A stretch of DNA of 64,000 nt from Chthoniobacteraceae bacterium (GTDB lineage: Bacteria > Verrucomicrobiota > Verrucomicrobiia > Chthoniobacterales > Chthoniobacteraceae). The stretch covers positions 124,001 to 188,000 of the forward strand of contig JAQGOL010000009.1 in the NCBI GenBank assembly GCA_028293625.1. Direction: 5' to 3'. Shown in pieces: positions 1-64,000 of the stretch. Every line of letters starts with the position of its first letter. Positions within the stretch are counted from its first letter, which is position 1. The position numbers and the translations under genes are program-made. The notes beneath the pieces were generated by a model that saw only the letters and a list, made by a program, of their open reading frames with translations, did no database searches and was not told the DNA's origin.

Positions 1-1174
1 TAAGATTCCCCTTCCAATCGCCGGTGAGGTAAAGTGAGTTGGTGTTATCTAAGGCCATCCCGGTGATCGTGCTGGTTGTGTTCCCAAAGTAGATGCCGTT
101 GACCGCTGTGCCTGTGTCCAGGTTGGAAAGGGCTCCCGTGGCAGGATCTTTTATGACATTGGAGGAGACGGATCCCACCCAGCTCCAGGTATAGGTTTTT
201 GGCGCATTGGCAGCCGACCCCGCCGCCGGTGGAAGCGCTGCCAGCTTGGCGACAAATGCATTGTTAGTATAACGGATCTCCCGCTGAACACCGCCTGCCA
301 GAACCCGCGCCGATACAACGATCTTGCGATTGCCGCACCGCAGCCAGGTCAGGCTGTTTTGAGGAGTTAGAACTCCGATATGATCGAGACTCCCTTTCAC
401 GTAGATGTTCCCCTCCGAATCGAGTGCCAGGGCGTGACCCTGGCCTGTCCCTTGAGGCCGATCAAGGAGTCCCCCGGTGTAGTCTGTCCGCAAGGCAATG
501 GAGCTGCCGGCAAACACGTCGTTGCCGGCGTCAAAATCCGAGGTTGATGACGTTGGAAAAAGAGTGAAGTCAAACTGCCTGGCCCATTGCCAGACGCCGT
601 CCTTGTCCAGCATTGCAACAAAGATGTTGGAATCGACCAGCACGCTGTCGGTGATGAAGTTGCCCGTATTCGCGCGCGCCCCGCAGCTTATTGTCACGCT
701 ACCGAAAGTTGCCGTCTGCGAAAATGAACCGGTAATAAATACGTTTCCAGCGGGATCGACCGCGACGCCGGTGGCGATAGTCGCCGCTCCGCTGCCGACT
801 ACACGCTTCCAAACCACATTGCCGTCCTTGTCATACTTTACCACAAAGAGATCCGGGGTTGTTGTTGAACCTGCGGGGTTGGAGCGAGTCGTGACCATGG
901 CGTCGCGCGTCATCGCCGCCGGGCGTCCTGTCGTATCGCTGGCGCTGTCGCGATAGACATCAATAAACGTTTCTGTGGAGTTGAATCGGCCGACGACATA
1001 AACGTTGCCGGCGCCGTCCGTGGCCGAATCGTAGACGATTTCATCTCCGGAACCGTCGATGCGCGATGAATAGCCGGCAGGTTCCTGCACGCCCATTTCC
1101 GTGGCGAAACTCCGTGCTGCCAGAGCGAATGCAAAAGCGATGAGGAAACAGGAGCGGAGCGATGAGAAGTTCAT
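1..1174 (-). CDS. Secreted SBBP/beta-propeller repeat protein, C-terminus cut by window edge
   Basis: An open frame of 391 codons runs off the left edge; its ATG is at 1174. The protein opens with a signal peptide (MNFSSLRSCFLIAFAFALAA), then shows repeats of the form D-x-x-GNVY-V-x-G-x-F, for example at about residues 50-60, 130-140 and 270-280, interspersed with 'VVKYDKDGNVVWKR' and 'VAMLDKDGVWQWAR' strands. This is the pattern of SBBP (seven-bladed beta-propeller) repeats in exported proteins. It is probably secreted or surface-exposed with a structural or binding role; the substrate is unknown. The 602-residue secreted protein lies 32 bp upstream on the same strand, so the two are probably co-transcribed. 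The missing C-terminus may carry a sorting or autotransporter domain. The repeat family is fairly sure; the function is not. Confidence 0.75.
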   Translation of the reverse strand, partial: MNFSSLRSCFLIAFAFALAARSFATEMGVQEPAGYSSRIDGSGDEIVYDSATDGAGNVYVVGRFNSTETFIDVYRDSASDTTGRPAAMTRDAMVTTRSNPAGSTTTPDLFVVKYDKDGNVVWKRVVGSGAATIATGVAVDPAGNVFITGSFSQTATFGSVTISCGARANTGNFITDSVLVDSNIFVAMLDKDGVWQWARQFDFTLFPTSSTSDFDAGNDVFAGSSIALRTDYTGGLLDRPQGTGQGHALALDSEGNIYVKGSLDHIGVLTPQNSLTWLRCGNRKIVVSARVLAGGVQREIRYTNNAFVAKLAALPPAAGSAANAPKTYTWSWVGSVSSNVIKDPATGALSNLDTGTAVNGIYFGNTTSTITGMALDNTNSLYLTGDWKGNL

Positions 1175-1206
1175 GACAACAGCGAGTAAGGAAAACCGAT
1201 AACGAT

Positions 1207-3015
1207 TCATTGCGCGGGGTTGATCTCTCCCAGCGTGTTCAGCCGGCTCAGGCGGAAGGTGCCCTTGGTGATAATGACATTCTTGTGCAAGCCGGTAACC
1301 GTTTCGCGATAGCTTCCGGTGCGTTCAGAGTAACCCGAAGAAGGCGTGTTATTACTCGTGGTTGGAGTATCAAAAATCAGCTCCAAATCGCGTGTGACGC
1401 TCCAGACTTCCTGCGCCTCTGCCGGAATGTTGCCTGGAAATGGCAGGAACTGGGCATCCAGGTCGTCGTGGTCAGGATGATAACGATGCTTAAATGGATT
1501 GGTTGGCAGCGTGCGGCCTATCTCAATCTTCCCGGTTAATGAACTTCCAAAGAAGCCGGTTAAAAGCACCTCGGTTCCCGCGAAATCGATCCCGACGCTG
1601 CTGGTCCGATAGGCGTATGGCGAGCCGTCGCGCTTCAAAGGAGCATCGTAATCGCCCTGTTTGGACGGATCCGTCACCAGCACAAAGGGCGGAGGATTGG
1701 CCGCGTCCGGTGCACCTTCCACGTGCTTTTTCATCAGGATAACTTCCTTGAGCAGTCGCGCGGTGCCGCCTGTGTCAACGTGTACCAATAGACGGAAGCT
1801 AAATTCGGCGGGCGTCGGAGTCACCGCGCTTGTATCGGAGCTATTCGCTTCGCTCACCGCGGAGAGCGTCGCGGTGCCAACCCAAAGTCCCGTGCTTGCG
1901 GTGGGAGCTGGTTCGATTGCCGACGCGCTGATTCTTCCGCTCCTGGCCAACGGCGCAAATCGGGCAGCAGCGGTATTGGCCTCCTTGAGAACTTGGGCAG
2001 ATACCGGCAACTGCAAAGAAACGCCGCCACCGGAAATTCGAAGGAGAGTTTCCCTGTCGGCGGGAAGGTCGGCTCGTCGTATCCCAAGATTGAGTGTAGT
2101 GGTGGCTCCGGGCGGAATCAGGCGGTTTAAGATATCAAGTGGCAGCCACTCGTTTTGCCCGGTAGCCGCGTTCAATTCCTGATAGATGAACGGAAATCCG
2201 TCGGAGTTGGTGATCGTCACATTCGTCGGGTAGGCTGAGCGATTACGCACGGTAACGAGCCGCGAAGTCTGATCGGTTCCGAATTCAAGCAGCCTGCCGC
2301 CGCCGAATGAAATAGCCAGCGGCGCGGAGAAGTCGGAGCCGCCCTTGGAGTAAATCCAATAGGCCTGCCCGGCAGTTACTGCGCTCGAGTCTGTAAGCGC
2401 CGTCCAGGTTCCATTGGGAGCCAACCGGTAACGTAACTGCCCTTTATGAGCGGGAGAGTTGGAGAAAAAATCACCCGAGCGCACGGTCGTGTCCGGCTGC
2501 ACCGAAAGTCCTGTGAGAGTAAAGGAATCGGGATTCCATTGGATATCCCGTACGCTCGACGAACCGTTGACCGTTAATATGACCGGCGCGGTTCCCGTAT
2601 TTTTGAGCAAGTAAGCCTGATGACTGATGACGCCGCGCAAATCGGAAAGCGCTTCGAGGTCGGCTCGCGATCCAGGCGGCAGCCATACATTCCATCCCGG
2701 TATATTAAAAAGGCCGGCGGCGGGGTCTGAGACATATTCGACCGGGGAACGCGTTGGAAAAAAAGCCCAGACCTGATCGACCGGCAGCCCGGCGAATACA
2801 GCAAGCGGATCGGGGTTGGTTGGAGCTACTTCCAGGTAAATTGCATTCCATCCGGGCTGCAGTGTGAACTGCTGCGTGGCGGCATTTGCACGAAGTGTTA
2901 GCGCCACGCACAAGGCAATCCATGCCGGCAATAGCCCGGCCGGGAGCCGTCCGATGGCGCAGCGTAAGAGAGCGGAAATAAGACCCATGCAACGTTTGTG
3001 CTCGCATCGGCCCAT
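1207..3015 (-). CDS. Large secreted protein of unknown function
   Basis: 602 residues from the ATG at 3015. An ATG at 2988 (MGLISALLRC...) gives a cleaner signal peptide, with a hydrophobic stretch ending in ALTLRANA around residue 46, and may be the true start. The mature part begins TQQFTLQPGWNAIYLEVAPT, a beta-rich opening seen in secreted PVC-group proteins that accompany propeller proteins. The rest is rich in small and polar residues, with no catalytic motif and no further membrane segment that I can see. It is first in a likely two-gene operon with the SBBP-repeat protein. I do not recognise a named family; an extracellular structural or binding protein is the most that can be inferred. 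Confidence 0.7.
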   Translation of the reverse strand: MGRCEHKRCMGLISALLRCAIGRLPAGLLPAWIALCVALTLRANAATQQFTLQPGWNAIYLEVAPTNPDPLAVFAGLPVDQVWAFFPTRSPVEYVSDPAAGLFNIPGWNVWLPPGSRADLEALSDLRGVISHQAYLLKNTGTAPVILTVNGSSSVRDIQWNPDSFTLTGLSVQPDTTVRSGDFFSNSPAHKGQLRYRLAPNGTWTALTDSSAVTAGQAYWIYSKGGSDFSAPLAISFGGGRLLEFGTDQTSRLVTVRNRSAYPTNVTITNSDGFPFIYQELNAATGQNEWLPLDILNRLIPPGATTTLNLGIRRADLPADRETLLRISGGGVSLQLPVSAQVLKEANTAAARFAPLARSGRISASAIEPAPTASTGLWVGTATLSAVSEANSSDTSAVTPTPAEFSFRLLVHVDTGGTARLLKEVILMKKHVEGAPDAANPPPFVLVTDPSKQGDYDAPLKRDGSPYAYRTSSVGIDFAGTEVLLTGFFGSSLTGKIEIGRTLPTNPFKHRYHPDHDDLDAQFLPFPGNIPAEAQEVWSVTRDLELIFDTPTTSNNTPSSGYSERTGSYRETVTGLHKNVIITKGTFRLSRLNTLGEINPAQ

Positions 3016-3143
3016 TCCAACAATAGCACTTCGGTAGTATGCCGTTTACGGCCGCCGCCCTCTTCATCCCATGACGTCCCACGCATACGGCATTTTCCAG
3101 ATTGTCACATTCGCGATAGCTGGCGTGTGGTTATGATCGGACG

Positions 3144-4013
3144 ATGAAATCGTTGCGGGCTTTTATTTTCATTCTCTTCCTGGCTGCCATCGGCCATGGC
3201 AACGATGCAGACAGCAGGCAGGGAGTTGATGAGGCCACCGAGGCTCAACTGCAGCTCGGGCGCGCTTATCTTGCAGGGAATGGAGTAGCCAGGGATGAGC
3301 TCAAAGCGTTTGAGCTATTTTGCAAGGCGGCCACACAGGGCAATGCCAAAGCTCAGAATAATCTCGCTTCCATGTATGCCAACGGGCTCGGCATCGCCCG
3401 GGATCTTGTAGAAGCCGCCACCTGGTATCGCCGTTCCGCGGAACAAGGCGCCGCCCTCGCACAGACCGCCCTTGGCACGATGTTGCTGCGCGGAAATGGC
3501 ATATCGAAGGACTGCCGGGAAGCGGCGACCTGGTTAAGAAAAGCGGCTGAGCAAGGCGATCCCGACGCGCAACTGGAACTCGGGCAGCTTTATCATTTTG
3601 GCGCTGAGGGAGTGGAGAGAGACGATGCCGAGGCTGCCAAATGGCTGAAAATGGCTGCTGCACGCGGAAACGCCGAAGCCGAGAACGCGATGGGTGTAAT
3701 GTGCGAAGACGGGCTTGGTGTTGCACAAAGTCAGAATGAGGCCGCGGCATGGTTTGAGAAGGCTGCGAGGAAGGGAGACGCCAAAGCGCAAAGTAATCTG
3801 GGACGCTGTTATGCTCTTGGCGCGGGATTGCCGCGTGACCTGGTCAAGGCGTGTCAATGGCTCACTGCCGGCGCAGGGCAGGGGGAATCAACCGCGGAGA
3901 ATTTGCTCACGGATTTGCAGCGCGGCCTGACCCCTGTGCAGATCGCTGAGGCCGAACAGCTTGCAGCGCGGGAAATAGCTCGCCTTCAGGAGGCAAAAGC
4001 AGCCGCTAAATGA
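3144..4013 (+). CDS. Secreted Sel1-repeat (TPR-like) protein
   Basis: 289 residues with an N-terminal signal peptide (residues 1-20, MKSLRAFIFILFLAAIGHG). Six Sel1-like repeats of about 36 residues fill residues 35-250, each with the A-x-x-x-LG-x-x-Y-x-x-G-x-G-V-x-x-D pattern followed by A-x-x-W-x-x-x-AA-x-x-G. Such solenoids mediate protein-protein contacts in the periplasm or at the envelope. It is transcribed divergently from the large secreted protein and ends about 50 bp before the convergent MMPL gene. No partner is evident from context. The fold assignment is secure; the role is unknown. Confidence 0.9.
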   Translation: MKSLRAFIFILFLAAIGHGNDADSRQGVDEATEAQLQLGRAYLAGNGVARDELKAFELFCKAATQGNAKAQNNLASMYANGLGIARDLVEAATWYRRSAEQGAALAQTALGTMLLRGNGISKDCREAATWLRKAAEQGDPDAQLELGQLYHFGAEGVERDDAEAAKWLKMAAARGNAEAENAMGVMCEDGLGVAQSQNEAAAWFEKAARKGDAKAQSNLGRCYALGAGLPRDLVKACQWLTAGAGQGESTAENLLTDLQRGLTPVQIAEAEQLAAREIARLQEAKAAAK

Positions 4014-4062
4014 GGAGGTCTCAACTCCTGTTCAATTGGCGCTCATTTGCAGGTTCATTTTC

Positions 4063-6483
4063 CTAACGGCGCCGATGAATGAATTTCCACGCTTGCGGCA
4101 GCAGGAAAACGGAGATCATCGCATCGAGCAGGAGGCCAAGCGCGCAGGTTTTTCCCAAGCTGGCGAGACCGAGGTTATTGGCCCAACTGATGGAACCAAA
4201 GCCGGCGGTGGCGGCTGCGGCGCAAAGAATGATGACCAATCCCAGTTGACGTTGGGCATCGGGAATGTCGCCGTTATTGGCGCGCAACGCCAGGATCAGC
4301 AGGATGCTGTAATCGATTCCCGTTCCCAGTAATAAAAGAATCGCTGAGAGGTTGAAGAAATTCCATTCCATGCCGAGAAGCCGCATGGCGCCGGCAAGTG
4401 AGATAAACACCAGGATCATGGCGATCGCCAGGAGGAGGACATCGCGCAAGCCGCGGAATCCAACGATCAGGATGAAGAAAACGATGCCTATCAGACCAAG
4501 GAACACGTGCATGAATTCGCGGGGAATGACTTCCTGAAGTTCCTTACCGAGCAGATTCCAGCTGGCCAGATGCACGCCGGGAGCGGCGAGCTGGTTGCTG
4601 ACCGCCTGATCGTGGCCCGCGGCGGGTTGCACAATTCCAAGTGCCAGAAAATTGCCGTCCTGATAGCGAATCGTGCGGCGGAATATCCATTTGCTCGTCT
4701 CGTTTTCAGGCCAGACCGGGGTTGCTTTTCCCGCCCATGCCGCGAATTGATCAAGCACCGCGCCAGTCAGCGTAAAAGATTCCTCGGTAAATCCGGCCGC
4801 CATCATTGCCTGCTTTAGTCTTGGAGCCTCGGTGGCGAGTTTTGCCAGCAAAGGAAGATTGGCACGCTGATTGGCGGGCGCCGCCCATAGCGGGAGCGTG
4901 GAGCGGTAGCTATCAACTTCCCCACGCGCTTTAGCCGAGGCAAGCTGGCTCTCGGCTTTTTCCATTCTATCGCGCACTTCATCCACGCTGGAGCCTTGTA
5001 CAATGAGGCTCGCCAGGTCACGTTCGTCAATCAAGCGGCGCTGGAGCTGATCGAGCGCCGTGTAGGCATCGCTGTGACGCGGACGCAAAGAGCGCGAGGA
5101 GAAGTCAAGCGCGGGAGCTCCTTTAAGTAGAAGCACCGCGCCAAGTCCAATGACCGTTGCAAGTGTCAGCCAGGTGCCGGCCTGGATCACACGCGGTGAT
5201 TCAAGCAAACTCTCAATGAACGAAGGAGGGCGCTCCACCTTCTTGATCCGCATGGCGATCGGCACAAAGAGTGTGAGCATGACGATCGCGCCGACCACGA
5301 CGCCGATGCCGACCAGGTTTCCAAGCTGGGAAAGCCCCGGCAGACTGCTTAAATTCAAGGCGAAAAAGGCGGCTGCTGTCGTGCCAGCCGTCCAGACGAT
5401 GTTTTGAAAGCAGATCCGCTGGAGTTCACGCACGGTGCCCGTGTGATGAAGCGACTTTTGATAGATCAAATAACCGTAGTCGACGCTTAGTCCAATCATG
5501 ATGGAAGCGAACCCGACGCCAATCACCGTGAGTTGATTGAGCAAGAGGCCCGCCGCGGCAAGTGAGAGGAAAAACACCAGAATGAGCATCGACCACAGTT
5601 CAAACAATGGCTTCGCGCGCCGGTAACAAACCCAGAAGATAGCGCCTACGACAAAGAGCGTGCTAAACCCCGACGAACTCATATCCCACTCCATCGAGCT
5701 CGAAATATCGGCCACGAACGCCGGTTCTCCGGTAAATCCAATGGTGAGATTCGGATTGGTATTCCAGGCACGCGCAATTTTTTTAGCCTGATTGAGCCAC
5801 GCCAAGGTATCCTTGTAGTTCTTGAAACGAGGAGTGGCAGCTTCAAGGTAGATGACTCGGAACGCGCCGTCGGCTGATGCGAATTCCGACTGCATCTGCC
5901 CTTCAACCAGTCCGTTCTGAGCGAGCGCCTGGCTGAACCCGTATGGGTCGTAACTCAATAACGCGATTTCCTGCGGTGAGAGAGAGTCGCCGAGTTTCTC
6001 AAGGCTGCTTTTTAGCGTCTCGGGCGCGTTTTCGGGAGTGGTGCGGGTCAGCAGCTCCTTGATCTTTTCCGGCGGTTGATTGATCGCCAGAAACGCAAGT
6101 AACTCGGAGAGCTCAGCCGGTTTTTTCTCCCAGGGCGGGCGGGAAACGGCGTGCTTGAATAAATCGGGGCGGGTCCGGAAATGTTCCGCAAGCGCATCCG
6201 CGGCTGCTTCGGCGGTGTCGCTATCAGGCGCCTCAAGCGTGACGATCAGTTCATTGGGAAGCGAAAAGTGCTTAAGAAAAAGAGAGAGTCCCGTTACTTG
6301 TTTAAGGTTATCGGGAAGCAGCTTAAGAATCTCAATGTTGAAGCTGATGCGGGAAAGTCCCGCAGCCGTAAAGGCCACGAGAAGAAGAATCAGCAGCCAC
6401 TTCCGCAGTCGGGCGCCGTGGGATTTTTGAGGCGGCAATGTAGCTGCCGGAACAGCGGGCGGCGCGTCTTGATTACTTTGCAT
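4063..6483 (-). CDS. MMPL/RND-superfamily exporter
   Basis: 806 residues from the ATG at 6483; an in-frame ATG at 6516 would lengthen the overlap with the upstream gene. The layout is that of the MMPL family: one membrane segment near residue 30, a periplasmic loop to about residue 260, a five-helix bundle to about 410, a seventh helix, a second loop, and a last five-helix bundle ending in the C-terminal RRR. The first bundle contains GLSVDYGYLIY and the second GTGIDYSILLIL, the conserved G-x-x-x-DY motifs thought to carry protons. The start overlaps the 3' end of the LolA-like gene by 11 bp, implying translational coupling. In aryl-polyene loci a protein of this type is thought to export the lipid-linked pigment; here the cargo is unknown. 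Confidence 0.88.
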   Translation of the reverse strand: MQSNQDAPPAVPAATLPPQKSHGARLRKWLLILLLVAFTAAGLSRISFNIEILKLLPDNLKQVTGLSLFLKHFSLPNELIVTLEAPDSDTAEAAADALAEHFRTRPDLFKHAVSRPPWEKKPAELSELLAFLAINQPPEKIKELLTRTTPENAPETLKSSLEKLGDSLSPQEIALLSYDPYGFSQALAQNGLVEGQMQSEFASADGAFRVIYLEAATPRFKNYKDTLAWLNQAKKIARAWNTNPNLTIGFTGEPAFVADISSSMEWDMSSSGFSTLFVVGAIFWVCYRRAKPLFELWSMLILVFFLSLAAAGLLLNQLTVIGVGFASIMIGLSVDYGYLIYQKSLHHTGTVRELQRICFQNIVWTAGTTAAAFFALNLSSLPGLSQLGNLVGIGVVVGAIVMLTLFVPIAMRIKKVERPPSFIESLLESPRVIQAGTWLTLATVIGLGAVLLLKGAPALDFSSRSLRPRHSDAYTALDQLQRRLIDERDLASLIVQGSSVDEVRDRMEKAESQLASAKARGEVDSYRSTLPLWAAPANQRANLPLLAKLATEAPRLKQAMMAAGFTEESFTLTGAVLDQFAAWAGKATPVWPENETSKWIFRRTIRYQDGNFLALGIVQPAAGHDQAVSNQLAAPGVHLASWNLLGKELQEVIPREFMHVFLGLIGIVFFILIVGFRGLRDVLLLAIAMILVFISLAGAMRLLGMEWNFFNLSAILLLLGTGIDYSILLILALRANNGDIPDAQRQLGLVIILCAAAATAGFGSISWANNLGLASLGKTCALGLLLDAMISVFLLPQAWKFIHRRR

Positions 6484-7135
6484 TAATGATCTCGTAGCCT
6501 GTGGAGTCGAACTCAAATACGTGCCGATCTATTTTTGCATTGACGCGCACATTGGAGAATTCATTGCGCAACGCCGAGCCGTCGCGCGTGGAGATTTCAA
6601 AGCCGAACATCTGTCCGCTGGTGGTATCGAAGTCGATTTTGATAGCCGCCACCATCTTCCGCGTTTGGGGATCCCGCGGTGCAACTTCCAAATGGCAGCG
6701 CTGGCCCGTTACTTCGATGGCAAGCACTTCAAATTGTTTTTGAAAATCGGCGATGTCTTTGGCGAACTGGAAATTCATCATCGCCAGGCCCTGGGCGCCT
6801 GCTTTTTGCCCGACGCTGGTTGCCGAATGCCGCTCAATTCGTTTTTTAGCCGGAGTAATGACGTCGATAACATTGCCCTTTCGCACCACGATCGTTTTGA
6901 CCGGGTCTCCGAGCTCCCAGCGAAAGTTGTCGGGAGCAACAAACGAGAGATGTCCGGGAGTGGAAAGCGGACTGCGCAACGCCCGCAAAGCCCGGGTCTG
7001 GACGACATCGGCTGTGACCGAACGAAATTCGTCCTGACGGGCGAGCCACTTTTTGACCGGAGTCAAATCGGCAGGCGTTACGGCGTGCAGCCCGGCGGGC
7101 AGGATCAACGCAATGAAGAAGAAAAGTAGGCGCAT
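6473..7135 (-). CDS. LolA-like outer-membrane lipoprotein carrier family protein
   Basis: 220 residues from the ATG at 7135, which starts a clean signal peptide (MRLLFFFIALILPAG); a longer reading frame exists to 7177 but adds an unlikely N-terminus. The body matches the LolA fold: an opening helix, the strand FRSVTADVVQTR, a 'PGHLSFVAPDNFRWEL' segment typical of carriers that scaffold a hydrophobic ligand, and a C-terminal beta sheet. It acts in the periplasm. The gene is followed by and overlaps the MMPL gene, and the divergent halogenase-like gene starts 96 bp away. This pairing (LolA-like carrier plus MMPL) is characteristic of aryl-polyene and related lipid export systems, so it is probably a specialised carrier and not the housekeeping LolA. 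Confidence 0.82.
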   Translation of the reverse strand: MRLLFFFIALILPAGLHAVTPADLTPVKKWLARQDEFRSVTADVVQTRALRALRSPLSTPGHLSFVAPDNFRWELGDPVKTIVVRKGNVIDVITPAKKRIERHSATSVGQKAGAQGLAMMNFQFAKDIADFQKQFEVLAIEVTGQRCHLEVAPRDPQTRKMVAAIKIDFDTTSGQMFGFEISTRDGSALRNEFSNVRVNAKIDRHVFEFDSTGYEIINAK

Positions 7136-7231
7136 GGGGATGGAGAAATGGAAGTACACGCGCTGGCTTGAGCGCATGCAATGATTTTTAGTGGCCGAAT
7201 CGGGCCCGGACGCGGCAGAGTGGGCGGATTC

Positions 7232-8716
7232 ATGGATTACGACATTGTGATCATAGGCGGCTCGCTCTCAGGCGCTTCGACGGCAATCCTTTTGCGCCGC
7301 GAATGCCCGGGCTTGCGCGTACTTGTAGTGGAGCGCTCGGCAAAATTTGGCCGCCGGGTGGGAGAAGCGACCGTGGAGATCAGTGGTTTTTTTCTTGGCC
7401 GGGTCCTTGGACTGGCCGGTTTTCTAAATGAATCCCAGTTGATCAAGCAGGGGATGCGATTCTGGTTTGCCAACGAGCAGACACAATCGCTTTCGGATTC
7501 GAGCGAGATCGGCCCGCGTTATCACGTGCGGCTTCCCTCGTGGCAGCTCGATCGTTCCGTGGTCGATGAGGAGGTGCTGCGGCGCGCGGTGGAAGCCGGA
7601 GCGGAATTGCGGCGTCCGGCACAGGTGACTGCCGTGGAACTCGCAGCGGGCGGGGAACAAGTTGTTACTTTGCGTGAAGCCGATGCCAGCACCACAGTGC
7701 GCTGCCGCTGGGTGGTCGATGCGTCCGGGTTCGCGGCGCTGCTTGCGCGTCAGCAAGGATGGTGGCGGCAGAACCTGGAGCATCCCACCGCTTCCGCCTG
7801 GGCGCGCTGGCAGGGTGTGAAGGATTGGGATGGGCGTGCGCTGGCGGAGAAGTTTCCGGATTGGGCCAATGCTTGTTATGGTTCGCGCAACACTGCCACC
7901 AATCATATTGTCGGCGACGGATGGTGGAGCTGGTGGATTCCACTCAAAGGCGGCGATGTGAGCGTGGGGGTCGTTTTTGATCAACGCATCGCAAACTTTC
8001 CTTCCGGCGAAATGAGCGTGGGCGAGCGGCTCAAAGAATTTCTTTCGCGCCATCCTGTTGGAGCTGAACTGCTCTCAAACGCAACGCTCGTTGACGGCGA
8101 CACGCATTGGCGAAAAAATCTGCCTTATTCGACGACTCAATTCGCGGGCGACGGATTTGTGCTGGTTGGCGATGCGGCGGCTTTTCTCGATCCGCTTTAC
8201 AGCCCCGGCATGGACTGGATCTCGTTCACAGTGACCGCATCGGTGGCGCTCATTGTCGCCGAACAACGTGGCGATCCGATTGATTCGCTGATTGAAAAGC
8301 ACAACAACGATTTTTCAAAAAGCTATCAACGATGGTTTCAAGCGATCTATAAAGATAAGTATGAGTATGTGGGCGAGTTTGACCTGATGCGGCTCGCTTT
8401 TTTAATGGATCTTGGACTTTATTACCTCGGCGTGGTCTCGCAGCCGTTCAAGTTCGGCGCTCAATCGCTCCGTGTGCCTCCTTTTTCTCTCAATGTCGCC
8501 AGCCCGGTTTTTTACTTTATGCGCGCGTATAATCGCCGGTTTGCCTCCATGGCCCGGGAACGCCGTCGCCGCAGCCAGTGGGGCCGGGCCAATAATGCTC
8601 GACGCTATCTTTTTCAAAGTTTCTCGTTGAGCCCAAAAGATCTTCCACGGATTCTGGGTGCCGCGACTCAATGGGCATGGCTGGAACTCACCGAAGGCTG
8701 GCGCAGTTGGCGCTGA
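7232..8716 (+). CDS. FAD-dependent oxidoreductase of the flavin-dependent halogenase type
   Basis: 494 residues from the ATG at 7232; the frame extends to 7181 but MDYDIVIIGGSLSG is the natural N-terminus. Residues 7-12 carry the dinucleotide-binding GGSLSG, and GEATVE follows near residue 45. WSWWIP at residues 232-237 fits the W-x-W-x-I-P signature of flavin-dependent halogenases, and VGDAAAFLDPLYSPGMD near residue 312 is the second FAD motif. It would use FAD with an external flavin reductase. I cannot confirm the catalytic lysine, so hydroxylation or another oxidation remains possible. It is divergent from the LolA/MMPL operon. In xanthomonadin and other aryl-polyene clusters a halogenase-like protein accompanies the same two families. 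Confidence 0.82.
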   Translation: MDYDIVIIGGSLSGASTAILLRRECPGLRVLVVERSAKFGRRVGEATVEISGFFLGRVLGLAGFLNESQLIKQGMRFWFANEQTQSLSDSSEIGPRYHVRLPSWQLDRSVVDEEVLRRAVEAGAELRRPAQVTAVELAAGGEQVVTLREADASTTVRCRWVVDASGFAALLARQQGWWRQNLEHPTASAWARWQGVKDWDGRALAEKFPDWANACYGSRNTATNHIVGDGWWSWWIPLKGGDVSVGVVFDQRIANFPSGEMSVGERLKEFLSRHPVGAELLSNATLVDGDTHWRKNLPYSTTQFAGDGFVLVGDAAAFLDPLYSPGMDWISFTVTASVALIVAEQRGDPIDSLIEKHNNDFSKSYQRWFQAIYKDKYEYVGEFDLMRLAFLMDLGLYYLGVVSQPFKFGAQSLRVPPFSLNVASPVFYFMRAYNRRFASMARERRRRSQWGRANNARRYLFQSFSLSPKDLPRILGAATQWAWLELTEGWRSWR

Positions 8717-8815
8717 TTAAATGCCGCCAAGAAACCAGAAGCGCATGGAAGGTTTGGGATTAAGTTCGCCCGCCATCTCCACCTGCCGCACATTTTCGCA
8801 CCGCCTCTCTTTTTC

Positions 8816-9955
8816 ATGAAACTGCTAGATCGTTATGTCACCCGCCAGGTGCTTTCTACATCGACCTATGCGGTGTCGATTCTGAGCGTGGTGCTTGTAT
8901 TGGGGAATGTGTTCAAGAAATTGCTTGATCTGCTAATCAACCAGAACATTCCCGCCGAACAGCTCCTCTCGTTTGTTGCCTACATTCTGCCAGTCTCCCT
9001 CACCTTCACCATTCCCTGGGGCTTTCTGACGGCTGTGCTTCTGGTGTTTGGAAAAATGTCGGCCGAAAATGAGCTGATTGCCTTGCGCTCCAACGGCGTG
9101 AGCATTCCTCGCATTTGCATGCCGGTGTTTGCAATCGCGCTCATTTTTGTGGCGATCTGCACCTGGATTAATGTCGATGTCGCGCCGCGTGCGGAAACAA
9201 AAATGAAAGATGCCCTCTACAATATCGCAATGAGCAATCCGCTCGCGATGTTTGGTGGCGACAAGGTCATCGATGAGTTTCCAGACAAAAAGATCTACGT
9301 CGAAAAGCACAACGGACCGGAGCTCGAGAACATCCTCGTTTATGAGGTAAGCGAAGACTATAATCCAATCCGCGTTGTCTTCGCGAAGCGCGGCATTCTT
9401 TCCATCGACCGGGCCAATAACCAGTTGCTGCTTCAGCTCACCCAGGCGCAATTTGAACTTCGCGATACCCAGGAGCCGCAAAATCTTTTAAAACTCCAAC
9501 GCGGTGTTGCCTTTGAAACCACCTTCCCGATTTCGCTCGAGGAACTTCAAAACAGGAGCAAGAAACGCAAGGGGCTCAGCTCGCTGACTGTCAATGAGCT
9601 GGAAGAACGTCTCTCCCAGGAAAAAGCGGGGAAACTTTCCAAAAGCGATGCAAAACGTGCCGCAGCGGAGCGTTCATCTGCGCGGACTGAAGTAAGCAAA
9701 CGGTTCTCATTTGCGATGGCTTCCTTTGCTTTTGGCCTGATTGGCATTCCGCTGGCAATGACCGCGCATCGTAAAGAAACGTCCGTGGGCTTTCTTCTCA
9801 GCCTTATCGTGGCGTTCGTTTACTTCTGCCTTATTATCCTCATCGATACGGTGCGAGAAAACCCGGCGCTGCATCCTGAGTTGCTGATATGGAGTCCGAA
9901 CCTGATCTTTATCGGCTTGGGTGCCTGGCTTTTTTATCGTCTAAGCCGGCGCTGA
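8816..9955 (+). CDS. LptF/LptG family permease (YjgP/YjgQ)
   Basis: 379 residues. Three membrane segments sit near residues 10-30, 52-75 and 98-118, followed by a periplasmic beta-jellyroll region to about residue 270 and three more segments at about 300-318, 322-342 and 355-373. This six-helix plus large periplasmic domain layout is that of the LptF and LptG subunits of the inner-membrane ABC transporter that lifts lipopolysaccharide toward the outer membrane. LDRYVTRQVL at the N-terminus is typical. Between the last periplasmic strand and helix 4 is a charged, coiled-coil-like stretch (about residues 245-290). I cannot decide between F and G. It stands alone; neither the second permease nor LptB is adjacent. 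Confidence 0.9.
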   Translation: MKLLDRYVTRQVLSTSTYAVSILSVVLVLGNVFKKLLDLLINQNIPAEQLLSFVAYILPVSLTFTIPWGFLTAVLLVFGKMSAENELIALRSNGVSIPRICMPVFAIALIFVAICTWINVDVAPRAETKMKDALYNIAMSNPLAMFGGDKVIDEFPDKKIYVEKHNGPELENILVYEVSEDYNPIRVVFAKRGILSIDRANNQLLLQLTQAQFELRDTQEPQNLLKLQRGVAFETTFPISLEELQNRSKKRKGLSSLTVNELEERLSQEKAGKLSKSDAKRAAAERSSARTEVSKRFSFAMASFAFGLIGIPLAMTAHRKETSVGFLLSLIVAFVYFCLIILIDTVRENPALHPELLIWSPNLIFIGLGAWLFYRLSRR

Positions 9956-9980
9956 ACACTCTCTGCGGGGCCGGGCCGGT

Positions 9981-12086
9981 CTATTTCAGTTGCTGCTCAA
10001 GAAACGTATATGTCAGCGCCCAGAAATGTGCGGACTGACGATTGTCAGCGCCTGCGCCATGGCCGCCTTCGATGTTTTCAAAATAGCGGACATCGGCGCC
10101 CATTTCCTTCATTCTCGCCATCATTTTGCGCGCGTGTCCCGGATGCACCCGGTCATCGCGTGTCGTTGTCATGAACAACACCGATGGATACCGGGTATTG
10201 GAATTTAGATTATGATAGGGAGAAAAGGTCTTGATGAAATTCCATTCCTCGGCCTTGTCAGGATCTCCGTATTCTTCCATCCAGGATGCGCCCGCCAGCA
10301 AATGGGAATAACGTTTCATGTCCAACAAGGGAATCTGGCAGACGATGGCCCGAAAAAGCTGGGGATAGCGGGTTAGCATATTCCCCACCAGTAAACCGCC
10401 ATTACTGCCTCCTTCGCAGGCAAGATGCCTTGCCGAAGTCACTTTACGAGCGATCAAATCCTCCGCGACCGCACCGAAATCCTCATAGGCCCGAGGTCGA
10501 TTCTCTCGCAACGCCGCCTGGTGCCATCTTGGGCCATACTCCCCACCGCCGCGGATATTGGCGAGCACGTAAACACCACCCCGAGTAAGCCAGGAACTTC
10601 CTAAAACACTGTTGTAAGCGGGAATTCTGGATACTTCAAACCCGCCGTACCCTGATAGTAATGTTGGCTGGCTGCTGTCCAAATCCATTCCTTTCCTGGA
10701 GACTTGAAAGTAAGGGATCCGAGTGCCGTCCTTCGAGTTTGTAAAGTGTTGCGTGATTTCGAGGTTTGAAGAATCAAAGAAAGCCGGTGATGCTTTCAGT
10801 TTTTCAATCTCGTTACCCAAAGTGCCGTAACTTAAAGTAGTAGGAGTCAGAAAGTCAGTGACGGTTAGAAAGTAGTCATCCGACTCCTCCGGGTCGACTG
10901 GTTGTGCGCTGACAGAGCCAATCGTTGGTGCGCCAGGGAGTGGTTCGCGTCTCCACTTGCCCTCGGAGGGCGTAAGCACGTAGAGCCGGTTCTTGACGTC
11001 TTCAAGCACATTAAGAATAAGATGATTCTGAGTCCATGATGAATGCGCCAGCGAAGTGGTGGATGTCGGCTCAAACAACACGGCAAACTCACGTCTGCCT
11101 TCCATGAAGTCATCAAACTTCGCTACCAGCAGCGATCCGGCCGCGTAAGTGCGTCCGCCAACTGCCCAGCTGGTTCGCGGCTTGATAACAAGCCAATCGC
11201 GGTGAATGTCGCATTCAGCATCAGGAGGAACGTCGATCTTCTTTTTGGAACCGTCCTGGCTGAGTAAATACTGTTCGCTCGTAAAAAATGACGGCCTGCG
11301 CATGACGAAGTCACGCTCAAATCCCTTTGTCGGATCGTGGATCGCCTCCACCGTCATGTCCGTTTCCTTCCCCTCAAAAATCAGTTTTGCCTCCGAAAAC
11401 GGAGTGCCGCGTTTCCATATTTTTGCCACGCGCGGATAGCCCGAGGTGGTCATTGAGCCCGGTCCAAAATCCGTGCCGACAAACAGGGTGTTGAGGTCAA
11501 TCCATCCCACATTGCTTTTGGCCTGAGGTAATTCAAAACCGTTATGGACAAAGCTGCGGGATTCCAAATCAAACTCGCGCACTACCGAGGCATCGGAACC
11601 TCCTCGCGAAAGCGAGATCAGGCAGCGCTGATAATCAGGCTTTAAGAACTCGGCTCCGTGAAATACCCAGCTCTCGTTTTCAGCGGCGCCGAGCGCATCG
11701 AGGTCAAGCACGGTTTCCCAGTTTGGCGTTGGCTTGCGGTATTCTTCCAAGGTGGTCCGCCGCCAGAGTCCTCGCGGATGCTGCGCGTCGCGCCAGAAAT
11801 TATAAAAACGCGCCCCGTATTTTGTAATAAACGGAATCTTTGAGTCTGAGTCGAGGATTGTAAGAATTGCCTGTTCCAACTCCTTGAACGATTTCCCGGA
11901 TTCAAGTTCAACTGCCGACTCGGCATTGCGCTCCCGAACCCAGGTGAGGGCCTTTTCTCCCGTGACATCCTCAAGCCACAGATAAGGATCTTCGATCTCG
12001 TTAAGGGGAGGACGTTGAGGATTTTGAGCATTCACTTGAAGAACGAGTGAACCTCCGAGCGCTAATGCGAGCCAGGTCGATTTCAT
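9981..12086 (-). CDS. Secreted prolyl oligopeptidase (S9A family)
   Basis: 701 residues with a signal peptide (residues 1-20, ending LQVNAQ). Residues 30-430 form the seven-bladed propeller domain that opens with DPYLWLEDV, a hallmark of the family. The catalytic alpha/beta hydrolase domain follows: RGGGEYG near 512, GGSNGG with Ser561, DDRVHPGHARK with Asp644/645, and EGGHGAG with His676 complete the triad. The enzyme cleaves short peptides after proline; with its signal peptide it should act in the periplasm or outside. The length is typical of the family. It is convergent with the LptF/LptG gene and separated by about 170 bp from the sugar-dehydratase gene upstream on the same strand, so it probably has its own promoter. 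Confidence 0.94.
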   Translation of the reverse strand: MKSTWLALALGGSLVLQVNAQNPQRPPLNEIEDPYLWLEDVTGEKALTWVRERNAESAVELESGKSFKELEQAILTILDSDSKIPFITKYGARFYNFWRDAQHPRGLWRRTTLEEYRKPTPNWETVLDLDALGAAENESWVFHGAEFLKPDYQRCLISLSRGGSDASVVREFDLESRSFVHNGFELPQAKSNVGWIDLNTLFVGTDFGPGSMTTSGYPRVAKIWKRGTPFSEAKLIFEGKETDMTVEAIHDPTKGFERDFVMRRPSFFTSEQYLLSQDGSKKKIDVPPDAECDIHRDWLVIKPRTSWAVGGRTYAAGSLLVAKFDDFMEGRREFAVLFEPTSTTSLAHSSWTQNHLILNVLEDVKNRLYVLTPSEGKWRREPLPGAPTIGSVSAQPVDPEESDDYFLTVTDFLTPTTLSYGTLGNEIEKLKASPAFFDSSNLEITQHFTNSKDGTRIPYFQVSRKGMDLDSSQPTLLSGYGGFEVSRIPAYNSVLGSSWLTRGGVYVLANIRGGGEYGPRWHQAALRENRPRAYEDFGAVAEDLIARKVTSARHLACEGGSNGGLLVGNMLTRYPQLFRAIVCQIPLLDMKRYSHLLAGASWMEEYGDPDKAEEWNFIKTFSPYHNLNSNTRYPSVLFMTTTRDDRVHPGHARKMMARMKEMGADVRYFENIEGGHGAGADNRQSAHFWALTYTFLEQQLK

Positions 12087-12260
12087 TTGGTTTCCGAGAA
12101 AGAGTCCCGATACTGGAGTGGAGACGATTTCAGGGAAAGCTTTTTGGATGGGTCCGGCAGCCCAGTGTTTACATCGCCAATCGGAAGGCCGGCATGGCGG
12201 AGGAGGGGCATCGACTCATGCCCTGATGTCGCGAAATTGCGGTAACCCGGATGTGATGGT

Positions 12261-14177
12261 CTACAATAGAAGAGGGCAGGGCAGCTCAATGCGCCGTGCC
12301 TCTTGCAAGTGATCTGCCACCTGGGGCGAGTATTCGGGCACGATCGTTTTCAGCAAAAGCTTGAGATCGTCGGGGCCGCTGACATGAAGCTCGGAAGCCA
12401 GGCGTGTGATCCGGGTATTCATTTGAGAGTAGGAGGGCGGAGTTGTAACCAGCCTGACTATCTTCGGATGGTCGGTGGTCTTAACATCCTCATCCATTTG
12501 ATAAAGCTCTTCGTAGAGCTTCTCGCCTGGCCGCAGACCGGTGAACTGGACTGATATGTCACTGCCCATAGTCAATCCGCTCAGCTCAATCATCTGCCGA
12601 GCCAGATCAACAATTTTGATCGGTTTGCCCATATCGAGAAGATAGATCTCTCCCCCAAGAGCGCGGACGGCGCTCTGCAATACAAGGCTGACCGCCTCGG
12701 GAATCGTCATGAAGTAGCGAGTAATATCCGGGTGAGTTACTTTTACAGGGCCGCCTTCAGCAATCTGGCGCGCGAATGTGGGGACCACACTCCCCGAGGA
12801 ACCGAGGACATTCCCGAATCGAACCACGGCAAATCGAGTCCGCATCCCTGGCCGTGTTTGCATCGACTGGATAAATGCCTCCGCGACGCGTTTGGTGGCC
12901 CCCATCACGTTTGTAGGATTGATGGCCTTGTCCGTGGAAATCATCACGAAACGACTGACTCCATGTGTATATGAGAGCTCGGCGACCTGGGCTGTACCGA
13001 GCACGTTGTTTCGGATGGCCTCGCCCGGCTGCGACTCCATCATCGGGACATGCTTGTGGGCAGCCGCATGGAATACGAGATGCGGATGATGTGAGGAAAA
13101 AACTCCGTCCATGCGCTTGAAGTCGAGGATGTCAGCAACTTCGGGAACAATGATATTTCCAAAACCGCGTTCCGAAAGTTCAAGTTGAATGGGAAACAGC
13201 GCGGCTTCGGATCGTTCCACCATGATGAGACGGGTCGGCTGGCAAAGGACAATCTGCCGGCAGAGTTCGCTCCCGATACTTCCGCCTGCGCCTGTTACCA
13301 TCAATATCTGTCCAGCGATCAAGTCCCGGACATTGCCGGCTCCTATTTGGATTGCTTCACGTCCGAGCAAATCTCCTATCTCGAGAGGACGAAGACTGGT
13401 GAGTTGAAACCGGCCGGTGGCAAGCTGCTCGGTCGATGGAACCGTGCGAAATTTGACGCGTGTTTCCCTCAATACTTTTATGATGCTTCGGATACGGGTT
13501 TCCGAAGCCGTTGGCAGAGCGATGATTACTTCGTCAAATTTTCGGCGGTGCTTCTGATCGCGAATGCACTCCGGGCGTCCGCAAATCGTTATTCCATGAA
13601 CTCTGGTGGATGGTCTGCGGAAGTCATCAAAGAATACCGTGGGAACCAGTCCAAGACGTGTTTTCGCGAAAAGCTCCCGAGCCAGCGCGCTTCCCGTATC
13701 ACCGGCTCCAATAATTCCGACGCGTCGCACGATACGCGAACGCGGTGAGCTATGTAAACGTTCGCGTAAGACGCGTGCTCCCAAACGGCCTGCGCACAGC
13801 ATTCCACACGATAACAAACAATCAATCAAAACCACGCTTCTAGGCAAGGCGTGGGATAGATCTCCAAACTGCCAGGCCGTTAGCGCCACCATTGAGCTAA
13901 GACTGCATACTCCAAACACCCGCTTCAAATCGGGCACGCCAAAGTAACTCACGGAATCATCAAAGTGCCCGAAAGCGATCATCATCATGAGCTTGAGCGC
14001 CACAAACCAGGCAAGCGTCAAGCCAAACCCAGCCTTGAGCCGCTCGGGTACCGAAAAGTCGAATCTGAGTTGATATGCCAACCAGAATGTAAAGCAGGCG
14101 CAGATGCCGTATCCGAAGAGAAGCGCCATGAATCTTGCTTCACGTCTATGCGCGAGAAACCTGTAAAATCTACCCAT
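12261..14177 (-). CDS. Membrane NDP-sugar 4,6-dehydratase (PglF/WbpM/CapD family)
   Basis: 638 residues. Four membrane helices occupy about residues 18-36, 50-70, 90-103 and 113-132. A first Rossmann domain follows with GIIGAGDTGSALA at 154-166. The catalytic extended SDR domain starts with TGAGGSIGSE at 295-304 and carries the altered triad STDK (414-417) and Lys429 in NVMGATKR, which is standard for this class in place of Y-x-x-x-K. These enzymes turn UDP-GlcNAc into UDP-4-keto-6-deoxy sugars, the first step toward bacillosamine-like diamino sugars. The DegT aminotransferase and sugar transferase of the divergent operon would be the next steps. The gene lies opposite that operon across a 965-bp gene-free region. 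Confidence 0.93.
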   Translation of the reverse strand: MGRFYRFLAHRREARFMALLFGYGICACFTFWLAYQLRFDFSVPERLKAGFGLTLAWFVALKLMMMIAFGHFDDSVSYFGVPDLKRVFGVCSLSSMVALTAWQFGDLSHALPRSVVLIDCLLSCGMLCAGRLGARVLRERLHSSPRSRIVRRVGIIGAGDTGSALARELFAKTRLGLVPTVFFDDFRRPSTRVHGITICGRPECIRDQKHRRKFDEVIIALPTASETRIRSIIKVLRETRVKFRTVPSTEQLATGRFQLTSLRPLEIGDLLGREAIQIGAGNVRDLIAGQILMVTGAGGSIGSELCRQIVLCQPTRLIMVERSEAALFPIQLELSERGFGNIIVPEVADILDFKRMDGVFSSHHPHLVFHAAAHKHVPMMESQPGEAIRNNVLGTAQVAELSYTHGVSRFVMISTDKAINPTNVMGATKRVAEAFIQSMQTRPGMRTRFAVVRFGNVLGSSGSVVPTFARQIAEGGPVKVTHPDITRYFMTIPEAVSLVLQSAVRALGGEIYLLDMGKPIKIVDLARQMIELSGLTMGSDISVQFTGLRPGEKLYEELYQMDEDVKTTDHPKIVRLVTTPPSYSQMNTRITRLASELHVSGPDDLKLLLKTIVPEYSPQVADHLQEARRIELPCPLLL

Positions 14178-15142
14178 AAGAAATAAACTCGCTTATTTTT
14201 AGTTGCCCGCTGTTTATCCAACGGGTTCGCAGGAACTAACTTCCGGATGCCGCCACCTTGATGGGAGTGTATCTAACCAACTCCTAGATGTAGTAATCGC
14301 AAAGCGCGCCACGCGGATTCCAGTAGTCCTGACCTCTGATGCATCCGTAAACCACTTGCAGCCCTATATCATATCCCTTTTCCTATACAGCACCTCCCAA
14401 TACATCACCGCGTTTTCCGCTGTGCTCGTTTCAACGCATTGACTTAACCGCCCTTTACCGCACTCAAACGAACCGTCAATGGCGCGCAAAGCTATTGCTT
14501 GATCAAGCAAGAAGGGCCATTGCGGATCGAATTGCCAGAGCGGTGTTTGCCCGATCGCGGATGCTGTCAAATCTCTTCAGTCGCAAGTCGATTCCGTTCT
14601 AATAAGTTACAGATAATTTATCAAATATAAAATTAAAATAACATTTTTCATAAACATCGTTCAAAAAAGTTAGTGGCCGTCTTTTGCAGGATTCGCATTT
14701 GACTGCCGTCGATTGTTCCAGCTTACGCCGAGCCTGCGGAATACGAACTTTCACGGCCGGGCGCAATTCGAAGAGCTCCTTTGTCGCTGTCAGAATCTCT
14801 GTGAAGTGCAGATTGATTCGCTAGTTAAGTGATCCGTTTAGACTGACATACCCCGGAGGAGAGCCACGTGCCTTTCAGCAGGGCGGTGTCCGGAACTGCA
14901 AATCGAGAATATTTCTCTGCGATTGACGAGAGTCGCAAGGCATGCTTTACGTAAGGCGTCGCCAATGTGGCTGGGGAGCACATTTAGAAGGGGATAGCAT
15001 GAAGAAGGACGGCAACTGACCTAAGCCAGGATTTAGGAGCCAAGGTGAAGAGGGCGGGCTGGGGAAGCTGCTAAAGGGGGGTCTCTTCCCAGTTTACAGA
15101 TATTGCAGTTTGACTGACTCTCAGTTTTGAAGAAGCCCTATA
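14178..15142. other. Long gene-free region between two divergent glycan genes
   Basis: No convincing coding frame is present on either strand. About 14590-14665 is strikingly AT-rich compared with its surroundings, while 14700-15100 has normal composition. It should hold the promoters of both the dehydratase (leftward) and the ATP-grasp operon (rightward). I do not see a clear sigma-70 pair. A long leader in front of polysaccharide operons is common and could carry regulation, or this may be the scar of a lost gene. Nothing specific can be claimed. Confidence 0.5.
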
Positions 15143-16177
15143 ATGAACGTCATCTTAACCTGTGCTGGCCGTAGAACGTACGCAATAAAAGCGTTTAAAG
15201 ACGCGCTGCAAGGCCGAGGAAAGGTCTTTGCTTGCGATTCCAATCCAGGAGCGCCGGCACTTCAGCAAGCTGATGGAGCTTTTATAGTTCCAGATGCCAG
15301 CGATCATAATTATATTCCGGCGCTACTGCGAATTTGCCGTGAAAATAAAATCAAGCTCCTTGTCCCTGCTCTCGAGCCCGAGCTTCCCTTGTTTGCTGAA
15401 AACCGAGCTCTTTTCCTGGGGATTGGAACGGTGCCTTTGGTATCCACTACTGAAGTTGTTGATATCTGTTATGATAAGTTACGCGCCGCGCAATTTTTAA
15501 TCGGGTGCGGAGTATCGGTTCCCCGTACTTTTGCTTCGTTGCCTGATGCTCGAAAAGCGATTCAGGACTGTGATGTGCAATGGCCACTGGTAACAAAACC
15601 GCGATGGGGAGTAAGTTCAATTTGTTTGGGATTTCCTCACGACGCGGAAGAATTGGAGCTTGTCTATGCGCTAACTAGACGGCAGCTCGAGCGCACGTTT
15701 TTGGCTGACGTGAGTGCGGCGGATCCTGATGGCTGCATTCTAATCCAGGAGACTATAAAAGGTGACGAATACGGACTTGATATAGTCAACGATCTCCATG
15801 GTCGCTATGTATGCACTTTTGCGAAGCGAAAATTGCGGATGTGGGCAGGGCAAACCGACCGTGCAATAACCGTTAGGGATCCTATTCTCGAAGAGCTTGG
15901 GCGATGCATCGGAGAGAATCTGGGTCACTACGGATTGCTGGACTGTGATGTTTTTGTTTCTGAAGGCCGCTGCTTTGTGATCGACATGAATCCGCGCATC
16001 GGCGGCGGCTACCCATTTTCCCATCTCGCCGGTGCAAATTTTCCCGCAGCGCTTGTTTCCTGGATGGCGGGAGAAAATCCCGAACAAAAGTGGTTCGAAG
16101 TAAAAAAGGATTTTACTTCATCTCGTTGCGATGCGTTTTTCCCGATGGCTGACCTGCCGATTCCAGCGCCGATCTGA
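15143..16177 (+). CDS. ATP-grasp domain protein of a glycan locus
   Basis: 344 residues. Residues 1-100 form a pre-ATP-grasp domain (MNVILTCAGRR..., LLVPALEPELPL). Residues 105-300 are the ATP-grasp fold: CYDKLRAAQFL, VTKPRWGVSS as the nucleotide loop, LIQETIKGDEYGLDIV, and DMNPRIGGGYPFSHLAG as the magnesium-binding end. ATP-grasp enzymes join a carboxylate to an amine or thiol through an acyl-phosphate. Members of the CarB/PylC-like branch often sit beside PglC-type sugar transferases and DegT aminotransferases in O-antigen and glycoprotein loci, as here. The substrate is unknown; an amino acid or small carboxylate for decorating an amino sugar is an inference. It is the first gene of a four-gene operon. 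Confidence 0.85.
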   Translation: MNVILTCAGRRTYAIKAFKDALQGRGKVFACDSNPGAPALQQADGAFIVPDASDHNYIPALLRICRENKIKLLVPALEPELPLFAENRALFLGIGTVPLVSTTEVVDICYDKLRAAQFLIGCGVSVPRTFASLPDARKAIQDCDVQWPLVTKPRWGVSSICLGFPHDAEELELVYALTRRQLERTFLADVSAADPDGCILIQETIKGDEYGLDIVNDLHGRYVCTFAKRKLRMWAGQTDRAITVRDPILEELGRCIGENLGHYGLLDCDVFVSEGRCFVIDMNPRIGGGYPFSHLAGANFPAALVSWMAGENPEQKWFEVKKDFTSSRCDAFFPMADLPIPAPI

Positions 16178-16237
16178 GTTTCAGCGTGGTACGCTGCCCT
16201 TCGGGAATCGATGTGAGTGAACTTACCGATTCCGGAT

Positions 16238-16846
16238 ATGCAAAAAATAAAAGTGAAACGGGTTCTGGATTTAGTTCTCGTGCTGCCGTTGCTGGTGATC
16301 TTATCACCATTACTATTAATCATAGCATTCTTGGTATGGCTTGATCTGGGATTGCCTATTTTATTTCGTCAAACGCGCCCGGGGCTTCACGGGCGTCCGT
16401 TCACGATTTATAAATTTCGAACGATGACGCAATCGCTCGATACGTTTGGGAACGTGATGGAGGATGGTCATCGAATTACCAAGATTGGCGGGTTTTTGAG
16501 ATCCACGAGTCTTGATGAGCTTCCAGAGTTTTTTAACATCCTTGCGGGAGAGATGAGTCTGGTGGGGCCACGGCCTCTTTTGATGAGCTATTTGACACTC
16601 TATTCAGAGGATCAACGGAGGCGGCATGATGTTCCTCCGGGACTTACCGGCTGGGCTCAAATCAACGGACGCAATACGAGAAGTTGGCCGGATCGATTGG
16701 CGTTGGATTTGTGGTATGTCCAAAATTGGACGGTGCTGTTGGATTTGAAGATTCTAACTATTACGATATGGAAGGTTGTCAGGCGCGAGGGAATAAACCA
16801 ACCAGGCCGCGCAACTGTGGATGCCTTTACAGGAAACGGTGAGTAG
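16238..16846 (+). CDS. Undecaprenyl-phosphate sugar-1-phosphate transferase (PglC/WcaJ type)
   Basis: 202 residues from the ATG at 16238, which gives the usual MQKIKVKRVLDL start; a frame exists to 16217. One long re-entrant hydrophobic segment covers residues 12-36. The cytosolic catalytic part has RQTRPGLHGRPF, YKFRTMT, LRSTSLDELPEF (the catalytic Asp-Glu pair) and MSLVGPRPLL, ending with PGLTGWAQINGRN. The enzyme puts a sugar 1-phosphate onto undecaprenyl phosphate and starts assembly of a lipid-linked glycan. It is the short PglC-like form, without the N-terminal bundle of WcaJ. The presumed substrate is the diamino or deoxyamino sugar made by the neighbouring dehydratase and aminotransferase. 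Confidence 0.95.
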   Translation: MQKIKVKRVLDLVLVLPLLVILSPLLLIIAFLVWLDLGLPILFRQTRPGLHGRPFTIYKFRTMTQSLDTFGNVMEDGHRITKIGGFLRSTSLDELPEFFNILAGEMSLVGPRPLLMSYLTLYSEDQRRRHDVPPGLTGWAQINGRNTRSWPDRLALDLWYVQNWTVLLDLKILTITIWKVVRREGINQPGRATVDAFTGNGE

Positions 16847-16870
16847 TAATTAGACACTTTATCCGATGGC

Positions 16871-18040
16871 ATGCTGTCACTTTGTGCCCCGGGACGGAAT
16901 TTTAATAAAGTTTGCCAAACAATGATTTCAGATGACGCAAAAGATGCGGCGGATTGCATGAACGTTATTGAAAGCAGCAGCGCTCAGGAATGGCAGGACG
17001 TCATTGGCTCCTCATCGGTTTATGATTTCTATCATACCGGGCCTTACCATGCGATTGCCGAGGAGCTTGGAGAAGGACGAGCTCATATGTTCGTCTATAG
17101 AGAGGTGAACTATATGGTAGCCTTGCCTCTGTTGCTTCGGCCGATTGCCACGCCGAATTGGAGGCATTCGTTTGATGAGCCGTGGATGGATGCGACTTCC
17201 GTCTACGGCTATGCCGGGCCAATTTGCTCGCATAGCTGCATGCCTAGAACAGTTGTTCAAAACTTTCAAACGGCACTCTACAAAGAGTTAGTGAGGCGCA
17301 GAGTCATCGCGGTCTTCTCGCGGTTGCATCCTTTGATTCCACAAGTCGAAGTATTGTCGGGGTTGGGAACCATCAGAGCATTGGGCCAGACGGTGTCGAT
17401 TTCTCTGCGAGAGCCATCGGAAGCCCAAAGAGCTCAATACAGGGAAAATCACAAACGCGGAATCGCCAGACTTAAACAGATAGGGGTGGAATGTAGCGAA
17501 GATCAGAAGAAACGCTTTGTCGGGGAATTCGCCAAGCTATATACGGCGACGATGGTTAGGGTGGGCGCAGAAGACTCATATTTTTTCGACGAGTCGTATT
17601 TTCGGACGCTGCTCGAGCGTCTTGGCTCAGAGTGTCATTTGTTTCTTGCGTGGTTGCATGGCGAAGCGGTTGCCGGCGGTATATTTGTAAGGTGTGGTGA
17701 TATTCTGCAATATCATCTGGGAGCTTCACGCGACGACTGCCTTAAGCTTGCGCCGATGAAACTTGTATTTGACTCAGTGCGCGAATGGGGTTCAGCGCGC
17801 GCCTTGGCTCTGTTGCACCTTGGCGGAGGAGTGGGATCCAACGAGGATTCTTTGTTTCAGTTTAAGGCCGGTTTTTCCAAGAATCGGCATGATTTTTCGT
17901 GCTGGCAATGGATCGTGAATCGCGCCGTGTACGATCATTTTTGTGAAACTATTCGCCCTGGCTGTAGTGGGTACCAATTAAAGCCCGCAGTTTCTGAATT
18001 TTTCCCGGCTTACCGAAGACCTCCTATATTTCTGGATTAG
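16871..18040 (+). CDS. FemAB-like GNAT-fold acyl/aminoacyl transferase
   Basis: 389 residues from the ATG at 16871; ATGs at 16922 and 16958 are possible and the conserved part begins only at EWQDVIGSSSVYDFYHT. The layout is a double GNAT fold: an N-terminal half with YDFYHTGPYHAIAEELGEG and the strand YMVALPLLLRPI, and a C-terminal half with VGAEDSYFFDESYFRTLLERLGSECHLFLAWLHGEAVAGGIF, YHLGAS and FKAGFSKNRHDF. This is the FemA/FemB/FemX pattern. Family members move amino acids from tRNA to amino groups on cell-wall precursors; related PEP-CTERM-locus proteins have unknown substrates. It lies between a sugar transferase and a DegT aminotransferase, where bacillosamine loci carry the acetyltransferase PglD, so the acceptor may be the 4-amino sugar (inference). 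Confidence 0.8.
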   Translation: MLSLCAPGRNFNKVCQTMISDDAKDAADCMNVIESSSAQEWQDVIGSSSVYDFYHTGPYHAIAEELGEGRAHMFVYREVNYMVALPLLLRPIATPNWRHSFDEPWMDATSVYGYAGPICSHSCMPRTVVQNFQTALYKELVRRRVIAVFSRLHPLIPQVEVLSGLGTIRALGQTVSISLREPSEAQRAQYRENHKRGIARLKQIGVECSEDQKKRFVGEFAKLYTATMVRVGAEDSYFFDESYFRTLLERLGSECHLFLAWLHGEAVAGGIFVRCGDILQYHLGASRDDCLKLAPMKLVFDSVREWGSARALALLHLGGGVGSNEDSLFQFKAGFSKNRHDFSCWQWIVNRAVYDHFCETIRPGCSGYQLKPAVSEFFPAYRRPPIFLD

Positions 18041-18055
18041 AGTTGGAGAGCTATT

Positions 18056-19198
18056 ATGCAAATGCACGATCGAATTTGGATTTCCCCTCCGCATATGGGA
18101 GTAAAAGAGCTTCAGTTGGTCCAGGAAGCTTTCGAGTCGAATTGGATAGCTCCTTTGGGACCCCATGTTGACGCCTTTGAGCAGGAAGTTTCAGAGTTAG
18201 TAGGCGTTTCTCATGCTGCGGCCCTTTCCTCAGGCACCGCGGCGATTCATCTCGCTCTCAAGTTGTTGGGGGTCCGGAGAGGGGATGATGTTTTTTGCTC
18301 CACGCTGACTTTTGCAGCGAGTGCAAATCCCATTTTATATGAGGGAGCGCGTCCGGTGTTTATAGACTCCGAGGAAAAAACTTGGAATATGGATTCTGAT
18401 TTGCTCTACGATGAGTTACTCAACTCGGCGGCGCGCGGCAACCTGCCTAAGGCCGTGATCGTAGTCGATCTTTATGGGCAATGTGCTGACTACAGTAAAA
18501 TCAGTGACGTTTGTAACGTTTTTGGCGTGCCGATTATAGAAGACGCCGCCGAGGCGTTGGGCTCGAGTTATGAAAACCGTATGGCAGGCTCGTTTGGCCG
18601 TCTGGGAGTTTTTTCTTTTAATGGAAATAAAATAATCACGACATCGGGAGGGGGTATGCTTGTGTCGGAAGACGCATCGTTGATCGAGCAAGCCAGGTTT
18701 CTGTCCGCACAGTCGCGCGACCCGTCGCCACACTATGAGCATTCTGTGGTCGGATATAATTATCGCATGAGCAACGTGCTTGCCGGAATTGGGCGAGGTC
18801 AGTTGCGTCTATTGCAGAGCCGTGTGCATGCGAGGCGCTGTAATCGTTTTTTTTATGAAAGTGCTCTAAGCGACATTGCAGGTTTGCGCTTCATGCCGCT
18901 AAGTTCCGATGGCTACCAAAACTGCTGGCTGACAGCCATTACGATTGATCCTGCTCTGTTTGGCGCTACACGCGAACAGGTTAGACTGGCCCTTGAAGAG
19001 GCGAATATTGAATCACGCCCAGTCTGGAAACCTCTGCACGCACAGCCGCTTTTTTCATCTTGCAGAGTGCGCGGCGGGGCCGTTTCAGAGCGCTTATTTG
19101 AAAACGGATTATGTCTCCCGAGCGGCTCAAATCTCACGCAAGAGGCGCTTCATCGCGTCTGCGAAGTAATACGAAGGGTTTACGACGGCGGAGAGTAG
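18056..19198 (+). CDS. DegT/DnrJ/EryC1/StrS PLP-dependent sugar aminotransferase
   Basis: 380 residues. SSGTAAIHLALKLLG at 58-72 is the PLP-phosphate region, EDAAEALGS (162-170) holds the cofactor-stacking and pyridinium-contacting residues, and SFNGNKIITTSGGG places the Schiff-base Lys at 192. LTLTF-type and GYNYRMSNVLAGIG segments are characteristic of PglE/PseC-like enzymes. It would transfer an amino group from glutamate to the 4-keto sugar produced by the divergent dehydratase. The gene starts 15 bp after the FemAB-like gene and ends the operon. A stem-loop follows 15 bp after the stop. Length and motifs are complete. Confidence 0.95.
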   Translation: MQMHDRIWISPPHMGVKELQLVQEAFESNWIAPLGPHVDAFEQEVSELVGVSHAAALSSGTAAIHLALKLLGVRRGDDVFCSTLTFAASANPILYEGARPVFIDSEEKTWNMDSDLLYDELLNSAARGNLPKAVIVVDLYGQCADYSKISDVCNVFGVPIIEDAAEALGSSYENRMAGSFGRLGVFSFNGNKIITTSGGGMLVSEDASLIEQARFLSAQSRDPSPHYEHSVVGYNYRMSNVLAGIGRGQLRLLQSRVHARRCNRFFYESALSDIAGLRFMPLSSDGYQNCWLTAITIDPALFGATREQVRLALEEANIESRPVWKPLHAQPLFSSCRVRGGAVSERLFENGLCLPSGSNLTQEALHRVCEVIRRVYDGGE

Positions 19199-19212
19199 TA
19201 ATTAAAAACAGA

Positions 19213-19245
19213 AGCCCGGCGCACTCATCGCGAATGCGCCGGACT
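19213..19245 (-). terminator. Stem-loop between convergent genes, T-run on the minus side
   Basis: Arms AGCCCGGCGCA and TGCGCCGGACT pair with one mismatch around an 11-nt loop. Directly to the left is an A-run (TTAAAAACAG), so read leftward the hairpin is followed by U-rich sequence. It would best end transcripts of the minus-strand gene at 19391 but may also stop the aminotransferase operon. Confidence 0.55.
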
Positions 19246-19390
19246 CTATGTCTTCAGAAGCAAATATAACGATGCGGAGTTTGGTTGCCGTGGAGTGATT
19301 AGCCAATCAGGGTATCACCCGGTTGTCGCATAGGTTGTTTTGCTTCCGTTCGACTATATCGAGCGCTCGCCGAAATTGCGGGACGCCGAG

Positions 19391-19960
19391 TCATTTCAGA
19401 GCTTTGTGCGTTGAACGAACGATTACGGGATATTCTGACGGCGCAGCGTCGGCGAAATTTATCTCATAGTCGGATGTTGCAAAATAGCCGTATCGCGAGG
19501 CGAGATGGAATCCGATTTCTCCCAATGCCTTCGAGTTGCCCACCGCGTGGGAACCGCTCGAGTCCCACGCATACAGATTTCCGGCACCGACGTCGAACAC
19601 GAGATAACAATGACATAACCTGATGCGACTAATGCGAAGCATCACGATTCGGCTCCATACTGTTTTTGGAAGTGCATCTTTGGCTTTTACGGCATCAATT
19701 AGGCATGTGTTTCGTAAAGAAACACAACTTGTCAACATAAGTGAAAGGAAAAAAAGACTGAATTTGAGAGATGCTGGTTGTGAGATTAATTGAATTGAAA
19801 ACAGGCTGATGCCGCCTCTGACGGTCCTTGGTACTGACCTCAAAAACGTATGCTTCAGGGTACGCAGGCCGTCTGATATCGCGCCGACCGTCACTGTCGG
19901 AAGATCTGAACTGGCGGAACGAGCGATCGCTTTAACGCCGTTTGAAATATAGACTAGCAT
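19391..19960 (-). CDS. Small hypothetical protein, possible lipoprotein
   Basis: The open frame is 189 codons from 19960, but the first 60 residues look non-coding. A hydrophobic stretch at about 65-79 ends in LSLMLTSC, which resembles a lipobox, so the true protein may start near residue 50-60 with a non-ATG codon or at the ATG of MLTSC (about 19735). The C-terminal 75 residues (CHCYLVFDVGAGNLYAWDSSGSH..., GYFATSDYEINFADA) look like a compact globular domain. I do not recognise the family. It is convergent with the aminotransferase and stands alone. The start is uncertain. Confidence 0.45.
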   Translation of the reverse strand: MLVYISNGVKAIARSASSDLPTVTVGAISDGLRTLKHTFLRSVPRTVRGGISLFSIQLISQPASLKFSLFFLSLMLTSCVSLRNTCLIDAVKAKDALPKTVWSRIVMLRISRIRLCHCYLVFDVGAGNLYAWDSSGSHAVGNSKALGEIGFHLASRYGYFATSDYEINFADAAPSEYPVIVRSTHKALK

Positions 19961-20190
19961 AAGGAGGAAAATAAATTACGGACTGAGTAGCGGACCTCCT
20001 TGCGTTGAGCGACGATAATCTATCGCCTGATGCGATTGAAGCCTCTCCTCAATTGCACGCACACACGTTTCCTCTTCGCCGCATCAATTGACAGGCAGAG
20101 CGTAGTAAACAGCCGCGTGAGGAGAATGAAGCGCGCGCTCCTAAGGCTCAGTATGCCTGCCAGCACTGAGACAAAGCGGGCGGGGCTGCT

Positions 20191-23100
20191 TCAGTCGAAG
20201 ATCGACTGGATTTCGTGATCTAGACGGTTGATGTCGACCGGCTTGGTGAGATGCACGCTAAAACCAACCGCGTTGCTTTGCGCGACGTCAGCTTCTGTCC
20301 CGTAGCCGCTCAGTGCAATACCAGGGAGTTTTTGTTTTTGCCGCACTTTCTCCATAAGTTCGCGTCCGCTCCCATCAGGCAATCCGACATCGCTGATAAG
20401 AAGGTCGATGGAGTTTTTTTCCAATATCAACAACGCTTCATTGATGCTTGATGCGGCGGTAACAAAATACCCTCGTTTAGTTAACAATCTGACCATGACT
20501 TTGGAGGTCGCTTCATGGTCCTCAACAACAAGAAGACGCAGCGGGCGACGCGAAGCCAATGGAAGCGGCCCCGAAATCGGAGTAACAGGGAGTGGTATTG
20601 CAAGAGGCAGTTCGATAATAAAAGTCGCCCCGAGTCCGTTCCCATTGCTTTGCGCAATCAGTGAGCCGCCATGGAGCGTCACCAGCGCTTTTGAAATCGC
20701 CAACCCAAGGCCAAGTCCACCGAAGCGATGACCGGTTCGCAAATCGCCTTGTTCGAATGCGTTGAAGATTTTCCCCAGATGTTCGGCTTCAATACCTATC
20801 CCGTTGTCCACGACATTTATGCGGATCCAACCCGGTGGCTCAATCTGGCAGGAGAGCCGCACCGAACCCTCTTCGGGGGTAAACTTCACCGCATTTTTAA
20901 CGACGTTCCAAATCACTTGCTGGAGCCGGGCGGGGTCGGCGTCGACCGGGCATGGTTGCGCGCAGAGATTGACCTCAAGCCGCACCCGTTTTGCCCGGGC
21001 TTCTCCTTCAACGATTGCGACAGCCCGGCGGACGAGTTCGGTGGCATCGACGATCGTGCGATAGAGCTGGAGCTTGCCGCTGGCGATGCGAGTCGAGTCA
21101 AGCAAATCGTCGATGAGACGCGCCTCCAATTCGACATTGCGACGCACCACCGTGAGCTGCTCGCGGATCGACTGAGGAACGCTCTCATCGCATTCCAGGT
21201 CTGCCACGGTCATCAGGACCGGGTTAAGCGGTGTGCGCAGCTCGTGGCTTAGCACGGCGATAAAATGATCTTTCGCGGCGTTCGCGTGCCGGAGTTCCTG
21301 GTAAAGTCGCGCATTCTCAGCCGCCGTCGTCGCGCGTGCCGCCAGATCCTCGGCAAAGGGGAGATCCGCTTTGGTAAAATGACGGCCCGATTCGGCTGCA
21401 ATGAGGGTAATTGCACCGAGTGTACGCTCATTGGCGCTCAACGGGACGATCATGGCGGAGCTCAGGCCGAGGCTTTGCAGCAGCGCGAGATGTTCGTCGT
21501 CGCGAGCAAGGGAGCCCAGGAGGTGATCCGAGAAATGGGAATGAAGTTGCGCATGGCCGCTTTGAAGAACGGCCGCCACGCTGATCGGCAAACCGGGCAG
21601 TTCCGGGTAACGCGTGTGGAACTGTTCTACGATGGCCAATTTTGCTGCGTCAGCGTGCGCAAGTGCCACGACCCGCACAGTGCCGTTCGGGTTGACCATG
21701 TGCATAGTGCACCAATCGGCGATATTTGGCACCGCGGCCCGCGCGATGTTTCGCATCGTTGCCTCGAAGTCGAGTGTCGATGCAAGGCTGCCGCTCGCTT
21801 CGGCCAGGAACCGGGCGCGGACTTCCGCCTCCTCGGCCTTGGCCCGCGCGGCTTGTTCCAGTGCGAGCAATCGTTCGCGGTCCTCCTCGGCCTTCTTGCG
21901 CTCAGTAATGTCGAGGGTCACCGCCATAAAGACCACTTCGCCTGCATGCGGGACGGATTGAAGGTGAATCTCAACGGGGTATCGGCTGCTGTCGGAGCGC
22001 CGGTGCACGGTGCGAAAGACGAGCTTTTCCCGCTCGCCGTTCAGCAGCGGCGCGATCATCTGTCGAAAATGGACTTCCGTGAACTCCGGCTTAAGATCGA
22101 GGGGCGTCATCCGGCGCATCTGCTCCATTGAATAGCCGAGATTGCGCAGGGCCCCTTGGTTGACGTATTGAAAGCAAAGCTTCTCAGTGTCGAAGATGTA
22201 GATCTCGTTAAGGCTCTTTTCCAGAACCCGCGCCAGCCGCGCCCGCTCCGCCTCGGCCTTCTTTTGCTGGGTAATATCACGCGCAATTTTTGAGGCGCCG
22301 ATGATGGTCCCGGTTGCGTCTTTGATTGGCGAAACCGCGAGCGAAACGTGGAGCAGCGTGCCATCCTTGCGCATCCGGATTGTCTCGTAAGGTTTGACTG
22401 CTTCGCCGCGTTCAATGCGCGCCAGGATTCCTGATTCTTCGCTCACGCGGTTTGGCGCAATCAGGATTGTCACCGGCTTGCCGATCACCTCCTCAGCCAT
22501 GTAGCCAAACATCCGCTCCGCGCCCCGATTCCAGGTTGCTATGATGCCGCCGAGTGTTTTGCTGACAATGGCGTCGTCGGAAAACTCGACCACCGCCGCC
22601 AGCCGGGAATGGACTTCGTCCAGCTTGCTTCGTTCCGTCACATCGCGTGAGAGTGCGAGCAACTTTTCGGGATTTCCCGCGCGATCGAGAATGGGTGTGA
22701 TGACCACATCCCAGCATCGAGGCTCACCCCCGATTGCATGCCAACCGACAAAATTGCCATTGCCACCGGCTGCCGCGGCACGCACCGCGGCGAGCGCGGC
22801 CTCCCGGTCACTCCCTTTCCAGAACTCGATCCACGAAGTGCCAATAAGCTCGCTCATATCACGCACGCAGAGGATTTTTTGCGCGGCCTCGCTCATCCAA
22901 AGCAGCACTCCATCGAGGCTTAAGGTCTTGGTGCAGTCGCGGCTGCTTTCAATAATGGTGCGGTTGAACTCCTCGCTTTTGCGCAACGCCTCTTCGACTT
23001 GTTTGCGGGCCGTGATATCCATGCAGATGCCCGCCATCCGCTCCGGGTCGCCTTGTCCATCCAGAAAGAGTTTCCCACGGGCTTCAATCCAAACGAGCTG

Positions 23101-23898
23101 CCCGTCCGGCTTGATCAGGCGGTATTCAACGCGGTAATCGCTCCGCTCCTGGACGCTTTCCTGAATACTGGCCAGAACCCTTTCACGATCCTCGGGATGC
23201 ATGTCCTTTTGGAACTCTTCAAAGCTGCCGCCAAACGTGCCAGGACGCAGTCCATGAATCGCTTCCAAGGTCGGCGACCAAACGACTCTCCCCGAAGCGA
23301 CGATCCATTCCCACGCGCCCATCTGTCCGGCCTGGAGCGCCAGATTCAAACGCGCTTCACCCTCGCGCAACGCGCGTTCAGTGCTGCGCCGCGCGGTGAC
23401 ATCGTGAAACACCATCACGGCGCCCACCGTTTTCCCGCTGATGTCACGGATCGGGGCCGCACTATCTTCAATGGGCGTTTCGTAACCGTTTTTTGCAATC
23501 AACGCTGTATGATCGGCCAGCCCGACAATGATACCTTCGCGCAACACCTTGCCCACTGGATTGGGGACAGGCTGGCGCGTCTCTTCATTGATGATATCAA
23601 AGACCCGCTCCAAAGGCTGGCCTGTCGCATCGGTTAAGTTCCATCCCGTTAGCGCTTCGGCGATCGGGTTCAGGAAAGTGACATTCGCGGCCGTATCGGT
23701 CGTGATGACTGCGTCGCCGATGCTTGAGAGCGTGACTCGAAACCATTCGCGTTGTTCCGCGAGTTCATCGGTCTTTCGTTCCAGTGCTTCCTTTGCCGCG
23801 AAAAGTTCGCGCTCCGCACGCTGGCGTGCCAGAAAAATGCTCTGTGCGTTTTGCAGAGCCACCAGCCTCATCTCATTTTCTTCGTCGCTGTCAGCCAT
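20191..23898 (-). CDS. Cytosolic hybrid histidine kinase with five PAS domains, GAF and receiver
   Basis: 1235 residues, no membrane segment. In order: coiled coil (10-50), PAS domains at about 52-170, 185-300, 308-425, 435-548 and 560-668, each ending in a D-I/V-T-x-R/Q-K-type PAC motif, a coiled coil, GAF (700-860), HisKA with SHELRTPL and phospho-His885, HATPase_c (975-1095) with NAVKFT, DNGIGI and GLGLGLAISK, and a receiver domain with phospho-Asp1170 (ISDVGLPDGSG). It senses cytosolic cues, perhaps redox or small ligands, and passes phosphate to its own receiver; no output partner is adjacent. Its ATG shares one base with the stop codon of the methionine-synthase-like gene (TGATG), so the two are translationally coupled. 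Confidence 0.93.
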   Translation of the reverse strand: MADSDEENEMRLVALQNAQSIFLARQRAERELFAAKEALERKTDELAEQREWFRVTLSSIGDAVITTDTAANVTFLNPIAEALTGWNLTDATGQPLERVFDIINEETRQPVPNPVGKVLREGIIVGLADHTALIAKNGYETPIEDSAAPIRDISGKTVGAVMVFHDVTARRSTERALREGEARLNLALQAGQMGAWEWIVASGRVVWSPTLEAIHGLRPGTFGGSFEEFQKDMHPEDRERVLASIQESVQERSDYRVEYRLIKPDGQLVWIEARGKLFLDGQGDPERMAGICMDITARKQVEEALRKSEEFNRTIIESSRDCTKTLSLDGVLLWMSEAAQKILCVRDMSELIGTSWIEFWKGSDREAALAAVRAAAAGGNGNFVGWHAIGGEPRCWDVVITPILDRAGNPEKLLALSRDVTERSKLDEVHSRLAAVVEFSDDAIVSKTLGGIIATWNRGAERMFGYMAEEVIGKPVTILIAPNRVSEESGILARIERGEAVKPYETIRMRKDGTLLHVSLAVSPIKDATGTIIGASKIARDITQQKKAEAERARLARVLEKSLNEIYIFDTEKLCFQYVNQGALRNLGYSMEQMRRMTPLDLKPEFTEVHFRQMIAPLLNGEREKLVFRTVHRRSDSSRYPVEIHLQSVPHAGEVVFMAVTLDITERKKAEEDRERLLALEQAARAKAEEAEVRARFLAEASGSLASTLDFEATMRNIARAAVPNIADWCTMHMVNPNGTVRVVALAHADAAKLAIVEQFHTRYPELPGLPISVAAVLQSGHAQLHSHFSDHLLGSLARDDEHLALLQSLGLSSAMIVPLSANERTLGAITLIAAESGRHFTKADLPFAEDLAARATTAAENARLYQELRHANAAKDHFIAVLSHELRTPLNPVLMTVADLECDESVPQSIREQLTVVRRNVELEARLIDDLLDSTRIASGKLQLYRTIVDATELVRRAVAIVEGEARAKRVRLEVNLCAQPCPVDADPARLQQVIWNVVKNAVKFTPEEGSVRLSCQIEPPGWIRINVVDNGIGIEAEHLGKIFNAFEQGDLRTGHRFGGLGLGLAISKALVTLHGGSLIAQSNGNGLGATFIIELPLAIPLPVTPISGPLPLASRRPLRLLVVEDHEATSKVMVRLLTKRGYFVTAASSINEALLILEKNSIDLLISDVGLPDGSGRELMEKVRQKQKLPGIALSGYGTEADVAQSNAVGFSVHLTKPVDINRLDHEIQSIFD

Positions 23899-24959
23899 CA
23901 GCGCTTTCCAAGAACGTCTGCAGCGAGTGCGGTGCCTACTACACGCGATCGAATCTTTGCAAAAGCCGTTTCGCGGGTGGTGGAAATGTCGTCACAAAAA
24001 GGAGAGAAGCCGCAATCATCAGTGGTTCCGAGTTGTCCGATCGGGATATATTTGGCCGCTTCAAGCACCCGGTCGCGCACCTCCTCGGGTGTCTCAATCC
24101 GCGGATTGATCGGGTCAATCACGCCGACAAAAATCTGCTGGTCCGGTTTCATATATTGCCCGATGATTTTGAGGATTCTAACGGGATCTTTTTCGCCCGC
24201 CAGCGCGATGTAGAAGTTTCCCGCCTTGAGTTCAAACAAGCTCGGAAGCAACTCGGCGTAATCCACATCCCCGCTGTGCGTGGAATCGCGGTCGGCACCC
24301 GGGCAGGTATGAACACCGATTCGCTGGCGTTCCTTGTTTGAAAAGCGAGAGAGCGCGAGGTTGTTTAAATCGATAAAACTGTGAAGCAGATTACCAGTCG
24401 GGTCGATCTTGACCGCCAGCCTTCCCTCGGTGAAGTCGATCTGCACTTTGTGCGCTCCTTTCTCCAGGCAGCCGCGCACTTCGATTTCATGCTCGTTTAA
24501 CAGATCGTCAAGAAATTCTTCCCGGGAATAACCTGCGATGCCCTCCATCGGATACAAAAGGCTCAGGGCGGAAGGCGAGATGACTGCCTGCTTGACCGGC
24601 ACGCTGGCAAACCGGCGCGCCACCTCAAGATAGCTGTCCGCATAGCACTTGTAACGAAAGGGTCCGCCGGTCAGACGTGGCATGCGCCGCACATGGCCCG
24701 CCATAAAAGGAATCTTAAAACCATCCGGCGCCATGTTCGGCAATCCGTGCACGCAATAGGTAAAAAAATTGTGGTATTTGCGTTGCTCTCCGTCGGTGAT
24801 CACTGGCGACCCTGTCGACTCCATGCATTCAATGGTTTCTCGAACGGCCTTATCAAAAAGTGCCTCCAGTTTTGCCTCGGAATCCTTGCCAGAGGCCATT
24901 GCATCGATAAGGTCAAGCGGCCTTGGAATGCTTCCAATTGGCTCGGTAGGGATGGTCAT
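23898..24959 (-). CDS. Cobalamin-independent methionine synthase (MetE C-terminal) family protein
   Basis: 353 residues from the ATG at 24959 (MTIPTEPIGSIPRPLDLIDA, the usual family opening); a longer frame to 25028 adds unconserved residues. It covers only the C-terminal barrel of MetE, about half the size of the full enzyme. Candidate zinc ligands are His217 and Cys219 (GVHTCPG) and Cys316 (TTDDCGFSPF), in keeping with thiol activation by zinc. Stand-alone members of this family act as methyltransferases on varied thiols, so methionine synthesis is not assured. It is the first gene of a coupled pair with the PAS/GAF hybrid kinase. The transposase remnant begins about 100 bp upstream, so its promoter region is short. 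Confidence 0.85.
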   Translation of the reverse strand: MTIPTEPIGSIPRPLDLIDAMASGKDSEAKLEALFDKAVRETIECMESTGSPVITDGEQRKYHNFFTYCVHGLPNMAPDGFKIPFMAGHVRRMPRLTGGPFRYKCYADSYLEVARRFASVPVKQAVISPSALSLLYPMEGIAGYSREEFLDDLLNEHEIEVRGCLEKGAHKVQIDFTEGRLAVKIDPTGNLLHSFIDLNNLALSRFSNKERQRIGVHTCPGADRDSTHSGDVDYAELLPSLFELKAGNFYIALAGEKDPVRILKIIGQYMKPDQQIFVGVIDPINPRIETPEEVRDRVLEAAKYIPIGQLGTTDDCGFSPFCDDISTTRETAFAKIRSRVVGTALAADVLGKR

Positions 24960-25063
24960 AAGCAGGGGATCTTCAGGCGCGCGATAATATCGTTGCCCTC
25001 CACGGATGCAACGTTGATCAGGCCGCACTCCGAGTCAGGTTTGAGCGATGCGCACGGGAATGC

Positions 25064-25672
25064 CTAAGTCCGGCTAGCGATCCTGAAAGCCGGATTATGA
25101 AGGCAGGTAGCGGCGAACACTTTGAGCAAAGCTATAACGCCCAAGCCACCGTGGAGGTGGAAGACCGCTTGATTGTGGGTCAGCGCGTGAGCCAGGCACC
25201 CAATGATAAACAAGAACTGGTGGCCACCTTCTCTGCGATTGTTCCCGAAGCGGGAGCTGTGGGCCAAGCGCTCGTTGACAGCGGTTTTGTGAGCGAAGAG
25301 GCCGTAGGGCAGATCGAAACCGGGCCGCACGGCGAGCCCTCCGGAGTTAAGGTGCTCGCGGCCATGAAGCGCGCCAAACACGGACGCACGGTGAGCGATC
25401 TGGAGAAAAAGGAGGATCCCGCGCCGCCCGCTGCCGACGCGCCCTTTGTAGAACGAATGATTTATCGAGTGGCCACCAAAGCGGGCAGGCAACGCTATAA
25501 ATTGCGGCAGCAAACTGTCGAACCAGTCTTTGGGATCATCAAAGAAGCGCTGGGGTTCCGGCGCTTTTCCTTGCGCGGACTTTCCGAAGTAAGCCTCGAA
25601 TGGACGCTGGTAAGTCTAAGCTATAACCTCAAACGGCTCTTCACGCTTGGAGCCCAGCTCAAAGCAGCCTAA
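25064..25672 (+). pseudogene. 5'-truncated IS1182-family transposase
   Basis: About 200 codons encoding only the C-terminal part of a DDE transposase. SDPESRIMKAGSG followed by YNAQATVEVEDRLIVGQ, LVDSGFVSEEAV with a catalytic Asp, and VEPVFGIIKEALGFRRFSLRGL with the catalytic Glu are typical of the IS1182 group. An ATG at 25097 can open the frame, but homology-like sequence begins before it. Full transposases of this type are around 450-500 residues, so the N-terminal half and the left end of the element are missing. It is therefore inactive. It sits just upstream of the methionine-synthase-like gene, divergently oriented. Confidence 0.85.
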
Positions 25673-25829
25673 CAAGACTAAGTAAGAGCCTTTTGAACAC
25701 TAACTTGGGCTTGTAGAAGCCCCTCAACATCGTGTTGAGCGCACTGCGCTAACAATTCGGATCAGACCGACTCGATCGATACAAAAAAAGCCGGAATCGC
25801 CAAGTTATTCACAATTTGCCGTCCTCACT

Positions 25830-25848
25830 GAGTCCGACAGGCTGCTAG
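25830..25848. repeat. Possible right end of the IS1182-like remnant
   Basis: GAGTCCGACAGGCTGCTAG lies about 160 bp after the transposase stop and resembles terminal inverted repeats of such elements. No partner copy is visible to the left of the transposase, consistent with loss of that end. Tentative. Confidence 0.3.
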
Positions 25849-26532
25849 GGGCGGGCAGCTTTTCCAAAAAGCCAGGTGCTTGATGGGTAAGCTCAAATGG
25901 AAGGGTTCGTTGGACGATGTGGAGTGCATTCGGGTATGGCCGGCATGCGAACCGGATTGGTGGCCTTCGCGAACCACTTTAGTGGAGAACGCTTCTTGAG
26001 CTGCGAATCCAAAATCTCTCAAATTGCATGTGACCCATAAAAGCTGACCATCCAGCCCTACGCGGACATTCGCCAGCAGCTTCGCAGGGGCGCAAAAATC
26101 CTGCCTCAGAACGATGTTTGGATCGCGGCACTTGGGCCCCAGCACTGCTTGCCCATTGTCAGTCGTGACCAGCATTTCGATCTGGTTAATGGGGTGCGCC
26201 GGATCGGCTGGTGAGTCGTCTCCAACCCGGCTCCATCGCGCAGAACGGAATTTGGAGTCCGGGGAGCAACGGAGCAGCCAAGCGACTTAAGCAGCCGCCT
26301 CAGCGTGGAAGTTGCTCGTCAACTCCGCCGGAAGGCGAGTGCAAGCCGCAGATGACTGAAAGCACCATCGAATCGGCCGTAAAGTTCTTGGCCGATGACA
26401 TCCTAAAGATGGAGACAGATCCCGACGCTTCATTAAAAGCTAGCCTTAGATCGTTGATTCCATCATCCACACTTCCGAAAAATCCCTAAGCCGGCTGGCA
26501 ATGTTCCATTGCTCCTCATCCCCCATGCCTAA

Positions 26533-26790
26533 TGGTTTGGTGTCCGCATTATCGGCACACCTTCATTTATCTCGGCCGGTAACAACTTTGAACTGGCCAT
26601 CGCGGTCTTCGCCGCCGTGGTCGGCCTGCTCCTCGAAGTGCCTGTCCTGATCGGGCTTGTTCATGCGGCACTGCGCTTCCACCGCGGTTTCGCCCCGGAA
26701 CTGCGCGGCGAGTCCTCCTTATCCTTCATGAATTCGACGGTAAATCCTCGGGCCGCCGACCGCCTTTTGAGCCGGTTGACGGCACTGTAG
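26533..26790 (+). pseudogene. Remnant of an ACR3-type arsenite permease (C-terminal end)
   Basis: The frame after an in-frame TAA at 26530 reads SAGNNFELAIAV followed by FAAVVGLLLEVPVLIGLVHAALRF, the last two conserved membrane segments of ACR3 arsenite efflux permeases. In intact proteins these two are separated by a further segment containing the pattern LFG-x-x-SG; here about a dozen residues are missing. Everything upstream of this (roughly 300 residues) is also gone, and the tail runs on to a TAG at 26788. It cannot be functional. It implies that the lineage once carried an arsenic resistance locus here. No other ars gene is visible nearby. Confidence 0.65.
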
Positions 26791-26851
26791 ACTGCAATCG
26801 TCGCCACGCCGGACCGCGAAGCTGTGGGCTGACTGTGGGAGACTTACCCGG

Positions 26852-27748
26852 TCAGCGGATCGCTGCGCAGACCTCCCGAACGTGGCCGCGCAGCCAGCGA
26901 TGCGCGGGATCGGCGTCCAGCCGCGGGTGCCAGAGTAATGAAACCGTGAATTCCGGCGTGGCGACCGGAAGGGGAAAACTATGCATGCCGGCGCGCAGGA
27001 TGCCGGTATGTCGTTCAGGAACAGTGGCGATCAGGTCGGAAGCCCGGGCCAAAGCCAGGGCGGTCGAAAAGCCACCGACGACAGTGACGATCTCCCGCTC
27101 CAGCCTTAACGTCTTCAAGGCTTCATCAATCGGCCCCTTGTCGAGCCCCTCCCGCGAGACGCTGATGTGCCGGCCGCTCGCATAGCGGGAGGGCGTGATT
27201 TCGCCCGTGCCCAGCGAGTTCCCCATTCGTACGACACCAATAAAACGATCCAGAAACAAGGCCTGCACACGCACTTCCGGGGCAGTCGTTATCTCTAAAA
27301 CGCCAGTTTCCAGATCGACGGTCCCGTCGCGAAGGGGGCCGCTCTCTTTGTTTGGCTTCTGCACGAAGCGCAGCCGCACGCCGGGAGCTTCCTCGCCGAC
27401 GCGAGCAATCAGGTCCGGTCCGAAGTTTTCCACAAAGCCTTCGCTGGTCCGCAGCGTGAATGTGCGGACGAGCTGTTTGAGGTTGAGTTTCTCAGCCGGG
27501 CGTAGAACCGCTTCTACGTCCTGCACAAGTTGACTGACCTTCTCGCGCAGTTCCAGTGCCCTGGGGGTGGGAACAAGACCGCGCCCGGCTCGGACCAACA
27601 ACGGATCGCCTGTTGTCTCACGCAATCGTGCCAGCGCCCGGCTCATCGCCGACGGGCTCAGGCGCAACCGGAGGGCGGCGCGAGCAACGCTGCCTTCCGC
27701 GAGAAGCACATCAAGGGTGACAAGCAATTTGAAATCGGGTCGCGACAT
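26852..27748 (-). CDS. LysR-family transcriptional regulator
   Basis: 298 residues from the ATG at 27748 (MSRPDFKLLVTLDVLLAEGS); a frame extends to 27793. The N-terminal winged helix-turn-helix spans residues 5-65 with ARAALRLRLSPSAMSRALARLRE as the recognition region, and residues 90-290 form the two-lobed effector-binding domain of the NodD/PcpR-like branch (VRTFTLRTSEGF). It is divergent from the DHA2-type MFS exporter, the classic arrangement for a LysR protein that controls its neighbour in response to the exported compound. A T-N11-A dyad lies between the two genes at 27801-27815. Confidence 0.93.
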   Translation of the reverse strand: MSRPDFKLLVTLDVLLAEGSVARAALRLRLSPSAMSRALARLRETTGDPLLVRAGRGLVPTPRALELREKVSQLVQDVEAVLRPAEKLNLKQLVRTFTLRTSEGFVENFGPDLIARVGEEAPGVRLRFVQKPNKESGPLRDGTVDLETGVLEITTAPEVRVQALFLDRFIGVVRMGNSLGTGEITPSRYASGRHISVSREGLDKGPIDEALKTLRLEREIVTVVGGFSTALALARASDLIATVPERHTGILRAGMHSFPLPVATPEFTVSLLWHPRLDADPAHRWLRGHVREVCAAIR

Positions 27749-27800
27749 GCCCGATGAAAGCACAGTTTCGTCGTGAGATGGCGTCAAACGCACGAATATA

Positions 27801-27815
27801 ATGCAAACGCTGCAT
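27801..27815. promoter_or_regulatory. Candidate LysR binding dyad
   Basis: ATGCAAACGCTGCAT has perfect 5-bp arms (ATGCA/TGCAT) and fits the T-N11-A rule for LysR sites. It lies 52 bp upstream of the regulator start and 70 bp upstream of the MFS start, where a regulator of both genes would bind. Based on position and symmetry only. Confidence 0.45.
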
Positions 27816-27885
27816 CTTCCGCCATGTCAGGCCAAGCCCCATGTTTCTCACGGCTCCACTTCTGGAGTCGCAGAAAACGTAATTC

Positions 27886-29346
27886 ATGTTTAAATCAGTT
27901 ATTTTAGTACGAAATGGAGTAGTCGCCGGTAGTTCAGAACGCGCACCCTCGATTGGAGGAGTGCTCGCCGGCCTTTCGCTCTCCATGTTGCTCTCCTCCC
28001 TCGGCACCAGCATCGCCAATGTGGGCTTGCCGACGTTAGCACAGGCGTTCACCGCCTCTTTCCAGGAAGTCCAATGGATCGTCCTCGCCTACCTTCTTGC
28101 CATCACCACCCTAATCGTCAGCGTTGGACGACTCGGTGACATCACCGGCCGCCGCCGGCTGCTCCTGGCTGGGATCTTCCTGTTTACGGTGGCGTCGCTC
28201 CTGTGCGGGTTCGCGCCCACGCTCCGGCTGCTGATTGCCGCCCGGGCGGCACAGGGGCTCGGAGCGGCCGTCATGATGGCCCTCACCATGGCCTTTGTCG
28301 GGGAGACGGTTCCAAAGGCCAGGACCGGGAGCGCCATGGGGCTGCTCAGCACGATGTCCGCGATTGGCACTGCTCTTGGTCCATCGCTTGGCGGCGTTCT
28401 GATCGGCGGACTCAGCTGGCGGGCCATCTTCCTCGTCAACGTGCCGTTGGGTATCCTGACTTTCTTTCTCGCGCATCGCTACCTGCCCATTGATCGCCGG
28501 GGACTGAAGAGTGATCGGGGCGGATTCGACCATGTAGGCACGCTGCTGCTTGCCCTGACGCTCGCGGCTTATGCACTCGCCATGACGATTGGGCGCGGCC
28601 ATTTCGATTCGCTTAACCTGGCTCTGTTGTTGGCTGCTGCCCTCGGAGCCGGCCTCTTCGTGCTCGCCGAGGCGAGAGCAGCATCGCCTTTGATCCGGTT
28701 GGCGATGTTCCGCGATCCGGTGCTGAGTGCGAGCCTTGCCATGAGCACGCTCGTCTCGACGGTGATGATGGCGACGCTGGTAGTCGGGCCGTTCTATCTC
28801 TCTCGTGCGCTCGATCTCGATGCGGCCATGGTTGGAGTCGTCTTGTCGGTCGGTCCGCTGGTCGCCGCGCTGACTGGCGTGCCAGCCGGTCGCATTGCGG
28901 ACCGTTTTGGCGCCCAACGCCTAACCATCGTTGGGCTCATCGGAATAGCGGCCGGGTCCTTCATTCTATCCATAATGCCGGCAACGCTCGGCATCTCCGG
29001 CTACATTGTCCCCATTGTAATCATTACCGCCGGCTATGGGCTGTTTCAGACGGCCAACAATACCGTCGTCATGACCGAAATCCGACCGGACCAGCGAGGA
29101 GTTATTTCCGGCATGCTGAATCTCTCGCGCAATCTCGGGCTCATCACCGGTGCATCCGTGATGGGCGCGGTGTTCGCGCTTGCATCGGCGACGATCGACA
29201 TGACCACGGCAACTCCCGAGGCCGTAGCTACCGGCATGCGGATCACGTTCGCGCTCGCGGCCATTCTGATCGTTGCCGCGCTTGTCATCGCGGCTGGAAA
29301 CCGTACCCGCGCCGTCCACCTTTCGCTCCTTGAAGAGGTGTCATGA
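27886..29346 (+). CDS. MFS exporter, DHA2 (14-helix drug:H+ antiporter) family
   Basis: 486 residues. About fourteen membrane segments can be counted. Motif A appears as GRLGDITGRRRLL after helix 2, and motif C as TALGPSLGGVLIGGLSWRAIFLVNVPLG in helix 5 and its loop, which is diagnostic of exporters; the GRIADRFGAQRL repeat of motif A follows in the second half. Relatives expel dyes, biocides and antibiotics in exchange for protons at the inner membrane. It is divergent from a LysR regulator with a possible operator in between. The first 20 residues before GGVLAGLSLSMLLSSLGTSI are poorly conserved, so a later start cannot be excluded. Confidence 0.93.
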   Translation: MFKSVILVRNGVVAGSSERAPSIGGVLAGLSLSMLLSSLGTSIANVGLPTLAQAFTASFQEVQWIVLAYLLAITTLIVSVGRLGDITGRRRLLLAGIFLFTVASLLCGFAPTLRLLIAARAAQGLGAAVMMALTMAFVGETVPKARTGSAMGLLSTMSAIGTALGPSLGGVLIGGLSWRAIFLVNVPLGILTFFLAHRYLPIDRRGLKSDRGGFDHVGTLLLALTLAAYALAMTIGRGHFDSLNLALLLAAALGAGLFVLAEARAASPLIRLAMFRDPVLSASLAMSTLVSTVMMATLVVGPFYLSRALDLDAAMVGVVLSVGPLVAALTGVPAGRIADRFGAQRLTIVGLIGIAAGSFILSIMPATLGISGYIVPIVIITAGYGLFQTANNTVVMTEIRPDQRGVISGMLNLSRNLGLITGASVMGAVFALASATIDMTTATPEAVATGMRITFALAAILIVAALVIAAGNRTRAVHLSLLEEVS

Positions 29347-29786
29347 ATTGAAGTTCCTCGCCGAACGCCCCCGCGGCCAGCGGTGCGCGGTGCGCGGCTT
29401 GGAGCGCACAGCCCCATCAAGCCGGTTTGCTGATGTGCCGCCATTTTTAAAATGCCAGCTCTTGCGCTCAGTTAGTAAGCGGATTTTATAAATTGGCGGC
29501 TTGGGAGCGGATACAATCTGAGAATTACCTGAAAGGGCCGATCCGGTCCGGCCTTTCACGGCTTGATCCAAGAGTAAAAAGCATCCTATCCAACGGCCCG
29601 CAAATAGTGCCGCCTCGCGCTTTGCCATGCCGTTTTACCAAAAATTTGCGTATTCGATTGTGAAACGCACGTAATCACGCTGGGAATTTTTGCCAAAATC
29701 CGCCACCAGTTCGCTTGTTTGGGTCTAGACTCCGAAATGCCGATTCTTTCCAAAGAATAAGTGCATACTCGAATTCTACTACCCCC
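29347..29786. other. Intergenic region between convergent exporter genes
   Basis: No convincing gene. A hairpin with arms TGAAAGGGCCG and CGGCCTTTCA (one bulged base) lies at about 29530-29560 and may end transcription from one or both sides, although it has no T-run. The first 80 bp after the MFS stop is GC-rich and continues an open frame without recognisable content. Confidence 0.4.
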
Positions 29787-32700
29787 TTAAACCTTCGCCA
29801 GTTTTGTGTCCTCTACCAATGCGCCCTTGTCGTTTTCATCCTGCGCCTTCGATGAACGGGGCGGATGAAGGGACTTGACCCTGAAAAGGCGTAGCACGGT
29901 CACGAAATAGAGCGGGACAAAGAAGAGACCCAGGAGGGTCGTGGTGATGGCGCCGCCGACAATGCCGGTACCGATCGCATTTTGGCTGCCGGAACCGGCG
30001 CCGTGGCTAAGGGCGAGCGGGAGCACTCCGAGGCCAAAGGCAAGCGATGTCATCAAGATAGGGCGGAGGCGCTGACGCACGGCGTGCAGCGCGGCATCGA
30101 CAAGGGTTGCGCCCGCGTCGAAGCGCTCTTTGGCAAACTCGACAACGAGAATGGCGTTCTTCGCCGAGAGGCCGATGATGGTGATCAAGCCGATCTGAAA
30201 GTAGACGTCGTTTGGCATGCCCCGCAGGCTTGTAGCCGCGAGCACGCCAAGTGCCCCGAGCGGCATATCCATCATGACGGCGAACGGGATGGCCCAACTT
30301 TCGTAAAGGGCGGCGAGACAGAGAAAAACCATGAGCAGGGCGATTGCGTAAAGCGCGGCCGACTTCGAGCCGGAGAGCCGCTCTTCAAAGGAGAGCCCCG
30401 CCCACTCAACGCCGATCCCCGCCGGCAGCGACTTGGCCATGCGCTCGATCTCGCGGATGGCTTGGCCGCTGCTGTGGCCCGGGGCTGGCTCCCCGAGCAA
30501 CGCGACGGAAGGGGAGCCATTGAAGCGCTCAAGCTTGGGCGAGCCAAGCTGCCATTGGGCCGTGGAGAAGGCGGAGAAAGGCACCATCCCGCCTTGCGCA
30601 TTGCGCACATACCAGCGGTTGACGTCCTCGGGAAGCATCCGAAAAGGCGAATCGCCTTGCATGAAGACCTTTTTCACGCGCCCTTTGTCGATGAAGTCAT
30701 TGACATAGGTGGAGCCCCAGATGGTGGTGAGAGAGGCGTTAATGCCAGCCAGGGAGAGCCCGAGGGCGCTCGCTTTTTCCTGATCGATGTTGATTTGGTA
30801 GACTGGCATGTCGTCGAGACCGTTTGGGCGCACGCGGGTGAGGACCGCATTTTGCGCGGCCATCCCCAGCATTTGATTGCGCGCATTCATGAGCGCTTCG
30901 TGCCCAAGGCCAGCGCGATCCACCAGGCGCACGTCGAAGCCAGTGGCGTTGCCGAGTTCCAGGACCGCGGGCGGCGCGAAAGCAAAAGCGAAGGCGTCCT
31001 TGAACTGCATGAAGGAACCCATGGCACGGCCTTGCATGGCTTTAACGGATTGCGTGGGCGATTGGCGTTCCTTCCAGTCTTTTAATTTGATGAAAGCGAG
31101 CACCTGATTCTGCCCTGAACCACTGAAGCTGAATCCAAGGACGCCGAACATCCCCTCAACCGAATCCTTTTCCTCGACCAGGAAGTGGTGCTCGATCCTT
31201 TCGAGAACCTTGAGCGCCTGCTCCCGCGTGGAGCCCGGAGGGAGCTGCGCCATGGAAAAGAGCACCCCTTGATCTTCGTCCGGCAGGAAGCCAGTCGGCG
31301 TCCGCATGAATAGGAAAACCACCGCTGCACCGATGACGCCGTAGAAAACCAGGGCACGGCCGCTGCGCCGCAGGAAACTGCCCACGCCACGAGCGTAGCT
31401 GTCTGCGCTGCGGTCAAAGACCCGATTAAACCACCCGAAGAAACCCCTCTTTTGCTCGTGATATCCCTTGGGGATTGGCTTCAGCAAAGTCGCACAGAGG
31501 GCGGGGGTCAGGATGAGCGCGACGAGCACCGAGAGCGCCACGGCACTGGCGATGGTGAGCGAAAACTGTCGGAAGATGACTCCGGTAGAGCCGCCAAAGA
31601 AAGCCATCGGCACAAAGGCCGCGCAGAGGACCAATCCAATGCCGACCAGCGCGCCGCTGATTTGATCCATCGACTTGCGGGTCGCCTCCTTGGGCGAAAG
31701 TCCCTCCTCCTGCATTACCCGCTCCACATTTTCCACGACGACGATGGCGTCATCGACAAGCAAACCGATGGCGAGGACCAAGCCGAAGAGAGTGAGGGTA
31801 TTGATCGAATAACCGGCGATCGCCATGACCCCGAAGGTGCCAAGCAGCACGATCGGCACCGCGATGGTTGGGATAAGAGTGGCTCTCCAATTTTGGAGGA
31901 AGAGATACATCACAAGAAAGACCAGGACGATGGCTTCGAGCAGGGTCTTCACGACTTCATGGACCGAGAGGCGCACGAAGGGGGTCGTATCAAAGGGGTA
32001 GATCACCGCCACTCCCGGCGGGAAAAATGCCGAAAGTTCCGACACCTTGGCCTTTACCCCGGCTACCGTGTCCAACGCGTTGGAACCGGCCGCGGGTTTG
32101 ATGGCCATGCCCGTAGCCGCTTTTTGGTTAAAGCGTGCGAGGTTGGTGTAGCTTTCGCTTCCTAATTCCAGGCGGGCAATGTCGTGCAGGAAGACGCGGG
32201 AGCCGTCGGGATTCACGCGCAGGAAGATATTGCCGAATTGCTCAGGGGTTTGCAGCCGGCTCTGCGCCTGGATAGTGGCGTTTAAAAGCTGCCCGGGCAT
32301 CGCAGGCACATCGCCGAGCGCACCGGCGGAGACTTGCGCGTTCTGGGCCTGAACGGCGGCGACCACATCCGAAGTCGCCAGATTGTATTTCGTGAGCTTG
32401 TCCGGATCGAGCCAGATCCGCATCGCGTATTGGGTGCCGAAGGTCTGGATATCGCCGACCCCGGGCAACCGGCTGATGGGATCCTGCAGAGTGCTCACGA
32501 GGAAGTCACCCAGATCCGCAGCCGACATGCTGCCATCCTCGGAGACAAGTCCCACGACGAGGAGGAAATTGTTGACCGACTTGGTAACGCGCACGCCTTG
32601 CTGCTGCACCTCCAAAGGGAGAAGCGGCGCCGCCAAGGCTACTTTATTCTGCACCTGCACCTGCGCGATGTCGCTATTGGTGCCTCCTTCAAAGGTCACG

Positions 32701-32972
32701 GTCAGCGTCACCGTCCCGGCCGAGGTGCTCGATGACTCGATGTAACGCAGATGATCGATACCGTTTAGCTTCTGCTCGATCACCTGCGTGACCGTGTCTT
32801 CGAGCGTCTTTGCCGAAGCGCCAGGATAAGACGCGGTGACACTGATGGCCGGGGGCGCGATGCTCGGATACTGTGCGATGGGCAGGCTGGTGACGGAAAG
32901 TGCGCCGCCCACCATGATGATGATGGCGATGACCCACGCGAAGACGGGCCGGTCGATGAAGAATCTGGACAT
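29787..32972 (-). CDS. RND multidrug efflux permease (HAE1/AcrB family)
   Basis: 1061 residues, the full length for the family. [20 protein letters not shown] opens the first membrane helix. The pair of six-helix bundles is visible, with [20 protein letters not shown] in helix 4 carrying the two adjacent Asp residues of the proton relay, and [16 protein letters not shown] in helix 10 carrying the Lys partner. [20 protein letters not shown] is the family's porter-domain signature. It pumps amphiphilic compounds out of the periplasm in exchange for protons. The adaptor gene starts 9 bp upstream and a TetR gene precedes it, forming a three-gene unit. No outer-membrane channel gene is nearby, so a shared TolC-like protein encoded elsewhere is likely. 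Confidence 0.96.
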
Positions 32973-32981
32973 CCGTAATTT

Positions 32982-34202
32982 CTAGTGAGTTGCACCCTGA
33001 GCAGTGGCCGGAACCAAAGCTGGCGGAAGAGGATTAACTTTGATGGGCGCTCCGGGACGGAGCCGCTGAAGGTTATCCACGATGACCTGATCCCCCGGCT
33101 TTAATCCCGCGGAGACCAGCCACTGGTTGCCGACCGCCCGCGCAGTCTTGAGGACTCGCAGTTCAGCGGTGCCATTCGCGCCGACAGCCAGCGTGGTTGG
33201 CTCGCCCTTGGAGTTACGCGTGACGGCGGATTGAGGAACCAGGATGGCCTCGGGAGCACTCCCCTCATCCAGCCGAGCCCGCACAAATGAACCCGGCAGC
33301 AGGTCTCCGCGTGGATTGGGAAAAACGGCGCGCACGGTGACGGAATTCGTGGTTGCATTCACCGTGATGTCGGAGACTTCAAGCGTCCCTTCCTCGGCAT
33401 AGATGGCACCGTCGTCCTGAATCAGTTTAACCGGGGCCTGTCCGGAGGCATTCGCTTTGAGCTGTCCGCTGGCCAGAGCCCGCTTCAGGCGCAGGAATTC
33501 CTGACTGGCCTGCGTGACATCGACGTATACCTTGTCAAGCTGCTGGACGGTTGCGAGCAGAGTCGCGGCACTTTCCTGAACATAAGCACCCTCCGTCACC
33601 TGCGATAAACCGATGCGCCCGGATACCGGCGAGGTGATTTTTGTATAACCGAGATTGATCTGGGCTGTCTGGACGGCGGCTCGTCCGGAAAGCACGTCCG
33701 CATCGTAAGTGCGCTGGTTGGCGAGCGCATCGTCATACTCCTGTTTGCTGATCGCTAGTTTGCTAAGAAGTTGCTTGGAACGCTGCTCCTTGAGGCGCGC
33801 AGTCGCGGCGTTGGCTTCGGCGCGGGCCAAGGTGCCGAGCGCATTGTCCAGGGCGGCCTGGTACGGCGCGGGGTCAATCTCGTAGAGCACCTCTCCTTCC
33901 TGAACATCGCCCCCTTCAACAAACAGCCGTTTTTGCACGATGCCGTTCACGCGCGCTCGCACCTCTGCCACCCGGAAGGCGGAGATGCGTCCCGGCAGAT
34001 CCTGAGTCAAAGTCACCGGCGCGCTCGCAATCGTGATGACGCTAACTTCCAGCGGTCCCGCCGCCGGAGCGGGCGGACCGGATGGTTTCTTGCAACCCAC
34101 AAGCAACATCGTGACCACCAGAGCCAGGCACTCTGCGCGGAGAAAATGAGATGCCCTTCGGCGCGTGCGCGTGGGTCGCGGCCGTGATTCGGATGATTTC
34201 AT
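32982..34202 (-). CDS. RND periplasmic adaptor, lipoprotein (AcrA/MexE family)
   Basis: 406 residues from the ATG at 34202, giving a basic N-region, a hydrophobic core and the lipobox LLVGC, so the mature protein should be anchored to the inner membrane by lipid at that Cys. RISAFRVAEVRARVNGIVQKRLFVEGGDVQEGEVLYEIDP is split by family usage into the membrane-proximal and lipoyl portions; a helical hairpin spans about residues 115-170, and ITSPVSGRIGLSQVTEGAYV closes the lipoyl domain. The C-terminal beta-barrel ends near residue 390. It bridges the RND permease and an outer-membrane channel. It is second in the TetR-adaptor-permease unit. Confidence 0.95.
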   Translation of the reverse strand: MKSSESRPRPTRTRRRASHFLRAECLALVVTMLLVGCKKPSGPPAPAAGPLEVSVITIASAPVTLTQDLPGRISAFRVAEVRARVNGIVQKRLFVEGGDVQEGEVLYEIDPAPYQAALDNALGTLARAEANAATARLKEQRSKQLLSKLAISKQEYDDALANQRTYDADVLSGRAAVQTAQINLGYTKITSPVSGRIGLSQVTEGAYVQESAATLLATVQQLDKVYVDVTQASQEFLRLKRALASGQLKANASGQAPVKLIQDDGAIYAEEGTLEVSDITVNATTNSVTVRAVFPNPRGDLLPGSFVRARLDEGSAPEAILVPQSAVTRNSKGEPTTLAVGANGTAELRVLKTARAVGNQWLVSAGLKPGDQVIVDNLQRLRPGAPIKVNPLPPALVPATAQGATH

Positions 34203-34256
34203 GAGGATGTGATGGGAGAGCAATGGGAAGTTGGCGCGGCAGAACATTTTAAATCA

Positions 34257-34952
34257 CTAAGAGGGCACAATTATCGGCGAGGAGAGGCCGGCGGCGGTAA
34301 ACGCAATCACCCGTTGAATGAAACCCTCGCGATCCGGCTTTACGGTTTCTCGGTCCGTTGGCCGCGGCAATTGATCAAACCGCAGCCACATCTCCTGCCC
34401 ATGGTGCAGTGCGCCAAAGAGAAAGTGCATCCGCCAGAATAGCTCCCCCGATGGCAGGCCCGGCACCGCACGCAGGATCGCCGACTCGAAGCGGCGCGTT
34501 ACTTCCGCGAATTTTTCCTCAACGAAATGCTTTAGCTCCGTATTGGGCTCCTGAAAGCACCGGCTAATCAACCTCATCATGTCGTCGCAATCCCGCGCCC
34601 CGCGCCCCTCCGATTCCACCGCAGGCCGGACGAGAGCCTCGATGATTTGTTCGAGCTTGAGCGGGCGATGATCCGCGGCCGCTTCCAACGCGTCAAGTCG
34701 CGCGATCCGGTCCAGGTTGACCGGCTCCAGCCTCCGAGCAAAGACCTCCAGTGCCAGCCGTTCCTTCGTCCCGAAGTGATAGTTGATGGCGCCTAGATTG
34801 ACCCCCGCAAGCTTGACGATTTGCCGAATAGAGGCCCCATCGACTCCGTGCTGCGAAAAAAGCTGCTCCGCGGCATCGAGAACCGCTGAGCGTGTCCGAG
34901 CGTGGTGATCAATCGAGATCGGAGGAGAAGCGGCGATGGGACTTGAAATCAT
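34257..34952 (-). CDS. TetR-family regulator of the adjacent RND operon
   Basis: 231 residues from the ATG at 34952 (MISSPIAASPPISIDHH); a longer frame to 34997 exists. The helix-turn-helix lies at about residues 18-65: TRSAVLDAAEQLFSQHGVDG, then ASIRQIVKLAGVNLGAINYHFGTKERL, the standard TetR signature. The rest is a helical ligand-binding domain of the CerR/YbiH-like kind. It heads the operon with the adaptor 54 bp downstream, so it probably represses its own transcript and hence the pump. A short perfect palindrome, GAATTAATTC at 34976-34985, lies 23 bp before the start and is a possible operator, though its AT-only core makes chance occurrence plausible. Confidence 0.93.
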   Translation of the reverse strand: MISSPIAASPPISIDHHARTRSAVLDAAEQLFSQHGVDGASIRQIVKLAGVNLGAINYHFGTKERLALEVFARRLEPVNLDRIARLDALEAAADHRPLKLEQIIEALVRPAVESEGRGARDCDDMMRLISRCFQEPNTELKHFVEEKFAEVTRRFESAILRAVPGLPSGELFWRMHFLFGALHHGQEMWLRFDQLPRPTDRETVKPDREGFIQRVIAFTAAGLSSPIIVPS

Positions 34953-35221
34953 GGGATCAACTCGAACGAACGTATGAATTAATTCGCGCGTGTCCAATCA
35001 TTCCGCTGCCGGGAGCAAATAAGCGCGGAACGGGAAGCAACAGAAAACGGGCGCTGAGTCCTTCAAAGTGCTTTAAGTTTTGTTTTGCCAGATTAGTCGT
35101 GCGATTGGAGAGCCGCCGCAGCGCGGGGCAATCTGTCGGGAGAAGAGAAGAACAGGACGCTCAAGTCTTGCCCCGATGCGTGTCGAGGCGCGTTTCCCCG
35201 CTTTCTGATTTCGCACAACAC

Positions 35222-35458
35222 TCACGATGACTTCTGCTTGAGGATCGTGACTTGACACCAGCCGCTCTTTCGGTATCCATCCCGCGCGCACTCGGCAACC
35301 GATCGCGCATTTGCTCGGATAAAGTCGAGCATGCCGGCCAAGGTCCTTGATGCTTCTGCCATGGGCAATCGTCCCGCTGTGCGCTGCACGGATACTCGCA
35401 CAAAGCCGAGCTCTGGAATCGTGGAGGTTAGCAGTGTGACGGCGCTCTTGGTTTTCAT
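35222..35458 (-). pseudogene. Fragment resembling a VapC-type PIN-domain toxin
   Basis: 78 residues from an ATG that overlaps the stop of the ribbon-helix-helix gene (ATGA). Residues 8-25, LLTSTIPELGFVRVSVQ, match the middle of VapC-like PIN domains, where T-x-x-x-ELGFVR holds the second conserved acidic residue, and EASRTLAGMLDFI is the helix that follows. The N-terminal strand with the first catalytic Asp and the C-terminal D-x-x-L/T-D segment are absent, and the last 30 residues look out of frame. I read it as an internal piece left after deletions. An unrelated small protein remains possible. Confidence 0.4.
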
Positions 35459-35625
35459 AGTCGCAATCCACAAAGCGGCCCGTCGATGCTCAGAGGCTTT
35501 GCCCCCGGGCTGCCGTCCCGGGCGCTGCGGCGCAGATATTCAGAAATGCTGAGCTTCTGGTGCTTGGCCAGCAGGCGGATATGCCGTGCTTCATCATCGG
35601 AGACTTTGAAGGTCATGGCCTTCAT
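35455..35625 (-). CDS. Small ribbon-helix-helix (CopG-like) protein, antitoxin-type
   Basis: 56 residues. MTFKVSDDEARHIR gives the DNA-contacting strand and first helix, and KLSISEYLRRSARDG the second helix, the typical CopG/Arc layout. Its stop codon overlaps the next start (ATGA), the usual arrangement of a VapB-type antitoxin and its toxin. A role as autorepressor and antitoxin is inferred from fold and arrangement. The partner looks damaged, so this may be an orphan antitoxin. The tail after residue 38 (PGAKPLSIDGPLCGLRL) is not conserved-looking and may itself come from the deletion. Confidence 0.65.
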   Translation of the reverse strand: MKAMTFKVSDDEARHIRLLAKHQKLSISEYLRRSARDGSPGAKPLSIDGPLCGLRL

Positions 35626-35752
35626 TGGTAATACCGTATCACCAATGGCTTCAATTTGATCTTGCGTAAGCTTTCCCCCGCAGCCAGTAGCAGAGGAACT
35701 GCGGGCCTACTTAGCCATCTCGATATAAGGCGAGCCGGGCTGCGCTTTTCAG

Positions 35753-36295
35753 TTATTTTTTACGCGCCCCGAGGATGCCACCGATCAGGCCGAACACGTG
35801 CCCTTGCCATGAGATCCCAGGCTGAAATGGAAGCAAGCCGAAGAACATCCCGCTAAAGGCAAGTAGCACGATGATGGAAACTGCGATGTTAATGAAGTTT
35901 TTCTGGTAGATGCCCCTGGCCAGGAGGTAACCGAGGTAGCCAAATGCAATACCCGACGCGCCGAAGTGATTCGTCTGTGAGGGGCCTAAAAGAAAGATCC
36001 CGATTCCGCTGATTAGCCACGCCCATAGCGTCGCGCTGAAAAGCGCTCGAGTCCCACTGGCGGCGATCATTCCGCCGAGTAAAAACAGGCTGATGGTATT
36101 GCCCAGGAGATGCGAAATGCCGGCGTGAAATAGCGGCGCGGTGAAGATGCCTGACAGGTTGCTCCACTCCCGCGGCTGGATTCCCCAGCGGCCTGGGTTG
36201 GCATTGAAGATCGAGCCAACAGCCCACACGATCCAAAGTATGGCAATGCCACCAAGGAGGATTTGAAATGGCTTTTTTGTAGGCATCGAAATCAC
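35753..36295 (-). CDS. Rhomboid-family intramembrane serine protease
   Basis: 180 residues (M4 is an alternative start), compact six-helix form. AGISHLLGN (58-66) is the conserved loop helix; GASG with catalytic Ser114 lies in helix 4, and SWQGHVFGLIGG with His166 in helix 6 completes the dyad. WR is not seen in loop 1, as in many short bacterial rhomboids. It cleaves membrane-spanning proteins within or near the lipid bilayer of the inner membrane. It is 26 bp downstream of the c-type haem protein gene on the same strand and may share its transcript; a functional link is not evident. Confidence 0.93.
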   Translation of the reverse strand: MISMPTKKPFQILLGGIAILWIVWAVGSIFNANPGRWGIQPREWSNLSGIFTAPLFHAGISHLLGNTISLFLLGGMIAASGTRALFSATLWAWLISGIGIFLLGPSQTNHFGASGIAFGYLGYLLARGIYQKNFINIAVSIIVLLAFSGMFFGLLPFQPGISWQGHVFGLIGGILGARKK

Positions 36296-36321
36296 ATGCA
36301 GAGCGCGCGCCCGCGGCGCGG

Positions 36322-37563
36322 TTAGGGTAGCACTTTGGTTTCGCGAAGGATCGTGCGGATGGCGCGCTTTTCTTCCAGGGAAAGGTAATCGAACCCGGGC
36401 AGCGCATCGCTTTCGCTTAAAGCAGATTCAAGCTTGGCAAAGACCTGCTCCTTGATCAGCTGGGGCAAGGCGGCAAACCCCGGGGTGTAGATCATGTAGC
36501 TGCAGCGATTTTTAAACAGCCTCGTTTTTAGATCCGGATCCCGCAGCGATGCTCCGGATTTTGTGGGAACACTTCTTGAGAGAAAGTCGCTGAGATAGGT
36601 CGGGTCCGGAGTAATTCCGCCAGCCGGGAGTATCGCTTCGTTTGCAAAAAGGAGATAGCGCACAAGCCGCAGCGCAATGTCGTCAAGAATACTGTGATCC
36701 TCAGGGCGAAGAATGCCGTTGCCTGCAAGGAGCGCGTCGCGGGTGCGATAAACAGCCAGCGTAACGAGGTTGTGGAACCCGAGCTGATGCTCGTGGATAA
36801 GGTGGGGAAGCAGATCGCTGGTGCGGGCCGGGTAATGTTCCCATTCAAACAAGGAGCCGGGAGGGTCGGGAAGCCGTTTGTAGCCGCCAAGTGCCGCGTC
36901 CCCCATGAGGTTGCCCAAATGATCGCCATGTTCATGCGCACCAGTAACATGCCAGCCCCCGAGCCGGTCGCTGAGCGGGATGGTGTGGCCAACCTGTTCG
37001 CGCCGGAACCCGTCGAGTGTGCCGCCGGAACTGCTGGCAATGACCGATTCGGAAATGAGCCCGGGTACCTGCCAGCTTGTCCGCCCGGCATGGCAATTCA
37101 TGCAACGTTCCGAACGGGTTATTTCAGAGCGTCCGTCAAAAGTCGGACGAAAGATGCGAAATACAGGCCCCATTTCGGGATCAATCGCCGCTACTTCAAA
37201 CCGGCCTCCCGGCACGTAGCCGACATAAACTTCCTCGTTAAAATAGAGGGCGCGAGGATTGGATGGATGAATAAGGCCGCTCTGAAAACTTGTGGCCGAA
37301 TAAACCAGAAGTTGGGAGGAGAGCGGAATGTCGAGCTCCTTAAGTAAGCCAACCAGCCGCGCTTTATCATTGGTTCCCTCAAGCTGCAATTCGCCGTTTT
37401 GGATTCGGGCGGCCAGCTTTGAAAAAGCATCGCGGGGTTCGCGTGTCCAGTAGTTATGCGGCGCCTCGCTGAAGCGATGGCGTGTAAGTTCCTCCGCTTT
37501 GACGTCCGCCTCGGCAAAAGTTAAAGCGCAGAGGATGAACCCTTTGAATAAAGCTTTGTGCAT
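36322..37563 (-). CDS. Secreted protein with a single c-type haem motif
   Basis: 413 residues with a signal peptide-like N-terminus (MHKALFKGFILCALTFAEA). CMNCH at residues 154-158 is a covalent haem c attachment site, with a preceding FRPTFDGRSEITRSERC segment. The remainder, about 250 residues, lacks further haem motifs and does not match a cytochrome family that I know. Periplasmic electron transfer or peroxide/sulfur chemistry are possible roles; none is shown. It lies directly downstream of the periplasmic rhodanese but behind that gene's terminator, with only 17 bp between hairpin tail and ATG and no Shine-Dalgarno sequence. The rhomboid gene follows closely. Confidence 0.8.
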   Translation of the reverse strand: MHKALFKGFILCALTFAEADVKAEELTRHRFSEAPHNYWTREPRDAFSKLAARIQNGELQLEGTNDKARLVGLLKELDIPLSSQLLVYSATSFQSGLIHPSNPRALYFNEEVYVGYVPGGRFEVAAIDPEMGPVFRIFRPTFDGRSEITRSERCMNCHAGRTSWQVPGLISESVIASSSGGTLDGFRREQVGHTIPLSDRLGGWHVTGAHEHGDHLGNLMGDAALGGYKRLPDPPGSLFEWEHYPARTSDLLPHLIHEHQLGFHNLVTLAVYRTRDALLAGNGILRPEDHSILDDIALRLVRYLLFANEAILPAGGITPDPTYLSDFLSRSVPTKSGASLRDPDLKTRLFKNRCSYMIYTPGFAALPQLIKEQVFAKLESALSESDALPGFDYLSLEEKRAIRTILRETKVLP

Positions 37564-37580
37564 GAAGGCGGTCAGTGGGT

Positions 37581-37624
37581 AAAAAAAGCGGGCTGCCGCA
37601 GCTTGATAGCCATGGCAGCCCGCT
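37581..37624 (-). terminator. Strong intrinsic terminator after the rhodanese gene
   Basis: Perfect 11-bp arms AGCGGGCTGCC and GGCAGCCCGCT around a 16-nt loop. Leftward reading gives a U7 tract immediately after the hairpin (A-run at 37581-37587). It starts 15 bp after the rhodanese stop. Confidence 0.88.
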
Positions 37625-37638
37625 GGAAACAGGACGGA

Positions 37639-38022
37639 TTACTTGACGGTCGGCTCGTTAGCCTTGGTCCAGCCGCTGATGCCGGCCGAAAGGTGCTTCA
37701 CATTGGTGTAGCCAAGTTTCGTGGCGGCTGCCGCAGCCTGTGTATAAGCATTGCAGGAAGGTCCGCCGCAATAAGCCACAACCAGCGCATCTTTGTCTTT
37801 TGGAAGCGCGGAAGCGAGGTCGCCTTTGATATCCGCGAAGTTGAGCGCGGTGGCAACATGACCTTCCTTGTAAGATTCAGTGCCGTTGACGTCGATGACG
37901 ACGACTTTTTTATCGGCAATCGCTTTTTTAAGTTCAGCGATACTGATGTCGGGATATTCACCGGCAAATGCGGCGACTGATGCGAGCGCAATGGCGCAAA
38001 GTGAAGCGAGTAGTCTTTTCAT
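37639..38022 (-). CDS. Periplasmic single-domain rhodanese
   Basis: 127 residues with a signal peptide (residues 1-20, cut after VAAFA). The mature protein is one rhodanese domain: VVVIDVNGTESYKEGHVATA (active-site-facing loop with the conserved H) and VAYCGGPSCNAYTQA with the catalytic Cys85 and a second Cys at 90; GYTNVKHLSAGISGW is the closing motif. It would carry persulfide sulfur or act as a thiol exchange protein in the periplasm. The next gene on the strand encodes a c-type haem protein, but a strong terminator stands between. The CGGPSC loop, with a second thiol, could favour redox over sulfur transfer; that is inference. Confidence 0.93.
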   Translation of the reverse strand: MKRLLASLCAIALASVAAFAGEYPDISIAELKKAIADKKVVVIDVNGTESYKEGHVATALNFADIKGDLASALPKDKDALVVAYCGGPSCNAYTQAAAAATKLGYTNVKHLSAGISGWTKANEPTVK

Positions 38023-38351
38023 ATGATGGTTTGTTGTTTGTTTGGGTTCTGCGGGGAGAGGGATAGAAACACCCGGCGCCGGGTAGATTCGTTCTCATTG
38101 AGATTCGCGCGAGTATGAGATCGAGGCGCCGCTTTGTAAATGATCAGGAAAAATCGATCGGGCCGCTTTCATGGCTGCAATCCGAACCCCCTGTTGGGTG
38201 CCTGATCTTGTCTCTTGCCCTGCGTGATCACTTCGGCTCATCCTCTGGATAACCCCGCGACATTCAATCTATTGGCGTAAACGTGTGCAAAAATGACGAC
38301 TTTTTTTCGTGATCAAAATGTCCGGCGTTTTGAGCAAGGCTTTTTGATCTA
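38023..38351. other. Divergent promoter region, rhodanese and P450
   Basis: No gene. It must contain promoters for both flanking genes. A perfect 14-bp palindrome ACCCGGCGCCGGGT lies at 38071-38084 and a TCTCATTGAGA dyad at about 38093-38103; either could be a regulator site. No clear promoter hexamers stand out. Confidence 0.4.
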
Positions 38352-39641
38352 ATGGCACATCCGCCTCGAGCGCCGGGACCGCGTGGCCTGCCAGTCACGG
38401 GAAGCCTTTGGCGCCTAAGTGGGGATGCCTTGGGATTTTTGGGTTCCCTTGAAGAACGTTACGGAGCGGTTGTACAGGCGCGAATCGGTCATCTTCGCTA
38501 TCATTTGATAAGTGACCCGGAGCTCATTGAACAGGTGCTTTGGCGCCGGGCAGATTGCTACACGCGGGCGAGCCCTTCGAACTCAAAGCTAACGGATATC
38601 ACCGGATCAAGCCTGCTCACGACCATTGGCGGGGAGTGGCATAAGCGCAGGAAACTGATTGCCCCATTCTTTAGCCGGGAACGAATGAGCCTTGAGCTCC
38701 CGACAATGATCGAAATGACCTCGAGGCATCTTTCCAGATGGAGCGAGCCGGCTCAAAGAGGAGAACCTGTTTCCGCGACGGCCTCCATTATGGGATTAAC
38801 CTGCGCCATCGTAAGCAAGGTGCTCTTTGGAACCGCAGTGGAGGATCCGGCCCTTGAACAGGCGCTTGCCGATATTCTTTTGCACCATTGGCGGCGGCTG
38901 AAAGACCCCCTGGAACTCCTGCACCGGTTTCCCACGCAAAGCCGGAAAGCGTTTGATGCGGGAAATCAATTGGTGGCGCAGATCGTTGCAGGGGTGTCGC
39001 AACACGGCGGGGAGGGGACACTGCTGGAGGCATTGCGCGCTGCGGCCGGAGAAAAAACCGGCATTCAGATCGAGGACGAGCTGATTACCTTGCTGATTGC
39101 AGGCCACGAAACGACCGCCAATGCGCTCATCTGGGCAATGCACCTTTTGGCAAATTCTCCCGCTATTCAAGAGCAGCTGCGCGCCGAGGCGCTCGAGGCG
39201 GATTATTCTTCCGGCACACCATTGCCGATCGCCACGCGGGTTTTTCAGGAGTCGCTGCGGCTCTATCCTCCGATCTGGATCATCGAACGCGAGGCGCTCG
39301 TGGAGGATGAACTGGGCGGTTTTCGCATTCCCGCTCAAAGCAGCGTGCTCGTGGCGCCTTGGGTGATGCATCGAAGTCGTCGATTCTGGAGCGACCCGGA
39401 TCGGTTCGAGCCGGAACGGTTTCTTTCGGCTCCCGCCAAACACGTTTATATCCCATTTGGCATTGGCCCGCATGCGTGTGTGGGCGTCAATCTTGCCTTG
39501 ATGGAGGGGCCGCTGCTGCTCTCGCTCGCGGCGCGCGCATGGAAATGGCGCGGCATTGAAGGAGCGCGTGTTGCACCCCAGCCCGGGCTTACTCTAAGAA
39601 TGCGGGAACCGCTCCGCTTACTTGTGGAACCTGTCCAATGA
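38352..39641 (+). CDS. Cytochrome P450
   Basis: 429 residues, soluble, no membrane anchor. The oxygen-binding I-helix motif is AGHETT at 250-255, the ExxR pair is Glu300 and Arg303 in ESLRLYPP, the PERF region is FEPERF at 352-357, and the haem loop FGIGPHACVG carries the axial Cys376. All key residues are intact. The enzyme inserts oxygen into a hydrophobic substrate and needs external redox partners, which are not encoded nearby. The overall look is closest to the fatty-acid/terpenoid-oxidising bacterial P450s with class B-like I-helix. Its stop codon overlaps the start of the PAP2 gene (ATGA), suggesting a joint role on a lipid or isoprenoid substrate. Confidence 0.96.
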   Translation: MAHPPRAPGPRGLPVTGSLWRLSGDALGFLGSLEERYGAVVQARIGHLRYHLISDPELIEQVLWRRADCYTRASPSNSKLTDITGSSLLTTIGGEWHKRRKLIAPFFSRERMSLELPTMIEMTSRHLSRWSEPAQRGEPVSATASIMGLTCAIVSKVLFGTAVEDPALEQALADILLHHWRRLKDPLELLHRFPTQSRKAFDAGNQLVAQIVAGVSQHGGEGTLLEALRAAAGEKTGIQIEDELITLLIAGHETTANALIWAMHLLANSPAIQEQLRAEALEADYSSGTPLPIATRVFQESLRLYPPIWIIEREALVEDELGGFRIPAQSSVLVAPWVMHRSRRFWSDPDRFEPERFLSAPAKHVYIPFGIGPHACVGVNLALMEGPLLLSLAARAWKWRGIEGARVAPQPGLTLRMREPLRLLVEPVQ

Positions 39642-40315
39642 ATTCCCGTGTCCGGCAAATCCTGTTGCGTCTCGCCATTGTGGTTGGCTGGACCACAGCC
39701 CTCTACTCGATCTATCAGCTAACCAATCGGTATCAAATTTTCACACCACGCGGGCTGAGTCTGACTCCCCTTGATCGAGCTATCCCTTTCTGGCCGTGGA
39801 CAGTTGTCCCTTACTTTATATTGATCGGGGGAATGTATTTGCCGGCCTTTCTTCGCACCGACGCGCTTTTCTGGCGCTCCCTTCTTGCGGTGACGATCGG
39901 GGTGCTGATCAATTACACCGTATTCGCACTTTGGCCGACGACCTATCCACGTCCAATGGCTCCAACGGGCTCCGGGTTTTATCTCGATTGGTATCGCTGG
40001 TTGATTTCAATCGATACTCCAGCCAACTGCTTTCCGTCCGGCCACATTACGGCCCCGGCGATTGGCTGCTGGGCTCTTGCCCGGGAGCGTCCCCGCTGGA
40101 AATGGGCGATCCTGCTTGGGTTTGTCCCGCTGGCCCTGACGATTCTCACCACCAAGCAACATTATATCGTCGATTTGCTCGGCGGCCTTGTCACCGCGGC
40201 AATCGGTCTTTTGTTTGCCCGGTTCATTCTTCCTGTTCGTGAAGGGAGCGCGGATCCACGTCTCTTCCACGTCTTTCAAAATCCCCGTCCGCCGCTGCGC
40301 GATTTTGTGGAGTAA
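39638..40315 (+). CDS. PAP2-superfamily membrane phosphatase/transferase
   Basis: 225 residues, about six membrane helices. CFPSGH near residue 130 holds motif 2, and TTKQHYIVDLLGG near residue 170 motif 3 (with the catalytic His and the Asp); motif 1 (K-x6-RP) is only loosely matched by WPTTYPRP. Family members remove or transfer phosphate from lipids or polyprenyl diphosphates; the nearest pattern is that of the inositol-phosphotransferase/AUR1-like and PAP2 membrane enzymes. The four-base overlap with the P450 gene implies coupled translation. A shared lipid or isoprenoid substrate is possible but unproven. Confidence 0.88.
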   Translation: MNSRVRQILLRLAIVVGWTTALYSIYQLTNRYQIFTPRGLSLTPLDRAIPFWPWTVVPYFILIGGMYLPAFLRTDALFWRSLLAVTIGVLINYTVFALWPTTYPRPMAPTGSGFYLDWYRWLISIDTPANCFPSGHITAPAIGCWALARERPRWKWAILLGFVPLALTILTTKQHYIVDLLGGLVTAAIGLLFARFILPVREGSADPRLFHVFQNPRPPLRDFVE

Positions 40316-40419
40316 ATGAAGCGTGCCCAACGCCCTTGGATGCGGCAGGTGGGATGAAATCGTAATTTTCTCTAAAATAATGTCCCTGCCGGGCAGTCTG
40401 GCGCGCGTGGTATTTGCAG

Positions 40420-40707
40420 ATGAACTTCTCTAATCCACCTCAAAGCCTCCCCCCGCAGCAGTCACGCCAGCGAAATCGCGCCGGTCAATGGCCCTATAGA
40501 GGAGTCAAACGCCCGCAGCGCGGACAGCGTTTTGGCGCTCAGATCCGCATCCAAGGGAAATTGCTTCACCTGGGCAACTTCCTGACAATAGAAGACGCGG
40601 CTCGGGCATACAATGCCGCTGCCCTCGAGCATTACGGAGCCAAAGCCATTCTCAACGTCATTCCCTCCGACGAATCCGGGAGTGCCGTCAGAGCACGTGA
40701 GTTTTAA
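40420..40707 (+). CDS. Stand-alone AP2/ERF-type DNA-binding protein
   Basis: 95 residues from the ATG at 40420. After a Gln/Pro-rich start of 20 residues, residues 26-80 form one AP2 domain: YRGVKRPQRGQRFGAQIRI (three-stranded sheet), HLGNFLTIEDAARAYNAAAL (helix) and YGAKAILNV. The conserved plant-domain residues YRGV, the G-x-F before the helix, AARAY and N near the end are all present. In bacteria this domain is mostly fused to HNH endonucleases or integrases of mobile elements; here no nuclease is attached and none lies next to it. It could be a small transcription factor or a leftover of a homing element. It ends 180 bp before the PEP-CTERM gene. Confidence 0.85.
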   Translation: MNFSNPPQSLPPQQSRQRNRAGQWPYRGVKRPQRGQRFGAQIRIQGKLLHLGNFLTIEDAARAYNAAALEHYGAKAILNVIPSDESGSAVRAREF

Positions 40708-40885
40708 TGAGGGTTCGGGCTCTTATTGACCGGCTCGGAATCACTAATAGAGGGGCAGGATGAAAAATAATTTAGCATTTCTCCGGCGAATGAATTAGAC
40801 GTTTTTTTCAGCAGAAAAATCCCTTCTGGAGGCTAGAATCCTGCTTGTCTACGGAGTCTCCAGTTTACCACCCTTGTTTAAATTA

Positions 40886-42142
40886 ATGAAGTCCACAGTA
40901 TTTGCCGCCGCCATTTTTGCCTCTTTGCTCTTTACAGGGCGTCCCGCCTCCGCCGGCACGTTCTCTTATTCCACCTTCACCAGTGATGCCGACTCAGGCA
41001 TCAGCGCCCTGCTAAATTACACGGCAGTTGCCGATTTTAATGGAACAGGCTTGCGCTCGGTCAATGGGGTGGCTTTTGCGGATTTCGGAGCAAACGGCAC
41101 TAACTCGAGCTACTCGCTCAGCGGCACCGGAGCGACGTTCGTTAATAACGGCAGCAATGTAACGGGTGACTCAAATGGCCTGGTGAGTGATTTTGTGTAT
41201 ACAGGCGATACAAGCGGGAACGCGTCGCTGGTATTGAACAATCTTATTATTGGTCAATCGTATGTGACTTCCTGGTATAATACCGCTTTCGGTGGTGCGG
41301 GCGGCCGTAAGATTGATATCACCCCAAGTGATACTGGTGTTGCTTTTAATTTTGACGAAAATTACAACGGCGCCTCCAATGGCCTTAATAACGGGAATGT
41401 TCTCCGTTACGCTTTCACTGCCACCGCTCCCAGCATCACCTTCGGTTTTGACGCGGTTAGCAATGGCGATTCGTTTCATCATTATGCGATGACAAATTCG
41501 GTGGCAAATACCGCTGTCCTTGCCACCCCTGTCGTTAGCGCAACCACGGGCCCAGGACCGTTTACGCCATACACTGTGCGGAACGATGATTTGCTTCAGA
41601 CCCATCTCTCCGGCGTTACTGCGCAGGGTAATTTCACCCGGGATGGCGCCGGCGGAGTCGCCGCGCTGACTGATGGTATTTTTCTCATTAACGGCGGTAA
41701 TCCTGCCAATAATTCCGCTTTCGCGACTGGCGAGGACAACGCATCGATTGTTTTTGATTTGGATATCACCACAGCCGCCCTCGGTTACGACATCTCCAGC
41801 ATCGCCACTTACGGCGGCTGGAATGACAGCGGCCGCGATCGTCAGCTTTTTAAGATTTCCATCTCACTGGTTGGCAGCAGCGATTTTACCTACCTTGGCG
41901 CGCTTGACTTCAATCCAACCGCTGCCGGCGATCCAAGCGCCGTTAGCGGCATCTTCGACACCACGCTTACTCATGTCGACGCGATCCGGTTCGACTTTTT
42001 TGCCGGCCAGGAGAATACTTACGCCGGTTACGGGGAGTTCGATGTGATCGGAAGCGCGACGACGATCCCTGAGCCGGGCTCCGCGGCGCTGTTGGTTGCA
42101 GGTGCCGCTGGTGTTTTGATGCGCCGCCGTCGCAACGCATAA
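40886..42142 (+). CDS. PEP-CTERM sorted surface protein
   Basis: 418 residues from the ATG at 40886 (a TTG at 40874 opens the frame earlier). Signal peptide at residues 1-24, ending RPASAG. The C-terminus has the sorting signal: IPEPGS, a hydrophobic segment (AALLVAGAAGVLM) and RRRRNA. Such proteins are recognised and cut by an exosortase and then displayed, often alongside exopolysaccharide. Between them are about 370 residues of Gly-, Asn-, Ser- and Thr-rich beta structure with no catalytic motif. No exosortase gene is in the window. The FemAB-containing glycan locus may belong to the same biology (inference). Confidence 0.9.
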   Translation: MKSTVFAAAIFASLLFTGRPASAGTFSYSTFTSDADSGISALLNYTAVADFNGTGLRSVNGVAFADFGANGTNSSYSLSGTGATFVNNGSNVTGDSNGLVSDFVYTGDTSGNASLVLNNLIIGQSYVTSWYNTAFGGAGGRKIDITPSDTGVAFNFDENYNGASNGLNNGNVLRYAFTATAPSITFGFDAVSNGDSFHHYAMTNSVANTAVLATPVVSATTGPGPFTPYTVRNDDLLQTHLSGVTAQGNFTRDGAGGVAALTDGIFLINGGNPANNSAFATGEDNASIVFDLDITTAALGYDISSIATYGGWNDSGRDRQLFKISISLVGSSDFTYLGALDFNPTAAGDPSAVSGIFDTTLTHVDAIRFDFFAGQENTYAGYGEFDVIGSATTIPEPGSAALLVAGAAGVLMRRRRNA

Positions 42143-42314
42143 GCTGCGAAAGTCAGACTGATGCCGTCCGAAAACGGGGCGGGATTCGCTTGCTTCCTGA
42201 GAGCTCTTCGGAAGAACCGGCTGTGCGACTTTCATTGTCGCCAGCCGGTATTTCTGGCTCGTAAATGCCGCTGAGATACGGCGGCCGCAGGCAAGATTGG
42301 GTGCGCTGCTTTTC

Positions 42315-43250
42315 ATGTCCGATTCCACGCTCGAACATTTGATACAGGCTGCCGACTCAGTCCGGCAGGATATCCGAAGCTGCGCGCTTCAGGAGTTGCT
42401 CGCGTGGGTGAGGAAAGATCGGGCATCCCATCAAATCGTTCTGCCCGTTTTTCGAAAAGCGCTGAGGGTTGACCACGATCCTTGGGGGGTTGTCAGCGCA
42501 GCGCAAGGCATCGAGCACATAGTGGGTGGCGAGGAAGCAGGAAACGCTTGGCTTGCCGTGCTCAATCATCCTAATTCCGCAATTGTGATCCAAGCTACGT
42601 CGGTGGTCGCGGACCGTTTTTATGTGCCGGTTTTGTTGGGATTGTTGACTGACCGCCTTGAGATCGGCGTCCGTAATGCGGCGATTCGTGCGCTGGGCCG
42701 GATGCAGTGTGTGGAAGTCTTGCCGGTTATCCTGTCACATCTGGCCGACAAAGAAACACGGTGGGATTCCGTTGAGGCGCTGTCCAATCTCGGCGATCCG
42801 CGGGCGATCCCGTATTTAAAACCGTTTTTAAATGATCAAAGCGATCTCCGCGGCGAGGATGATCGAGGTTGTGTGATCGACGTGCGCCACATCACGGGTT
42901 GCGCCATCAGACGGCTGGAGTTCCTGGGTGGGCCACAACCGATTCGATCCAGGCTCAATCTCTTTGCCTATCTGCTACTCATCGCGGCAATTGTGGAAAT
43001 TCCCTGGATTATTATTGTGGTTACTTTTCCTCCGGCACCGTTGGTGGCAGGCAGCCGCGCGGCGAATACGGCGAGAAACCACTGGATGGATCTTCTTGCC
43101 GCAATACCGGTTGCCGCAGGTTTGCTCATCGGACTCGCAGTTTTGATGTGTGGCACCGCGCGCCGCCTGCCGGAGCGGGTCTGCCTTTATCTTGGCTGCG
43201 CTGTTTGCGCCGTTTTTTTGTATGCTTTCGGCAGTGAATTTTTTAACTAG
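42315..43250 (+). CDS. HEAT-repeat protein with C-terminal membrane helices
   Basis: 311 residues from the ATG at 42315; the frame also allows a TTG at 42297. Residues 10-190 consist of HEAT-like helical pairs (for example RNAAIRALGRMQCVEVLPVILSHL and RWDSVEALSNLGDPRAIPYLKPFL written over two repeats). The C-terminal part has three hydrophobic helices at about 225-245, 265-285 and 293-308. The repeats would face the cytosol and bind a partner protein at the inner membrane. I do not know a function. It converges with the DUF3592-like gene, 14 bp apart. Confidence 0.8.
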   Translation: MSDSTLEHLIQAADSVRQDIRSCALQELLAWVRKDRASHQIVLPVFRKALRVDHDPWGVVSAAQGIEHIVGGEEAGNAWLAVLNHPNSAIVIQATSVVADRFYVPVLLGLLTDRLEIGVRNAAIRALGRMQCVEVLPVILSHLADKETRWDSVEALSNLGDPRAIPYLKPFLNDQSDLRGEDDRGCVIDVRHITGCAIRRLEFLGGPQPIRSRLNLFAYLLLIAAIVEIPWIIIVVTFPPAPLVAGSRAANTARNHWMDLLAAIPVAAGLLIGLAVLMCGTARRLPERVCLYLGCAVCAVFLYAFGSEFFN

Positions 43251-43264
43251 CGGGATTCGTCCGG

Positions 43265-44449
43265 CTAATGCAGCTCCGGCCGATCCGGGTCGCTGGGAGT
43301 GGGCCTTTTGATTGCGGCTATAGAGCGCGTTAGGAGCCGCACCAAGGCAGGGAGGAAGCCAAGGAGCATCTGTGCCACCAGATAGGTGGCCCCAAGCGCA
43401 ATGACCCAAGGCGCGTGATCTATAAATGCGGCATCACGAGCGCGAGCCGGGCCTTTTACTCGCGCGGGCGGGCCGGCGGCATAAGTAACCTGGACCTCTT
43501 CGCCAATCTCCCGAGGGGAGACATAAAACTCCGCGCGCTCAAGATTTGCTTCATGCTCTTCCCCGGCCGGGTCGGAAAATTGCACGCGATAAATGTCCGT
43601 CTGTGGAGCGGTGTCCCACAAGCCTCCGGAGCGGATGCGCGCGGGAATCCACTGCGCTACGGCGGATGGCAGATATTCAAGGAACTGCTTTGAAGGCCCT
43701 GTTTCAATCGCCAGAAGTTTGCCGTTCAGAACCGGTGCTGCCGCCCAGACTTTCATTTCCTGAAAGCTGATCCATCCGATGAATGCCAGGATGGCAATTA
43801 CCGTCAAAGTGAGGAGTGTACGCAAAGTGCGCAGGTAGCGCGGCGACTCCTTTAGTCTCTGCGCGTGATTGCGTTCCATGCGCTTTGCGCGGAGGTATTT
43901 TTCCAATCCGGGGCGAGCGGAGAGTTGTCGCTGAGCTTCCGTCAGCGGCCCAAGGAATTGGCTCGGCAGATCGTGCGGGGCGCGCCAGGCGACTTCAAAG
44001 AGTTGGCCTTCGCTGATGTGCAGCGCGAGGCCATGTTCGGGAAGCCAAAGTGTTCCACCTTCAATAAGCTGCTCGTCGGATAAGGGGATCCCGGGAGGCG
44101 TCTGCGGTTCCTTTGAAAACTGCCGGATCCCTTGGCCGATCTGCCAAAGCGCCGTGCCGGGAGGATTCAGTGCGCGCAATGCCTGATCGATCTGTACGCC
44201 CATGAACGGTTTGCCATTCCACGTCAGCTCCTCGTTATCGGTCGAGATTTGGCGCAGGCGGGAAGCGTCGTCAAAATAGAAGCCGACTTCATTATCCTTG
44301 ACGAGGATCCTCATCAAATTTTCCCCGTCCCATTCCGCCGTCTCGCCAAGTGCTTCGACACGTTCCAAGACCTCGGCGCGCTTCATCCCGGGACGAAAAC
44401 CGTGCCAGCTATTGGCTTGATAAAGATCCGTAAGAATTTGTTCAGACAT
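43265..44449 (-). CDS. Membrane protein with a C-terminal DUF3592-like region
   Basis: 394 residues from the ATG at 44449 (MSEQILTDLYQANSW); the frame goes on to 44530 but with unlikely sequence. Residues 1-200 form a soluble domain with MKRAEVLERVEALGETAEWDG and similar alpha/beta elements. A helix at about 225-245 leads into YRVQFSDPAGEEHEANLERA and IGEEVQVTYAAGPP, the beta-barrel typical of DUF3592, closed by a helix at about 350-372. No enzymatic motif is seen. Its role is unknown. It is divergent from the SDR gene at 44651. Confidence 0.72.
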   Translation of the reverse strand: MSEQILTDLYQANSWHGFRPGMKRAEVLERVEALGETAEWDGENLMRILVKDNEVGFYFDDASRLRQISTDNEELTWNGKPFMGVQIDQALRALNPPGTALWQIGQGIRQFSKEPQTPPGIPLSDEQLIEGGTLWLPEHGLALHISEGQLFEVAWRAPHDLPSQFLGPLTEAQRQLSARPGLEKYLRAKRMERNHAQRLKESPRYLRTLRTLLTLTVIAILAFIGWISFQEMKVWAAAPVLNGKLLAIETGPSKQFLEYLPSAVAQWIPARIRSGGLWDTAPQTDIYRVQFSDPAGEEHEANLERAEFYVSPREIGEEVQVTYAAGPPARVKGPARARDAAFIDHAPWVIALGATYLVAQMLLGFLPALVRLLTRSIAAIKRPTPSDPDRPELH

Positions 44450-44650
44450 TGGGAAAAACTCTGCCTTGATGCAGAAAAAGGAACAGCCAGCGCAAAACGC
44501 ATTTTTACACGACCGCTTGAATCGTGTCATCCCTTTGCATCATCGACTTTCGCCAGGGGTCGAGATCCGAATCCCCTGTAAGGAGCTCTCGTTTTAAAGA
44601 AACTCCAGGCATCCTTCCATTCGCGCGAAAGCAACCAATCAGCACTTGTT

Positions 44651-45439
44651 ATGAACCTTAAACTCGACAATCAGCTCGCCCTCGTCACGGCTTCCACCGG
44701 CGGCATCGGACAGGAGATCGCCACCGCCCTTGCTCGCGAAGGCGCCACCGTGATCGTTAACGGCCGCAGCACCGCAAGCGTGGAGAGCGCCATTGCGGCC
44801 ATCCGCGCCGTCCTTCCAAACGCAAAACTGCAAGCCCTCGCCTCGGACAACGGGACAGCCGCTGGCGTGGCGGAGACCATTCGGCAGGTGCCCAATGTAG
44901 ACATTCTCATCAACAACCTGGGCATTTACGAGGCCGTCGGATTCTTCGACGAGACCGACGACGCGTGGCAGCGGCTTTTTGAAGTAAACATCATGAGTGG
45001 TGTCCGGCTCGCGCGGCACTACCTCAAAGAAATGCTCACGCAAAAAAGCGGACGGGTGATCTTTATCTCCAGCGAATCGGCCATCAGTCCGTCGCCCGAA
45101 ATGGCCCACTATGCCGCGACGAAAACAATGCAGCTTTCCATTTCGCGCAGCCTCGCGGAACTGACCAAAGGGACTGCTGTGACGGTCAACTCGATCCTCC
45201 CCGGCTCGACCAAGACCGAAGGGGTGACAAAATTCGTGAAAGACATTTTTCCGGGCGAAACCGAGGAGAACGCCGAGCGGCGTTTTGTGAAGGAAAATCG
45301 TCCCACATCGCTGATTGAGCGGCTCATTACCCCGCAGGAGATTGCCGACTTTGTCACATTCATCAGCAGTCCACTTGCCTCGGCTGTCAACGGAGCCGCG
45401 TTGCGCGTTGATGGCGGCCTGGTGCGCAGCGTCTTCTAA
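44651..45439 (+). CDS. SDR-family NAD(P)-dependent oxidoreductase
   Basis: 262 residues. The cofactor motif is TASTGGIG (13-20), the structural motif is NNLG in place of the usual NNAG, and the catalytic Tyr154 and Lys158 sit in YAATK, with the Ser in FISSESA before them. [13 protein letters not shown] is the family's substrate-loop region. Such classical SDRs oxidise or reduce alcohols and ketones, sugars or acyl chains. NG-R after beta-2 suggests NADPH. The neighbours give no hint of substrate. Complete and of normal length. Confidence 0.94.
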
Positions 45440-45548
45440 TCGCGTCGGCGTCTCGTCATGGCGCCGGCTGCATCCAACGTTTAAGAAACGTTAGTGGATT
45501 GCCTGGCAAGCTGAGGCGCAGACGGCCTGGAGCTATTGGCTTGCAGGC

Positions 45549-46874
45549 GTGCCCGCACCCCGGCAAGAGTCCCGGATGTCTCGCGAAACCGGCCCCACTG
45601 CTTCCCCTTTATGGGAGCAGCTCCGGTCATTGACATGGCCGGCATTGGAGCCGGAGGAGGCTGAGACGGTGCGGCGAAACAAGCTGGGCGTCCGCGGATT
45701 GAATGGCGTGCTCATTGGAATGGTAAGCCTGCTGCTGCTTGTTTTGGCACGCGAACTGGTCAGCAGAGAGCTATGGATGCAACTGGCTTTTGTCAGCTTG
45801 GGCGGCTTGACCTATCTACTCTGGGCCCTGTTAGGCATTACACCGGTTAGCGAGCTGGTGCTGCGGCCTTGCAGCGCCACGAGGTGGCCGGCCCGAGCAT
45901 GGCCCGGCACGCTGCTTTTTTTCGCGGTCGAATTCCTCATTGCGACCTGGATCATTCTGGCGGCATTGCCAATGAATCCAGCCGGTGTCCTGCGAATCGT
46001 GCTGTTGCCCATTCTGGCGCATGCCGTGATTTTTCTACCCTGGGCGGGAATCGCGATGACAGCATCCCTTTGCGCCACTCTATACCTTTTCATACTCTCT
46101 GATCCGCCAGCGGGGGGCGGTCCTGCCGGGTTCCTGATTGAGGGCGCCTTTACGATCGTCTGCATGCACATGGTGGTATCTAGCCAGAAAAGCCGTGCTG
46201 AAATCGAGCGAATGGCGGCGGATCTTGCCGCTGCCAATCGCCATCTCGGTGCCTATGCGGCGCAAGCGGAGGAGTTGGCCGCAGCGCGTGAACGCAATCG
46301 GCTCGCGCGTGAGATTCACGACTCGCTGGGGCACTACCTGACGGTGGTGCGCGTGCAATTGGAAGCTGCCCTGGCCGTCTATGACCGCGCACCGGAGCTT
46401 GCAATGGACGCTGTGCGCAAAGCGCAGGCGCTGGTTGGCGAAGGATTGCGGGAAATTCGTAACTCCATTGCGGTATTGAGAGCGGCGCCGCTGGAGAGCC
46501 GCACGCTTTGTGAGGCGCTTCTCGCGTTGGTCGCTGAAAACGAGGCTGCCGGTTTGAGGGTGAAAATTGAGGTGCACGGCATGGAACGCGAATTATCCGC
46601 CGCGGGCGGCCTGACACTTTATCGTGTCGCCCAGGAAGGACTCACCAATGTGCGTAAACATGCGGCGGGCGCGGGCGCGCGTTTGCTTATCAACTTTGAT
46701 CCGGCTCAGAATGTAAGTCTCACGATAAGTGATGAGGGCCCCGGCGCCGGGCCGGTAACGGGCGGTTTTGGATTGCTCGGCCTTCGGGAACGGGCCGCGC
46801 TGCTTGGCGGGAAGTTCTCAACCCAGACCACTCCGGGTAAAGGCTTTCGTCTCGCCATTGAACTGCCGGAATGA
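45549..46874 (+). CDS. NarL-type sensor histidine kinase (HisKA_3)
   Basis: 441 residues from a GTG at 45549, or 432 from the ATG at 45576, which looks better. Five or six membrane helices cover about residues 50-215 (GVLIGMVSLLLLVLA, LLFFAVEFLIATWIIL, VLLPILAHAVIFLP and others), with no large periplasmic domain. REIHDSLGHYLT holds the phospho-His257, and the C-terminal ATPase has EGLTNVRKHA, DEGPG and GFGLLGLRERA. It senses a cue in or at the membrane and phosphorylates the response regulator encoded next, whose ATG overlaps its stop by four bases. Confidence 0.95.
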   Translation: MPAPRQESRMSRETGPTASPLWEQLRSLTWPALEPEEAETVRRNKLGVRGLNGVLIGMVSLLLLVLARELVSRELWMQLAFVSLGGLTYLLWALLGITPVSELVLRPCSATRWPARAWPGTLLFFAVEFLIATWIILAALPMNPAGVLRIVLLPILAHAVIFLPWAGIAMTASLCATLYLFILSDPPAGGGPAGFLIEGAFTIVCMHMVVSSQKSRAEIERMAADLAAANRHLGAYAAQAEELAAARERNRLAREIHDSLGHYLTVVRVQLEAALAVYDRAPELAMDAVRKAQALVGEGLREIRNSIAVLRAAPLESRTLCEALLALVAENEAAGLRVKIEVHGMERELSAAGGLTLYRVAQEGLTNVRKHAAGAGARLLINFDPAQNVSLTISDEGPGAGPVTGGFGLLGLRERAALLGGKFSTQTTPGKGFRLAIELPE

Positions 46875-47518
46875 ACCCGATCCGAATCGTGCTTGCTGAC
46901 GACCAGGCGCTTTTCCGTGAAGGCCTGCGGATGTTGCTTTCCATCGAATCGACTATCGAGATTGTCGGGGAAGCGGCCAACGGGGTGGAAGCGGTCGAGA
47001 TAGCCCGAATCCTGCAGCCCGATCTGGTGCTGATGGATTTGCGAATGCCCGTGATGGGAGGAGTGGAAGCGACACGGCGAGTCCGCGACGCGAGCCCTGC
47101 TTCGCGGGTATTGGTGCTTACCACTTTTCACGAAAACGAAGAGATTTTCGATGCGCTGCGGGCCGGTGCCTGCGGTTATTTGCTGAAAGACACGCCTTCA
47201 AAAAAACTCGTTGAGGCGATCCACGCTGCCGTGCGGGGCGAAAGTGTGATTGATCCAAGCGTGGCGGCAAAAGTCGTCGCGGAGTTCAACCGGCTTTCGT
47301 TGCGTGGCGGTCCAATCGGCGGCAATCCGCTCCTTTCCGCCAGGGAGCACGACGTGCTGCGCCAGGTTGCACGCGGCAGGACGAACAAGGAGATCGCAAG
47401 TGCGCTGCATGTTGCCGAAGGGACGGTGAAGAATCACCTGACAAACATCTTCTCCCGGCTTGGCGTCATCGATCGGACTCAGGCGGCGCTCAAAGCGCGG
47501 GACCTGGGGATTGTATAA
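46871..47518 (+). CDS. NarL/LuxR-type response regulator
   Basis: 215 residues. The receiver domain has the acidic pair in VLADDQ, phospho-Asp56 in LMDLRMP, the Thr in VLTTFH and the Lys in LLKDTPS. The C-terminal LuxR-type helix-turn-helix (150-210) reads LSAREHDVLRQVARGRTNKEIASALHVAEGTVKNH with all usual residues. It is the partner of the overlapping sensor kinase. A cluster of repeated CATGACC half-sites lies directly after its stop codon, in front of the sterol-desaturase gene, which may be its target. Confidence 0.96.
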   Translation: MNPIRIVLADDQALFREGLRMLLSIESTIEIVGEAANGVEAVEIARILQPDLVLMDLRMPVMGGVEATRRVRDASPASRVLVLTTFHENEEIFDALRAGACGYLLKDTPSKKLVEAIHAAVRGESVIDPSVAAKVVAEFNRLSLRGGPIGGNPLLSAREHDVLRQVARGRTNKEIASALHVAEGTVKNHLTNIFSRLGVIDRTQAALKARDLGIV

Positions 47519-47552
47519 GGTCATGGTGCACTCATGACCACGGCATGACCAC
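47519..47552. promoter_or_regulatory. Cluster of CATGACC half-sites
   Basis: GGTCATG and CATGACC form perfect 7-bp inverted arms with a 7-nt spacer (47519-47539), and CATGACCAC is then repeated directly two bases further on (from 47544). Such spacing of inverted and direct copies is usual for NarL-type regulator sites. It lies between the response regulator and the desaturase. Confidence 0.4.
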
Positions 47553-47734
47553 CGGCTTGTTGCGGCTTGCCACCATCGGCGTCACGATGGCGCCATGTTC
47601 AACCCGCCACATTTGACAGTTTTCCCGGCGTTTCTCCATGCCGGGGCGCGGATAACCGGCCCGGGAACAAGGGACTTCTCCAGGCAAATACCAAAGCCTC
47701 CGCGGGCGAAGTCTGTAACCACCCGATTTTTTCC

Positions 47735-48508
47735 ATGAAGCACTTTCCTAACTTTTACGAAATTACCGCCGGAAGCTTCATTGACCTCGCCATCCGCTAC
47801 AGCATTCTTGCGGGCCTGGCTTGGGTGCTTGGTTATGTCCTCTTCAAGCATCGGTGGTTTCATCGCAAGATCATCGCCCGGTTTCCTTCTTCACCGGAAG
47901 TGCGGCGTGAGATCGGCTATTCGATCATGTCGCTGGTCATTTTCGCTCTCACTGGCGCCGTGACGATTCAGTTCGCACGGATGGGCTGGACTCAGCTCTA
48001 CTGGCGCATTGGCGAACATGGCTGGCCTTGGTTCTGGCTTTCAATCGGGGCCACGATCCTTCTCCATGATACCTGGTTCTACTGGACTCACCGGCTGGTG
48101 CATCATCGGCGTCTTTTTCGTTACTTTCACCGCGTGCATCACCTCTCCCACAATCCTTCTCCCTGGGCCGCCTATGCGTTCGATCCGGCGGAGGCAGTCG
48201 TCCAAGCCTCTATCTTTCCTTTGGCTGCGATCGTGATGCCGCTTCATCCGCTGGCTTTCGCCATTTTTATGGGCTGGCAGATTACTTTCAATATTCTTGG
48301 GCACGCCGGTTACGAATTTCATCCGCGCTGGCTTATGGACTCCTGGCTTGGACACGTTCTTAACACGCCAACCAATCACATCATGCATCACGAGAAGTTG
48401 CGCGGGAATTACGGACTCTACTTCAATGTGTGGGATCGGCTTATGGGGACCAATCACAAAGAATATGAGGCGCGATTCCGCGAAGTTACTTCCAGGGCAA
48501 AGAGATGA
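47735..48508 (+). CDS. Sterol desaturase/fatty acid hydroxylase superfamily membrane enzyme
   Basis: 257 residues from the ATG at 47735; the open frame to 47567 is not protein-like. Four or so membrane helices. The di-iron histidine boxes are complete: HDTWFYWTHRLVHH (His111, 119, 123, 124), FHRVHHLSH (His132, 135, 136, 139), GHAGYEFH and NHIMHH (His215, 218, 219). It should hydroxylate or desaturate a lipid, carotenoid or sterol-like substrate using O2. The actual substrate is not set by sequence alone. About 70 bp separate it from pncA. It may be controlled by the NarL-type pair upstream. Confidence 0.92.
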   Translation: MKHFPNFYEITAGSFIDLAIRYSILAGLAWVLGYVLFKHRWFHRKIIARFPSSPEVRREIGYSIMSLVIFALTGAVTIQFARMGWTQLYWRIGEHGWPWFWLSIGATILLHDTWFYWTHRLVHHRRLFRYFHRVHHLSHNPSPWAAYAFDPAEAVVQASIFPLAAIVMPLHPLAFAIFMGWQITFNILGHAGYEFHPRWLMDSWLGHVLNTPTNHIMHHEKLRGNYGLYFNVWDRLMGTNHKEYEARFREVTSRAKR

Positions 48509-48539
48509 TGGCGGCCGGTCCGAAGTGAAAAGGCTTGTA

Positions 48540-48560
48540 TTGGTGTCTTATTGACACCAA
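48540..48560. promoter_or_regulatory. Candidate NrtR operator in front of pncA
   Basis: Perfect 8-bp arms TTGGTGTC and GACACCAA with a 5-nt spacer (TTATT), 19 bp before the pncA start. An NrtR-like regulator is encoded two genes on, so this is the natural operator candidate. A ligand-independent hairpin in the leader is the alternative. Confidence 0.6.
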
Positions 48561-48579
48561 CCAATGCCAAGCCGCTCCC

Positions 48580-49200
48580 ATGAACGCCCTTCTCCTCGTT
48601 GATATTCAAAATGATTTCCTTCCCGGCGGCGCGCTCGCGGTCCCGCAAGGCGATTTGATTGTGCCCGTGGTGAACCGCCTTCAGCCGTGCTTCGATCTGG
48701 TTGTGGCCACGCAGGATTGGCATCCCTGTGAACACGGCAGCTTTGCCGCCAATCATCCTCTCCGTGAGCCGGGTGAGTTAATCGAATTACACGGCCTTCC
48801 GCAAAGGCTCTGGCCAATCCATTGCGTGCAGACGACAACCGGCGCGGAGTTCGCTCCCGGACTGAACCGGGAAAAGTGGGACCGCGTTTTTGTCAAAGGC
48901 GTCGATCCGGCCATTGACAGCTACAGTGGTTTTTTTGACAACGGCCATCGTCACTCAACTGGCCTGGGCGAGTATCTGCGAAGCAAAGGCGTCACCGCCG
49001 TGTTTGTTGTGGGGCTGGCCACCGACTATTGCGTGAAATTCACGGTGCTCGATGCATTGACGCTGGGATTCAAGACGCATCTCATTGAGGACGCGTGCCG
49101 CGGCGTGAATCTGGAACCTGGTGACGTCGATCGGGCGCTTGATGAGATGCGGGCCGCCGGGACTTCCATCCTCACGGCGGACCAGCTGATCTCGCAATAA
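48580..49200 (+). CDS. pncA: Nicotinamidase/pyrazinamidase
   Basis: 206 residues from the ATG at 48580. The catalytic triad is Asp8 (LLVDIQNDF), Lys106 (VFVKG) and Cys151 (LATDYCVKFT); the metal site is Asp46 and His48 (QDWHP) with His81. It hydrolyses nicotinamide to nicotinate, feeding NAD salvage through the Preiss-Handler route. A cis-peptide-bearing V-G-L-A segment precedes the Cys as in known enzymes. The NrtR-like gene starts 21 bp after the stop, so the two form an NAD-salvage unit. A perfect palindrome lies just upstream of the start and probably mediates repression. Confidence 0.96.
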   Translation: MNALLLVDIQNDFLPGGALAVPQGDLIVPVVNRLQPCFDLVVATQDWHPCEHGSFAANHPLREPGELIELHGLPQRLWPIHCVQTTTGAEFAPGLNREKWDRVFVKGVDPAIDSYSGFFDNGHRHSTGLGEYLRSKGVTAVFVVGLATDYCVKFTVLDALTLGFKTHLIEDACRGVNLEPGDVDRALDEMRAAGTSILTADQLISQ

Positions 49201-49221
49201 ATCCATTCGATCGCGCTGACC

Positions 49222-49896
49222 ATGGGCTTCAATTATCCACGCGCGGCAATAACTGTGGATTGCGTTGTCTTCGGGTTTGATGAAGGCGAGTTGAAGGTCC
49301 TGCTCATCCAACGCGGGATTGCGCCTTTTAAAGGCAAATGGGCGCTTCCCGGTGGATTCGTGCGCACGGATGAAACCATCGATCAAGCGGCGGGCCGCGA
49401 GTTGCTGGAAGAAACCGGACTCACGAATGTCTTTCTCGAACAGCTTTATACCTTTGGCGCGGTCGATCGCGATCCGCGCGAGCGAGTCGTGAGCGTTGCT
49501 TATTACGCGCTGGTCAAGCTCTGCGAACATCCGGCCACAGGCGCCAGCGATGCGGCATGGTTTCCCGTGGCCAAGCCGCCAACGCTCGCTTTTGATCATG
49601 CGGAAATCTTAAAGACCGGCTTGAGCCGGCTTCGCGGCAAGGTGCGCTACGAGCCAATTGGCTTTGAGTTGTTGCCCGAAAAATTCACGCTTTCGCAGCT
49701 CCAGCATCTGTATGAGAGCGTGCTTCAAACAACGCTCGATAAGCGGAATTTTCGCAAAAGGATTCTGAGCATGGAGCTGCTGGTTTCCCTGGAAGGGGAA
49801 CTTTGTTCCGGGGCACATCGCCCGGCGCAATTATTCCGGTTTGACGCTGAAAAATATGCCGCCCTGAAAGAGGCCGGTTTCAATTTCGAATTGTAA
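49222..49896 (+). CDS. nrtR: NrtR-type Nudix regulator of NAD metabolism
   Basis: 224 residues. Residues 8-140 form a Nudix domain; the box at 45-67 reads G-F-V-R-T-D-E ... R-E-L-L-E-E-T-G-L and is intact, so hydrolase activity cannot be excluded. Residues 145-224 match the winged-helix part of NrtR ([23 protein letters not shown]). NrtR proteins repress NAD genes and let go of DNA on binding ADP-ribose or a related nucleotide. The adjacent pncA and the palindrome before it strongly support this reading over a plain ADP-ribose hydrolase. Confidence 0.88.
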
Positions 49897-49979
49897 TAAG
49901 CTGCTTCGGCGTGACGCGCGCAGAGTTCGCGTCATGAAACGATTCGTATGGCATGCACTCACTGTTTGCCGAACGCGCG

Positions 49980-50546
49980 ATGCAGCGTTTTGTTATAATA
50001 GCGTTGCCCCTTTTCATCTTCTCCATTGCACTCGGAACGGTGGCCGCGGAAGTCAAAAAAGAATCGCTGACCAAACTCACCACCCAGGTCGGTGAGACCT
50101 TCTGGTCCGCTCCGGAAAAACGGTTGGTGCGTGCCACGGTTTATAAAAAAGGGAAGGGAGATTCGGATTCCAAAAACGGCAAAAGCGATGAAAAAATCGG
50201 ACTCCGTTATGCCACCAACCAGGAAGCCGGGACGCTGGCGATTCCTCAATGGCTTCCACGGGGAAGCATGGTGAAAATCCATACGGAACACGGCGTGCTT
50301 TCCTATATCGCCGCGGATGAAGGAAGCGATATCGAGACAAGGGAAGCGGCCAGGGACGGTGGCAAAACAGAGGAACAAAAGGCCGCGCCGGTGCTCGATT
50401 TTTGTGCCGCGGAGCAGTTATGGCCCGACTTTGTCATCGTCGAGATCTATTATTACGCGGGCAAAGTGGCGTTCAGCGATTTGAGCTCCGAGAATCAGAA
50501 AACTCTCTTCGCGTATGCTATGGAATATGTCACCAAACGAGAATGA
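49980..50546 (+). CDS. Secreted protein, possible RlpA/3D-type double-psi barrel
   Basis: 188 residues from the ATG at 49980 (an ATG at 49953 precedes it). Signal peptide at residues 1-25 (MQRFVIIALPLFIFSIALG). The centre contains VRATVYKKGKGDSD, GLRYATNQEAGTLAIPQWLPRGSMVKI and GVLSYIAADEGSDI, the order of elements found in RlpA and 3D-domain barrels (A-T-x-Y, entry loop, P-x-G-S-x-V, and D-x-G). A barrel that binds or cleaves peptidoglycan is a reasonable guess; the catalytic Asp pattern is not clear. Family assignment is tentative. Confidence 0.6.
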   Translation: MQRFVIIALPLFIFSIALGTVAAEVKKESLTKLTTQVGETFWSAPEKRLVRATVYKKGKGDSDSKNGKSDEKIGLRYATNQEAGTLAIPQWLPRGSMVKIHTEHGVLSYIAADEGSDIETREAARDGGKTEEQKAAPVLDFCAAEQLWPDFVIVEIYYYAGKVAFSDLSSENQKTLFAYAMEYVTKRE

Positions 50547-50606
50547 CGCTTTCTACCGAGCGGACAATGGTTTGAAGAAAAATGCTTGCGTTGGATGGAA
50601 ATAGAC

Positions 50607-50618
50607 GACTAATTAGTC
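50607..50618. promoter_or_regulatory. Candidate TetR operator (autoregulatory site)
   Basis: Perfect 12-bp palindrome GACTAATTAGTC, nine bases before the TetR start codon. A 10-of-12 match stands at the same place before the adaptor gene. Confidence 0.6.
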
Positions 50619-50627
50619 AACAAACAA

Positions 50628-51236
50628 ATGGGACGCACAAGTGATGCTAAAGAACGACTGCTCGATGCCGCCCTCGATCTGATCTGGGAGCGCAGCTACG
50701 GGATCGTCACCATTGATGCCATTTGTGAGAAGGCCGGAGTCAAGAAGGGGAGCTTCTATTATTTTTTCCAATCGAAGGCTGAATTGGCGGTCGCGGCTCT
50801 TGAATTGAACTGGCGGACCTGCGGTAAGCCGAAGTGGGATGCGATCTTTTCAGCCTCAATAGAACCGCTGACGCGGCTCCGTAATTTTTTGCAATCAATC
50901 CATGATGCGCAGGCCGAGATCCAACGGGAGCATGGGAAGGTGCTTGGTTGTCCGTGCTTTTCAATCGGTTCGGAAACCAGCAGCCAGGACGAGCCGGTTC
51001 TCGCCCAGGCCCAGGCGATCCTGGCTCAGCAGATCCGTTATTTTGAATCGACCATCCGCGATGCCCAGGCGGAGGGATCGGTGCCGGCGGGGGATGCTTC
51101 CCTAAAAGCCAAATGTTTGTTTGCCCTCTTTGAAGGAAGCCTCGCTCAGGCGCGAATCCAAAATGACTTGGAAGTGCTGCGCATCCTGCCCCAGGCGGGC
51201 ATGGGACTGCTTGGCGTGCCGGCATTCAACTCTTAA
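50628..51236 (+). CDS. TetR-family regulator of the second RND operon
   Basis: 202 residues. Helix-turn-helix at about 8-52: ERLLDAALDLIWERSYGIVTIDAICEKAGVKKGSFYYFFQSKAEL, with the family signature spanning the recognition helix. The C-terminal domain has GCPCFSIGSETSS, a segment of the AcuR/YxaF-like subgroup that includes Cys residues able to sense electrophiles (inference). It is followed by the adaptor and permease genes on the same strand, and two near-identical palindromes lie in front of its own start and of the adaptor start, consistent with repression of both transcripts. Confidence 0.94.
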   Translation: MGRTSDAKERLLDAALDLIWERSYGIVTIDAICEKAGVKKGSFYYFFQSKAELAVAALELNWRTCGKPKWDAIFSASIEPLTRLRNFLQSIHDAQAEIQREHGKVLGCPCFSIGSETSSQDEPVLAQAQAILAQQIRYFESTIRDAQAEGSVPAGDASLKAKCLFALFEGSLAQARIQNDLEVLRILPQAGMGLLGVPAFNS

Positions 51237-51274
51237 GCGGGGGGATTTTGGTCCCTTTTTTTAACCTTATTCTT

Positions 51275-51286
51275 TACTAAGTAGTC
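51275..51286. promoter_or_regulatory. Second candidate TetR operator
   Basis: TACTAAGTAGTC matches GACTAATTAGTC at 10 of 12 positions and lies 12 bp before the adaptor start, like the first site before tetR. An overlapping dyad AGTAGT-CC-ACTACT spans 51280-51293. Confidence 0.5.
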
Positions 51287-51298
51287 CACTACTCACTC

Positions 51299-52531
51299 AT
51301 GATAACCACCGAAATCCAACCATCGCCTTCGTTGAATCGGACCGTGCCAAAACCGCGCCGCCGCCGCAACCGCCCTTTTTTTCTAATTGGAGGCATCGCG
51401 GCGCTGGGGGTGGCGGTCTATTTTGGCAGCCGCTCAACAGCCACCGGTGGAGCGGAGCTGCCAGCGGCGCCGCTTCCTCCCAAAGTCACGGTCGCTTCCG
51501 TTGAAGAAATGACCATGACCGATCAACATGAGTTGCTTGGACGGGTTGATGCGATGGAGACCGTGGAGATTCGTTCGCGGGTTTCAGGGCATATCGATGA
51601 AGTGCGGCTTAAAGCCGGTGAAGTAGTCAAGAAAGGCGAGGTGCTTTTTGTCATCGATTCGCGTCCTTACCGCGCGCAATTTGACTTGGCAACAGCCGCC
51701 GTTGAGCGGGCAAAAGTTAGGGCTCTCAATGCCGAACGCACCGCCCGGCGCTCGGGTGAATTGCTTAAAAGCCGGGCGATTTCCATCGAGGAGGCGGATA
51801 CGCGTTCTTCGAATTACGCGGAGGCACAGGCGGATCTGCTCGCGGCCGAAGCCACCCTGGCAACCGCCCGGCTTGACCTTGAATTCACGGAAGTGCGTTC
51901 TCCCATTGATGGACGCGTCAACCGCGCCTACGTGACGGCCGGCAATCTGGTTTCAGGTGCGCCGGGCACGGCTACGTTGCTGACTTCGGTTGTCTCCGTG
52001 GGCGAAGTTTACGTTTATGCCGATGTGGACGAGGCAACGCTTCTGGCGTTTAACCGCCTCAAGCGTGACCGAACATTGGTCACCGAGAACGGACGAGTGC
52101 CGGTTGAAATGCAGTTGAGCGATGAGGCTTCTTTTACTCATCGCGGCTTCATCGAATCGGCCGACAACCGGCTTCAAATCGGAACCGGTAGCCTCGTTCT
52201 GCGGATGATCTTTCCCAATCCGCAGGGTGACCTGATCCCCGGACTTTTCGCCCGGATTCGGCTTCCGGTGAGCGCGCCGCATACGACGCTTTTGATCAGC
52301 GAACGGGCGATCGGCACCGATCAAAGTCAGAAATTCGTGCTCGTGGTTGGAACTGACAATATCGCCTCCTACCGGGCGGTGAAGCTTGGGCCGATCCTGG
52401 GTGGCCAGCGCATCGTCCGTGACGGGCTGCACACCGGAGAGCGGGTGATTGTCAATGGTCTGCAGCGCTCGCGGCCTGGCGCATTGGTGGCTCCGGAGAC
52501 GGCGCCGGTTGTGGCCATCGCGGCAAAATAA
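51299..52531 (+). CDS. RND periplasmic adaptor (membrane-anchored)
   Basis: 410 residues. A basic N-terminus (PKPRRRRNR) precedes a single membrane helix (residues 28-45), which anchors the protein without lipid. The lipoyl domain begins GRVDAMETVEIRSRVSG and ends VRSPIDGRVNRAYVTAGNLV; a helical hairpin lies between (about 125-175). The beta-barrel and membrane-proximal domains follow, to residue 395. It couples the permease encoded 10 bp downstream to an outer-membrane channel, which is not encoded here. Unlike the adaptor at 32982 it lacks a lipobox. Confidence 0.95.
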   Translation: MITTEIQPSPSLNRTVPKPRRRRNRPFFLIGGIAALGVAVYFGSRSTATGGAELPAAPLPPKVTVASVEEMTMTDQHELLGRVDAMETVEIRSRVSGHIDEVRLKAGEVVKKGEVLFVIDSRPYRAQFDLATAAVERAKVRALNAERTARRSGELLKSRAISIEEADTRSSNYAEAQADLLAAEATLATARLDLEFTEVRSPIDGRVNRAYVTAGNLVSGAPGTATLLTSVVSVGEVYVYADVDEATLLAFNRLKRDRTLVTENGRVPVEMQLSDEASFTHRGFIESADNRLQIGTGSLVLRMIFPNPQGDLIPGLFARIRLPVSAPHTTLLISERAIGTDQSQKFVLVVGTDNIASYRAVKLGPILGGQRIVRDGLHTGERVIVNGLQRSRPGALVAPETAPVVAIAAK

Positions 52532-52541
52532 GGCGGTTCCC

Positions 52542-55500
52542 ATGAATTTTTCCGACTTCTTCATTCAACGTCCGATCTTTGCGGGCGTTCTTTCGGTCTT
52601 CACGTTTCTCGTTGGCGCCATTGCGCTTTTCCTGCTCCCGGTCAGCGAATATCCCGAGGTGGTTCCGCCAACTGTCATTGTGACCGCGCAGTATCCTGGC
52701 GCCAATCCAAAGACGATTGCCGAGACTGTTTCCACGCCGCTCGAACAAGCCATTAACGGCGTTGAGAATTCGATTTACATGTTTTCGCAGGCGACCAGCG
52801 ACGGCGTGATGACGCTGACGGTCACCTTCAAGCTTGGGACCGATCCGGACAAGGCGCAGGTGCAGGTGCAAAATCGGGTGGCGCAGGCGTTGCCCAAGTT
52901 GCCGGAGGAAGTCAAACGCATCGGCGTCACGACCATCAAGAGTTCGCCCAACCTGACCATGGTGGTGCATCTTTTTTCGCCGAACAAACGCTACGATGAA
53001 GTCTATGTGCGCAACTATGCCACGCTCCAGGTCCGCGATGTCCTGGCGCGGGTGCCGGGAGTCGGCCAGGTCCAGTTGTTTGGTTCCGGGGACTACGCGA
53101 TGCGTGTCTGGCTCGATCCAAACAAGGTGGCGTCGCGGGGCCTGACCGCCAGCGATGTCGTTGCCGCGATCCGCGAGCAGAATGTCCAGGTGGCAGCCGG
53201 CGCGGTTGGCCGGCAGCCCAGCGGACAGCCCGTCGATACTGAGCTGCTGATCAATACCAAGGGACGCCTGGTCACGGAGGAGGATTTTGGAGCGATTGTC
53301 GTCAAGATCGGTCCGGAGGGCGAACGCACGCTTTTGCGCGAAGTCGCCCGGCTCGAGCTTGGTGCCTCGGAATACGCGCTTCGCTCGTTGCTGGATAACA
53401 AAGCGGCCGTCGCCGTGCCGATTTTCCAGCTTCCCGGCTCCAATGCCATCGCCATATCCAATGCGATCCGCAAGACGATGCAGGAGCTCAAGGGGAACTT
53501 TCCCGAAGGGCTCGATTACTCGATTGTCTATGATCCCACGGTTTTTGTGCGCCATTCCATCGAGGCGGTCGTCCATACCCTCGTTGAGGCCATCCTGCTC
53601 GTGGTGCTGGTGGTGATTTTATTCCTTCAGACCTGGCGCGCTTCAATCATCCCGTTGGCGGCGGTGCCGGTTTCGCTGGTCGGCACGTTCGCGATCATGA
53701 GCGCGCTCGGTTTTTCCATCAACGCGCTTTCGCTCTTTGGCCTCGTGCTGGCCATCGGGATCGTGGTCGATGATGCGATCGTCGTGGTGGAAAACGTGGA
53801 GCGCAATATCGCGCTTGGATTCCCTCCAGTTGAGGCGACGAGGCGAGCGATGCGCGAAGTGACCGGGCCGATCGTGGCCACGGCGCTGGTGCTCTCCGCG
53901 GTGTTTATTCCCACAGCCTTTATCAGCGGCCTGACCGGGCAGTTCTACAAACAGTTCGCGGTGACGATCGCGATTTCCACGGTCATCTCCGCATTCAATT
54001 CGCTGACCCTTTCTCCCGCCCTGAGCGCCTTGCTCCTTCGCGATCACCACGCGCCTAAAGACGCGCTCTCGCGATTGATGGATGGGGCGTTTGGCTGGCT
54101 TTTTCGTCCGTTTAACCGTTTTTTTGAGTGGGCATCCGGACGTTATGCCCAAGGGGTTGCTCGCCTGATCCGGCGCAGCACAATTGCCCTCCTTGTTTAT
54201 GGCGGGCTGCTTTTCCTGACCGTCTCCATTTTCAAAAAGGTACCCGATGGGTTCGTTCCGACCCAGGACAAGCAATATCTGGTTTCCTTTGCGCAGCTTC
54301 CCGATGCCGCCTCGCTTGATCGCACCGACGCTGTCATCCGGCGGATGGGCGAAATTGCGCTCAAACATCCGGGCGTGGCATCGGCTGTGGCGTTCCCGGG
54401 CCTCTCGATCAACGGTTTTACCAACAGTCCCAATTCAGGAATCGTCTTCGCTACGCTCAAGCCTTTTGAGGAACGTCGCGATCCGAAGCTCTCGGGCACC
54501 GCGATCGCCGCCCAGCTTCAGTCCGATTTTGGAGAAATCCAGGAAGCCGTCGTGGCCATCTTTCCGCCGCCCCCGGTGAATGGGCTCGGGAGCATTGGTG
54601 GCTTCAAGCTATATGTGGAAGATCGTGCCGATCTTGGTTACGACGCGCTTTACAACGCGACGCAGGCGCTTATCACCAAAGCTAATCAAACGCCGGGATT
54701 GGCCGGCCTTTTTTCCAGCTTTACCGTCAATACGCCGCAGCTCGAGGCGGACGTCGATCGCGCAAAGGCTAAACAGCAGGGCGTGCCGCTTGGCAATATT
54801 TTCGAGACGATGCAGATCAATCTCGGTTCGCTTTATGTCAACGACTTCAACCGCTTCGGACGCACGTTCCAGGTTGTTGCTCAGGCCGATTCGGAATTTC
54901 GCGCCAATGCCGAAGACATCACCCGGCTTAAGACGCGCAATGGAGCAGGGGAGATGGTCCCGCTCGGTTCCCTGATGAGTGTGAAGGAGACCTACGGCCC
55001 GGATCGCGCCATGCGCTACAACGGTTATCCGGCGGCTGAAATCAACGGGGCACCCGCCGCCGGATTCAGCTCCGGCCAGGCTGAAGCGCTCATGGAAAAA
55101 CTTGCGGCCGAGACTTTGCCCAAAGGGATGGCACTCGATTGGACTGAACTGACCCAGCAGAAAATCCTGGCGGGCAATACCGGCATGCTTGTTTTCCCGA
55201 TCAGCATCCTGCTCGTTTTCCTGGTTCTCGCGGCGCAATACGAAAGCTTCCGCCTGCCGTTTGCCGTGCTGCTGATTGTTCCGATGGCGCTCCTTTCCGC
55301 AATGGTCGGGGTCTGGCTCAAGAATGGGGACAACAATATCTTCACGCAGATCGGCCTGATCGTGCTCATCGGTCTCGCTGCAAAGAACGCGATCCTCATC
55401 GTCGAATTTGCGGTTAAATTGCGGGAGGAAGGCAAAGGGATTGTGGAATCGGCCCTTGAAGCGGCCCGCCTGCGCCTGCGTCCGATCCTGATGACTTCGA

Positions 55501-55715
55501 TCGCCTTTATTGCCGGCGTTTTCCCGCTGGTTATTTCGACAGGAGCCGGCGCCGAGATGCGCAGGGCAATGGGCGTGGCGGTCTTTGCCGGTATGATCGG
55601 GGTCACATTCTTCGGACTCTTTCTTACTCCGATCTTCTACGTGGTACTTGAAAAATTGGGCGTGAAAAAAACCAAGCCGGCGCCGGCATTGATCCCCGAG
55701 CCCGTCGCGCATTGA
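52542..55715 (+). CDS. RND multidrug efflux permease (HAE1 family), second copy
   Basis: 1057 residues from the ATG at 52542. MNFSDFFIQRPIFAGVLSVF is the usual start. Helix 4 has [19 protein letters not shown] with the twin Asp residues, helix 10 has GLAAKNAILIVEFAVK with the Lys, and AQYPGANPKTIAETVSTPLEQAI marks the first porter subdomain. It shares family features with the permease at 29787 but differs in most loop segments, so it is a separate paralogue and not a recent duplication. It would export hydrophobic toxicants, and the following SDR and oxidoreductase genes may act on similar compounds. Confidence 0.96.
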   Translation: MNFSDFFIQRPIFAGVLSVFTFLVGAIALFLLPVSEYPEVVPPTVIVTAQYPGANPKTIAETVSTPLEQAINGVENSIYMFSQATSDGVMTLTVTFKLGTDPDKAQVQVQNRVAQALPKLPEEVKRIGVTTIKSSPNLTMVVHLFSPNKRYDEVYVRNYATLQVRDVLARVPGVGQVQLFGSGDYAMRVWLDPNKVASRGLTASDVVAAIREQNVQVAAGAVGRQPSGQPVDTELLINTKGRLVTEEDFGAIVVKIGPEGERTLLREVARLELGASEYALRSLLDNKAAVAVPIFQLPGSNAIAISNAIRKTMQELKGNFPEGLDYSIVYDPTVFVRHSIEAVVHTLVEAILLVVLVVILFLQTWRASIIPLAAVPVSLVGTFAIMSALGFSINALSLFGLVLAIGIVVDDAIVVVENVERNIALGFPPVEATRRAMREVTGPIVATALVLSAVFIPTAFISGLTGQFYKQFAVTIAISTVISAFNSLTLSPALSALLLRDHHAPKDALSRLMDGAFGWLFRPFNRFFEWASGRYAQGVARLIRRSTIALLVYGGLLFLTVSIFKKVPDGFVPTQDKQYLVSFAQLPDAASLDRTDAVIRRMGEIALKHPGVASAVAFPGLSINGFTNSPNSGIVFATLKPFEERRDPKLSGTAIAAQLQSDFGEIQEAVVAIFPPPPVNGLGSIGGFKLYVEDRADLGYDALYNATQALITKANQTPGLAGLFSSFTVNTPQLEADVDRAKAKQQGVPLGNIFETMQINLGSLYVNDFNRFGRTFQVVAQADSEFRANAEDITRLKTRNGAGEMVPLGSLMSVKETYGPDRAMRYNGYPAAEINGAPAAGFSSGQAEALMEKLAAETLPKGMALDWTELTQQKILAGNTGMLVFPISILLVFLVLAAQYESFRLPFAVLLIVPMALLSAMVGVWLKNGDNNIFTQIGLIVLIGLAAKNAILIVEFAVKLREEGKGIVESALEAARLRLRPILMTSIAFIAGVFPLVISTGAGAEMRRAMGVAVFAGMIGVTFFGLFLTPIFYVVLEKLGVKKTKPAPALIPEPVAH

Positions 55716-55755
55716 ACGATTCCGTTTGTCTCAACCAAAAAAAAGCCAAGTCATT

Positions 55756-56517
55756 ATGTCCAACTCATCGCAAAAACTCGCAGGAAAAGTCGCGGTTGTC
55801 ACAGGTGCCTCCAAAGGCATCGGTGCCGCCATCGCCACCCATCTCGCCGCCGCCGGAGCCGCTGTCGTCGTCAATTATTCCTCCAGTAAAGAAGGCGCGG
55901 ATCGCGTCGTGGCGGCAATCGTCGCTGAAGGCGGCAAGGCAATCGCTGTGCAGGCGAATGTGGCTCAGAAAGCGGATATCGAACGGCTTTTTGCCGAGAC
56001 AAAATCCGCGTTCGGACGGCTCGATATCCTGGTAAATAATGCCGGAGTCTTTGAGTTTGCGCCGCTTGAAGCGGTGACCGAGGAGCACTTTTCCAGGCAG
56101 TTCAACCTGAACGTGCTTGGCCTTCTCCTGACTTCGCAAAAAGCCGTTGAATACTTCGACCCAGCGGGCGGCAGTATCATCAACATCAGTTCCGTTGTTT
56201 CGACCAGCCCCGCTCCCGGGGCCGCCGTTTACAGCGCCACGAAAGCCGCCGTCGACGCCATTACCAAGTCGCTTTCAAAAGAGCTCGGCGCGCGCAACAT
56301 CCGCGTCAATTCACTTAATCCCGGCATGGTGGAAACCGAGGGCGTGCATGCCGCCGGTTTCCTCGGCACGGATTTCCATAAGTCGATTATTGCGCAGACG
56401 CCGCTTGGACGAATTGGCCAGCCTGACGATATCGGGCCAGTCGCCGTGTTTCTTGCCTCCTCGGATTCCGGGTGGGTTTCGGGCGAGACGCTTCTTGTCT
56501 CCGGCGGCCAGCGCTGA
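55756..56517 (+). CDS. SDR-family oxidoreductase downstream of the efflux operon
   Basis: 253 residues from the ATG at 55756. TGASKGIG (16-23) binds the cofactor, NNAG (94-97) is intact, and Tyr159/Lys163 in YSATK are catalytic, with Ser146 before them. IRVNSLNPGMVETEG and SDSGWVSGETLLVSGG are typical of the glucose/3-oxoacyl reductase branch. It resembles but is not a close copy of the SDR at 44651. Gap to the permease is 40 bp, so it is probably transcribed with the pump, which suggests handling of a reactive carbonyl or similar compound. Confidence 0.94.
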   Translation: MSNSSQKLAGKVAVVTGASKGIGAAIATHLAAAGAAVVVNYSSSKEGADRVVAAIVAEGGKAIAVQANVAQKADIERLFAETKSAFGRLDILVNNAGVFEFAPLEAVTEEHFSRQFNLNVLGLLLTSQKAVEYFDPAGGSIINISSVVSTSPAPGAAVYSATKAAVDAITKSLSKELGARNIRVNSLNPGMVETEGVHAAGFLGTDFHKSIIAQTPLGRIGQPDDIGPVAVFLASSDSGWVSGETLLVSGGQR

Positions 56518-56617
56518 CGCCCCGCCGCGGCTGTTTGCAAGCCAGCGCGACGGCACTTAATTTGCTGACCGATTCTCGATAAAGATGTCTGACGGCAAAA
56601 AAATGCGGTGATCTGGC

Positions 56618-58318
56618 GTGATGAATAATTCTGAAAACGACGAGCAGTTTTACCGCGACACGGAGAGCATCGCATTTCCGAAGTTGGACGATCGACAGAT
56701 CGCGTTGCTTGAGCCAATGGGCAAACGGCGAATGGTGAAGCGCGGTGAAGTGATCTTCAGAGCCGGCGAGCGCGATATCGCCATGACGGTGCTCCTGAGT
56801 GGCGAGTTGGAAGTCTTCGAATCCCGCGATGGCCACGAACAGATCCTGGCCACGCCCGGCCCGCGGGATTTCGTGGGCGATGTGGCAATGCTCAACGGCA
56901 CTTCCGCGCTCGCCAGCGGGCGCGGCAAAGCGGAGCAATCCGAAATTCTTGAAGTGCCCGCCAGCGACCTGCGGCGGGCTCTCGCGGACTTGCCGGGCTT
57001 GGGTGAACCGATCGTAAACGCATTCATCATGCGTCGTGAACGCTTGCGAAGGGACCCGGAATTCGCTGGTTCACGGGTCGTTGCTCCCGGCGGCTCGCGG
57101 GACGGGCATCTGCTCCACGATTTTCTCGACAAAAACCATATCCCGCATCGGTTGATTGCTTCTGAAAGCGAGGACGGCATTGCGCTCTGCCTGCGGTTAA
57201 ATCTAACCAGCCGGGACCTGCCGGTTTTAATTTCCGTCGATGGATCGCCGTTGCGCCGTCCTTCATTGCGGGAGGTGGCGCAAATCGCGGGGTTGCTGCG
57301 TCCGCTTGCCCGGGAGAACGAAACCGAACTTCTGTGTGACGTCGCCATCGTTGGCGCCGGACCTGCGGGACTCGCGGCGGCGGTCTGTGCCGCGTCTGAA
57401 GGACTGAAAACCGTCGTGCTTGAAAGCTACGCCCCGGGTGGACAAGCCAGTTCATCGTCGCTCATTGAAAACTTCTTCGGCTTCCCGACGGGGATCAGCG
57501 GGGGCGAACTGACCAATCGCGCGCAACTTCAGGCGTATCGTTTCGGCGCGAAATTCTCTACGCCTTCACAAACCCTTTCACTCGCTTTCCGCGAAGGCGA
57601 GCATGGCGCCGCATTGCGGGTTGAAGCCTGCTCTTCCACCCTTTACGCCAAATGCGTCATCATTGCCACGGGCGCTGAATACCGGCGCATCGAGGCGGAA
57701 GGCCGGGAGAGCTTTGAAGGGCTGGGTGTTTATTACGCCGCGACCGCTTTGGAATGCCAACTCTGCCGCGGCTCGACAGTCATTGTCGCGGGCGGCGGCA
57801 ACTCAGCCGGGCAGGCCGCCATGTTCCTTTCCGAAAGCGCCGAGAGAGTGTTGCTTGTGATCCGCGGCGACGATCTTTCCAAGAGCATGTCGAGCTACTT
57901 GTCGAGGCGGGTGGAAACCAAGGCGAACATCGAGATCCTTTACCACACCGAGATCCTTAAGATGACGGGCGGAAAATTCCTTGAGAACGTGGAGCTCGAA
58001 AATACCCGGACCGGCGAACATCGCTCGGTGGCGACGCGGGCTGTATTTTCCATGATTGGTGCAAAGCCATGCACGAACTGGCTGCCGCCGGAAATTGAGC
58101 GCGACGAAAAAGGGTTCATCAAGACCGGGCCGGCAGTGGCCGATGCACCCGCATGGAAGGGACATTCGCGCACACCAAGCCCGCTGGAAACGAGCCGTCC
58201 CGGGATATTTGCCGCCGGCGATGTCCGCTCCGGCTCGGTAAAACGCTGCGCGGCCGCGGTCGGTGAAGGTGGCATGGCGGTGGAAGGGGTGCATCAGGTT
58301 CTGGGCACCTACGCATGA
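56618..58318 (+). CDS. Cyclic-nucleotide-domain/thioredoxin-reductase-like fusion
   Basis: 566 residues. Residues 20-140 are a CRP-like cyclic nucleotide-binding domain (MVKRGEVIFRAGERD, VLLSGELEVF); 160-230 a thioredoxin/glutaredoxin-like domain (LLHDFLDKNHIPHRLI) without a CxxC; 240-565 a FAD/NADPH domain with VAIVGAGPAG (242-251), IATGAEYR and AGGGNSAGQA. The spot of the usual CATC redox pair reads AATA, and the only nearby cysteines are Cys380 and Cys383 (ECQLC), shifted by six residues. It therefore cannot reduce thioredoxin in the classic manner. Fusions of this kind are known in other bacteria, with no settled role. The trigger for the N-terminal domain is unknown. Confidence 0.9.
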   Translation: MMNNSENDEQFYRDTESIAFPKLDDRQIALLEPMGKRRMVKRGEVIFRAGERDIAMTVLLSGELEVFESRDGHEQILATPGPRDFVGDVAMLNGTSALASGRGKAEQSEILEVPASDLRRALADLPGLGEPIVNAFIMRRERLRRDPEFAGSRVVAPGGSRDGHLLHDFLDKNHIPHRLIASESEDGIALCLRLNLTSRDLPVLISVDGSPLRRPSLREVAQIAGLLRPLARENETELLCDVAIVGAGPAGLAAAVCAASEGLKTVVLESYAPGGQASSSSLIENFFGFPTGISGGELTNRAQLQAYRFGAKFSTPSQTLSLAFREGEHGAALRVEACSSTLYAKCVIIATGAEYRRIEAEGRESFEGLGVYYAATALECQLCRGSTVIVAGGGNSAGQAAMFLSESAERVLLVIRGDDLSKSMSSYLSRRVETKANIEILYHTEILKMTGGKFLENVELENTRTGEHRSVATRAVFSMIGAKPCTNWLPPEIERDEKGFIKTGPAVADAPAWKGHSRTPSPLETSRPGIFAAGDVRSGSVKRCAAAVGEGGMAVEGVHQVLGTYA

Positions 58319-58467
58319 AGGCGTGCACTGGCCGCTTGTGAGGGGGTACGCGCGCATCCTTTGCACGGGCAAACCGTGCCAATCATTTCCTTATCAACAA
58401 ATTGACTCATCCCAATGCAACCAGCCTTAAGAAAGGCACCTTTGTAGCCACATCCTGAATTCCACTC

Positions 58468-59526
58468 ATGCCAAACCTTTTTACTCCTCTTACTCTCGGC
58501 GCGCTCAAGCTGCCGAATCGGATCATCATGGCACCGCTCACGCGGGCGCGGGCCGGCATCAGCCGCACACCGAATGCGCTGATGGCCGAGTACTACCGGC
58601 AGCGCGCCTCCGCGGGATTGATCCTCAGCGAGGCGACGTCAGTTGATCCCATGGGCGTTGGTTATGCCGATACGCCGGGCATTTGGTCTGAGGATCAAGT
58701 GCGCGGATGGACGGCCATCACCGAGACGGTGCATGCCGCGGGAGGCCGCATTTTCCTCCAGCTCTGGCACGTCGGCCGGATTTCCGATCCGATTTTCCTC
58801 GATGGCAAATTGCCGGTCGCCCCGAGTGCCATCGCGGCCGACGGCTTCGTGAGCCTGGTGCGGCCAAAGAAGCCGTTTGTCACGCCGCGTGCGCTGGAGA
58901 GAGACGAAATCCCCGCGATCATCGAGGCATACCGCCGCGGGGCCGAGAATGCCCAACGCGCCGGATTCGACGGTGTGGAACTGCATGGCGCCAACGGGTA
59001 TCTGCTTGATCAGTTTCTTCAGGATAGCACCAATCAGCGGACCGACGATTACGGCGGCTCGGTGGAAAATCGCGCGCGCCTGATGCTGGCCGTCACCGAT
59101 GCCGCGATCTCTGTTTGGGGCGCCGACCGGGTGGGTATGCACCTGGCTCCGCGCGGAGACAAGTATGAGGGCGACTCCAATCCGCTGGCGACATTCAGTT
59201 ACGTCGCGCGCGAACTCGGCCGGCGCCGGATCGCCTTCATTTGCGCGCGCGAATCGCTTGGCGAAAACCGGCTTGGACCGGAACTAAAAAAAGCGTTCGG
59301 CGGGGTCTACATTGCGAATGAAAAGTTCACGCAGGAGACCGCCGAACAAGTCATCGCCGCGGAGGAAGCAGATGCGGTCGCTTTCGGGCAGCTCTTTATT
59401 TCGAACCCGGATTTGCCTGAGCGTTTTGCCAGGGCTTCATCGATCAATCCGCCGGATTCAACCACCTTTTATGCCCCCGGCCCCGAGGGTTACATTGACT
59501 ATCCAATCCTGGCCACGGCGAATTGA
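58468..59526 (+). CDS. Old Yellow Enzyme (FMN-dependent ene-reductase, NemA-like)
   Basis: 352 residues, a single TIM barrel. Thr25 (PLTRAR) and the FMN contacts QLWHVGR (98-104) are present, and HGANGYLLDQF carries His173, Asn176 and Tyr178, the substrate-binding and proton-donating residues. STNQRTDDYGGSVENR is the family signature. It reduces activated C=C bonds of quinones, enals, nitro compounds and similar electrophiles with NAD(P)H. A divergent or neighbouring MarR regulator (convergent at 59552) and the efflux operon before it fit a response to reactive electrophiles. Confidence 0.95.
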   Translation: MPNLFTPLTLGALKLPNRIIMAPLTRARAGISRTPNALMAEYYRQRASAGLILSEATSVDPMGVGYADTPGIWSEDQVRGWTAITETVHAAGGRIFLQLWHVGRISDPIFLDGKLPVAPSAIAADGFVSLVRPKKPFVTPRALERDEIPAIIEAYRRGAENAQRAGFDGVELHGANGYLLDQFLQDSTNQRTDDYGGSVENRARLMLAVTDAAISVWGADRVGMHLAPRGDKYEGDSNPLATFSYVARELGRRRIAFICARESLGENRLGPELKKAFGGVYIANEKFTQETAEQVIAAEEADAVAFGQLFISNPDLPERFARASSINPPDSTTFYAPGPEGYIDYPILATAN

Positions 59527-59551
59527 TCCGCCACAATGCGGCCGGCTGCCG

Positions 59552-59968
59552 CTAATCATTCCCGATCAGTTGGTGTAGCAGGGACCCAAGGCGCGGGCCG
59601 ACGCGCTTTAGCTCGGACTGATGAACAGCCGCAAGCTTTTCCAGCAACTCCGCACCGCGCTCGGTAATCCTCACATATACTTGCCGCCGGTCCTCAATGC
59701 CCGACTCGCGGATCAGCAGCTTTTGCCCGCTCAGCCGGTCAACAAGTCCGACTGCGCTGTGCGGACGGATCTGAAGCCGTTCGGAGAGTTCCCCGATGGT
59801 GATCTTATCGCGGCCTCGAAAACCGCGGACGGCCAGAAGCGCCTGGTGCTGGTGTGGCGTCAGGCCGGCCTCTCTGGCGGCTTCCTCGCTGAAACGCAGG
59901 AATTGGCGCAGCGCATAGCGGAAATCGGCGAGCATTTCGTAATCGGCATCGGGAACGGGATTGGACAT
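59552..59968 (-). CDS. MarR-family regulator
   Basis: 138 residues from the ATG at 59968; the frame extends to 59998. The winged helix-turn-helix covers about residues 40-100, with RDKITIGELSERLQIRPHSAVGLVDRLSGQKLLIRE and the wing RRQVYVRITERGAELL. MarR dimers bind pseudo-palindromes and respond to small aromatic or oxidising compounds. It is divergent from the CLC gene with a TCGTATTACGA palindrome between, and convergent with the Old Yellow Enzyme gene. Confidence 0.93.
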   Translation of the reverse strand: MSNPVPDADYEMLADFRYALRQFLRFSEEAAREAGLTPHQHQALLAVRGFRGRDKITIGELSERLQIRPHSAVGLVDRLSGQKLLIRESGIEDRRQVYVRITERGAELLEKLAAVHQSELKRVGPRLGSLLHQLIGND

Positions 59969-60019
59969 GCAGCGGTAAGGATGAAGAGAACGGGACAAAA
60001 AAGGGAGAGTTGCCTTATA

Positions 60020-60030
60020 TCGTATTACGA
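60020..60030. promoter_or_regulatory. Candidate MarR operator
   Basis: TCGTA-T-TACGA is a perfect dyad placed 51 bp before the MarR start and 22 bp before the CLC start. A site here could act on both promoters. Confidence 0.45.
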
Positions 60031-60051
60031 CATAAACACCCTCCCTTCTTC

Positions 60052-61839
60052 ATGGCCACCACTTCCGCTCCGCTTTCGTCCTCCCACCCTTATCTTGCCG
60101 ATTTCCGGATCAGCTCGCGCGTGCTTCTCCTCGTGCTCATGGCCGGGTTCATCGGGGCGCTGAGCACCGTGATCGCCTTCGGGCTGGTCTGGCTCATCCA
60201 CGTTTTGAGTAACCTTGCGTTTTTCCACCGGTTCTCCAGCGCCGAGGTTTCCGTGGCCAACCATCAGCTCGGCGCATCGGTCATGGTCCTGCCGGTCGCT
60301 GGCGCTTTGATCATTGGATTGATGGCGCGATTTGGTTCCTCCAAGATTCGCGGCCACGGGATCCCGGAGGCGCTGGAAACCATTCTTTTGGGGCAGAGCC
60401 GGATGCAATGGAAAGTGGCCATACTCAAACCGCTCTCCTCCGCAATCTCAATTGGTAGCGGAGGCCCGTTCGGCGCGGAAGGGCCAATCATCATGACCGG
60501 CGGCGCTGCCGGCTCGCTTTTTGCTCAACTTTTTCATCTCTCGTCGGCGGAACGAAAAACGTTGCTGGTAGCGGGTGCCGCCGCGGGAATGGCCGCCATT
60601 TTCGGCACCCCGATCGCCGCGGTGCTGCTCGCGGTTGAGCTGCTTCTGATGGAATGGCGGCCGCGCAGCCTCATCCCGGTGGCGGCTGCCGTGATTGTGG
60701 CTGCGGTGGCGCGGGTGCCGTTTTTTGGTGCGGAAGCGATGTTTGCCGTGACGCCGCATATGCAAATTGCAGGCGTCGTCGTCCTATGGGCGGTCGTGGT
60801 TGGTGTCATCACAGGTCTGGTATCCGGGCTGGTGACACAGCTTATCTATGCATTGGAAGATGCTTTTCATCGGTTGCCGATCCATTGGATGTGGTGGCCG
60901 GCAATCGGCGCACTCTTTGTGGGGCTTGGAGGTCTGTTTAATCCGAAGGTGCTCGGCGTCGGCTATGAAAGCATTCACGGCCTGTTGCGGGGCGAATTTT
61001 GCGTCCCGGCTGCGGTGCTTGGTTTTCTCATCGCAAAAACCTTTGTCTGGGCAATTGCCCTCGGTTCAGGAACTTCCGGTGGTGTGCTGGCACCATTGCT
61101 GGCGATCGGCGCTTCGATTGGAGTTTTGCTGGCACCATGGATGCCGTGCGGCGACGCCAGTCTCTGGGCGCTGGTTGCCATGGGCGCCATGATGGGAAGC
61201 ACGATGCGAGCGCCCCTTTGCGGACTGTTTTTCGCCGTGGAAACCACTCGCGATTTCACGGCCCTGCCGGTGCTCCTGGCAGGCGGAATGGCCGCTTATG
61301 CGGTGACTGTTCTTCTTGGCAAACGCTCCATTCTGACTGAGAAAATTGCCCGGCGCGGACATCACATTTCGTGCGAATACGGGGTCGATGTTTTTGACCT
61401 GACCCGCGTGGGCGAAGTCATGGACAACGAACCGCCCACGGTTCCCGCCCATATGACGGTAGCTGAACTTGGCGCGCTGATTGAAAGTGGCGATCCACTG
61501 ATTTGCCGCCGGCAAGGCACCCTTCTTGTCGACGAAAACGGGCGGATGACAGGGATTGTCACACGGGGCGATTTATTGGGCGCGTTGCAGCGTGAAAGCC
61601 GTGGAACGGATTCGCTGGCGAGCATCAGCACGGCAAATCTGATTGTGACATTCGCCGATGAAACCTTGCACGAAGCCATTACGCGCATGCTTCACCACGA
61701 CATCGGCCGGCTCCCGGTAGTCGACCGCTCGGATCCGACCCGGCTGGTCGGTTATCTTGGCCGGGCTTGTCTGCTGGCGGCTCGGCAACGCCATTTTAAC
61801 GAGGAACAAATTCGCGAGTCCGGATGGAAACGGTCCTGA
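60052..61839 (+). CDS. CLC-family chloride channel/transporter with CBS domains
   Basis: 595 residues from the ATG at 60052. Residues 20-430 form the CLC membrane core. The signature loops are altered: GHGIPE (101-106) in place of GSGIPE, and GAEGP (141-145) with the gating Glu143 kept; FGTPIAAVLLAVE follows. A His in place of the selectivity Ser suggests a different anion preference or coupling (inference). Two CBS domains occupy about residues 445-500 (VGEVMDNEPPTVPAHMTVAEL) and 525-580, and could sense adenine nucleotides. It is divergent from a MarR gene and probably under its control. Confidence 0.9.
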   Translation: MATTSAPLSSSHPYLADFRISSRVLLLVLMAGFIGALSTVIAFGLVWLIHVLSNLAFFHRFSSAEVSVANHQLGASVMVLPVAGALIIGLMARFGSSKIRGHGIPEALETILLGQSRMQWKVAILKPLSSAISIGSGGPFGAEGPIIMTGGAAGSLFAQLFHLSSAERKTLLVAGAAAGMAAIFGTPIAAVLLAVELLLMEWRPRSLIPVAAAVIVAAVARVPFFGAEAMFAVTPHMQIAGVVVLWAVVVGVITGLVSGLVTQLIYALEDAFHRLPIHWMWWPAIGALFVGLGGLFNPKVLGVGYESIHGLLRGEFCVPAAVLGFLIAKTFVWAIALGSGTSGGVLAPLLAIGASIGVLLAPWMPCGDASLWALVAMGAMMGSTMRAPLCGLFFAVETTRDFTALPVLLAGGMAAYAVTVLLGKRSILTEKIARRGHHISCEYGVDVFDLTRVGEVMDNEPPTVPAHMTVAELGALIESGDPLICRRQGTLLVDENGRMTGIVTRGDLLGALQRESRGTDSLASISTANLIVTFADETLHEAITRMLHHDIGRLPVVDRSDPTRLVGYLGRACLLAARQRHFNEEQIRESGWKRS

Positions 61840-61859
61840 AAAAACGCCGGCAATTATAA

Positions 61860-63005
61860 TCAGGTGATAGCATCCTGTATAACAGGATTCGTTGGAAAGG
61901 AAACGGTGACCTTGCAACCGCCTCGCATCGGCTTTTCGACCTCAAACCTGGCTCCCACCAGTCTGGCTCGATAATTCATGAGATGAAGTCCCATTCCCGA
62001 TGGAACCCTCTCGGCGTTCGGCCGGTTGAAACCGATCCCGTTGTCAGTGACTGAAATTGTGTGGCTTTGCTCCCCGCTTTCACATTGCACCCGAATTCTC
62101 CCAGCCATCCCATGCCGGATTGCGTTTGAAATTGATTCCTGCACGATTCGGTAAACATGGATTTCCGCGTCTTTCTCAAAACAGAACCCGAGTCCATCCT
62201 GCTCAAGCTCGCAGGAAATATTGAACTGTTCGCTTACCGTCTGGGTGAGGTCTTCCAGGGCGATGAGCAATCCATAGCGGCTCAGTTCCACAGGATAAAG
62301 TCCCCGGGCAAGCCCTCTGGCGGTTGCGATGGTTTTTGAGGTGCAATTTGCCAGTGCGAGAGCCGAGTCAGCCAGCGAGTGAGCTTCCGCCGCCAGCTTG
62401 TCGGCGAGCACCTTGCCGAGCATCGAGAGACCGGCTAATTGCTGGCTTAACCCGTCGTGAAGGTCCTGCCCGAGCCGGCACTGTTCGCGTTCGCAAATTT
62501 GCAGGATTTCACGCTCAAGGCATTGCCGCGCGGCACTCTCTTCCCCGAGTGCGATAAGGGCTTCTGTGCGCTCCATCACACGTTGGCTAAGAACGGCGTT
62601 GAGTTTGCGAATCTCGTTCTCAGCCAGTTTGCGCTCAATGCTGTAGCGGATCGCGCGCGCAATTTGTCGCGCTTCGGTTTCGCCTTTGACCAGGTAATCC
62701 TGCACGCCGAGCTGAACCGCCTCCAAGCCGAGCGATTCGTCCTCGGTGCCGGTCAGGACCACAATCGGCAATTCAGGAGAGACACCGCGCACCGCCTGGA
62801 TGGTTTCGAGGCCCGAACTGTCGGGCAACGAGAGATCCAGGAGCACGACATCGAACGTTTTTTCCGCCAGGATCGCCATCGCTTCGCTCAGCGATTTTGC
62901 TCGAGTAGCGCTAAACGTTCGTTTGCATTCGAGGCACTTTTGCAGTGTCTCCGCGTAGTCTGTGTTGTCTTCGACTAACAAAACCTTGATGGCAATGGGG
63001 TGCAT
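61860..63005 (-). CDS. Receiver-histidine kinase fusion (REC-HisKA_3-HATPase)
   Basis: 381 residues, soluble. An N-terminal receiver has the acidic loop VEDN and phospho-Asp57 (LLDLSLPDSSG); a coiled coil at 120-165 leads to the dimerisation helix with RLGQDLHDGLSQQL and phospho-His183, then the ATPase (285-375) with ESISNAIRHG, DNGIGF and GMGLHLMNYRA. Receivers at the N-terminus of a kinase act as phospho-input, so it works downstream of another kinase. No partner is adjacent. It is convergent with the CLC gene, 20 bp apart. Confidence 0.94.
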   Translation of the reverse strand: MHPIAIKVLLVEDNTDYAETLQKCLECKRTFSATRAKSLSEAMAILAEKTFDVVLLDLSLPDSSGLETIQAVRGVSPELPIVVLTGTEDESLGLEAVQLGVQDYLVKGETEARQIARAIRYSIERKLAENEIRKLNAVLSQRVMERTEALIALGEESAARQCLEREILQICEREQCRLGQDLHDGLSQQLAGLSMLGKVLADKLAAEAHSLADSALALANCTSKTIATARGLARGLYPVELSRYGLLIALEDLTQTVSEQFNISCELEQDGLGFCFEKDAEIHVYRIVQESISNAIRHGMAGRIRVQCESGEQSHTISVTDNGIGFNRPNAERVPSGMGLHLMNYRARLVGARFEVEKPMRGGCKVTVSFPTNPVIQDAIT

Positions 63006-63171
63006 TGGTCGCGGGGGGTAAGGTGATCACCGTAGTTTACTCAATATTCCAATCGCTCGCAAGAATCCCGGCCGTCGTCGGGCTCGTCCTGAAAAGCGCA
63101 TCAGGATTTCGGATATCCGGAAAACAAAACTCGTTCGTTGGCCATGGCCGATAACTCAGGCGTTTTTCCTA

Positions 63172-63223
63172 AAAAGCGCGCGTTGGCGGCTGCGTTCATC
63201 CCCCCGGACTTCAGCCGCCAACG
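63172..63223 (-). terminator. Terminator of the squalene-cyclase-like gene
   Basis: Perfect 12-bp arms CGTTGGCGGCTG (63181-63192) and CAGCCGCCAACG (63212-63223). Read leftward, the hairpin is followed after a short CGCG by a U5 tract. It starts 16 bp after the stop of the gene at 63239. Confidence 0.75.
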
Positions 63224-63238
63224 TGATCTCCGCCGGCG

Positions 63239-64000
63239 TTAAAGCCGGTTATAGATAAGCTCCAATGTGAGCACGCAATAGCAGGTGACCAGGACCGGAT
63301 CCTTTTCCATCCAGCGCGCTGTGTCGTTGACCCACGAGCCGTCGCCCTGCTGAAGCTGGATCAGCTTGCCGGCTAATACGGGGGCCCATTCCACCTTCTT
63401 GCCATCGGCCAGTTGCAGCTTGTCCACTCCAGCCGCCACGAGTCCTTTGCTCATGAGATGATAGTAATAATAAAGACCGGCCCGGCCCATGCCTGGATTT
63501 TCCTCAAGGGTGAAATTTTTGGTCAGCCATTCAAGCGCAGCCACGACGCGAGGGTCATCCTTCTTTAAGTCGGCGTAGATGAAGCTCAGGAGCCCCGCGT
63601 AGGTCATTGTGCCGTAGCTGCGCAGCGCCTTTGGGCCTTCGGCGGGATCGGCGTTGCTGAAGCCCGGGTAATAGATAAAGCCACCTTTATCGGCGGGATC
63701 CGCGCTTCCTTTTGGATTGTGGCTGGGAAGATTCTGCGTCCGGGAGATGAAATCGATGGCAGCCTGCCAGTTAAGGTCATGTTTGGCTTCCACTTCGGGC
63801 CGGGAAGCGCGGTAAGCCTGCAGCGCCTCAATGGAAATAAGCGTGTTATCGAGGTCCGGGTGCTGGCGTTTCGGACTAACCCCGGTTGGGCCGTATCCAA
63901 TGCCGCCATCAAGCGATTCACTCGCCATGCCCGTGGCTTGCTGGGCAATGATAAACTCACGCGCCTTGGTAATAAGCGGCTCGTCTTTGGGATCACGCGT
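63239..64000 (-). CDS. Squalene-cyclase/prenyltransferase-like protein, N-terminus outside window
   Basis: 253 residues of C-terminal sequence; the frame is open to the right edge. LDNTLISIEALQAYRA, GTMTYAGLLSFIYADLK and AGLYYYYHLMSKGL are alpha-barrel repeats of the prenyltransferase/squalene-oxidase class, and QQGDGSWVND near the C-terminus is a clear QW motif (Q-x3-G-x-W). The Asp-rich D-x-D-D of true squalene-hopene cyclases is not in this part. PVC-group genomes carry secreted relatives of unknown function with this look, so an enzyme of terpene formation is not assured. A strong hairpin ends the transcript. Confidence 0.75.
   Translation of the reverse strand, partial: TRDPKDEPLITKAREFIIAQQATGMASESLDGGIGYGPTGVSPKRQHPDLDNTLISIEALQAYRASRPEVEAKHDLNWQAAIDFISRTQNLPSHNPKGSADPADKGGFIYYPGFSNADPAEGPKALRSYGTMTYAGLLSFIYADLKKDDPRVVAALEWLTKNFTLEENPGMGRAGLYYYYHLMSKGLVAAGVDKLQLADGKKVEWAPVLAGKLIQLQQGDGSWVNDTARWMEKDPVLVTCYCVLTLELIYNRL

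Follow-up and report, generated by a model that had tools for sequence, protein, structure and literature searches.

A stand-alone AP2-domain gene in a Chthoniobacteraceae bacterium resembles the C-terminal module of HNH-AP2 homing endonucleases

Why should a bacterium carry a gene for little more than a single AP2 domain? Bacterial or phage HNH-AP2 endonucleases are thought to be ancestral to the AP2/ERF factors of plants, as Magnani et al. reportedly proposed in 2004. In the stretch of Chthoniobacteraceae DNA analysed here (64,000 nucleotides, hereafter the window) a first-pass annotation singled out a free-standing AP2 protein of 95 residues, which it considered to be plant-like and perhaps a domesticated DNA-binding factor. 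The question is whether this protein is a regulator, the remainder of a nuclease or a gene acquired from a plant.

The gene and its domain are present as first described, and the frame is intact over 95 codons. It comprises the following features:

40420..40707, forward strand: stand-alone AP2-domain gene, 95 amino acids, ATG to TAA (from the open reading frame, Pfam, PHROG and codon choice)
40495..40659, forward strand: AP2 domain, residues 26–80 (from Pfam, the structural model and Foldseek)
40456..40494, forward strand: basic stretch, residues 13–25, which aligns weakly to the HNH-to-AP2 linker of relatives (from alignment and inference)

The AP2 domain is recognised in this protein far above chance. 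The Pfam AP2 family (PF00847) matches residues 26–73 with an E-value of 1.6e-4 and 22.3 bits, below the gathering score of 33.3. Four bacterial, phage and archaeal relatives score between 22.9 and 39.2 bits with the same family; L044 and L062 lie over the cut-off, and L035 (22.9) and L043 (27.3) lie under it, and this threshold therefore fails to delimit the bacterial branch. A profile built from 34 bacterial, phage and archaeal AP2 domains, with the query left out, gives the 95-residue protein 74.5 bits. In the PHROG collection it is matched by seven HNH endonuclease families, the best of which is phrog_99 (E 1.5e-12). NCBIfam has no match to the protein, and PADLOC assigns nothing to it.

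An AlphaFold model made with 29 sequences has the AP2 fold, with pLDDT values of 84–92 in the core. The three-stranded sheet packed against one helix is present and its elements are in order: a first strand of just two residues, strands at 38–44 and 47–54 and a helix at 57–75. Foldseek returned four matches at E<=0.001, every one of them a plant AP2 structure. The model fits AtERF1 (1gcc) to 1.1 Å with a TM-score of 0.78 by target length, the two sequences being 46% identical across 57 structural columns. A phmmer search of solved structures with E-values up to 10 gave five matches, again all from plants (WRI1, ERF096, two sequences of AtERF1, and TEM1). Judging from the fold and the core residues, the module probably grips DNA in the AP2 manner.

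The sequence relatives are found largely in phages. The protein matches 136 phage records, all at less than 60% identity and none covering 80% of the query; among the 20 phage matches listed, 13 are annotated as an endonuclease of some kind and seven as hypothetical. Seven plasmid records also match. Searched with the protein alone, genome contigs gave nothing and viral contigs gave one locus; a three-row profile found 48 viral and two genome loci. We read 51 loci, comprising 42 of those 50 and nine from other searches (L034–L042); eight presumed near-copies with the same score and identity were omitted (L046, L047, L061, L066, L067, L076, L077 and L081).

In 48 of the 51 loci the AP2 domain is C-terminal within a longer protein, a fraction that is no unbiased census because the relatives were picked by similarity to the query. 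An HNH stretch is readable by eye in most of them, and for three short frames the HNH part was recovered in a further search; this bears out the expectation that bacterial AP2 domains are mostly joined to HNH nucleases. The remaining three encode AP2 alone or nearly so: L044, from an assembly of Bathyarchaeota; L051; and L056, the frame of which begins at the tail of the HNH part. Stand-alone AP2 frames are thus uncommon, not unique. A staphylococcal plasmid encodes an 'AP2 domain-containing protein' (L042:2228-2737) with the N-terminal length of an HNH-AP2 protein, in which the HNH histidines are unreadable by eye; this is possibly a nuclease-dead HNH-AP2 variant.

The best-matching known proteins are the HNH-AP2 homing endonucleases (phrog_99; called 'IPA-HNH HEGs' in the excerpted text of PMC10448857). 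The query shares with them the spacing of the AP2 domain, a basic linker stretch and up to 50% identity, but these proteins have a nuclease domain, whereas the query lacks HNH and does not lie in a phage. AP2 genes split from their nuclease have already been described. According to the same excerpts, gp116 of ICP1 encodes an AP2 domain on its own, as the query does, but the HNH gene gp115 adjoins it and a frameshift is inferred there (PMC10448857); the query has no nuclease half.

Traces of such a half were sought with an HNH-AP2 profile and a profile of its HNH part, with filters off, in read-through frames of 39300–41600 and in segments of all six frames across the entire window. No HNH was found in the AP2 gene, in this 2.3-kb region or in the window (best E-values 0.69 and 1.1), and the AP2 domain is the only match to the HNH-AP2 profiles in the window's frames. 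Homology to HNH-AP2 proteins starts at position 104 of the 198 in the profile, in the linker that follows HNH. The earlier remark that no nuclease gene lies nearby therefore holds for the flanks and for the window as a whole.

The gene is scarce among the relatives of its host. Within the genus it occurs in one of four genomes, its own, and no copy was found in the three others. Two of 40 genomes in the family match, the second with a 30% match that contains five in-frame TGA codons. At E 0.01 five of 213 genomes in the order match, and the four besides its own all carry internal stops. The class sample (384 genomes) gave its own genome and a weak match in a genome designated G022, and the phylum sample (387) its own genome only. 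With an AP2 profile one of 210 genomes in the order is matched, again its own, in two places. Three of 318 genomes in the phylum sample match this profile; the other two carry HNH-AP2-like proteins in which HNH, by eye, is degenerate to varying degree.

The protein retains 17 of the 20 positions that are conserved at >=70% in 34 relatives, and its core residues are kept. By leave-one-out comparison it ranks 22 of 35, tied with five other rows, which is typical for the family. In simulations of unselected substitution about one conserved position is lost per five changes, and the count falls from 17 to 16.0 after 5, 15.2 after 10 and 9.0 after 60. Few unconstrained changes have therefore built up, and the gene is either young in its present state or constrained. 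A run of 10 random substitutions leaves the frame free of stops in 67% of cases, so the loss of the nuclease may be very recent. The synonymous codons are nearer to those of the neighbouring genes than base composition predicts (p 0.0145) and are in this respect host-like; the total codon log-odds is weak, the antisense frame being equal (0.059 vs 0.060).

On balance we favour, if by no wide measure of confidence, the reading that this gene is the C-terminal AP2 module of an HNH-AP2 homing-endonuclease-type protein, transferred in without its nuclease and with its role unsettled. Only the DNA-binding module of such a protein would be encoded. It would have arrived by transfer, with the nuclease either already gone or removed by a traceless deletion, and the three-stranded sheet would keep its grip on DNA. 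The product would be a young orphan or a leftover, at most a small DNA-binding protein, and most likely without a settled role yet, since there is neither a nuclease nor any orthologue. Counting for this are the PHROG matches, the 74.5-bit profile score, the architecture of 48 of the 51 relatives, the start of homology in the linker, the lack of any HNH remnant and the failure to find an intact copy elsewhere among the 3 other genomes of the genus and the 213 of the order. Counting against it, the conserved positions and the host-like codons fit a gene that has been kept for longer; the closest relative is only 50% identical and no donor HNH-AP2 gene was found; and a clade of plant domains plus the query is not rejected.

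The conserved positions and codons, together with the surroundings of the gene, are what speak for a domesticated regulator, in which AP2 was kept after the nuclease was lost and would now repress or activate a unit close by, such as the P450–PAP2 pair upstream or its own gene. The nearest neighbours are these:

38352..39641, forward strand: cytochrome P450, overlapping the start of the PAP2 gene (from the ORF list and Pfam)
39638..40315, forward strand: PAP2-superfamily phosphatase, 104 bp upstream of the AP2 gene (from the ORF list and Pfam)
40886..42142, forward strand: secreted protein with a PEP-CTERM signal, 19.8 bits with a cut-off of 20.7 (from the ORF list and Pfam)

The P450, PAP2 and AP2 genes form a run on the same strand, and co-transcription of the PAP2 and AP2 genes is possible. 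Farther neighbours include TetR, rhomboid, rhodanese, HEAT-repeat and SDR genes. No phage or mobile-element gene was read among the neighbours, in line with the first-pass annotation, and the GC content of the locus is unremarkable. A parallel is offered by the repressor CapR, which in the excerpted text of PMC10448857 derives from the DNA-binding part (T5orf172 domains) of another family of homing endonucleases.

Against a regulator, conserved orthologues were found neither in the three other genomes of the genus nor in the 213 of the order. No words common to the region upstream of the P450 gene and the flanks of the AP2 gene rise above shuffled sequence, no inverted repeat or operator-like repeat was found at the AP2 gene, and a promoter-like site at 40354–40381 is at chance level. 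We found the same neighbourhood neither in the other three genomes of the genus nor in G022. In these the PAP2 gene (39638–40315) has no match at E 0.001, so the neighbourhood may be lineage-specific; the P450 neighbour has only weak matches in the relatives compared. A settled domesticated factor is thus unsupported, with no intact copy elsewhere among the genus and order genomes examined and no shared operator-like sequence found, and we regard the regulator as unlikely, although it fares better than the two explanations that follow. Since none of the close relatives examined has it, the gene resembles a stray module more than a demonstrated regulator of the plant type.

A further explanation, which we hold to be improbable, is that the frame is the decaying end of a local HNH-AP2 gene whose function is already lost. 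Truncated AP2 frames do stand alone in the three relatives named above (L044, L051 and L056), and the gp115/gp116 pair of ICP1 is read as a frameshifted HNH-AP2 gene in the excerpts of PMC10448857. Here, however, no HNH remnant is present in any frame, and the conserved positions are retained that simulated unselected change would soon erode. With the nuclease remnants absent and the conserved positions undecayed, the decayed frame that the first-pass annotation had named as the contrary case is not borne out; a recent loss or capture may have taken place.

The last question is whether the domain is plant-like. The fold is common to the query and plant AP2/ERF domains (AtERF1, 1gcc; WRI1, 7wq5; TEM1, 7et4), at 33–46% identity, but the query has no loop of ERF length and its Pfam AP2 score is far lower (22.3 bits against 36.6, 50.4 and 60.9 for three plant domains). 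That it carries nearly all plant ERF consensus residues, as was first noted, is overstated, since phage HNH-AP2 proteins are as close to it as AtERF1 is (46–51% for the closest phage proteins, 46% for AtERF1). Plant domains reach 43.8–55.2 bits on the 34-domain non-plant profile, against 74.5 for the query. On a profile of four plant AP2 domains the query scores 49.8 bits and is second among the non-plants, the first being L060, a viral HNH-AP2 domain; 74.5 and 49.8 bits are not strictly comparable, coming from profiles of 34 and of 4 rows. Among the positions taken to be base contacts in AtERF1, R27 and R43 of the query are retained; in the phmmer alignment R150 is replaced by K30, W154 by R34, E160 by Q41 and W172 by H50. 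By eye, the inter-strand spacing, like the H that precedes LG, is of the bacterial type.

Spacing and profile scores point to a sequence of the bacterial or phage AP2 kind, and the tree does not tell a plant origin from a phage one. In a tree of 39 rows and 69 columns, 26 of the 36 branches are open, and constraining the query and the four plant domains as a clade gave a p-AU of 0.629 and a likelihood 4.3 log units above the free search; the tree neither supports nor rejects this clade. Uptake of a plant or algal AP2/ERF gene by the bacterium is very unlikely: WRI1 at 48.9 bits (phmmer), the constrained tree, the second rank on the plant profile and a 'GAKAILN' end that we take to be plant-like count for it, but the low Pfam score, the bacterial spacing and H before LG, the higher rank of a viral domain on the plant profile and the few columns and many open branches of the tree count against it.

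The genome contains a second, distant AP2-like domain in the region C40:73701-73865, which a Pfam search alone does not detect. It forms the N-terminal part of a 243-residue protein (L102:1459-2190), whose C-terminal part has weak REase_MTES_1575 and DUF559 matches of 29.7 and 16.7 bits, both under their cut-offs. The gene lies about 1.3 kb from a divergent BREX set (BrxA 237.7 bits, BrxC 1143.7 bits and the N-terminal part of PglX). No phage record matches the protein, and the plasmid matches listed cover its nuclease part only. It is possibly an AP2-guided defence nuclease. The literature search found nothing joining AP2 domains with Verrucomicrobi or with DUF559.

In the class, 41 of 384 genomes match PF00847, and most of the loci taken from these genomes belong to a family of proteins of about 145–160 residues (L005–L031, alignment A3). 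Its members have an AP2-like C-terminal half and an N-terminal half of similar look. Like the query, most of them have no HNH, but the family has no profile-detectable homology to the 95-residue protein. It was not found in the query's own genome, and NCBIfam has no model for three members that were tried. Its members may represent a genuine free-standing AP2 factor of bacteria. One member, L004 (reverse strand, 994–1923), has an extra C-terminal part that looks HNH-like by eye (CEIC...HHT...CSNCH).

The plant AP2 factors are described as descendants of homing endonuclease genes in the excerpted text of PMC10448857. A transcription factor that a bacterium had fashioned from the AP2 half of a homing endonuclease of phage would repeat this proposed route independently; that the present gene is such a factor, caught early and in a single species, strikes us as a rather doubtful prospect. 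Only the intactness of the gene is shown at present, so the case is a lead and not evidence. An intact, nuclease-free bacterial AP2 gene would nonetheless be a natural test case for the passage of such a module to a regulator.
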